The notes under the pieces are model-generated. The model searched no databases and had not been told where the DNA came from. It was given only the letters and a program-made list of their open reading frames with translations. Below, piece by piece: positions 1 to 33,505 of a stretch of 33,505 nucleotides of DNA (the stretch's first letter is position 1; the number at the start of each line of letters is the position of its first letter). Both the position numbers and the translations under genes were made by a program. Source of the DNA: an uncultured Spirochaetaceae bacterium (GTDB lineage: Bacteria; Spirochaetota; Spirochaetia; Sphaerochaetales; Sphaerochaetaceae). The stretch lies in NCBI GenBank assembly GCA_944389075.1, contig CALXLA010000018.1, positions 1-33,505 on the forward strand, read 5' to 3'.

Positions 1-31
1 CGGACCATCCTATCTTAGGATAACGGTGGTC
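1..31 (+). other. 23S-5S spacer stem-loop
   Basis: This segment lies just before the 5S rRNA. Bases 3-9 (GACCATC) can pair with GGTGGTC at about 25-31 (one G-U), and TATC/GATA can form an inner helix. This is the kind of structured spacer expected between 23S and 5S in an rRNA operon transcribed rightward. The 23S gene itself is outside the window, so the assignment rests on the adjacent 5S. Confidence 0.4.
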
Positions 32-32
32 T

Positions 33-146
33 CCTGGCGGCCATAGCAGGGCGGCGATACCCGTTCCCATCCCGAACACGGAAGTAAAACGCCCTCGCGC
101 CGATGGTACTGCGGCCAAGTCCGCGGGAGAGTAGGTCGCTGCCAGG
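33..146 (+). rRNA. rrf: 5S ribosomal RNA
   Basis: The sequence folds as a 5S rRNA of about 114 nt. The terminal helix pairs CCTGGCGGC (33-41) with GCTGCCAGG (138-146), allowing one G-U. The conserved loop with CCCATCCCGAACACGGAAGT lies at about 66-86, and the GCGCCGATGGTACTGC segment of the beta domain follows at about 97-112. A T-tract and hairpin terminator follow directly, so this is the 3' end of an rRNA operon whose 16S and 23S genes lie to the left. Ends may be off by one or two bases. Confidence 0.95.
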
Positions 147-158
147 TTTTTATTTTAT

Positions 159-180
159 TCCCCATCTGGGGATTTTTTTT
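159..180 (+). terminator. Rho-independent terminator of the rRNA operon
   Basis: A TCCCC (159-163) / GGGGA (168-172) stem with a four-base ATCT loop is followed by eight T residues. It lies 12 nt after the 5S rRNA and closes the rRNA operon. Confidence 0.85.
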
Positions 181-325
181 GTATAATTGTGATTTCAGAT
201 CCGTATAATCATGATATAACCACATAATAAAATGCATTACTATGTAATTATTTGTAATGCATTGAGTTGACTTTGTTGAAAACGCATATATCCTGGTTCT
301 TCACAAAATCTTTATCGAATATTTC
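181..325. other. AT-rich intergenic stretch
   Basis: No reading frame of note is present. It contains two TATAAT hexamers (182-187 and 204-209) without convincing -35 partners, and a perfect 10-bp inverted repeat (listed separately). I see no tRNA or known RNA motif here. Confidence 0.5.
231..263. repeat. Perfect 10-bp inverted repeat
   Basis: AATGCATTAC (231-240) is mirrored by GTAATGCATT (254-263) across a 13-nt AT-rich spacer. There is no T-tract after it, so it is not an obvious terminator. It could be an operator or an RNA hairpin. It lies between the rRNA operon and the candidate small RNA promoter. Confidence 0.6.
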
Positions 326-354
326 AGGACAGATTCCATGCATGATGGTAGAAT
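326..354 (+). promoter_or_regulatory. Sigma-70-type promoter for candidate small RNA
   Basis: AGGACA (326-331) and TAGAAT (349-354) are separated by 17 nt, matching the -35 consensus at 4 of 6 and the -10 at 5 of 6 positions. The predicted start is near 361. Only about 100 nt separate it from a strong terminator at 434-460. Confidence 0.5.
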
Positions 355-360
355 ATAAAT

Positions 361-460
361 GAAATCAGAGACAGAATTATTATTTCCAATCCTCCCTGAA
401 TGTTCTCTAGGTTTCCGTTTTTGGTTTTCTGGTGTCCAGTCCGTCGGACTGGGCTTTTCT
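361..460 (+). ncRNA. Candidate small RNA of about 100 nt, family unknown
   Basis: The segment is bounded by a promoter (326-354) and a strong intrinsic terminator (434-460) and contains no plausible reading frame. AGAGACA (367-373) can pair with TGTTCTCT (401-408) with one bulge. The bacterial SRP RNA core is absent and the length is too short for 6S RNA or tmRNA. The alternative is a terminated leader (attenuator) of the gene at 499. That gene seems to have its own extended -10 box after the terminator, which favours an independent transcript. The call is inferred from signals only. Confidence 0.35.
434..460 (+). terminator. Intrinsic terminator after the candidate small RNA
   Basis: GTCCAGTCC (434-442) pairs with GGACTGGGC (446-454), including one T-G pair, across a 3-nt GTC loop, followed by TTTTCT. 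It ends 38 nt before the ATG at 499, so transcripts starting upstream should stop before that gene. Confidence 0.75.
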
Positions 461-481
461 ATGGCTAAATCAGCTGTAGTC

Positions 482-490
482 TGCTAAAAT
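482..490 (+). promoter_or_regulatory. Extended -10 promoter placing the start at the ATG of 499
   Basis: TGCTAAAAT combines a TGn extension with TAAAAT (5 of 6 to TATAAT). Its 3' end is 8 nt before the ATG at 499, so transcription would start at or next to the start codon. No Shine-Dalgarno sequence is present. The -35 region is poor (TGGCTA at 462-467). Confidence 0.45.
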
Positions 491-498
491 CGTAAAGT

Positions 499-1542
499 AT
501 GGCAATCAGATTCTTCAAACCTGCATTATATAGGAAAGATATGGACGGAGTCCTCCAGACTATGGTCGATGAGAAGATAGGCCCTGGAGAGCGTAAAAAG
601 GAATTTCTTAAGCAGATTGCTGAGTTCATCGGCAGGAAAGATGGGATTGCCTTGAGATCCTACCCTGATGTGCTTACGGCGTCTCTCATTGCTGCCGGAA
701 TATCTGAAGGGGATAAGGTCATCGTTTCAGTGCTTTCCCCGAAGATCTATCTTGAGGTTTTCAGGAAGATGGGTATCGAGGCTGTGATAGTAGATACAGA
801 TGAGCATGGGCTTCTCAGTACCGATGATGCCGCAAAGCATCTTGATGGAGCATCTGCAGTGCTTTATTTCGAACCGGTATCGCAGATCCCTCAGAGCAGC
901 GAGGACATAAAGGCCCTTGGGCTTCCCGTGATTGAGGATATAACACAGTCGATAGGCTCATATTTCGGCGATAAGGATACCGATGGATATTTCAGGGCCG
1001 GAATGGCTGGCGATATCGTCGTTGCGGCTCTTGAGGAAGATGGAGTCATCTCTACGGGAGGAGGTGCTGTTGCAGTCGCATCAAAGCAGGAATATCTTGA
1101 GAAGCTGAGGAAATTCGCAGCGCTTACTGCTCCTTATACTGATCTTCCTGATATGAATGCGGCACTTGGAATTGTCCAGCTTTCCAAGATCGATGCGCTT
1201 CTTCAGCGCAGGAATGAGATATACAGGATGTATCAGCAGTCCCAGCTTAAGAGCGAATCAAGGCTTTTCGGAAGCGCATCGCCGCTTTTCACATCAAATG
1301 GATATGGCTTCTCCGTAATCGTAAAGGCCCGTCCTGATGATTCCATTGCCTTCGCAAATAGTCATTCAGTCTCATGCAGAAGGACTTTCTCAGACAGTAT
1401 AGGATATAAGTATCAGGATAAATACGACAGATTCCCGAATGCCATTGCCGCAATCACAAGGGCAATCTCGTTCCCGCTTTATCCGTTCCTTTCGAAATCC
1501 GATCTGGAATCCGTCCAGCGCGTCATCAGCCATATAAGCTGA
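499..1542 (+). CDS. DegT/DnrJ/EryC1/StrS-fold protein lacking the PLP lysine
   Basis: This 347-residue protein has the size and layout of the DegT/DnrJ/EryC1/StrS aminotransferase family, which uses pyridoxal phosphate to make amino sugars. The segment IEDITQSIG (about 145-153) matches the family IEDaAqalG motif, where Asp contacts the pyridine nitrogen. The next motif, normally SFhptKnlTTGeGG, reads ALEEDGVISTGGGAVAV here (about 177-193) and has no lysine that could form the Schiff base. Aminotransfer is therefore unlikely. It may be a binding or regulatory pseudoenzyme, or run a non-Schiff-base reaction. It is followed 10 nt later by nadK and recN, probably in one operon. The ATG has no ribosome-binding site and sits 8 nt after an extended -10 box, suggesting a leaderless mRNA. 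The fold assignment is fairly firm; the function is unknown. Confidence 0.7.
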   Translation: MAIRFFKPALYRKDMDGVLQTMVDEKIGPGERKKEFLKQIAEFIGRKDGIALRSYPDVLTASLIAAGISEGDKVIVSVLSPKIYLEVFRKMGIEAVIVDTDEHGLLSTDDAAKHLDGASAVLYFEPVSQIPQSSEDIKALGLPVIEDITQSIGSYFGDKDTDGYFRAGMAGDIVVAALEEDGVISTGGGAVAVASKQEYLEKLRKFAALTAPYTDLPDMNAALGIVQLSKIDALLQRRNEIYRMYQQSQLKSESRLFGSASPLFTSNGYGFSVIVKARPDDSIAFANSHSVSCRRTFSDSIGYKYQDKYDRFPNAIAAITRAISFPLYPFLSKSDLESVQRVISHIS

Positions 1543-1552
1543 AGGAGGCCTC

Positions 1553-2398
1553 ATGATCCGCAAAGTCATGATTATCGCAAACGGGTCCAAGCCGGAGAGC
1601 CTCATTCTTGCTGATGAGATAATCTCCTATCTTTCACAAAAGGGCATAGGCAGCTTCATCATAAGCACAAGAAGCTGCAGGGAGAGCATCTCGGTTCCTA
1701 TGTCCACGGATCTTGTGATAACGCTAGGTGGCGACGGCACTGTGCTGTATGCTGCGAGAGCTGTCCATGACCTTGGCATCCCGATTCTTCCTGTGAATCT
1801 GGGCACTTTCGGCTATATAACGGAAATAGCAAAGGATGAATGGAAGGATGCCCTTGAGCATTATATAGAAAAAGGCGATAACATCTCACGGCGTCTCATG
1901 CTTAGAATCACAGTCAGCAGGAGAGGCAGGAGAATATGGACTGCTTCTGCTCTGAATGAGGGGGTGATATCATCATCAGGCATTGCGAAAGTCATATCGC
2001 TTGAGCTTTCGCTTGATAGCGTGAGGCTTGGCCACTTCCGTGCGGATGGCATGATTATAGCGACCCCTACAGGCTCGACAGGCTATTCGCTTGCGGCTGG
2101 CGGTCCTATCATCGATCCTGATATGTCCGCTGTGATAATCACGCCTGTATGTCCTTTCACGCTTTCAAACAGGCCGCTTGTAACATCGGGAAAGGTCGTT
2201 TCGCTTACAGTTGCCGAAGGACAGCGCACTGATCTTGTCCTCACTGCAGATGGACAGCTTGATTTTCCTCTTGAGGAAGGAGATGTGGTGACTGTAGAGA
2301 AGAGCATGAGCCGGGCGCTTCTCATAAAATCCGTGAAAAGAAGCTTCACGGATGTCATACGTGATAAGCTTCATTGGTCAGGAGCCCTCCATGCTTGA
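1553..2398 (+). CDS. nadK: NAD kinase
   Basis: NAD kinase phosphorylates NAD+ with ATP (or polyphosphate) to give NADP+ in the cytoplasm. The 281-residue product has the diagnostic GGDGT motif (residues 59-63, in LVITLGGDGTVL), where the Asp is catalytic. It also has the second family signature TPTGSTGYSLAAGGPI in the C-terminal half and the nearby NEGVISSSG segment. The length is normal for bacterial NadK. A clear ribosome-binding site, AAGGAGG, lies just before the ATG. The end overlaps the recN start by 8 nt, and nadK-recN adjacency is common in bacteria, so the two are likely co-transcribed and translationally coupled. Confidence 0.95.
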   Translation: MIRKVMIIANGSKPESLILADEIISYLSQKGIGSFIISTRSCRESISVPMSTDLVITLGGDGTVLYAARAVHDLGIPILPVNLGTFGYITEIAKDEWKDALEHYIEKGDNISRRLMLRITVSRRGRRIWTASALNEGVISSSGIAKVISLELSLDSVRLGHFRADGMIIATPTGSTGYSLAAGGPIIDPDMSAVIITPVCPFTLSNRPLVTSGKVVSLTVAEGQRTDLVLTADGQLDFPLEEGDVVTVEKSMSRALLIKSVKRSFTDVIRDKLHWSGALHA

Positions 2399-4037
2399 GA
2401 GACTTTTAGTCAGGAATTATGTGCTTATAGATCATCTGGACCTCGATTTCAGTCAGGGATTCTCCGTATTCACAGGCGAGACTGGCTCCGGTAAGTCAAT
2501 CATGCTTGGAGCCCTTTCCCTCCTTCTTGGCGCGAAAGCCGATAAGGATGCGGTAAGGAGAGGCGAGGAGTCTGCAGAGATTTCCGGAATATTCACGGCC
2601 ACAGGCGAAGATGTCGAGAACTGGCTTCATGAACATGAGATTGCAGCTGAGGATGATGAAATCATAATAAGGCGCACGATTAAGGCGAATGGCCGCTCTT
2701 CATACTCAATCAACGGATCACCTGTGACGAGGACAGAAGGCGAGGAACTCGGCCAGCTTCTTGTCGATATCTCATCACAGCATGCCCATCAGTCGCTTAT
2801 GAAGACAGATGTCCTGCGCAAGCTTGTCGATAAGGCTGCATCTGCAGACCAGCTTTTCTCTGAATACAAGGCTGTCTATAAATCATTGAAGGCAAAGGAG
2901 AAGGAGAGAGAGAAGCTTTCATCGCTGATCTCATCCGCCTCTGAAGAGAATGATTACATGGCGTACTGCCTGAAGGAACTCGATGAGGCAGAACTCCGCG
3001 AAGGAGAGGATGATGATATCCGGGCAAGGCTCTCTGTGATAAATTCCTCGGAATTCCTTAAGGAAACACTTTCTTCCCTTTCCGATGAGCTCAGGGCTTC
3101 ATCTGAGTCGCTTTCTCAGTCCCTGATGCTTCTCCGGAAGGCAGAGAAGAAGGATGCTGCGCTCTCTTCCCTGGCAGAGAGGCTCGAAAGCCTTTCGATT
3201 GAGTGCGATGATATCCTGCTTTCCGTAAGGGAGCATCTTTCATCCATTGATTACTCAGAGGAAGAGCTGGAGGCCATGAATGCACGCCTTTCCGTCCTCC
3301 AGAAGATAAAAAGGCGCTTCGGACCTGGATTGTCTGATGCCATAAGGAGACGCGAGGAATACAGGGAGAAGCTCAGGCTTTCCGATGATGGCGCCGAAAG
3401 GCTTCAGGATATCGAGGGGGAGATCAGGAAGCTGTCGGATGAGGCAGAGCGGCTTTCTGAGGCTATAACAGAGAAACGCAGGGAGACTGCCTCGTCGCTT
3501 TCATCTGCAATAAAAGATAATCTCCATAAGCTTGGGATGCCTTCCGCAGAGTTCGTCATCCGCATAACGCCATCAGGACAGCTCAGGGAGCACGGTGCCG
3601 ATGATATCGAATTCCTCATTGCTCCGAATAAAGGCGAGAAGCTCAGTCCTGTCCAGAATACCGCATCTGGTGGTGAGCTCAGCAGGATAATGCTTTCTCT
3701 CAAGGCTGCGCTCAAGGCAGAGGGCGATGTCGATATCTTCATATTCGATGAGATCGATACCGGAATCGGAGGAGCTGTCGCCAATGCTGTCGGCGATGAG
3801 CTTCTTGAGCTTTCGCGCTCTTCCCAGGTGATCGCGATTACCCATCTGCCGCAGATCGCTGTCAGGGCCTCATCCCATTTCCTTGTCTATAAGCAGGAAT
3901 CCGATGGACGCACTGTCTCTCATATCAGGAGAATAGATGGGGAAGAGAGGGTAGAGGAAACCGCCCGCCTCCTGTCCGGGGATGCGAGCGGCATCGCGAT
4001 CGAGCATGCAAGGAAACTACTCGAAGTTCAGGGCTAG
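2391..4037 (+). CDS. recN: DNA repair protein RecN
   Basis: RecN is an SMC-like ATPase acting at double-strand breaks during recombinational repair. The product is 548 residues, the usual RecN length. Walker A is GETGSGKS (29-36), the ABC signature is TASGGELSR, and Walker B is IFDEIDTGIGG. Between them lies a long charged coiled-coil region (about 150-380) as expected. I chose ATG 2391 rather than the in-frame GTG at 2352, because RecN proteins begin MLxxLxIxNxxLID and the ATG follows a GGAG element at 2381-2384. The gene overlaps the nadK end by 8 nt. Its last 21 nt overlap the end of the convergent GH57 gene. Confidence 0.96.
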   Translation: MLERLLVRNYVLIDHLDLDFSQGFSVFTGETGSGKSIMLGALSLLLGAKADKDAVRRGEESAEISGIFTATGEDVENWLHEHEIAAEDDEIIIRRTIKANGRSSYSINGSPVTRTEGEELGQLLVDISSQHAHQSLMKTDVLRKLVDKAASADQLFSEYKAVYKSLKAKEKEREKLSSLISSASEENDYMAYCLKELDEAELREGEDDDIRARLSVINSSEFLKETLSSLSDELRASSESLSQSLMLLRKAEKKDAALSSLAERLESLSIECDDILLSVREHLSSIDYSEEELEAMNARLSVLQKIKRRFGPGLSDAIRRREEYREKLRLSDDGAERLQDIEGEIRKLSDEAERLSEAITEKRRETASSLSSAIKDNLHKLGMPSAEFVIRITPSGQLREHGADDIEFLIAPNKGEKLSPVQNTASGGELSRIMLSLKAALKAEGDVDIFIFDEIDTGIGGAVANAVGDELLELSRSSQVIAITHLPQIAVRASSHFLVYKQESDGRTVSHIRRIDGEERVEETARLLSGDASGIAIEHARKLLEVQG

Positions 4038-6344
4038 ATATGTCTTCCTCGCAAGATCTTCCGGTACGGCTGTCTCCTTCTCTCCTGAGTAATATGGGTA
4101 GACAGCATCCTGAAGACTTCCGATTTCAGGCTTGAATCCATGACTGTAGGCCATACTCAGGGTCTCATCGATCTCAAGTGCTTCCTTTTCCTTGAATCCG
4201 TTCTTCCTTATTGTGTCCGCAAGGTATCCTGCATTCTGGGAGAATATAGTGTTGATCGATTCGATATCTGTATTGCGTCCGCATTTCTTCACGAAGTCGA
4301 TCATGTTCCCGAGAATCTCCTTTTTCTCGGCCGATGGAATCGTGACATAGACAGTGAACAGGGATTTGATGATCTTGAGCGTAAGACCGAGGTTCTCCAT
4401 GATATTCGTCTCGAGCGGGACATACTTCGAGTTTTTCACGAGCATTGAGAAGTGACGCATGTCACGGGCAAGGTCCGCAAGTTCCGAGAATGTCATTGAA
4501 CTCATCGATGCGTCGATCCAGTGATAGAGGTCATCCATCATCCTGAGAGGTATATCCTGATTCGTGACGCGGATTCTGTTTATCGGGTTGTCATTCCTGT
4601 CATTCTGGCAGATGTACAGATTGATGCCGTTGTCTATCGATGATGATGAGAGCACCGTGAACCGTGACATCTCCATCGCCACTGTATCGACTATATCAGC
4701 AGAATAGTTCTCGCTATTGCCCTCAACCTGATCGTGGGAGAGTATGAAACGGCCATAACGGCTTATCCTGAGATTCTCAGGTGCGAAGATCCTGTTGAGG
4801 AAGAAGCAGAGGGCCGCCTCAGCTTCGCCCGGAAGTCCTTTTGATTCCTCTTGTGCTATGTTCATCCCATCGCCCTGGGCCTTGATGTTCGACTTAGCCG
4901 CTCTCAGGTCTGCGAGGAACGGATATAGCAGGTCTCCCTGATAGTAAGGCTGGAACATCTTTATGGCATATAGCGCATATTTGATATTCTGCCTTGGCTC
5001 GATGCCTGAGATATCCGAGAAGAAGAAACCGCACGATGTGAACGAGAAATGCTTGTTCTTCATTCCTGAAATAAGGGATGCAAGTTCGACATCATAGCTT
5101 GAGTCGAATGAATATTCACTATGGAGCTTCTCGATGAAAGTCCTCATGCTGACAGCCTCTGTGATGCAGTCTGCCGCCTTTGAGAGTATCTCCGCCGCAT
5201 TCACCTTGCTGTGGAATATCTTCTCAAGTTCTGCCTGGAAGATCGAGTCGAGCTTATCCGCAAGATTCCTCAGGCCGTTTCTCAGAGGCGTGCGCCATGC
5301 CTGATTCCAGCCAGGCTCGCCGCCGGTGGTGCAGCCGCAATCCTTGTACCATCTTGAAACTCCATGAGAGCACGACCAGCTTGTACCTCTGCCATCTTCT
5401 CCCTTGTGGAGCTCCGCATGCTTTGATGCAGGATGCTTCTCAAGATAGGATGCGTAATTGTCGAATATGAAATCATCCCTTTCCGTGACTTTCCTTATAA
5501 GGGCTGCGAGTGCCATATCGCCATAAGGCTCATGGTGACCATAGATCTCGCCATCTGTAGCTGTATGTATCAGAGGCTTCTGCTCACTGTCCCTGATAGA
5601 CTTCAGTGTCTGATAGAGATTGTCCGCAGACTGGAGCATATGGCCGAATGAGATGCCTTCTGCAAGTCCCGGGTGGTAGAAGAATGCGCTTATCGTCTTT
5701 CCGCCAGCTCCTGTCAGGATGAAAGGCTCCCAGTATGGCGCAGGTTTCCCATCAAGCGATGTGAGGACGCCATCATCATCTTCCACGGCTCTGCACTGCC
5801 ACGGGGACAGCACGATGAACTTTATGCCCTCATCTGCCAGCATGGCTATGACATCTGGATTGACTCCTGCTTCCGGAAGCCACATGCCCTCTGCCTTCCT
5901 TCCGAATCTGTTCTCGAAATCCCTGGCCCCCCATTCAATCTGGAGTTTTGCGTCACATGGCTTGTCAAGGGGAAGGATCGTATGGTTGAAGCTCTGGGCC
6001 ATCGCATTGCCATGGCCCAGCCTTTCCAGGGATTTCCTGTCTGCTTCCTTCAGAAGCTCCTCGACCTCGGGATGCTCATCGCGTATCCAGGAAAGGAGGG
6101 TAGGGCCGAAATTGTATGATATATATGAGAAATTGTTCGTTATCGAGATGACACGCCTCTCTGCAGAGAGATACCTTGAGTGCACATTCGCATTGTAGCA
6201 GTCATGGTAGATCCTTTCGTTCCAGTCTTCATAAGGCGATGCGCTTGGCTGTTTCGGTATGACTCCTGTGAAAGGGTTTTCCCTTGGAGGCTGATAGAAA
6301 TGCCCATGAAGGATGAGCGATGTTCGTTCTTTTCTGATGTCCAT
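4017..6344 (-). CDS. Glycoside hydrolase family 57 protein with DUF3536
   Basis: The 775-residue protein has an N-terminal GH57 catalytic domain and a long C-terminal DUF3536 region. GH57 enzymes are retaining alpha-glucan hydrolases or transferases. Visible family motifs are HGHFYQPPRENPF (13-25), WLPEAGV with the nucleophile candidate Glu158, and ATDGEIYGHHEPYG with the acid/base candidate Asp264, so it looks catalytically competent. The substrate cannot be read from sequence. It sits divergently from a DUF4912-branching enzyme pair, which suggests storage-polysaccharide metabolism. I chose the ATG at 6344 because homologues start just before LILHGHFYQP. The upstream in-frame TTG at 6380 overlaps the putative -35 box. 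A -10 box ends 6 nt before the ATG and no Shine-Dalgarno is visible, so it may be leaderless. No signal peptide is seen. Confidence 0.88.
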   Translation of the reverse strand: MDIRKERTSLILHGHFYQPPRENPFTGVIPKQPSASPYEDWNERIYHDCYNANVHSRYLSAERRVISITNNFSYISYNFGPTLLSWIRDEHPEVEELLKEADRKSLERLGHGNAMAQSFNHTILPLDKPCDAKLQIEWGARDFENRFGRKAEGMWLPEAGVNPDVIAMLADEGIKFIVLSPWQCRAVEDDDGVLTSLDGKPAPYWEPFILTGAGGKTISAFFYHPGLAEGISFGHMLQSADNLYQTLKSIRDSEQKPLIHTATDGEIYGHHEPYGDMALAALIRKVTERDDFIFDNYASYLEKHPASKHAELHKGEDGRGTSWSCSHGVSRWYKDCGCTTGGEPGWNQAWRTPLRNGLRNLADKLDSIFQAELEKIFHSKVNAAEILSKAADCITEAVSMRTFIEKLHSEYSFDSSYDVELASLISGMKNKHFSFTSCGFFFSDISGIEPRQNIKYALYAIKMFQPYYQGDLLYPFLADLRAAKSNIKAQGDGMNIAQEESKGLPGEAEAALCFFLNRIFAPENLRISRYGRFILSHDQVEGNSENYSADIVDTVAMEMSRFTVLSSSSIDNGINLYICQNDRNDNPINRIRVTNQDIPLRMMDDLYHWIDASMSSMTFSELADLARDMRHFSMLVKNSKYVPLETNIMENLGLTLKIIKSLFTVYVTIPSAEKKEILGNMIDFVKKCGRNTDIESINTIFSQNAGYLADTIRKNGFKEKEALEIDETLSMAYSHGFKPEIGSLQDAVYPYYSGEKETAVPEDLARKTYLALNFE

Positions 6345-6350
6345 ATGGCG

Positions 6351-6380
6351 ATGATACCATAAGGAGGATGCAAATACCAA
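6351..6380 (-). promoter_or_regulatory. Promoter of the GH57/DUF3536 gene, apparently leaderless
   Basis: On the minus strand TTGGTA (6375-6380) and TATCAT (6351-6356) are 18 nt apart, matching consensus at 4 of 6 and 5 of 6 positions. Only 6 nt separate the -10 from the ATG, placing the transcription start at the start codon. Confidence 0.55.
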
Positions 6381-6500
6381 CGATAAGTCGCAACCCTATA
6401 TATGGAGATGCCCTGATCGGAGTCGAGTCGTCGGATGGCTATTTAAATCGGGTCAGTGCATTTCCCTAGTTATGATGCATTGACCATATCTGGTGTTTTA

Positions 6501-6529
6501 TTGACATGTTTTGATGTTTTCCATAGAGT
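6501..6529 (+). promoter_or_regulatory. Promoter of the DUF4912-branching enzyme operon
   Basis: A perfect TTGACA (6501-6506) lies 17 nt before TAGAGT (6524-6529). The predicted start is near 6536, just before a purine-rich ribosome-binding site (AAAGAGGG, 6545-6552) and the GTG at 6558. This promoter rules out the upstream in-frame ATG at 6456 for the main transcript. Confidence 0.65.
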
Positions 6530-6557
6530 GTATAGAGCAGGAAAAAGAGGGTATTTT

Positions 6558-7256
6558 GTGATATTAGTCAACATCGAATCTCTATCTTTGTCAGAACTCA
6601 GGAACATAGCTGAACAGGAGGGGATATCCGATTCGGACGTCATGGACAGGGACGAGCTTGTCGAAGCTCTCCAGGAGAAATACGAAGAAGAGGATGATGC
6701 ACCCGATAGCGATACCAATACTCGCTATCTTTCAGGTATTACCGATTTCCGTGGCATGGGAAACTATGTTGAAGGACTTCCAGGCGTCGTAGATCTTCCG
6801 GATGATTATGCAGATACCGAAATCCATCTGGTTCTCCGCAACTGCCTCTGGGCATACTGCTTCTGGACATTCTCCCAGAAGGATGCGGATGAGATTGCCG
6901 ATACTGGCCGTTCTGTCTATCTCTCTGTCACGATTATGGCTGATGGCAAGACAGAGCACTTTGAAGTCCCTGCGGCTCTTGGCGATAATGAATGGAATCT
7001 AAGCATACCTTATGGCAATGGCTGGGCAGAGGTAAGCCTCGTATCCGGTAAAGGCGATGAGAGGCGTGTCCACGCTGTCTCGAAGCGGATCCAGCTTATT
7101 GATCCATACTGGCTGAGGCATGAAGATGAGATGAAGGCAAGCGATTTGCTTTACAGGGTATATCTATCCCTCCTCAAGACAAAGGAAGGCGCTGTGGTTG
7201 AGAATCAGGTAGTAGAGGATATTGTGGAGCTTTTCAGGAAGGAGGACATCAGATGA
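6558..7256 (+). CDS. DUF4912 protein with Rho-N/SAP-like N-terminus
   Basis: The 232-residue product starts with a short helical Rho N-terminal/SAP-like module (residues 8-40, LSLSELRNIAEQEGI...DELVEAL). An acidic linker follows (about 41-55). The DUF4912 core (about 70-215) contains the aromatic segment LRNCLWAYCFWTF and the later LIDPYWLR. No catalytic residues are evident. DUF4912 genes are often found beside GH57 glucan enzymes; here the end overlaps the branching-enzyme ATG by 4 nt (ATGA), indicating tight coupling. A carbohydrate-associated accessory or regulatory role is an inference. The GTG start at 6558 was preferred over ATG 6456 because of the promoter and ribosome-binding site lying between them. 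Confidence 0.8.
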   Translation: MILVNIESLSLSELRNIAEQEGISDSDVMDRDELVEALQEKYEEEDDAPDSDTNTRYLSGITDFRGMGNYVEGLPGVVDLPDDYADTEIHLVLRNCLWAYCFWTFSQKDADEIADTGRSVYLSVTIMADGKTEHFEVPAALGDNEWNLSIPYGNGWAEVSLVSGKGDERRVHAVSKRIQLIDPYWLRHEDEMKASDLLYRVYLSLLKTKEGAVVENQVVEDIVELFRKEDIR

Positions 7257-8836
7257 ACAAGGTCAATTTGATACTTCATGCTCATCTGCCATATGTAAGA
7301 CATCTGGAATATCCGAAATTCCTTGAGGAGAACTGGCTTTTCGAATCGCTCAATGAGACATATATACCTCTGCTGCGGATGCTTGAGAAGCTCGATATGG
7401 AAGGCCTTGGCTACCATTTCTCGATTTGCTTCTCTCCGACTCTTGTCACCATGCTTACAGATGGTCCTCTCCAGGAGAGGTTCATCGATTACATGAATGG
7501 CCGCATAGAGCTTGGCGAGAAGGAAGTTGAGAGGACCCTCAGGGAAGAGACCGAGTGTCATGATATGGCAGTGCGATATCTTGAGGATGCAAGGACCAAT
7601 CTTGAGATGTTCGAGCGCTGCGGACGCAATATCCTGATCGGCTATCGCAATCTTGCTGACCGCAACAGGGTAGAGCTTCTCACAACTGCTGCGACTCATG
7701 CCTATCTTCCTATATACAAGAGCCATCCGACTGCGATAAAGGCCCAGGTCGTCACAGGCCTGAAGACGCATGAAAGAGTATTCGGACAGGCTGCGAAGGG
7801 CTTCTGGCTTCCGGAATGCGGGTATTACCCGGGGCTTGACAAGGTCCTCTATGACAATGGTGTCCTCTGGTGCCAGCTTGCATCGCACTCAGTCATATCT
7901 GCGCGCGACAAGTCTTTGTATGGCGGCTATAAGCCTGTGAGGCTTCCAAGCGGTCTCTTCGGATTCCCGCGTGACTGGAGTCTCACATCGCTCATCTGGT
8001 CTTCTGTCTCTGGCTATCCATGCGATAGCGACAACAGGGATTTCTATCGTGATATAGGATACTATCTGCCGCTTGAGTATGTCGGGCCATACATACATGA
8101 GCCTGAGGTCAGGGTATTCACTGGCTATAAGTATCATGCCGTCACGGGAAAGACAGAGGATAAGCGCTACTACGATTATAGAAAGGCCATGAGCAAGACG
8201 GCTCTCCATGTGGAGAACTACATATATTCCATAAAGCGCAAAGGCCTTGCCCTTGAGACCTGCGGTATAAAGGATCCCATATTCAATCTCTGCTTCGATG
8301 CTGAGCTCTTCGGACACAGGTGGTATGAAGGTATCAAGTTCCTCGATCTTTTCCTGAGACGAGGGATGGAGTGCAAGGATATCGCATTCACGACTCCGAC
8401 GATGTCCATCCTCGACGGCAATGAATATGACAACCTCTATGTCAATGAATGTTCATGGGGGCTTGGCGGTTATTCCGATACCTGGCTTGATGCATCGAAT
8501 TCCTGGATTTACAGACATATAGGGAAGGCGCTTGACAGAATGGAGGAGCTGACGCATCGGTTCCCTGATCAGGGTTCGCTTAAAGGCCGGTTCCTCAATC
8601 AGGCATCCAGGGAGGTCCTTCTTGCTATGGCATCGGACTGGCCCTGCATCATGCATGACAGGACCAGTGTCGCATATGCGGAGAAGCGTCTGCGCAATCA
8701 TCTCGGGTCATTCAATGTCGTGTACTCTTCGATGTGCCAGAACACCGTGAATACGGAGTGGCTCATAAATGCAGAGCGCAGCAGCCAGATTTTCCCTGAT
8801 ATGGATTACACGCTTTTCGATCCTGATAAGCTCTGA
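7253..8836 (+). CDS. GH57 1,4-alpha-glucan branching enzyme (DUF1957 type)
   Basis: GH57 branching enzymes cut an alpha-1,4 glucan chain and rejoin it by an alpha-1,6 bond, making glycogen-like polymers in the cytoplasm. The 527-residue protein shows HAHLPYVRH (9-17), the nucleophile motif WLPECGY with Glu188, and the acid motif CFDAELFGHRW with Asp349. These match the spacing of the archaeal TK1436-type enzymes, whose catalytic pair is near residues 183 and 354. The C-terminal part (about 420-527) corresponds to the helical DUF1957 domain. It is co-transcribed with the DUF4912 gene and followed by a terminator. A sister activity (4-alpha-glucanotransferase or amylase) is possible, but the motif set favours branching. 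Confidence 0.88.
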   Translation: MNKVNLILHAHLPYVRHLEYPKFLEENWLFESLNETYIPLLRMLEKLDMEGLGYHFSICFSPTLVTMLTDGPLQERFIDYMNGRIELGEKEVERTLREETECHDMAVRYLEDARTNLEMFERCGRNILIGYRNLADRNRVELLTTAATHAYLPIYKSHPTAIKAQVVTGLKTHERVFGQAAKGFWLPECGYYPGLDKVLYDNGVLWCQLASHSVISARDKSLYGGYKPVRLPSGLFGFPRDWSLTSLIWSSVSGYPCDSDNRDFYRDIGYYLPLEYVGPYIHEPEVRVFTGYKYHAVTGKTEDKRYYDYRKAMSKTALHVENYIYSIKRKGLALETCGIKDPIFNLCFDAELFGHRWYEGIKFLDLFLRRGMECKDIAFTTPTMSILDGNEYDNLYVNECSWGLGGYSDTWLDASNSWIYRHIGKALDRMEELTHRFPDQGSLKGRFLNQASREVLLAMASDWPCIMHDRTSVAYAEKRLRNHLGSFNVVYSSMCQNTVNTEWLINAERSSQIFPDMDYTLFDPDKL

Positions 8837-8865
8837 AAGGGATACATAATCAATATTCTATTGCT

Positions 8866-8893
8866 AACTCCTTGTAAGCCAAGGAGTTTTTTA
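8866..8893 (+). terminator. Intrinsic terminator after the branching-enzyme operon
   Basis: AACTCCTTG (8866-8874) pairs perfectly with CAAGGAGTT (8880-8888) across a 5-nt loop, followed by a T-rich tail. It separates the glucan operon from the division cluster. Confidence 0.85.
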
Positions 8894-8956
8894 TTTCATC
8901 AATGAAGAGTTCAATCCTGAATGAGGATTTTGTGCGTGTTTTTGTGTGGATTTTCC

Positions 8957-9001
8957 TTGCATTGCAGTGGGCTTTGGTGTAGTGTAGTGGTATGAAGTGG
9001 G
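8957..9001 (+). promoter_or_regulatory. MraZ operator: four direct GTGGG-type boxes over the dcw promoter
   Basis: Four boxes occur with an exact 10-bp period: AGTGGG at 8966, GGTGTA at 8976, AGTGGT at 8986 and AGTGGG at 8996. MraZ is known to bind tandem GTGGG-like repeats spaced 10 bp apart upstream of its own gene and to repress the dcw operon. The second box is the weakest. A poor promoter (TTGCAT 8957-8962, then TAGTGT 8980-8985) would overlap the boxes. They end about 28 nt before the mraZ ATG. Confidence 0.8.
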
Positions 9002-9029
9002 AGAGATTCCCACAGATGGGTAGGTAGGA

Positions 9030-9482
9030 ATGCAGTTACTTACAGGGATGTATAAAGCGAAGATCGATGATAAAGGGCGTCTGTCTTTGCCTGCAAGACT
9101 AAGGACTGCATTGGCATCCAATCAGGTAGTTGTGCTTCCGGGACTGGATGAGAACCACCTGATGCTGATGACACCTGAGTATTTTGAGAAGGACTTCTGC
9201 GAGCCAATTCTCTCATCCCCTATGGCAATGCTCGATCAGAAGAAACGCAGCCTTATCAGAAAGCTCATATCACCAGCTCAGTATGTGGATATCGACAGTG
9301 CTGGAAGAATCGGCATACCGCTCACAGTGAGGGAGAAGTATTCGCTCCCGAACAAAGGAGAGGCTCTCTTCGTAGGTACAGGCTTTGCGATTGAGCTCTG
9401 GAATCCGGCTGTCTATGAATCATTCGATGACGGAACGTCGATTTCTGACCTTGCGCAGAGCCTGCTTGAGGAGAGGGAGTAA
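9030..9482 (+). CDS. mraZ: Transcriptional regulator MraZ
   Basis: MraZ is a ring-forming DNA-binding protein that autoregulates the division and cell wall (dcw) operon. The 150-residue product has the two expected SpoVT/AbrB-like half domains, each with a DxxGR motif: DDKGRLSLPARLR (about 12-24) and DSAGRIGIPLTVR (about 90-102). Tandem MraZ boxes with 10-bp spacing lie immediately upstream. The start ATG follows TAGGTAGGA. It is the first gene of an operon that probably runs to flhF at 20395, and its stop overlaps the rsmH start by 1 nt. Confidence 0.95.
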   Translation: MQLLTGMYKAKIDDKGRLSLPARLRTALASNQVVVLPGLDENHLMLMTPEYFEKDFCEPILSSPMAMLDQKKRSLIRKLISPAQYVDIDSAGRIGIPLTVREKYSLPNKGEALFVGTGFAIELWNPAVYESFDDGTSISDLAQSLLEERE

Positions 9483-10366
9483 TGGAAATCAGGCACTATC
9501 CTGTCATGCACAAGGAGGTCCTTGAGTATCTTACGATACCGCAAGGAAAAGCATGCATGATAGACTGTACGACAGGAGAGGGTGGGCATACCAGCCTCTT
9601 CCTCTCTAATTATCCGGATCTCAGCATAATCGGCCTTGACAGGGATAAGGAGATACAGAAGAAAGCCATCGAGAGACTTTCTGCTTTCGCGCCTCGCTTT
9701 ACTCCGGTACTATCGTGGTTCGATGAGTATCTTGCCTCAGCTGAGACTGAATCCGCAGATGCGGTTCTTTTCGATTTAGGGATTTCGATGTTCCACTACG
9801 CGGAGAGCGGCAGGGGCTTTTCATTCAAAAGCGATGAGAAGCTTGATATGCGTCTCAATACGGATGGCGGCATGAGCGCGGCAGATGTGGTCAACGGCTA
9901 CAGTGAGGAAGCTCTTGCGGATGTCATCTACCGCTATGGAGAGGAACGTTATTCACGACGTATTGCGAGAGCAATAGCCGATAGAAGGAAGGAAAAGCAG
10001 TTCGAGCTTTCCTCCGATCTTGCCGATGTGATAGCCGCATCGGTTCCTGGGCAGTACAGGCATGGAAGGATACATCCTGCGACAAGGACCTTCCAGGCAC
10101 TGAGAATAGAGGTGAATGGGGAGCTTGACAGGATCAAGCCGGCTTTGGGGGAAGCCGAAAGGGTACTCAGGCCAGGTGGAAGGATCGCAGTGATCACATT
10201 CCATTCGCTTGAGGACAGGATAGTGAAATGGTTCTTCAAGGATGAAGAGAGAGAGGGAAGAGTGAGGATCCTCACGAAAAAGCCCATAGTCCCTTCTGAT
10301 GAGGAAATCGCAGAAAACGCACCCTCGCGGAGCGCAAAGCTTAGAGTGGTGGAGAAGGTGTTATGA
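9482..10366 (+). CDS. rsmH: 16S rRNA (cytosine-N4) methyltransferase RsmH
   Basis: RsmH (MraW) methylates N4 of cytosine 1402 in 16S rRNA using S-adenosylmethionine. The 294-residue product is close to normal length. It has the SAM-binding segment MIDCTTGEGGHTSLFL (about 23-38), the LDRD segment, LFDLGIS, and the family signature ATRTFQALRIEVNGEL. The second position of mraZ-rsmH-ftsL is the conserved dcw arrangement. A GAGGAGAGGGAG ribosome-binding region lies in the mraZ end. It overlaps the next gene by 4 nt (ATGA). Confidence 0.96.
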   Translation: MEIRHYPVMHKEVLEYLTIPQGKACMIDCTTGEGGHTSLFLSNYPDLSIIGLDRDKEIQKKAIERLSAFAPRFTPVLSWFDEYLASAETESADAVLFDLGISMFHYAESGRGFSFKSDEKLDMRLNTDGGMSAADVVNGYSEEALADVIYRYGEERYSRRIARAIADRRKEKQFELSSDLADVIAASVPGQYRHGRIHPATRTFQALRIEVNGELDRIKPALGEAERVLRPGGRIAVITFHSLEDRIVKWFFKDEEREGRVRILTKKPIVPSDEEIAENAPSRSAKLRVVEKVL

Positions 10367-10638
10367 ATGATATAGAAGTCGGAAGAAAGCTGTCTCGGCC
10401 ATACAAGGCTCTGATTGTCGCCTTGCTTACGCTGAGCTTCATCATCGTATTCCTCCCATTGTGGCAGATGGGATCGGAAAGCACGCTTTCTGTTAAAGTT
10501 GCATCGGCTGATGAGGCCTATGCTGATGAGGATGCGCAGAGAAGGGCCCTCAGGGCTGCGATTGCAGCAGGTGAGCCTGATATCGAAGAGCAATATTTCT
10601 TCAGTGCAGGTATATCTAGAAACGATTATTTGAGGTAA
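10363..10638 (+). CDS. ftsL: Small single-pass membrane protein at the FtsL position
   Basis: This 91-residue protein has a basic N-terminus (1-15), one membrane segment (about 16-35) and a short extracytoplasmic tail of about 55 residues rich in acidic residues and Ala. FtsL is the bitopic coiled-coil subunit of the FtsQLB divisome complex that activates FtsWI. Position right after rsmH and topology support an FtsL assignment. However, the tail lacks an obvious leucine zipper and is shorter than usual, so sequence alone does not prove it. Start ATG overlaps the rsmH end and follows GGAGAAGG. Gene symbol is by position. Confidence 0.5.
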   Translation: MNDIEVGRKLSRPYKALIVALLTLSFIIVFLPLWQMGSESTLSVKVASADEAYADEDAQRRALRAAIAAGEPDIEEQYFFSAGISRNDYLR

Positions 10639-10641
10639 TCT

Positions 10642-11817
10642 TTGCTTGATATGCCAAAAGAACAGATCAGCTATGATGATATAACATACAAGGTCGGCAA
10701 CAATGGCGATAAATCAGGTTCATTATCGCCATTTACATTTCTCTGTCTTGTGCTGGTGCTTGCGCTTTTCGGCCTTGTACAGCTTTACAGCGTCTCCTTC
10801 CCGATAGCAGTCAGGGAAGGACTCAGTCATTATCATTATTTCCTGCTTCAGGTTATAGCAGCCGGCTTTGGGCTTGCAGCTGGGCTTGTTCTTTATTTCA
10901 TTCCGCTCAAGGCAATAAGGAAGCTCTATTTCGTATTCTATCCTGTTGCCATAGCATCTGGCATACTTATCCTTTTCCCGCAGTTCTCCGAGGATGGATA
11001 TCTGATTGTCGATTCAATCCGCATCGCATCTCCGGGATCTCTTGCTGCTGTTGCCGCAGCTTTCATGGCTGCTGACATAATACCTGAGCCGGACAGCATC
11101 GGAGGCGGACTTGTCAGGGAATATGTCCTTTCCTTCATATTCCTTACAGTCCTTCTTGTTCTCACGCTTTTCTCATCAGGGCTTTCCTGGTTCATCATCA
11201 TCTCCATGATAGTGCTATCTGCATATGCCATCAAAGGAACAGGTAAGGTTGCTGTCGCAGTATATGCTGTTCTTATTGCTGCTTGCGCCGCAGTGCTTTT
11301 CGCCCTTTTTGATTCCATATCGGATCCTGTTCTCGCATCCATCGTCCCCTCGTCAGGAATGAAGCTGTATGACAGCGATCTCAGCCGGGCGCTTCTGTCA
11401 TTCGCAGATGGCGGAATCGCGGGCAAGGGGCTTGGCAGCGGTCTTGAAGATCCCTTTTCATATGGCAGTGCTGAAAGCATCTTCATATTTCCTTCAATCG
11501 CAAGGGAACTCGGTGCGAATGGCTGTGCTTTCATTGTGATACTCTTCGCATTTGTGATGCTTATCGGGGTCAGGACAGCGATGAGGGCTCTCAGGAGGGA
11601 AGACCTGCCTTCCGCAACTCTCGTTCTTTCGCTGACTCTTGTCCTTGTGCTCAAAGCTGTACTGAATATGCTGTATGCATCAGGGCTTCTTCCTCTTCCG
11701 GGAGTCCTTCTTCCGTTCTTCAGCTATTCTGTTTCGGAGGAGGGCATGAACATAGCTGTGTCTGTCCTCCTGTACAGGATGATCTACATGATAGGGAGGG
11801 AAAATGCACAGGGCTGA
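10642..11817 (+). CDS. ftsW: FtsW-family SEDS protein with degenerate active site
   Basis: SEDS proteins (FtsW, RodA) are multi-pass membrane glycosyltransferases that polymerise lipid II together with a class B PBP. The 391-residue product has about ten hydrophobic segments from residue 31 on and recognisable SEDS landmarks: GGIAGKGLG (257-265), ELG (289-291) and the C-terminal GLLPLPGVLLPFFSYS. The catalytic surroundings are lost. The family LPEaHTDFIFAVIGEELG motif reads SYGSAESIFIFPSIARELG, putting Ile280 where the essential Asp should be and Arg for the first Glu. The GARRWI...PSE region is also unrecognisable (about 119-133), and SYGGS near the end has become SYSVS. Polymerase activity is therefore doubtful; a scaffold role is inferred. 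The TTG start at 10642 has GAGGT 5 nt upstream; ATG 10651 is the alternative. Confidence 0.8.
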   Translation: MLDMPKEQISYDDITYKVGNNGDKSGSLSPFTFLCLVLVLALFGLVQLYSVSFPIAVREGLSHYHYFLLQVIAAGFGLAAGLVLYFIPLKAIRKLYFVFYPVAIASGILILFPQFSEDGYLIVDSIRIASPGSLAAVAAAFMAADIIPEPDSIGGGLVREYVLSFIFLTVLLVLTLFSSGLSWFIIISMIVLSAYAIKGTGKVAVAVYAVLIAACAAVLFALFDSISDPVLASIVPSSGMKLYDSDLSRALLSFADGGIAGKGLGSGLEDPFSYGSAESIFIFPSIARELGANGCAFIVILFAFVMLIGVRTAMRALRREDLPSATLVLSLTLVLVLKAVLNMLYASGLLPLPGVLLPFFSYSVSEEGMNIAVSVLLYRMIYMIGRENAQG

Positions 11818-12493
11818 GAAAGCAGGATCGTTATTCATCCTGGCAATGCTGACATCCGCGGCTGTATATGCAGCGCTTTCATATATGCCGTTCTCAGCTA
11901 TCACATCAGTCTCTGTCGACGGGACTCCTTCTCTTGAGAGGATTTTCCTTCCTCTTGCGGGAAGCTCCTATCTCTCATCCAGACGGTTCTGGGCTGAGAT
12001 CGCGGCTTCCGCATTGCCCTATGTCGATGATGTATCCATCGCATTGGATAATGGAAAAGCCAGTGTCGCGGCAGAATACAGGAAAGATGGCGTCATGATC
12101 GCCTCACATGAGAAAGTGTATATCGTATATCCTGATTCTGCAGAGGAAATAGATTTCGAAGATGTGCCGTTCCTGATGGGACTCTATCCGATAGTCGAGG
12201 TTGGTGATGACTTCATCGGAGATCCATACAGGAGGGATGTCATAAGAGCTGCCAGGGAGCTTTCAGGGCTTTCAAGCTTGATAACCTGGATGGAATACTG
12301 CAATAATCTTACTGATGGATCATCGGCATTGATAATCGATCTTCCGGTATTCAGGGCAGAGCTTGCAGTAAGGGATGTGGTTTCAGGAACTGATATCAGG
12401 GAGAGTATAGCAATGATCAGCAGGGAAGCAGATCCTGCATATGCTGATGAAGCGCATTACGAGCTCTTTTCTGATGGTCTGGTCAGGGTATAG
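11804..12493 (+). CDS. ftsQ: FtsQ/DivIB-like bitopic division protein
   Basis: The 229-residue product has a short N-terminus, one membrane helix (about 8-28), and then an extracytoplasmic domain. That domain begins FSAITSVSVDGTPSLE, resembling the POTRA start of FtsQ/DivIB. FtsQ links FtsK, FtsL, FtsB and FtsW at the septum. Its place between ftsW and ftsA is the canonical ftsQ position. The extracytoplasmic part is somewhat short and shows no other diagnostic motif, so the symbol rests mainly on context and topology. GGGAGGGAAA precedes the ATG, which overlaps the ftsW end by 14 nt. ftsA starts 13 nt later. Confidence 0.6.
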   Translation: MHRAEKAGSLFILAMLTSAAVYAALSYMPFSAITSVSVDGTPSLERIFLPLAGSSYLSSRRFWAEIAASALPYVDDVSIALDNGKASVAAEYRKDGVMIASHEKVYIVYPDSAEEIDFEDVPFLMGLYPIVEVGDDFIGDPYRRDVIRAARELSGLSSLITWMEYCNNLTDGSSALIIDLPVFRAELAVRDVVSGTDIRESIAMISREADPAYADEAHYELFSDGLVRV

Positions 12494-12506
12494 AAGGGGA
12501 TAGGCT

Positions 12507-13736
12507 GTGTCAGATAAGACTCTTGTTGGATTGGATATAGGAACAAGCTGGACCAGGGCTGTCATAGGGACTGTTTCCAAAGATGGACAGCTCATGATTG
12601 AAGCGATCTCCGAGCGTTCCTCCGAAGGAGTGAAAGCGGGATCAATTGTCAATATAGAGCAGACACTCAAAGTCATAAACAGCACTGTATCGGATGCTGA
12701 GCTGCAGGCAGGGACAGAAGTCTCATCTGTAATACTCGGAGTAGGTGGCGACCATATAAGGGGGATAACCTCTTCCGGCGTCGTAGGCATACAGTCGAAG
12801 AATCAGGAGATAAAGAGGGAGGATATAAGGCGTTCGATTGATGTCGCACGCGCACGCGATCTTCCGCAGGATACGGAGATCCTCCATACTCTTGTCCAGG
12901 ATTTCCAGGTCGATTCACGTTCCGGGATAAAGGATCCCATCGATATGCTTGGCCACAGGCTCGATACAAGAGTCCTGCTTGTCACAGGTGCATCGTCCAT
13001 CTGCCAGAATCTCCGCAAGTGTGTTCAGAAAGCGGGGCTTCAGGTCCAGCGCATGATACTCCAGCCGCTTGCAGACAGCGAGGTGGTGCTCAGTACGGAT
13101 GAGAAGGAGATGGGAGCCATAGTGATAAATATCGGCTATGGCTGCACGAATGCGATTGCCTATGTCCAGGGTGCGCCTGTGTATGTGGGTGGTATAGCAT
13201 TGGGCAGTGACAGCGTCACCGGTGATATCGCATATATGCTTCAGGTTCCGCGTACGGCTGCCGAGTCCATAAAGATATCAGATGGATGCTGTCATACGCC
13301 TTCTGTTTCGGATTCTGAGATGATAGTGACTCCTGCTGTGGGTGGAAAGCCTGCGATACGCCTTCCGAAGAAGGAGCTTTCAAAGCTCATCGAGCCCCGC
13401 ATGGCTGAGATCTTCTCCATCCTCTCATCGGAGATCGAGAAGAATGACATCCAGGGTTCTTTCGGAGCCGGCGTGGTGCTTGTCGGAGGCGGAGCGCTTC
13501 TGTCAGGAGCTACGGAACTTGCATCGGAGATCTTCAGGCTTCCTGCGCGCATAGGATTCCCTGAGGCGATAAATGGTCTGGACAGGATGTATATAGATCC
13601 GAGATATTCCACGCTTCTGGGACTCCTGAAAATGGAGGCGAAGAAATATAAGGAGAACACATCGCTTTCATCTGGCCATAAGGATGATGGCAGCATAGGT
13701 GGCAAGATAAGGAATCTTTTCGGGAAGCTGTTTTAA
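12507..13736 (+). CDS. ftsA: Cell division protein FtsA
   Basis: FtsA is the actin-fold ATPase that tethers FtsZ filaments to the membrane. The 409-residue product shows the N-terminal phosphate 1 motif LVGLDIGTSWTRAVIG (about 7-22), the shuffled 1C subdomain region, and a late phosphate 2 segment GAGVVLVGGGALLSG. It ends GGKIRNLFGKLF, the amphipathic membrane-targeting helix expected of FtsA. The start is GTG after AAGGGGATAGG. It precedes ftsZ by 11 nt in the usual order. Nothing here looks degenerate, unlike the wall-synthesis proteins around it. Confidence 0.96.
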   Translation: MSDKTLVGLDIGTSWTRAVIGTVSKDGQLMIEAISERSSEGVKAGSIVNIEQTLKVINSTVSDAELQAGTEVSSVILGVGGDHIRGITSSGVVGIQSKNQEIKREDIRRSIDVARARDLPQDTEILHTLVQDFQVDSRSGIKDPIDMLGHRLDTRVLLVTGASSICQNLRKCVQKAGLQVQRMILQPLADSEVVLSTDEKEMGAIVINIGYGCTNAIAYVQGAPVYVGGIALGSDSVTGDIAYMLQVPRTAAESIKISDGCCHTPSVSDSEMIVTPAVGGKPAIRLPKKELSKLIEPRMAEIFSILSSEIEKNDIQGSFGAGVVLVGGGALLSGATELASEIFRLPARIGFPEAINGLDRMYIDPRYSTLLGLLKMEAKKYKENTSLSSGHKDDGSIGGKIRNLFGKLF

Positions 13737-13747
13737 AAGGAGCATAT

Positions 13748-15007
13748 ATGGGCATGGATTTTGATATTTTCGATATTGAAGACGCAGCGGCAAGCGAGCA
13801 GACTGCACCTACGATAATCAAGGTAGTGGGAGTAGGCGGAGGCGGTGGCAACGCTATCAACAGGATGATTGCATCAGGGCTTAAGAAGGTTTCCTTCATA
13901 GCTCTCAATACCGATGTCCAGGCTCTCCAGCGCTCCAATGCGCAGACGAGAATCGCAATCGGAAAGGAAATAACAGGGGGCCTTGGGGCCGGTGGAGTTC
14001 CTGAGATAGGCGAGAAGGCAGCTCTTGAATCGAAGGATGAGATAAGGGCAGAGCTCGAGAATGCCGATATGGTATTCATCACTGCGGGTATGGGAGGCGG
14101 TACAGGAACAGGAGCCGCTGCTGTCGTTGCAGAGATCGCAAAGAGCTGTGGCGCTCTTACTGTTGCTGTTGTTACGACGCCATTCGCATTCGAGGGAAAG
14201 AAGAAGCTCGTCCTTGCACATCAGGGCATAGACAGGCTTCGTAAGCAGGTTGATACGCTTATCCTCATCCCTAACCAGCATCTTCTCAAGGTCGTAGAGA
14301 ACAATACCCCGATCCGTCAGGCATTCCTGATTGCAGACAGTGCGCTCCTTCAGTCTGTCCAGGGAATATCCGATCTGATTACCGAGCCTGGTGAGATCAA
14401 TATCGATTTCGCTGATGTGAAGACGATAATGAAGGGCAAGGGTGATGCCCTTATCGGACTTGGATTCGGCGAAGGCGAGAACAGGGCAGTGGATGCCGCG
14501 AAGCTTGCCATTTCCAATCCTCTTCTTGAGAATGCCAGCATCGATGGTGCGAAGTCAGTCCTCGTCAATCTCGCAGGCGGCGACAATCTTACCCTGCAGG
14601 AGTATCAGGATGTGGTTGAGCTCATCACCTCGAACTGCGCGGATGATGCGCTGATCATCGCAGGCCAGAGCTATAACCAGAGCCTCGGAGACAGGATAAA
14701 GGTGACAGTTGTCGCAACTGGATTCGAGTCAAAGCCGGAAGCTTCTGCGGAAATAGATCCAGATACAGAGGTATTCAGAAGAAAGCCTGCCGAGCCTGTA
14801 CAGGAGAAGGCTCCGGAACCTGCTGCTGTGCAGTTCCATCGTGAGGAAAAGCCGAAGCCGGCAGAGAAACAGAGCTCAGATCCTTCAGCTATCACCGTCA
14901 ACAGGTGGCAGGATCTCCAGCAGCAGCTTGGCAAACGCAATGCGCAGCAGAATGACTATTCGATACCTGCAGTGCTCAGATATGCACGCCACGATGATGA
15001 AGAATGA
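13748..15007 (+). CDS. ftsZ: Cell division protein FtsZ
   Basis: FtsZ is the tubulin-like GTPase forming the division ring. The 419-residue product has GVGGGGGNAIN (28-38), the G-box GMGGGTGTG (114-122), NTD in IALNTDVQAL, and the T7 synergy loop NIDFADVKTIM. After the globular core comes a variable Pro/Glu-rich linker (about 335-400). The C-terminal peptide is YSIPAVLRYARHDDEE, close to the conserved IPxFLRrR tail that binds FtsA. A strong AAAAGGAG precedes the ATG. The last 11 nt overlap the Xer gene that follows. All features of an active, FtsA-binding FtsZ are present. Confidence 0.97.
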   Translation: MGMDFDIFDIEDAAASEQTAPTIIKVVGVGGGGGNAINRMIASGLKKVSFIALNTDVQALQRSNAQTRIAIGKEITGGLGAGGVPEIGEKAALESKDEIRAELENADMVFITAGMGGGTGTGAAAVVAEIAKSCGALTVAVVTTPFAFEGKKKLVLAHQGIDRLRKQVDTLILIPNQHLLKVVENNTPIRQAFLIADSALLQSVQGISDLITEPGEINIDFADVKTIMKGKGDALIGLGFGEGENRAVDAAKLAISNPLLENASIDGAKSVLVNLAGGDNLTLQEYQDVVELITSNCADDALIIAGQSYNQSLGDRIKVTVVATGFESKPEASAEIDPDTEVFRRKPAEPVQEKAPEPAAVQFHREEKPKPAEKQSSDPSAITVNRWQDLQQQLGKRNAQQNDYSIPAVLRYARHDDEE

Positions 15008-15905
15008 TATCCTGAGGGAATACAGTCTTTATATAATCTATGAGCGGCGTCTATCGGAAAAGACACGCGATGTCTATGTGAAGGAAGCTGAGGAATACCT
15101 CGGCTTCCTTTCCTCATCAGACATAGAGCTGCTGTCATCGACGCCTGACACAATCGAGAGCTATCTCAAGTGGCGGAGGGAGAAGGATGATATCGATGAG
15201 AGGACAGAGGGCAAGGTCCTTTCTGCTCTCCGCTCTTTCTTCACATTCCTTATTTCGCGCGACAGGACAGAAGAGAATCCTGCGAAGCTTGTCGAGAAGC
15301 CAAGGGAGCATTTCCATCTTCCGCGTGTAATCTCTGAAGATGATGTCAATGAGCTTCTTTCTTCATTTCCTTCAGATGATATCCTCTCAGTGCGTGATTA
15401 TGTCCTCTTTGAGCTTATCTATTCCTCAGGAATGAGGATAAGCGAGGCTGTTGCTCTTGATGTGTCTTCCTTCAGGCCTGAGGAGTCCACGATCAGCGTA
15501 ATCGGAAAGCGAGGAAAGGAACGCCTGGTGTTCATCGGAGAGATTGCTGCGGATGCGCTTTCGATGTATCTGAGTGATGTCAGGCCGAAGCTCATGCGCA
15601 ATAGCGGCGAAAAAGCGATGTTCCTCAACAGGCGCGGAGGACGGCTTACCCGGCAGGCTGCCCATAAGCGCTTCCATCAGGCAACGCTCCGGCTGGGGCT
15701 TGATGCGACAATCCATACGCTCAGGCACTCATTCGCATCGCATATGATAGAGCATGGTGCTGATATAAGGTCCGTTCAGGAGATGCTCGGGCATTCTGAT
15801 GTGCGGACCACACAGATCTACACGCATCTCGATACGGCCTCGATACTTGAGTATTTTGACCGCTTTTCACCCCTCAGCGGCCATCCTGATGATGATAGAC
15901 TCTGA
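14997..15905 (+). CDS. Tyrosine recombinase of the XerC/XerD type (copy 1)
   Basis: Xer recombinases resolve chromosome dimers at the dif site. This 302-residue protein has an N-terminal SAM-like core-binding domain (1-100) and a catalytic domain. The full catalytic set is visible: Arg147 (GMRISEA), Lys171 (GKRGKER), His240 and Arg243 ([10 protein letters not shown]), His266 (GHSDVRTTQ) and nucleophile Tyr275 (IYTH). It starts inside the ftsZ end, an unusual place. ATGs at 14982, 14994 and 14997 are possible and none has a good ribosome-binding site; I chose 14997 as the closest fit to Xer N-termini. Since the second copy sits in the xerC-hslV-hslU order, this one may be the XerD partner, but that is inference. 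Confidence 0.85.
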   Translation: MKNDILREYSLYIIYERRLSEKTRDVYVKEAEEYLGFLSSSDIELLSSTPDTIESYLKWRREKDDIDERTEGKVLSALRSFFTFLISRDRTEENPAKLVEKPREHFHLPRVISEDDVNELLSSFPSDDILSVRDYVLFELIYSSGMRISEAVALDVSSFRPEESTISVIGKRGKERLVFIGEIAADALSMYLSDVRPKLMRNSGEKAMFLNRRGGRLTRQAAHKRFHQATLRLGLDATIHTLRHSFASHMIEHGADIRSVQEMLGHSDVRTTQIYTHLDTASILEYFDRFSPLSGHPDDDRL

Positions 15906-15907
15906 AT

Positions 15908-16567
15908 ATGAGATCACTCATGTCGGATGAAAGGCTCGTATACGAAGGAAATGGATTCGTATACAGGGGAGCATTGCCTTCCTGCGATGCGGTGCTCTTT
16001 GCTTCATATGGGAGGAATTCCAGCGCATCATGCGCCATGTATCAGTCTGCGCTTGAGGCTGCAGCTTCAGGCTATGATGGAGTGAATATCGCGGAGAATT
16101 CCGGTAACAGGTCGGTACTGAAGGGATATGAGGATGGAGGAGGCAGGCTTTATGTCGTCACGGCTCTCTCCATGGATGAGTACGAGAGGCGCTTTCCGGA
16201 TATCCTCAGGAGGATAATGCTGACAGGAGGTGGCCTCATCGCACCATCTCTGACCAGTGGAAACAGGGATAAGGCATATGAGATAGCATTATCGTTCTCT
16301 TCTATGCTGATGGTCTCATCATCTGCTGGATTCCTTCCGCAGATTGTATCACGGGCAATTGATTCCGGTCTTGATGTATACATGCTCAGAGCATCGCTTG
16401 CTGACAAGGCAATGAGGAGGCTCTTCAGGGAAGGCTGTCCTTCCGTGCAGTCATTCTCGTCCATTTTCCAATATCCTGATGCAATTGCATATGAAGACAA
16501 TGAGGACGGATGCTATAATTTCCTTTCGAAGGGCTATAGCATAGTTAGGGCTGATGAGACAGATTGA
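15908..16567 (+). CDS. Decayed DprA/Smf-like Rossmann protein
   Basis: DprA loads RecA on incoming single-stranded DNA during transformation. The 219-residue product keeps the outline of the DprA Rossmann fold. DAVLFASYGRNSS (27-39) matches the first strand. RLYVVTALSMDEYERRFP (80-97) matches the stretch with the ...YP box, and GGLIAP (108-113) matches the ...llSE segment. From residue 118, GNRDKAYEIALSFSSMLMVS through GLDVYML matches RNRiIAgLS...vlVvEa...gR.VfAvPG. Key signatures are missing: the SGlArGiD loop, the Arg pair of FPxRNR and the SGSLiTA loop. It sits just before xerC-hslV-hslU, as smf precedes codV-clpQ-clpY in Bacillus. Likely a diverged or non-functional DprA. It overlaps the next gene by 14 nt. 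Confidence 0.55.
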   Translation: MRSLMSDERLVYEGNGFVYRGALPSCDAVLFASYGRNSSASCAMYQSALEAAASGYDGVNIAENSGNRSVLKGYEDGGGRLYVVTALSMDEYERRFPDILRRIMLTGGGLIAPSLTSGNRDKAYEIALSFSSMLMVSSSAGFLPQIVSRAIDSGLDVYMLRASLADKAMRRLFREGCPSVQSFSSIFQYPDAIAYEDNEDGCYNFLSKGYSIVRADETD

Positions 16568-17432
16568 TGAGTTTCTGGACTATATACAGAACATAAGAAG
16601 GCTTTCGCGCAATACGGTGATAAGCTATAGAAGGGACCTTGAGGACTTTGCCTCATACATGGGGAAGATCGGGCTCAGTGAGATGAATTTCTCTAAGCTT
16701 GATGCTGCTGATTACGCAAGGGAGCTTTCGGCTGAGTTCTCTGAGCAGTCCGTGCTCAGGAAGCTTACGGCATTGAGGACCTATTTCCAGTATCTTGAGA
16801 GAAAGGGGATTGTCTCATCGGATCCTTTTGCCATGATATCGATGCGGACAAAGGAGAGACATCTGCCTTCCGTGCTGACAGAGGATGAGGTCCATGAGCT
16901 TCTTTCTGTCGAGAGGAAGGATTTCTGGGATGAGCGTGATCATATGCTTTTCCTTCTGATCTACAACTCGGGCATGCGTATAGGAGAGGCTCTTTCTGTC
17001 GATATCGGCAGCATTGATTTCAAGTCCCGGAGGATACTCATAAGAGGAAAAGGCGATAAGGACCGTTTTGTCTTTTTCTCACAGACGACAGCTGATGAGC
17101 TAAGGAGATACATAGAGCTTAGAAAGGATGTGCATTCCTCTTCCGATGCTCTTTTCATAGGAAAGAAGGGCGGGAGGTTGCCTCAATCTTCTGCGCATAT
17201 TATCTTTGATGAATATAAGGCAAGACTGGGATGGCAGAAGGAATTCACGCCTCATACGCTCAGGCATTCATTTGCGACGCATATGATGGACAGAGGTGCT
17301 GATATCCGTTTTGTCCAGGAGCTTCTTGGTCATGAGAGCATCTCGACAACCCAGATCTATACCCATGTTTCCCGCACGAGGCTGAAGAAGGTCTATGATG
17401 GCTCTCATCCTCATGCAAAGGAGAAGGAATGA
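16554..17432 (+). CDS. xerC: Tyrosine recombinase XerC-like (copy 2)
   Basis: The 292-residue protein is a second complete Xer recombinase with Arg142 (GMRIGEA), Lys166 (GKGDKDR), His234/Arg237 ([10 protein letters not shown]), His260 and Tyr269 ([10 protein letters not shown]). The N-terminal core-binding domain spans about 1-100. Its position directly before hslV and hslU matches xerC (codV) in many bacteria, so XerC is the better name for this copy. The ATG follows TAGGG and lies inside the DprA-like gene; the end overlaps hslV by 4 nt. The two Xer copies are only about 650 nt apart and clearly related but not near-identical, which argues against a recent duplication. Confidence 0.88.
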
Positions 17433-17980
17433 CAATACACAGCACAACGATATGTGCAGTCAGGAAAGGCGGCACTGTCGCCATCGCAGGAGATGGTCAG
17501 GCTTCGGCTCAGGAAGCCGGAATCGTAATGAAAGGAAACTGCCGCAAGGTCAGAAGGCTTTATGATGGCACGATCATAGTCGGTTTCGCAGGCTCTACTG
17601 CTGATGCGATAACGCTCTCTGAGCTTCTTGAGGGAAAGCTCAAGCAGTACAATGGCGATATCACACGCGCATCTGTCGAGCTTGCGAAGGACTGGAGGAC
17701 TGATAAGATGATGAAGAATCTGAATGCGATGATGATCGCATCAGATGGGAGCAAAATCTTCACGCTTACAGGAAACGGAGATGTACTCGAAGCGGAGTAT
17801 GATACAGCGGCAATCGGTTCAGGTGGAGCATATGCGCTTTCCGCAGCCCGTGCATATCTCGATGCAGGAGTTGACTGGAGCGCGGAGGAGATCGCGAGGA
17901 AGAGCGTAGGGCTCGCTGCCGATATCTGCATATATACAAATCACAATATCATCACAGAGGTGCAGGATGCCAGAGAATAA
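17429..17980 (+). CDS. hslV: ATP-dependent protease peptidase subunit HslV
   Basis: HslV (ClpQ) is the proteasome-like Thr peptidase that forms a double hexamer and degrades proteins fed by HslU. The 183-residue product has the N-terminal segment [20 protein letters not shown]; Thr6 aligns with the catalytic Thr1 of mature HslV, so five residues would be removed. The [13 protein letters not shown] segment (near residues 130-142) is the conserved Gly-rich motif. GGAGAAGGA precedes the ATG. It overlaps hslU by 14 nt, giving coupled translation of the two subunits. Confidence 0.96.
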
Positions 17981-19304
17981 AAGACTTGACGACATGGTTC
18001 CATCCGAGATCGTAAGAAGTCTCGATGAATATATCGTTGGACAGACAGATGCGAAGCGTACTATTGCTGTCGCGATAAGAAACAGGGTGAGACGCAAGCG
18101 CCTTCCTCAGGAAGTGAGGAATGAAGTCACTCCTAAGAACATACTGATGATCGGTCCCACAGGTGTGGGAAAGACGGAGATCGCAAGAAGAATCGCAAAG
18201 CTTGCGAATGCTCCGTTCATAAAGGTTGAGGCGACTAAATTCACGGAAGTAGGTTATGTCGGGAGAGATGTCGAATCCATGGTCCGCGATCTTATGGCGA
18301 CATCTGTGCAGATGGTCAAGGCAGAGATGGCCGAGAACAAGAAAGCACAGGTAGAGGAAAGGGTAGAGGAGCGTCTCCTTGATCTTCTTCTGCCATCGCA
18401 GCCCTCATCCTCGACGGATCTCTCTGCTTCTGATACAAGGGAGAAGTTCCGCTCGATGCTCAGATCCGGGACATTCGATGGGAAGGAAGTCGAGATGAGC
18501 GTCGATGTCAGGCCTCGCGTCGAGGTGATAGGCACGTCGACTACAGATGAGATCCAGCAGACACTTTCGAACCTTACCACGATGTTCACATCCGGTGGAA
18601 ACACGAAGAAGAGGAAGCTTACGATAAAGCGTGCCCGTGAAATCATCACGCAGGAAGAGATGGAAAAGGTCATAGATCCTGACAAGGCTGTAGATGAGGC
18701 TCTTGAGAGAGCTCAGGAGATGGGCATCATCTTCATCGATGAGATCGACAAGGTCGCATCTAAGGGCAATACATCGAATACTGATGTCTCAAGGGAAGGC
18801 GTGCAGCGCGATATCCTTCCGATTGTCGAAGGCACTACTGTCTCTACGAAGTGGGGTGCTGTCGATACGACGAATATCCTTTTCATCGCAGCTGGGGCAT
18901 TCTCTATGTCTAAGCCTTCAGATCTGATTCCTGAGCTTCAGGGAAGATTCCCGCTCCATGTGGAGCTGAAGGATCTCTCGGCTGATGATTTCTACAGGAT
19001 TCTCACAGAGCCTCAGAATGCGATTGTGAAGCAGTACAAGGCACTTCTCGGAACTGAGGGCGTGACTCTGACATTCACTGATTCTGCGCTCCGCAAGATC
19101 GCGGATATCGCATATGAGGTGAATATGTCCAATGACAACATCGGTGCAAGACGGCTTCACACTGTCATGGAGAAGCTCCTTGAGGAACTTGCATTCTCAG
19201 CTGATGAGCTTTGCGGCCAGAGCATCGAGATAACAGATGAGTATGTGAAGCAGCGGCTTTCCGGAATTGCTGAGGACAGGGATCTTTCAAGGTATATACT
19301 GTAA
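17967..19304 (+). CDS. hslU: ATP-dependent protease ATPase subunit HslU
   Basis: HslU (ClpY) is the AAA+ unfoldase partner of HslV. The 445-residue product has the N-terminal [16 protein letters not shown] signature and Walker A GPTGVGKT (63-70). Its central I-domain insertion is rich in charged residues (about 110-230), and Walker B is IIFIDEIDK. The C-terminal tail ends DRDLSRYIL, matching the HslU tail that inserts into HslV to activate it. All AAA+ elements appear intact. It starts within the hslV end and is followed 2 nt later by flhF. Confidence 0.97.
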
Positions 19305-19306
19305 GC

Positions 19307-20395
19307 ATGCAATACTACACAGTTGTCGGCGATTCATATGATGCAGCGGTGAACAAGGCGAAGGAGATGTACGGATCCGATGTCCGCATCATCTCCAGAC
19401 GCGATTATACTACCCGTGGCGGTCTTTTCCTCAAGAAGGAGACCCGCTGCGAGATCGTATGCTACCTTCCGCCTGGAACTGCGGCGAAGAAATCCAGCAG
19501 GAAAGATCTCAAGGAGTTCGAAGCTGAGGCGAAGACGCCGGATCCTGATACGCTTACCCATGCAGAAAGGCTCAATACTGAAGTCTACAGGGAAGAAGAG
19601 GAGAGCGAGAGCCTGAAGAAGGCAAGGCTGCTCCTTCAGGATAATCATATCACCCCGCCTCTTTCCGATAAGCTTCTTGAGGATCTTCCCCAGGATAAGG
19701 ATCCAAGCACTGTCCTTCCGGACAGGATCGTTCGTCTTACTCCATCGGACTATGCGATGCAGGTGCATCCGAGGCATTTCGTCGTCTTCCTTGGGCCTAC
19801 AGGATCTGGAAAAACGACTACGCTTGCGAAGGCTGCTGATCTTTATGCGAAGGCCGGGAAGCGTACCGCGATCATAACGCTTGATACATTCCGGACAGGA
19901 GCATATGAGCAGATCAGAGCATTCGGGGATGCGCTCTCCATCCCTGTGCTGAAAGCAGGGGATGAGGGAGAGCTCCTTTCAGCAACAGAGCAGTTCTCAT
20001 GGAAGGACATAATATTCATAGATACGATGGGTGTATCTCCGAAAGACCAGGAGCTTAATCTGAGGCTCAGATCCCTTCTTGATGTCCTTGACCGTGACAG
20101 AACCAACTTCATGCTCACGCTTTCTGCCTCGATGAAGGAGGAAGATGCGATGGAGCAGCTCTCATCTTATCAGCAATATACGCCGCTTTCGCTTGCTGTG
20201 ACAAAACTTGATGAGACCGAGACTATCGGGAATGTCCTTTCTTTCTCATACAGAACATCGATTCCGATCATCTTCTTCACCAATGGGCAGAAGGTCCCTG
20301 ATGACATAAGGAAGGCCTCAGGTGAGGTTATACTTGAGAATCTGAAGTCCTTCGGACTGGATATGAAGAGCTATAAGTCGCAGATCAGGAGATGA
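19307..20395 (+). CDS. flhF: FlhF-type SRP-like GTPase
   Basis: FlhF is the third SRP-family GTPase, usually placing or limiting polar flagella. The 362-residue product has the FlhF N-terminal segment (YYTVVGDSYDAAVNKAKEMYGSDVRIIS), a charged linker (about 60-150) and an NG domain. Walker A is GPTGSGKTT (163-171), DTFRTGAYEQIRAFG follows, then the G3 site IDTMGVSPKDQEL, where Met replaces the usual Ala of DTAG, and G4 TKLDETETIG. It sits at the end of the division operon, 2 nt after hslU, with no flagellar gene in the window. If the host is non-motile it must do something else. The last 11 nt overlap the convergent PBP remnant. No good ribosome-binding site is seen. Confidence 0.85.
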   Translation: MQYYTVVGDSYDAAVNKAKEMYGSDVRIISRRDYTTRGGLFLKKETRCEIVCYLPPGTAAKKSSRKDLKEFEAEAKTPDPDTLTHAERLNTEVYREEEESESLKKARLLLQDNHITPPLSDKLLEDLPQDKDPSTVLPDRIVRLTPSDYAMQVHPRHFVVFLGPTGSGKTTTLAKAADLYAKAGKRTAIITLDTFRTGAYEQIRAFGDALSIPVLKAGDEGELLSATEQFSWKDIIFIDTMGVSPKDQELNLRLRSLLDVLDRDRTNFMLTLSASMKEEDAMEQLSSYQQYTPLSLAVTKLDETETIGNVLSFSYRTSIPIIFFTNGQKVPDDIRKASGEVILENLKSFGLDMKSYKSQIRR

Positions 20396-21233
20396 TCTCA
20401 TCGCTGAATGCATCTGCGATTGCTTCTATCGAGCTTTCATCAGCAGAGTAATATGAGAGTCCTGAGATCCCCGTCCTGCTTTCGATGGGGATTTTGTCGT
20501 TGCTGCTGTAGATTGTCGTGCCATCATGAGTCTTTACCGACTTTACGAGGAATGCGAGCATCGGTGCAGGTATTTCGCCTGACCATGCGATTATGAAGCC
20601 ATCGCTGATTACTGCAGCAGGTGCATCCAGTCCCAGACTTTCGAGCCTTAGCTGGGCTTCCTTGTCTATCGTGAGATATACATCGTTTCCGAATGAAGCG
20701 GAAGGATAGCGTCCCTCATCGGCATCAAGGCTGTCCTGGCAGAGCCTCTCAATGCCTGAGATTCCGTTGAAATCCTCATCGACCTCACCTATGAAAGCAC
20801 TGCCGGTTATTGTCTTCCTGTCCTCTTTCCTTGCAAGTATCAGCTCATTGCTGAGGTCTGCTTGCCAGAGCATCTTCTCGATTTCTTCCGCATCTTCCCT
20901 GGATGGGATCATCGTGATCGGTATGAATTCCTGTCCGTCGCTTATCTTGCGCTCGACAGAGATCGCATTCTCTTCTGTGAATCTGGATATGAAAGATGCT
21001 TCTTTTGCCGGATCGCTGCCATCTGCTATGAAGCCATAGTCAGGGGCTTGTATGGCAAGTATCTCGCCATTCCTGTCGTATATCGTACCGCGTACTGCGG
21101 TAGAATAGAGCCCTTCTTCGTAGTGTGTTCCGAATAGCGGCAGATAGTATACGCGCAGCAGGACAGCCAATAGCATAAGCGATACAGCGGCTGCTATTGC
21201 TTTGACTCTTGGCTTATTGCCTTTCTTATTCAT
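20385..21233 (-). CDS. Class B PBP remnant: membrane anchor and pedestal, no transpeptidase
   Basis: The 282-residue product starts with a basic tail and one membrane helix (about 11-30). The hallmark class B PBP motif RGTIYDRNGEILA (48-60) follows, and later GISGIERLCQDSL (157-169) and DVYLTIDKEAQ (184-194), the end of the dimerisation or pedestal domain of FtsI/PBP2. A full protein would continue for over 300 residues of transpeptidase; here only about 85 remain. These have one strand-like piece (AAVISDGFIIAWSG, 206-219) and no SxN or KTG triad. The gene is not cut by the window edge: it ends on a stop overlapping flhF by 11 nt. It may still dock to the FtsW-like SEDS protein. The ATG is 8 nt from a TATTAT box and lacks a Shine-Dalgarno. 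Identity as a PBP derivative is strong; function is inferred. Confidence 0.85.
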   Translation of the reverse strand: MNKKGNKPRVKAIAAAVSLMLLAVLLRVYYLPLFGTHYEEGLYSTAVRGTIYDRNGEILAIQAPDYGFIADGSDPAKEASFISRFTEENAISVERKISDGQEFIPITMIPSREDAEEIEKMLWQADLSNELILARKEDRKTITGSAFIGEVDEDFNGISGIERLCQDSLDADEGRYPSASFGNDVYLTIDKEAQLRLESLGLDAPAAVISDGFIIAWSGEIPAPMLAFLVKSVKTHDGTTIYSSNDKIPIESRTGISGLSYYSADESSIEAIADAFSDEIIS

Positions 21234-21270
21234 AGAAAGCTATAATAATTCCCGCTGGAAGGATAGTCTA
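21217..21270. promoter_or_regulatory. Face-to-face overlapping promoters sharing one -10 box
   Basis: Plus strand: TTGCCT (21217-21222), 18 nt, then a perfect TATAAT (21241-21246), driving the LysM gene. Minus strand: TAGACT (21265-21270), 17 nt, then TATTAT (21242-21247), driving the PBP remnant. The two -10 boxes are the same TATAATA read on opposite strands, so polymerase can open only one direction at a time. The minus start falls 0-2 nt before its ATG. Confidence 0.6.
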
Positions 21271-21273
21271 TAG

Positions 21274-22278
21274 ATGAGCAGATATAGTTATGATGATATG
21301 CCCCCTGAAGGATATAAGGAAAGGGGTGGTATCAAGAAGGGGTCTTCCCTGATTATCGCATTCATCGGTGTGCTCATAACATTGATTGCAATACTGCTTT
21401 ACCTGATGTTCTCCCCGCAGGGGGAAGGAAAGGAAGCTGAGGTATCCCAGCCTGAGCCTGTCGAGGTCGATATCGCAGAGCCTGATATCATAGAAAGCGA
21501 GATCAGCACAGAAGAGACAGCTGCTGAGGCCATTCCGGCAAAGAGGGAGATCGTTTCCGATTACAAACCTCTAGGCTCTCCTTCTGAATATATCGTCAAA
21601 GAAGGCGATACTCTCTCATCGATTGCTTCTGAATTCTCAGTTTCCGTGGGCACGATCATTGCATGCAACTCCATTACCGATATAAAGGATGTTGTTCCTG
21701 GTCTTTGTCTGCTTATCCCTGAAATAAGCGGGAGCTATTATATAGCTGTAAGCGGCGATACTGCGGATGCTATCGCTCTCCACCGCAATCCCAGCCTCAC
21801 TGGAGATGATATACTCGCTCTCAATGGGCTTGACAGGGATCTTCAGGCAGGAGATAGGATCTTCATTCCATCCCTTGGCTCGAATCTCTCCTCAGGTGAC
21901 AACAGATTTGAGTCGCCTCTTCCTGATGGTGAGGTGATCTACAATTATCTCGATGTCTATGCAGGCAAGGCCCTTACAGGAGTCGTCATTTCAGGTCTTC
22001 CGGGCTCTGCTGTCACGGCATCGGCTTCCGGTCATGTAGTTGATCTTCCGATGGATGATTACGGCAAAGGCGTCAAGATCCTCAATGATGATGGTTACTA
22101 CACAGTCTATGAAGGCCTTGAGATCATCTTCGTGAAGCAGGCAGATAAAGTGGAGAAGGGCCAGCCTATAGGCTCTATAGGCACAAGCCAGATGTACTTC
22201 GGAACTCCTGCGGTGTTCTTCCAGATTGAGCAGGAAGGTGTTGCAATCGATCCTGCTCTCATGGTCGAGGATCTCTGA
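21274..22278 (+). CDS. LysM protein with degenerate M23 (LytM) domain
   Basis: The 334-residue protein has a cytoplasmic N-terminus (1-25), one membrane helix (26-46), an acidic linker (50-95), and a clear LysM (106-150, EYIVKEGDTLSSIASEFSV). A second LysM-like repeat (155-199) follows, then an M23/LytM-like fold (about 228-332). LysM binds glycan; M23 enzymes are zinc peptidases cutting peptidoglycan bridges. Here all metal ligands are replaced: the HxGxD region reads LTGVVIS, the YxHL site reads YEGL, and HLHFE reads AVFFQ (313-317). The closing IDPALM is conserved. It resembles the non-enzymatic LytM activators (EnvC or NlpD type). GGAAGGA precedes the ATG. It is divergent from the PBP remnant and shares its promoter box. 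Confidence 0.85.
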   Translation: MSRYSYDDMPPEGYKERGGIKKGSSLIIAFIGVLITLIAILLYLMFSPQGEGKEAEVSQPEPVEVDIAEPDIIESEISTEETAAEAIPAKREIVSDYKPLGSPSEYIVKEGDTLSSIASEFSVSVGTIIACNSITDIKDVVPGLCLLIPEISGSYYIAVSGDTADAIALHRNPSLTGDDILALNGLDRDLQAGDRIFIPSLGSNLSSGDNRFESPLPDGEVIYNYLDVYAGKALTGVVISGLPGSAVTASASGHVVDLPMDDYGKGVKILNDDGYYTVYEGLEIIFVKQADKVEKGQPIGSIGTSQMYFGTPAVFFQIEQEGVAIDPALMVEDL

Positions 22279-22342
22279 TCTTCTCATCCTTGCTTGCGGC
22301 AATGGGAAAGCCTGTCACAGGCATTATTCTGTAATTAACCAG

Positions 22343-22374
22343 AAGACGACCACATGATCATTTGTGGTCGTCTT
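22343..22374. terminator. Bidirectional terminator between convergent genes
   Basis: AAGACGACCACA (22343-22354) pairs perfectly with TGTGGTCGTCTT (22363-22374) over an 8-nt TGATCATT loop. It lies between the convergent LysM gene and secA and can serve both. The T-tails are short on each side. Confidence 0.75.
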
Positions 22375-22399
22375 TGCATATTCAGGCTATCTGAATTGC

Positions 22400-25147
22400 T
22401 TACAGGTTCCTGCCGCAGCAGTTCTTGTACTTTTTCCCGCTGCCGCACGGACATGGGTCATTGCGTCCGATCTTCGGCTGAGAGCGTACATATGTCGTGT
22501 TGTGCGCTTCAGCCTGCGAAGATGTTGCTGTGCTTTGGGTCCTTGCAGTCGGAAGGGATTCATGTGTCGCCTGCATCTTCGGAGCATTCTGAGGCTGACG
22601 TCTTGGCTGTATCGATATCCTGACGGCATTGACAGTCCTGCAGACACTCTCCGTAATGGCGCTGATCATCTGGTCGAATGCATCGGAAGCTGTGTTCTTG
22701 TATTCTACAAGAGGATTCTTCTGAGCATAGCTCATCAGGCTTGCGGCTTCCCTCAGGTCCTCAAGCTCATCAAGGTGATCCACCCATCTCTTCTCTATGT
22801 TCCTGAGGTAGATGAACCTTATGAATGAGTTGAACGGTTCCTTGCCGACCTTCGCTTCCTTTTCCCTGAGGCTGTCAATCATGTATTTCTTGAGTTCTTC
22901 GGGATCCGTTATGCCTTCAGGAAGGGAAGAGAAGACAGATCTGCAGTCCGCGATGAATTTCTCCTTGTCATCACCAGCATCTTCCTTTGCCTCATCGATG
23001 AACTCCGCCGTATTCTCGATGATTCTTTCTATGAGATCATCTGCGAGCAGGATCTTGTCTCTCTCAGAATAGATGAAGTTTCTTTCCTCATTCAGTACAT
23101 CATCATATTCAAGAAGACGTTTCCTTATCTCGAAATTGCGCTGCTCGACACGTTTCTGCGCATCTTCAATCGCATTGTCGAGAAGCTTATGCTGGATTGC
23201 CTCGCCATCCTTGAGGCCAAGCTTGCCAATCATGTTCTTGAGGCCTTCCTTGGCGAAGAGGCGCATCAGCGGATCATCAAGGGAGATATAGAACTGGCTT
23301 GTTCCCGGATCTCCCTGACGTCCTGAACGGCCTCTGAGCTGATTATCTATGCGCCTTGATTCATGACGTTCCGAGCCGATTATGTACAGACCTCCTAGAG
23401 CTTTCACTTCCTCATATGCCTTCTGGTACTGAGGAAGGAGCTCCTCCTTCGCCTTCTTCAGCTCCTCATCGGTCGCATCGGTTCCTGCTTTCCTCAGTGC
23501 CATGTGCTCAAGAGAGCCTCCCAGCTTGATATCCGTACCGCGTCCTGCCATATTCGTCGCAATGGTGACAGCACCTTTCGCGCCGGCTTCTCCTATGATA
23601 TAGGCTTCCCTTGCATGGTTCTTCGCATTAAGCACTTCGTGGCGGATGCCTTCCCTCAGCAGATACTTCGAGAGCTTTTCGCTCTTCTCGATTGAAGTCG
23701 TACCAATAAGTATGGGCTGGCCTGTCGCATGTATGCGCTTGACAGCTTCGACGATTGCCCTGTACTTGCATTCCTCATCATAATATGTGAGATCACTCAG
23801 ATCCTTTCTCTGCACAGGGAGGTTTGTCGGAACGACAACGACGTCAATGCCGTATATCTGCTTGAATTCAGTTGCCTCTGTGTCTGCAGTACCGGTCATT
23901 CCTGAAATCTTGTCATACATCCGGAAGAAGTTCTGGAACGTGATTGTCGCGAATGTCTTCGATTGGCCTCTGATCGCCACATTCTCCTTTGCCTCGATTG
24001 CTTGATGGAGACCTTCTGAGTAGCGCCTTCCAGGAAGCACGCGTCCGGTGAATTCATCGACAATCTGGACTTCGCCATCCTTGACTATGTAGTCTGTATC
24101 GAGCTTGTACATGTACTCCGCCCGGACAGCCTGCGTCACATAGTGGACAAGCTCGAAGTTCTCATCATCATAGAGAGAGTAGGTGGTATTGCCATTCTCA
24201 TCATGCGATGGCCGCAGCGCGCCGTTCCTCCTGAGAAGCTCCTCGATATGGGTCATTCCCTGTTTCGTGAAAGTGACTTTCTTTCCCTTCTCATCGAGCT
24301 TGAAATCGCCTTTCTCATCGAAGTTCGCATAAAACTCCCTGTCGAGCTTCTCCATCTCCGTAAGCTCATAGTAGTCTCCCGTCTCCGGATCCTTCTCGCA
24401 TTCCTTCAGGAACGGGACTATGGCCTTAGCGGCTTTCACCTTAGGAGTGTCATCCTCTCCCTGTCCGCTGATGATGAGCGGAGTCCTTGCCTCATCAATG
24501 AGGATCGAGTCGATCTCATCGATGATGCAGAAGTGGTGAAGCGGCTGTGTCTTCAAGGAATACGACATCTTCATGTTGTCGCGGAGATAATCGAAGCCGA
24601 GCTCATTGTTCGTCGCATATGTTATATCAGCGGCATAGGCTTCCTTCTTCCTCTTCTCGTCCTGACCGGGGAATATGACACCTGTCGTGAGACCGAGGAA
24701 TGAATAGACCTTTCCCATCCATTCACAGTCCCTTTGTGCAAGATAATCATTGACTGTGACTATGTGCACGCCTTTTCCATCAAGAGCATTGAGATAGGCC
24801 GCAGGTACTGCTGTAAGGGTCTTTCCCTCACCAGTCTTCATTTCAAGTATCGAACCCTGATGGAGGACTATCGCTCCCATGATCTGCACATCGTAGTGTC
24901 TTTCCCCGAGGGTTCTTCCTGCAGCTTCACGTGCCAGCGCGAATGCCTTAGGAAGAATGTCATCCAGAGTCTTCTCACCGCTCTGGATTTCCTTTTTCCA
25001 TTGCGCCGTCATCTCTGGGAACTGATTATCAGCAAGGGATGCCGCCCAGCTGTATTCTGCTTTCACGCGCTCGACTATAGGTCTGAGACGCTTCATGTCC
25101 TTGTCATGCTTTGTGCCTCCGAAGAGTGCAGCTAAGAAATTTGCCAT
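22400..25147 (-). CDS. secA: Preprotein translocase ATPase SecA
   Basis: SecA is the motor that pushes unfolded preproteins through SecYEG. The 915-residue product has [11 protein letters not shown] at the N-terminus, Walker [12 protein letters not shown] (about 100-110), and the [14 protein letters not shown] and [21 protein letters not shown] motifs. [13 protein letters not shown] and the helicase motif [10 protein letters not shown] follow. The C-terminus carries the zinc-binding SEC-C motif [18 protein letters not shown] chose ATG 25147 because the protein then starts like other SecA proteins; the longer open frame to 25390 covers the divergent cvpA-like gene. No Shine-Dalgarno is present and a TATTAT box lies 6 nt from the ATG. 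Confidence 0.97.
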
Positions 25148-25153
25148 GACTGA

Positions 25154-25205
25154 ATAATAATCACAAATGAAAAGAAATGGTAGAATGATAGCTAAACATC
25201 CGCAA
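25154..25205 (-). promoter_or_regulatory. secA promoter region with two candidate -10 boxes
   Basis: On the minus strand TTGCGG (25200-25205) and TACCAT (25177-25182) are 17 nt apart and would give a leader of about 20 nt. Nearer the gene, TATTAT (25154-25159) ends 6 nt before the ATG and would give a leaderless message, though its -35 is poor. On the opposite strand TAGAAT (25181-25186) is another possible -10 for the cvpA-like gene. Confidence 0.4.
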
Positions 25206-25211
25206 ATTGAA

Positions 25212-25217
25212 TAGAAT
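25212..25217 (+). promoter_or_regulatory. -10 box 6 nt before the cvpA-like ATG
   Basis: TAGAAT (5 of 6 to consensus) ends 6 nt before ATG 25224, again placing transcription start at the start codon. The -35 (TAGCTA, 25189-25194) is weak. Confidence 0.35.
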
Positions 25218-25223
25218 GGAAAT

Positions 25224-25748
25224 ATGGATTGGACTATTGCGATTGGATCTGTTACGTTCGGGCTTCTTGATGTGATTGCGCTTGCCGTGGTCCTGATAGG
25301 TGCTATTTCAGGCTGTATAACAGGCTTTACGAAGAAAGCCGGCAAGCTTGCTGCATTTCTTCTGGCAATGCCTGCTGCAGTGCTTTTCACGAAACAGCTC
25401 GGAACTGTGATTGCAGATAACTCATCCTTATCTATATTCTCATCGACACTGATCGCGTTCGTTGGGCTTTCAGCTGTCTTCTATACGTTGCTGTTCATAT
25501 TTGTGAGCCAGCTCTCCAATATAGTTGAGTCAAGTGGTGCCCTTAGGGCGATTGACAGCATAATAGGCTTCGCGCTGGGTCTGCTGTGCTCTGCGCTTGT
25601 CCTTTCAGCACTCATCTATTTCCTGCAATACCAGACATTCTTCGATATGTCAGCGCTTACTGAGAACAGCATAGTATTCAAACGCATCATCCAGCCATTG
25701 TATCCGCAGGTCGCTGGGATATTCAGCGGAGCTGTGAATGCCATTTGA
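25224..25748 (+). CDS. CvpA-family membrane protein
   Basis: The 174-residue protein has four hydrophobic segments (about 12-32, 38-58, 68-93, 104-130) and the CvpA-like opening in which [28 protein letters not shown] spans residues 14-41. CvpA proteins (colicin V production family) are inner-membrane proteins of poorly defined role, linked in some bacteria to bile or envelope stress. Its ATG has only a weak purine stretch and lies 6 nt after TAGAAT. The end overlaps the holB-like gene by 11 nt, suggesting co-transcription with replication and regulatory genes downstream. Confidence 0.75.
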
Positions 25749-26934
25749 TGCGCTCAGACAGACTCAGCCAGCATCCGCAAAGGAGCTTTCCGATGTAATC
25801 AGCGCAGGGATGATGCCGAATTCGATACTCATCTCCGGCAGCCGTGGTTCTTCTCGCCTTACTGGGGCTCTTGATCTCGCATTCTATCATGCAGGAGGCG
25901 ACAGAGAACTTCTGAAGACGGGAAATGTCGCATACTTCGCATCACGCTCTTTCAGATCTGAGTTCGAGGCAGCAGCAAATCTCTTCAGAAAGCATATGAA
26001 CAGGAGAAGCAGGCTGTTCTTCATACAGACTGTACGCAAGATACTGCTTCAGTACCATAGCGCTCTCACGCCTCTCTATAAGGAGAAGGCAGGGATAAAG
26101 GGAAGCATCGATAAGTCAGTTTTCCCGCGCCTTGGATCATCTCCATCTGTCAGTGATGCGGCTTCTCAGATTGATGAGGTGCTTCTGTCGATCGAAGAGG
26201 ACAGGGACTATGGCGAGAAGGAAACCGCTGATGCCGTAAATGTAGTCGCACAGCTTATGACAGGGGAGGTAATGCGCTGCGGCAAGAAGACGCACAGCGC
26301 ATCGATAGAGGAGATAAGGGCTGTGCAGGAATGGCTGCAGGATGGCTCAGACAGGAAAGCTGTCATATTCGAGAATATCGAGGATTACTCGGAAGGTTCG
26401 AAGAACAGTCTTCTCAAGGTGCTGGAGGAACCGCCTGAGTCTGCCTTGCTTATCCTTGTTTCAGCAAATCAGCCAAGGATAATGGAGACGATACTGTCAA
26501 GGGTGAGGAAGTTCAGCTTCCCAGTCCTTTCGGAGAAGACAGTTTCTGATTTCATCGGAGCTTCATTCTCTATCTACGGCTCTTACCGTTCATTTGACTC
26601 GTTTTTCTTCGAACAGGGAGCTGATGAAGATGAGAAGACCGCAATGGATGACTGCATTCGTCTTTATTCAGATGCGCTGCTTTCGGGAAGAAGGCTTCAG
26701 GATACCGACCTTTCGAAGATGCTGGCATCGCTTTCCAGGATAGATGGCTTCGAGCATTTCAGGCAGGAACTTTATGCCATTGTCACAAGAAGGCTCGAGG
26801 AAGGAACGCTGATGAGAACAGATGCAAAGAGAATCTGGAACAGCCTTTCAAGATATCTTATGATGGCTGACAGCTATAATATGAGTATCCGCCTTGCGCT
26901 TGATTATGCATTAAGGGAGGTTGCTGATGTCTGA
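25738..26934 (+). CDS. holB: DNA polymerase III delta'-like clamp-loader subunit
   Basis: The delta' subunit is the rigid stator of the clamp loader that places the sliding clamp on DNA. The 398-residue product has the conserved central block GSKNSLLKVLEEPPESALLILVS followed by LSRVRKFSF (about 220-265), typical of the gamma/tau and delta' families. The N-terminal P-loop is degenerate (GSRGSSRL, 34-41, no Lys), as expected for the non-hydrolysing delta'. No zinc-module cysteines are seen. An atypically charged segment (about 95-190) lies before the core. The start overlaps the cvpA-like end by 11 nt; the stop overlaps the kinase gene by 8 nt. Confidence 0.8.
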   Translation: MPFDALRQTQPASAKELSDVISAGMMPNSILISGSRGSSRLTGALDLAFYHAGGDRELLKTGNVAYFASRSFRSEFEAAANLFRKHMNRRSRLFFIQTVRKILLQYHSALTPLYKEKAGIKGSIDKSVFPRLGSSPSVSDAASQIDEVLLSIEEDRDYGEKETADAVNVVAQLMTGEVMRCGKKTHSASIEEIRAVQEWLQDGSDRKAVIFENIEDYSEGSKNSLLKVLEEPPESALLILVSANQPRIMETILSRVRKFSFPVLSEKTVSDFIGASFSIYGSYRSFDSFFFEQGADEDEKTAMDDCIRLYSDALLSGRRLQDTDLSKMLASLSRIDGFEHFRQELYAIVTRRLEEGTLMRTDAKRIWNSLSRYLMMADSYNMSIRLALDYALREVADV

Positions 26935-28096
26935 GAAGATCCTGAAGAAAGTCATCGAGGATTTCGAATCATATCCTGCGGAGGAAGTCAGACGCCTTAT
27001 AAAGGAAGCTCTTGAGAAGAATTCGATATATCGCTCGCTTCTTGATTATCAGGCAGTGGGGCATATTGCCGTGAATATGGAGCGTACCATCCTTTATGCA
27101 TCGAGATCCGTTCCTCTCCTGATACCATGCGACAGGAGAAGGCGCACGCGTGAAGGCATGAAGATAGACTCCATGATGATCGATAAGGACGTGAAGGCCT
27201 ATCTTCTGGATGTCTTCAAGGGCCGAGAGAAGCCTGAAGCCAGGGAATTCGCGGTTCAGGTAGGGGAAGAGACCAGGATAATCCGTGTATCCTTTGCCGC
27301 GATAGATGCTGAATACTTTCCTTTTGTCGATATCATCCTGCAGGATATAACGGAGGAAAAGCAGAAGGAAGTACGGCTCAGGCGCTCAGAGTCCCTTGCC
27401 TCGATGACGACGATGGCTGCAGGTATTGCTCATGAGATAAAGAATCCGCTTGCTGCGATGAAGATACACCTTCAGCTGATGAGGAAAACCCTGCAGCAGA
27501 AGAAGAGCATAACCGAGGAGCAGGCTGAAAGATATCTCAGCGTGCTTGATGAGGAAATCGATCATCTCAACACTATCGCTGTTGATTTCCTTTTCGCTGT
27601 TCGGCCGATGGATATCGAGCTGATGCTGGGCTCTGTCAATGCAGTGATGAATGACCTTGTGACATTCCTCACTCCGGAGGCTGATTCAAAGAACATAAGA
27701 ATCATATCGATGCTCGATCCTTTCCTTCCCAACATAGAGCTTGATTCAAGGTATATGAGGCAGTGCCTGCTGAATATAATAGAAAACGCATTCGCTGCGA
27801 TGCCTGGGGGTGGAACGCTCACCCTGATGACGAAGCTTGAGGGTGATTTTGTCATAATACGCATAAGCGATACAGGCACAGGGATAGCCGAGAATGAGAT
27901 ACAGAAGATATTCGAGCCGTATTTCACCACAAAGGCATCAGGCACAGGCCTTGGGCTGACTGTGGTATATAAGGTAATCAAGGAGCATCGTGGAGATATC
28001 TTCGTCTCAAGCCAGGAAGGGAAAGGGACATCATTCACGATCAAGCTTCCTGTCCCGAGCAGCCAGCGCAGGGCAATAGAAAACAAGGAGAAATGA
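26927..28096 (+). CDS. Soluble sensor histidine kinase (NtrB-like)
   Basis: The 389-residue protein has no membrane segment. A PAS-like sensor region covers about 38-145. The dimerisation/phosphoacceptor box is AAGIAHEIKNPLAAMKIHLQLM with His169. The catalytic domain has the N box NIIENAFAAMPGGG, G1 SDTGTGIAEN, F box FEPYFTTK and G2 GTGLGLTVVYK, so it looks active. It is the first half of a two-component pair; the sigma-54 regulator starts 1 nt after its stop. GGGAGG sits 6 nt before ATG 26927, so the TTG at 26921 was rejected. The signal is unknown: the architecture resembles NtrB or AtoS, but the input domain gives no ligand. Confidence 0.9.
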   Translation: MSEKILKKVIEDFESYPAEEVRRLIKEALEKNSIYRSLLDYQAVGHIAVNMERTILYASRSVPLLIPCDRRRRTREGMKIDSMMIDKDVKAYLLDVFKGREKPEAREFAVQVGEETRIIRVSFAAIDAEYFPFVDIILQDITEEKQKEVRLRRSESLASMTTMAAGIAHEIKNPLAAMKIHLQLMRKTLQQKKSITEEQAERYLSVLDEEIDHLNTIAVDFLFAVRPMDIELMLGSVNAVMNDLVTFLTPEADSKNIRIISMLDPFLPNIELDSRYMRQCLLNIIENAFAAMPGGGTLTLMTKLEGDFVIIRISDTGTGIAENEIQKIFEPYFTTKASGTGLGLTVVYKVIKEHRGDIFVSSQEGKGTSFTIKLPVPSSQRRAIENKEK

Positions 28097-28097
28097 A

Positions 28098-29456
28098 ATG
28101 ACAACGCTTCTGATTGCAGATGATGAGAAGAACATACGCTCAGGTCTTCAGCTTGCATTCGAAGACGAGGGATACAAGGTATTGACCGCTGCTGATGGCA
28201 ATGAAGCCTGGGATTGCGTCCAGAAGAACATCATAGATCTTGTCATTACGGATCTGAGAATGCCCGGCATGGATGGCAATGAGCTTATAAAGCGCGTCGC
28301 ATCATCATATCCGACGCTTCCTGTCATCGTGCTCACTGGCCATGGGACTATTGAGACAGCTGTTGAGACAATGCGCGAAGGCGCTATTGATTTCTTCACC
28401 AAGCCTGTTGATATCGACAAGCTCTCCCTTGTCGTGAAAAAGACTATAGCGGCATCACAGCTTGCGGAGCAGAACAGGAAGCTTGCGGAGGAAATCGACA
28501 AGCTCAAGCGCCAGCAGGGGTATGGAAGGATAATCGGCAAGTCAGGGAAAATCGCACAGCTCATGCAGACTGTGAACCAGGTTGCCTCAACTAAGGCCAC
28601 TGTGCTCATAACAGGGGAATCGGGAACCGGAAAGGAACTTGTGGCAGAGGCTGTCCAGCAGCTTTCCCCCCGCAGGGACAAGCCATATATAAAGGTTCAT
28701 TGCGCGTCTCTGTCACCATCCCTTCTTGAGGATGAGCTCTTCGGGCATGAGAAGGGTGCGTTCACGGGAGCTGTTGCACAGAAGAAGGGGAGATTTGAGC
28801 TTGCGGATGGCGGAACTCTCTTCCTGGATGAGATCGGAGAGATTGACCAGACCACCCAGGTGAAGCTTCTCAGGGTATTGCAGGAAAAGCAGTTTGAGCG
28901 CGTAGGCGGTGAGAAGACCCTTACTGTCGATGTGCGTGTGATATGCGCAACCAACAGGGATCTTTATAAGGAGATGCAGGAAGGACGCTTCCGCGAGGAT
29001 CTCTATTACCGTCTCAATGTCGTGCATATCGAGGTGCCGCCGCTCAGGGAAAGAAAGGAAGATATAGATCTTCTTGCGACATCATTCATCAGTACATTCA
29101 ACAGTGAGGATGGAAGGAAGATAGAAGGCTTCACGCCACAGGCACGGAAGGCTCTATTCTCGTATTCATGGCCCGGCAATGTCAGGGAGCTCAGGAATTC
29201 GATTGAATCTGCTGTGGTATTGAGCAAGGGCAAGGTCATTGATATCGATGACCTTCCGCCTCAGATCAGGGATACAGGCGGGGAGTGCACAGTCACATTC
29301 AATCTTCCTGTCACGATGGATGAGGCTGAGATGCGCCTTATCCTCGAGACGATCTCATATGCGAAAGGCAATAAGACAAAGGCCGCCGATCTACTAGGAA
29401 TAGGACGCAAGACGCTTCACAGGAAGCTGGCAGAGCATAATGGCGAGGAGCAGTGA
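28098..29456 (+). CDS. Sigma-54-dependent response regulator (NtrC family)
   Basis: The 452-residue protein has three domains. The receiver (1-120) has acidic pocket D8-D9, phosphoacceptor Asp52 (TDLRMPGMDG), Thr80 and Lys102. The AAA+ sigma-54 activation domain (about 143-375) has Walker A GESGTGKE (173-180), the GAFTGA loop that contacts sigma-54 (220-225) and Walker B GGTLFLDEIGEI. The C-terminal Fis-type helix-turn-helix has AKGNKTKAADLLGIGRKTLHRKL. It is complete. AAGGAGA precedes the ATG. It pairs with the kinase just upstream. No -24/-12 promoter was recognised in this window, so its targets are elsewhere or not identifiable here. Confidence 0.93.
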   Translation: MTTLLIADDEKNIRSGLQLAFEDEGYKVLTAADGNEAWDCVQKNIIDLVITDLRMPGMDGNELIKRVASSYPTLPVIVLTGHGTIETAVETMREGAIDFFTKPVDIDKLSLVVKKTIAASQLAEQNRKLAEEIDKLKRQQGYGRIIGKSGKIAQLMQTVNQVASTKATVLITGESGTGKELVAEAVQQLSPRRDKPYIKVHCASLSPSLLEDELFGHEKGAFTGAVAQKKGRFELADGGTLFLDEIGEIDQTTQVKLLRVLQEKQFERVGGEKTLTVDVRVICATNRDLYKEMQEGRFREDLYYRLNVVHIEVPPLRERKEDIDLLATSFISTFNSEDGRKIEGFTPQARKALFSYSWPGNVRELRNSIESAVVLSKGKVIDIDDLPPQIRDTGGECTVTFNLPVTMDEAEMRLILETISYAKGNKTKAADLLGIGRKTLHRKLAEHNGEEQ

Positions 29457-31509
29457 CTATTTCAGGGATGGGGGAATTCTTTCGGAGAGGATCCCATCAT
29501 TCAGGTACAGGCCTTGTCAGGAAGGCATGGCAGAGCTTGTCGAGGAAGCCCTTGATAATTCTGAGCATGCGGTAATCGAGGCCGGCACAGGTACAGGCAA
29601 GAGCTATGCTTATATAGTCCCTCTTCTGCTCAGGGCAAAGGAAAGGCTCGGCAAGGAAATAATAGCGACAAGCACTCTCCCGCTCATGAACCAGCTTCTA
29701 AGTGCTGATATTCCTGCGATGCAGAATGCGCTTGGCACTGCTTTCAATGTCGCGGCCCTTTATGGAAGGAGCAACTATCTCTGCATACTCAGATGGGATT
29801 ATCTCTGGCATGAGAAGAAAGATGATGCTTCGGTAAGGCAATTCTCGGAGTGGGTTGACGATACAGAGACAGGGCTGAAAGAGGAAATAAGGGATCCCGG
29901 GCTTTTTCAGGTATTCAGCGAAGTCTCCGCAGAAAGAGAAAGCTGCATAGGTCGATTCTGCCCATTCATAAGCCAGTGTTTCTATTATAAGGCACGGAAG
30001 GATGCAGAGAATGCCGATATAATCGTCACGAACCATCATGTCGTGCTTGCGGATATCATGCTGAGAAGGGAGAAGGGTGCGAAGGATGATGAAACTGTCC
30101 TTCTTCCGCCTTTCGATGCAATGGCTATCGATGAGGCTCACAATTTTCCTGATGGCGCTACCGATACATTCACATCGCTTTTCTCTACGAAAGACGTTAA
30201 GCGCGCGCTTAAGATGATAGCTGAGCGACGTGCAGGAAAGAGCCAGAATATAATCGATGCGCTATCTCCATGCCTCAAGGACAGGTCATATTATGGCGAG
30301 ATAAACTCTGCAATCGCTGAGATCAAGGAGTTCTCCGCTCAGTTCGACAAGGCACTTCCCGATATTCTCAGAATGGCCGGAAAGGGTAATGACAAGTTCT
30401 ATTTCTCTCCATCATTCTATGAGGAGGGCAGGTTCAGGCTGAGGGAGTTCCTGGCGTTCTCTGACAGACTCACAGAGCTTGGCTCCATGCTTGTCAATGC
30501 ATATGCTGCTGATGAGAACGCAAGCGAAGAGACCTGGGGCGATATGGTCACGCTTTCGATGGCCGCTGAGAAGCTTGCAGAACTTGGCACTCTTCTCGGC
30601 AGCTGGATTGAGTTCGAGCATCCTGCTGATGAGATTCCCTATGCATATACAGAGGGCAGCAGTACGTACATCGCATTCGCGCCGATGGATACAGGTGCGA
30701 TCCTTGCTCAGTCGCTTCTTGATAACGACAGCTCGATAATCTTCTCATCGGCAACGCTTTCAGTAGGTGATTCATTCTCCTTCTTCGCCTCTCAGGTGGG
30801 GCTTGACAGATGCGAGACAGGATATGTCTCACAGCGTTTTCCCACGGCTTTTGATCTGAAGAGCAATCTGCTCTGCATAATAGCGGGAGATGGACAGCGC
30901 TACTCGAATGAGTATAAGTCTGAATGGGAAAAGAGCATCGCTCAGCCTATAGCCGATGCCATCAGGGCTTCAGGAGGTGGCGCTCTTGTCCTCTTCACGG
31001 CACGTTCCTCTATGGAGAAGGTCTATCCGGAGGTGAGAGAGCTTCTCCCGGATATGCACATAATGATGCAGGAGAGCGGTAAGTCGAGGAATATGATACT
31101 GGAGGCATTCAAGGAAGATGAGGACAGCTCCCTCTTCGCGCTTTCATCATTCTGGGAAGGTATAGACGCTCCTGGTGATACATTGCGGCTCCTCATAATA
31201 CCGAAGCTTCCGTATCCTGTTCCCTCAGATCCGATAATCGCGGCGCGGGGCATAAGGCAGCAGGAGATATCCGGTAAATCACCATTCATCTCCCAGCAGG
31301 TGCCTTTATGCGCGCTTAAGATGAAGCAGGGAGTAGGAAGGGTGATCAGGGGAGAAAGCGACAGAGGCGCTGCCGTTATCCTCGACTCACGCATTCTCAG
31401 CCCTATGTCAAGGAATGTGCTTTCATCTCTTCCTGATTGCCATATGGAGAAGAGAGTGCCGCTTTCCGCCATCCCTGATATGCTTTCATCATTCTTCTCT
31501 AAGAAATGA
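29440..31509 (+). CDS. DinG/XPD-family ATP-dependent DNA helicase
   Basis: The 689-residue product is a superfamily 2 helicase with Walker A GTGTGKS (49-55), DEAH (231-234), a late SSFWEGIDAPGD motif and the arginine-finger motif QGVGRVIR. Cys115, Cys169, Cys174 and Cys180 lie between motif I and DEAH, as in the iron-sulphur cluster of XPD and DinG helicases. Such enzymes unwind R-loops and forked or damaged DNA 5' to 3'. The ATG lies inside the regulator gene (17-nt overlap). The last 11 nt overlap the convergent reductase gene. YoaA-like naming is equally possible. Confidence 0.88.
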   Translation: MARSSDYFRDGGILSERIPSFRYRPCQEGMAELVEEALDNSEHAVIEAGTGTGKSYAYIVPLLLRAKERLGKEIIATSTLPLMNQLLSADIPAMQNALGTAFNVAALYGRSNYLCILRWDYLWHEKKDDASVRQFSEWVDDTETGLKEEIRDPGLFQVFSEVSAERESCIGRFCPFISQCFYYKARKDAENADIIVTNHHVVLADIMLRREKGAKDDETVLLPPFDAMAIDEAHNFPDGATDTFTSLFSTKDVKRALKMIAERRAGKSQNIIDALSPCLKDRSYYGEINSAIAEIKEFSAQFDKALPDILRMAGKGNDKFYFSPSFYEEGRFRLREFLAFSDRLTELGSMLVNAYAADENASEETWGDMVTLSMAAEKLAELGTLLGSWIEFEHPADEIPYAYTEGSSTYIAFAPMDTGAILAQSLLDNDSSIIFSSATLSVGDSFSFFASQVGLDRCETGYVSQRFPTAFDLKSNLLCIIAGDGQRYSNEYKSEWEKSIAQPIADAIRASGGGALVLFTARSSMEKVYPEVRELLPDMHIMMQESGKSRNMILEAFKEDEDSSLFALSSFWEGIDAPGDTLRLLIIPKLPYPVPSDPIIAARGIRQQEISGKSPFISQQVPLCALKMKQGVGRVIRGESDRGAAVILDSRILSPMSRNVLSSLPDCHMEKRVPLSAIPDMLSSFFSKK

Positions 31510-33115
31510 TGTCATTGGCAGTGATGCCTCCTTCAAGGACTCTCGTCGCTGTATAGCCATATGCCTTCAGTCTGTTCTGCAGGAAGTATCCGCGCTTTCC
31601 GCGTGCGCATACAAGAAGCAGCTTCTCATCTTTGCCGAAACCTTTGACAGGACCATTCACTGTTGTGATATCTATCCATTCAGCCCCCGGTATTGTCTTT
31701 GATGGAAGCGCATCGATTATACGATATCCCGCAGCTTTCCCTTTCAGGTATTCAAGAGGCGTGATTGTCTCAAGTTCGCCAAGTATTTTGTTCTCAAGCA
31801 CATTGCAAAGATGCGCAAAAGGCGAGATCGCAGTAGAGAAAGGAGGTGCATAGGCGAAGTCCATCGAATCGAACTCTTCAGGCCTCATTCCCTTTGATAC
31901 AGCCAGTACCGCGATATCGGTCATCTTGTCTACAACCTCTGCGCCGATTGCCTGAAAACCCAGGATCCTATGTGTCTTCCTGTCAGCAATGAGTTTCATT
32001 ATAAGAGGTGAGGATCCTTCATAATAATGTGCCTTGTCATCCTCGACGGCAACTGCTGTTATTGTGCTGTATCCAGCTTTCGATGCTTCATCTTCCGTAA
32101 GTCCTGTCCGTCCTGCGCTGAGCGAATCAAGGAGCTTCACGATACCTGTTCCTGCTGCGCCCGGATACTCCTTGTCGGCACCTCCGATACATTTTGCCAG
32201 GATCCTTGCTGTCATGTTCGCAGTCGATCCCATTGCGGAATACATTCTCTTTCCTGTTATCCTGCTTGTTACGAGTGCGGCATCTCCAGCTGCATATACA
32301 TCCGGAATATTCGTGGACATATCGCTTCCGACGACAATAGCTCCTTTCTCCATCTCAAGTCCGCTGCCATCAAGGAAAGCAGTATTCGGTCTGACTCCAA
32401 GTGCGAGTATCACGATATCTGCATCGATAATTCCCTTATCTGTCACTACGCGCTCTGCTTTTTCCTTGCCTTCGATAGCTTCCAGGCGGGCAGATAGAAG
32501 AATTCCCATTCCGGCTTCCTTGAGCTTCTTCCCGGCAATATGCGCCATTTCATAATCAAAGGCCTTCGGCATAATCTGGTCAGCCATATCAATGACTGTG
32601 ACTGAGAGCCCTAGCTTCATCAGATTCTCCGCAGCTTCGAGCCCTATGAATCCTGCACCGATCACAGCAGCCTTTTTCGCATTTCCGGCATATTCCCTGA
32701 TACCAGCTGCATCATCAGGTGTCCTGAGCGTGAACACTCCTTTGAGGGCCTTTCCGGGAACATCTGGAACAATAGGAGATGCTCCTGTCGCTATGATCAG
32801 CTTGTCATAACTTTCATCTTTCCGCATCCCGTCTTTTTCGTAGAAGACCGTCTTCGCCGAGAAATCGACAGCCGTGGCTTCAGCTCCTGTTATTACATCT
32901 GCACCTGTAAGCCTGCTGAATTTCTCAGGGGTGTTGACTATCAGATCTTCTTTTTCCCTGATTGTCCCACCTATATAATATGGAAGGCCACAGCCTGCAT
33001 ATGATATATCATGTCCTTTTGTCAGTATCATCACATCCGCTGTACGGATTTCCCTTTTTATTTTCGCAGCTGCCTTCGTGCCTGCAGCGACTCCTCCGAG
33101 AATAAGAATCTTCAT
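31499..33115 (-). CDS. CoA-disulfide reductase with C-terminal rhodanese domain
   Basis: The 538-residue protein joins a flavin pyridine-nucleotide-disulfide reductase to a rhodanese domain. The FAD motif is LILGGVAAGTKAAAK (4-18), and the active-site Cys42 lies in SYAGCGLPYYIGG, typical of CoA-disulfide reductases and NADH oxidase relatives. The NAD(P)H motif is VIGAGFIGLEAAE, and the second FAD motif is DVYAAGDAA. The rhodanese domain (about 455-538) has Cys503 in LLVCARGKRG. Such fusions reduce CoA disulfides or persulfides and act in thiol or oxygen-stress and sulfur handling. ATG 33115 follows GAAGGAG, and the longer frame to 33184 lacks support. An extended -10 lies upstream. Confidence 0.9.
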   Translation of the reverse strand: MKILILGGVAAGTKAAAKIKREIRTADVMILTKGHDISYAGCGLPYYIGGTIREKEDLIVNTPEKFSRLTGADVITGAEATAVDFSAKTVFYEKDGMRKDESYDKLIIATGASPIVPDVPGKALKGVFTLRTPDDAAGIREYAGNAKKAAVIGAGFIGLEAAENLMKLGLSVTVIDMADQIMPKAFDYEMAHIAGKKLKEAGMGILLSARLEAIEGKEKAERVVTDKGIIDADIVILALGVRPNTAFLDGSGLEMEKGAIVVGSDMSTNIPDVYAAGDAALVTSRITGKRMYSAMGSTANMTARILAKCIGGADKEYPGAAGTGIVKLLDSLSAGRTGLTEDEASKAGYSTITAVAVEDDKAHYYEGSSPLIMKLIADRKTHRILGFQAIGAEVVDKMTDIAVLAVSKGMRPEEFDSMDFAYAPPFSTAISPFAHLCNVLENKILGELETITPLEYLKGKAAGYRIIDALPSKTIPGAEWIDITTVNGPVKGFGKDEKLLLVCARGKRGYFLQNRLKAYGYTATRVLEGGITANDIIS

Positions 33116-33138
33116 TGCTGTTCTCCTTCTTCCAATAG

Positions 33139-33147
33139 ATTGTAACA
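33139..33147 (-). promoter_or_regulatory. Extended -10 promoter of the CoA-disulfide reductase
   Basis: On the minus strand TGTTACAAT combines TGn with TACAAT (5 of 6). It lies 23 nt before the ATG, with GAAGGAG in between. No good -35 is seen, as is common for extended -10 promoters. Confidence 0.5.
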
Positions 33148-33175
33148 GAGAAAACGGAAAGAAGAGGCAATGTCT

Positions 33176-33198
33176 ATGTTTCATGCTTTCTGAAACAT
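33176..33198. repeat. Palindromic operator-like site
   Basis: ATGTTTCA (33176-33183) and TGAAACAT (33191-33198) form a perfect 8-bp inverted repeat with a 7-nt spacer, between the divergent reductase and transposase-family genes and upstream of the reductase -10 box. Size and symmetry fit a dimeric regulator site; no regulator can be named. Confidence 0.5.
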
Positions 33199-33255
33199 TA
33201 TCTGCTTTTGCTTCAATTGACTGTCAGGAAATGCCATTCAGCGCGTATATCTTAT

Positions 33256-33284
33256 AGGAGCCGATAACAAGCTCCTGAAGGAGG
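33256..33284 (+). promoter_or_regulatory. Alternative hairpins around the ribosome-binding site of the last gene
   Basis: AGGAGC (33256-33261) can pair with GCTCCT (33271-33276). The same CTCC (33272-33275) can instead pair with GGAG (33280-33283) across a TGAA tetraloop, hiding the Shine-Dalgarno AAGGAGG. The two structures exclude each other. Confidence 0.35.
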
Positions 33285-33288
33285 CTAT

Positions 33289-33505
33289 ATGGATTCAGCC
33301 AATAGCAGGATAAGAAAAGCACTTGAGGAGATGTGCCTTATGGATGATGCCCTTTTCTCCAAGTGCTTCGATGGCGACAGGAAGTGCTCCTCCCTCATGC
33401 TCAGGATTATCCTCGGCAGGAATGACCTTGATGTCACTGAGGCAAGGACGCAGAGATGGATACAGAACATAGAGAACCACTCCGTCAAGCTGGACATAGC
33501 CGCAA
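33289..33505 (+). CDS. PD-(D/E)XK nuclease-family transposase, N-terminal part
   Basis: Only the first 72 residues are inside the window. The protein begins with a helical lead (SANSRIRKALEEMCLMDDALFSKCFDG) and continues with LMLRIILGRNDLDV, RTQRWIQNIEN and SVKLDIAA. This pattern matches the N-terminus of the PD-(D/E)XK (Rpn-related) transposase-like family, in which the LDI segment supplies the catalytic Asp. A strong GAAGGAGG lies 4 nt before the ATG. The gene runs off the right edge, so completeness cannot be judged. Confidence 0.7.
   Translation, partial: MDSANSRIRKALEEMCLMDDALFSKCFDGDRKCSSLMLRIILGRNDLDVTEARTQRWIQNIENHSVKLDIAA

Follow-up and report, generated by a model that had tools for sequence, protein, structure and literature searches.

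A shortened class B PBP gene next to flhF

The window, that is, the whole 33,505-nucleotide stretch of DNA analyzed (contig CALXLA010000018.1), belongs to the 2.23-Mb, 95% complete genome of an uncultured member of Candidatus Ornithospirochaeta, family Sphaerochaetaceae. Besides a set of divisome genes, it carries an ORF that had been predicted from the sequence letters to encode a class B penicillin-binding protein (PBP) free of a transpeptidase domain (Table 1). This gene proved to be real. The ORF was recovered with exactly the predicted boundaries, RGTIYDRNGEILA, GISGIER, and DVYLTIDKEAQ were all found in its 282-aa product, with approximately 90 residues following LTID, and no match to the transpeptidase family PF00905 (SxxK, SxN, KTG) was obtained in the protein or anywhere in the genome, using a search that returned matches in 10 of 14 control genomes. 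The membrane anchor and PBP_dimer/pedestal that define an FtsI-type class B PBP were both present; Pfam PBP_dimer scored above its cut-off (24.8 bits), and a profile of the short-PBP family matched solved structures of FtsI, PBP2, and PBP1 (best E=3e-32). Because PF00905 and its three motifs are absent, the product is best regarded, by its sequence, as a derived and non-catalytic orthologue and not as a functional PBP.

Table 1. Coordinates of the short PBP gene, its parts, and neighboring features in the window
Feature	Position	Strand	Basis or remark
rsmH-ftsL-ftsW junction; walled relatives have murF and mraY between ftsL and ftsW	9482..10642	+	Locus comparison
FtsL-like single-pass protein, 91 aa (tentative)	10363..10638	+	Position, one hydrophobic helix, shared PLWQ-type motif
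FtsW (SEDS) homologue; catalytic residues lost, predicted pedestal-binding loop kept	10642..11817	+	PF01098, 99.7 bits; residue tables
FtsQ homologue	11804..12493	+	Orthologue by iterated search
FtsA	12507..13736	+	Domain search
FtsZ	13748..15007	+	Domain search
Conserved hypothetical protein between two tandem XerC-type recombinase genes	15908..16567		No Pfam or NCBIfam match; syntenic across the family
FlhF-like SRP-type GTPase, converging on the PBP gene	19307..20395	+	Syntenic neighbor; not beside the PBP gene in the second clade
Transpeptidase-free class B PBP (FtsI-type), 282 aa	20385..21233	-	PBP_dimer match, family profile, conservation in genus, dN/dS ~0.1
Tail, residues 200-282; putative collapsed transpeptidase domain remnant lacking SxxK, SxN, KTG	20385..20636	-	Alignment and model
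Pedestal (anchor and head), residues 44-199; RGxIxDRxG, ERK, GxxGxE, LTID motifs	20637..21104	-	Profile, model, and structural alignment
Predicted transmembrane helix, residues 8-34	21132..21212	-	AlphaFold2 model m00b09efcfaba, mean pLDDT 91.1
LysM-LytM (M23) protein, divergently transcribed from the PBP gene	21274..22278	+	Domain search

Assignment of the FtsL-like protein is tentative because it had no Pfam match. The FtsQ copy in the window likewise had none, while its orthologue in genus g18 matched POTRA_1, FtsQ-type (1e-7). FtsB/DivIC was matched in genera g14, g18, and g21, with no clear match in the window's genus. The FlhF-like GTPase gene sits between hslU and the PBP gene, although cultured members of the family are described as non-spiral; the account of non-spiral spirochaetes covers cultured species only (PMC12236494). 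On the other side of the PBP gene, the LysM-LytM protein was considered as a further decayed wall gene and rejected, its zinc ligands being missing in walled relatives too. It is kept in genomes with and without a wall and resembles non-catalytic LytM activators.

As originally noted, flhF overlaps the 3' end of the PBP gene, by 11 nt (20385-20395), and this overlap had been read as leaving no room for a transpeptidase. That argument is invalid on its own, since the missing part was lost from within the gene; full-length PBPs of relatives also overlap flhF by a few nucleotides. Alignment with full-length orthologues indicated that what remains after LTID corresponds to the two ends of the transpeptidase domain, its initial strands on one side and its final strand and helix on the other. 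This correspondence is clearest in genera g18 and g21, which retain the terminal SQxKL motif. In an AlphaFold2 model built from 38 sequences (the window plus fetched loci; pLDDT 91), the tail was predicted as a small, ordered alpha/beta sheet. VIA-align paired model residues 47-282 with residues 64-587 of Staphylococcus aureus PBP1 (Z 14, 228 residues, rmsd 4.3), a stretch of PBP1 that extends nearly to the end of its transpeptidase domain. Hence, the description "anchor plus pedestal" captured two parts that are indeed present and missed a third. Given that the tail aligns with both ends of the transpeptidase domain and folds, as modeled, into a sheet, the protein is more than an anchor and a pedestal and is better described as a pedestal with a predicted collapsed transpeptidase sheet of about 80 residues.

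Conservation, selection, and number of losses

We surveyed 139 genomes of the order, all belonging to one family and spanning 22 genera. The protein was found in 120 of these with a single query sequence and in 130 with a profile. In most genera, the ORF encodes ~540 to 580 aa with SVFK, SCN (STN in one), and KTG, and full-length PBPs (~555 aa) occupy the same syntenic place in related Sphaerochaetaceae. PF00905 was detected once per genome in 59 genomes and, in the full-length copies read, was always the syntenic PBP with SVFK, S[C/T]N, and KTG intact. The order xerC-hslV-hslU-flhF, followed by the convergent PBP gene, the divergent LytM gene, and secA, is common to walled genera and the window's genus. 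This shared order makes the short gene an orthologue of a bona fide, motif-complete class B PBP, and it is because of it that the full-length form appears to be the ancestral state at this locus.

PF00905 was found in none of the 48 Candidatus Ornithospirochaeta genomes. The short form was present in 44 of them, at the same locus and with similar size, so that orthologues of comparable length in relatives do exist and the shortened form is conserved. ORFs of this genus were mostly 270 to 336 aa; the few longer ones probably reflect only the choice of an upstream start. Other length groups comprised ~350 to 390 aa (g18 and g21) and 472 to 478 aa (genomes G004 and G006). The short PBP was an intact ORF in most of the 44 genomes, with reading frames open throughout, and dN/dS for close species pairs was 0.08 to 0.14, pedestal and tail alike. 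The short PBP is therefore under strong purifying selection. A full-length PBP at this locus in relatives, with a recent deletion here, had been named as the finding that would overturn the original prediction. The first part does apply to other genera. The deletion, however, does not date from recent times: the short PBP is conserved and long established, and it is not a deletion artefact.

In a maximum-likelihood tree of FtsA and FtsZ (41 genomes, midpoint root), the window's genus was placed beside the walled genus g2, while the genera g3, g4, g8, g14, g18, and g21, all of which lack the peptidoglycan precursor pathway, fell into a group of their own. This tree requires three changes of transpeptidase state, namely two total losses plus the change in G004 and G006. 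Placing all pathway-less genomes in a single clade was rejected (p-AU 2e-69, FtsA+FtsZ tree), and with it the idea that all genera without the transpeptidase share a single ancestral loss. By this phylogeny, the transpeptidase appears to have been lost totally and independently at least twice; given the midpoint root and the long g3 end branch, the split between the two groups is firmer than the exact count of losses. In the second clade, flhF no longer adjoins the PBP gene, and the PBP gene stayed; linkage does not explain its retention.

Peptidoglycan precursor genes and the fate of FtsW

The 139 genomes were searched for the transpeptidase, FtsW, YkuD, Mur ligases, MraY, MurG, the class A transglycosylase, and MurJ. 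The occurrence of the transpeptidase, MraY, MurG, and MurJ was scored in the 75 genomes that were ≥90% complete and ≤5% contaminated, counting strong matches only for MurG and MurJ. All four were present in 40 genomes and none in 32; one genome lacked MraY alone, and two (G004 and G006) lacked a proper transpeptidase alone. Where all four were missing, the pedestal protein was kept in 32 of 32 genomes and FtsW in 30 of 32. Mur ligase matches numbered ~5 per walled genome vs ~1 in pathway-less genomes, where the single remaining Mur_ligase_M match is presumably FolC. Neither MraY nor a convincing MurG was found in any of the 48 members of the window's genus, many of them 93 to 99% complete. Weak MurG and MurJ matches in this genus (~18 to 55 bits) were rejected as true enzymes and look like paralogues of the same superfamilies. 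Seven further MurJ-like matches (86 to 113 bits vs 229 to 332 in walled genomes) look like relics; these weak, full-length proteins are kept in G036, G049, G054, G060, G065, G068, and G072, all of the window's genus.

Other routes to a crosslinked wall were also considered. The class A transglycosylase PF00912 was absent from all 139 genomes, which rules out a class A PBP elsewhere in the genome; therefore, the family relied on one SEDS-bPBP pair. L,D-transpeptidase crosslinking was likewise rejected, since YkuD occurred in only 2 of 139 genomes. A literature search, which covered few subscription papers, returned no paper describing peptidoglycan loss in Candidatus Ornithospirochaeta.

No cultured representative of the genus was encountered. 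Those genomes that could be named are metagenome-assembled genomes or bins, some of them fragmented, which would favor the genes only seeming to be missing through assembly, binning, or search artefacts. Such an explanation is hard to credit, however, given that the transpeptidase, MraY, and a convincing MurG were found in 0 of 48 genomes despite the high completeness of many, that the short PBP is intact in most of the genomes carrying it, and that rsmH, the FtsL-like gene, and ftsW are contiguous without murF-mraY in the window and several relatives. Although absence from a profile search is no proof, the absence recurs here in 48 genomes and for several pathway enzymes. The lipid II pathway (MurC-F, MraY, MurG, and MurJ), whose absence marks a wall-less bacterium, is missing by these searches.

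The FtsW homologue of the window belongs to PF01098, and its best NCBIfam match was ftsW at 128 bits, under the curated cut-off of 337.5. Nearly all FtsW copies from walled genomes scored 250 to 310 bits against PF01098 (two fragments scored lower) vs 28 to 154 bits for pathway-less copies. Residue roles were taken from published work on FtsW (PMC8765783, PMC8078798, PMC8998562), and Escherichia coli numbering was assigned by motif; the offset stayed at 14 throughout extracellular loop 4. The window FtsW has no equivalents of E. coli D297, R137, W138, Q147, E150, Y242, R243, R246, G380, and G381, and it thus lacks the catalytic residues expected of a SEDS glycosyltransferase. Seventy columns were near-invariant in 24 FtsW from pathway-bearing genomes. 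Among 21 pathway-less FtsW, the catalytic columns (E. coli R137, W138, Q147, E150, Y242, R243, R246, D297, and G380) were kept in 0 to 24%, and the columns of extracellular loop 4 (ECL4; E. coli 270-289, including the G282 position) in 57 to 100%. In E. coli, this ECL4 segment meets the FtsI pedestal and FtsL, with G282 a reported FtsL contact (described among PMC8765783, PMC8078798, and PMC8998562). Loss of active-site positions alongside retention of contact positions is the pattern that would be expected of a scaffold. Decay is uneven, since the catalytic Asp is still present in five FtsW, all from one subclade of the genus, and seven genomes keep a weak MurJ-like protein. Those MurJ-like carriers whose FtsW was checked (G060, G065, and G068) also retain the Asp.

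With the precursor pathway missing and the catalytic residues of FtsW lost, peptidoglycan is probably absent, and there would be nothing to polymerize. This bears on the original proposal that a pedestal-only PBP binds a SEDS partner without crosslinking activity. The expected partner is retained, as FtsW, beside ftsQ-ftsA-ftsZ, and the pedestal is a known allosteric activator of SEDS proteins through ECL4 (PMC8078798, PMC8765783), the segment conserved here. Stimulation of FtsW to polymerize uncrosslinked glycan is nevertheless very improbable in a genus that lacks MraY and MurG, has only ~1 Mur ligase, and has lost the FtsW catalytic residues; gene content contradicts it. The scenario could instead fit G004 and G006, which combine a Mur pathway and an intact FtsW with a degenerate transpeptidase. 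In these two genomes of genus g2 (loci L098/L132 and L097/L133, respectively), the Mur genes, MraY, MurG, MurJ, and all FtsW catalytic residues are kept, while the PBP (472 to 478 aa) is devoid of SxxK, SxN, and KTG. They may make uncrosslinked glycan or crosslink it otherwise; G006 encodes one YkuD protein (L123).

Could the pair simply be on its way out after peptidoglycan loss? Graded PBP lengths (270 to 478 aa), low FtsW scores, and the failure to detect FtsW in some pathway-less genomes (g22) would suit slow pseudogenization, yet we judge it distinctly unlikely, as constraint extends across pedestal and tail with frames open throughout, the PBP is kept in every good pathway-less genome across two independent clades, and it stayed in the second clade after flhF had gone from its side. 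Also unlikely, if a little less so, is a new enzymatic or transport role in which FtsW and its pedestal cofactor act on another lipid-linked polymer. The two proteins are retained together, and one subclade still has both a weak MurJ-like protein and the FtsW Asp; against this, the cavity residues lost in the 21 pathway-less FtsW were replaced diversely, with no single new set. In G136, G137, and G138 (g22), FtsW, the transpeptidase, and MraY were undetected and pedestal matches were weak. G121 (g19; 3.9 Mb), a genome with three Mur ligase matches, lacks PBP, FtsW, and MraY; it perhaps does not belong in the family.

A candidate wall-independent division module and its relatives

The most probable reading, which we hold with reasonable though not full confidence, is that FtsL, FtsQ, FtsW, and the FtsI pedestal persist as a divisome scaffold without enzymatic activity, coupled to FtsA and FtsZ. 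The gene is the orthologue of the single, FtsI-type class B PBP of Sphaerochaetaceae, its transpeptidase lost by internal deletion and decay, and gene content shows that the entire route to peptidoglycan precursors was lost along with it. Purifying selection has preserved the anchor, the pedestal, and the shrunken transpeptidase sheet. FtsW, for its part, has lost substrate-cavity and catalytic residues and kept the extracellular-loop segment that, in E. coli, meets the pedestal and FtsL. The proposed mechanism places the FtsW-pedestal pair, FtsL, and FtsQ in a scaffold that would span the membrane of the probably wall-less cells, connect the FtsA-FtsZ ring with the periplasmic side, and assist in assembling or triggering constriction, an old signaling or tethering function kept with no glycan made. 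We put at about even the further proposal that the FtsWI synthase was turned twice, independently, into a purely structural division module whose enzyme sites were erased, whose FtsW-pedestal-FtsL contact surface was kept, and whose leftover sheet became a small binding module. If true, FtsQLWI would have a function in Z-ring constriction independent of wall synthesis.

These data suggest that gutted FtsI and FtsW have a division job that does not involve making a wall, and that an animal-gut spirochaete genus is without a beta-lactam target of the penicillin-binding-transpeptidase type. Walled bacteria offer little opportunity to test whether FtsW and FtsI do more in division than build septal wall, as the loss of either one also halts wall synthesis. 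In these spirochaetes, both enzyme activities and their substrate seem to have been removed at least twice in evolution and the proteins kept; surviving residues would mark the wall-independent function and vanished ones catalysis, a natural separation-of-function set for the SEDS-bPBP interface.

Like FtsI/PBP3 and other class B PBPs, the short protein has a transmembrane anchor, the pedestal motifs and predicted fold, an expected FtsW partner, and an orthologous locus in walled relatives. Unlike them, it has no SxxK, SxN, or KTG, its transpeptidase domain is reduced to ~80 residues, and its genome is without peptidoglycan precursor genes. Within the same family, Bullifex porci and Sphaerochaeta/Parasphaerochaeta are walled and have spherical cells; Sphaerochaeta coccoides was reported to have a single TPase (PMC4423922), and B. 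porci carries murA-G, murJ, and mraY and has detectable muropeptides (PMC7738495).

Studies of walled bacteria show that FtsI and FtsW act in recruitment and regulation as well as in catalysis (PMC8998562, PMC9426605), and S. aureus PBP1 keeps regulatory roles without transpeptidase activity (PMC9426605). S. aureus PBP1* and Bacillus subtilis PBP2B, as cited in PMC9426605, have a division role partly independent of catalysis, as proposed here. However, those proteins were inactivated by mutation in the laboratory, in walled species that have further PBPs, whereas the present genus has lost the domain in nature and retains no crosslinker. Some Buchnera and Spiroplasma likewise combine FtsZ-type division without peptidoglycan with a reduced divisome, and how Buchnera divides without peptidoglycan has been described as not understood (PMC10591338). 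According to the same source, Buchnera of this type have no transglycosylases or transpeptidases at all (PMC10591338), whereas here a gutted FtsW and FtsI, FtsQ, and an FtsL-like protein are kept, and so the spirochaete arrangement seems to be a different one.
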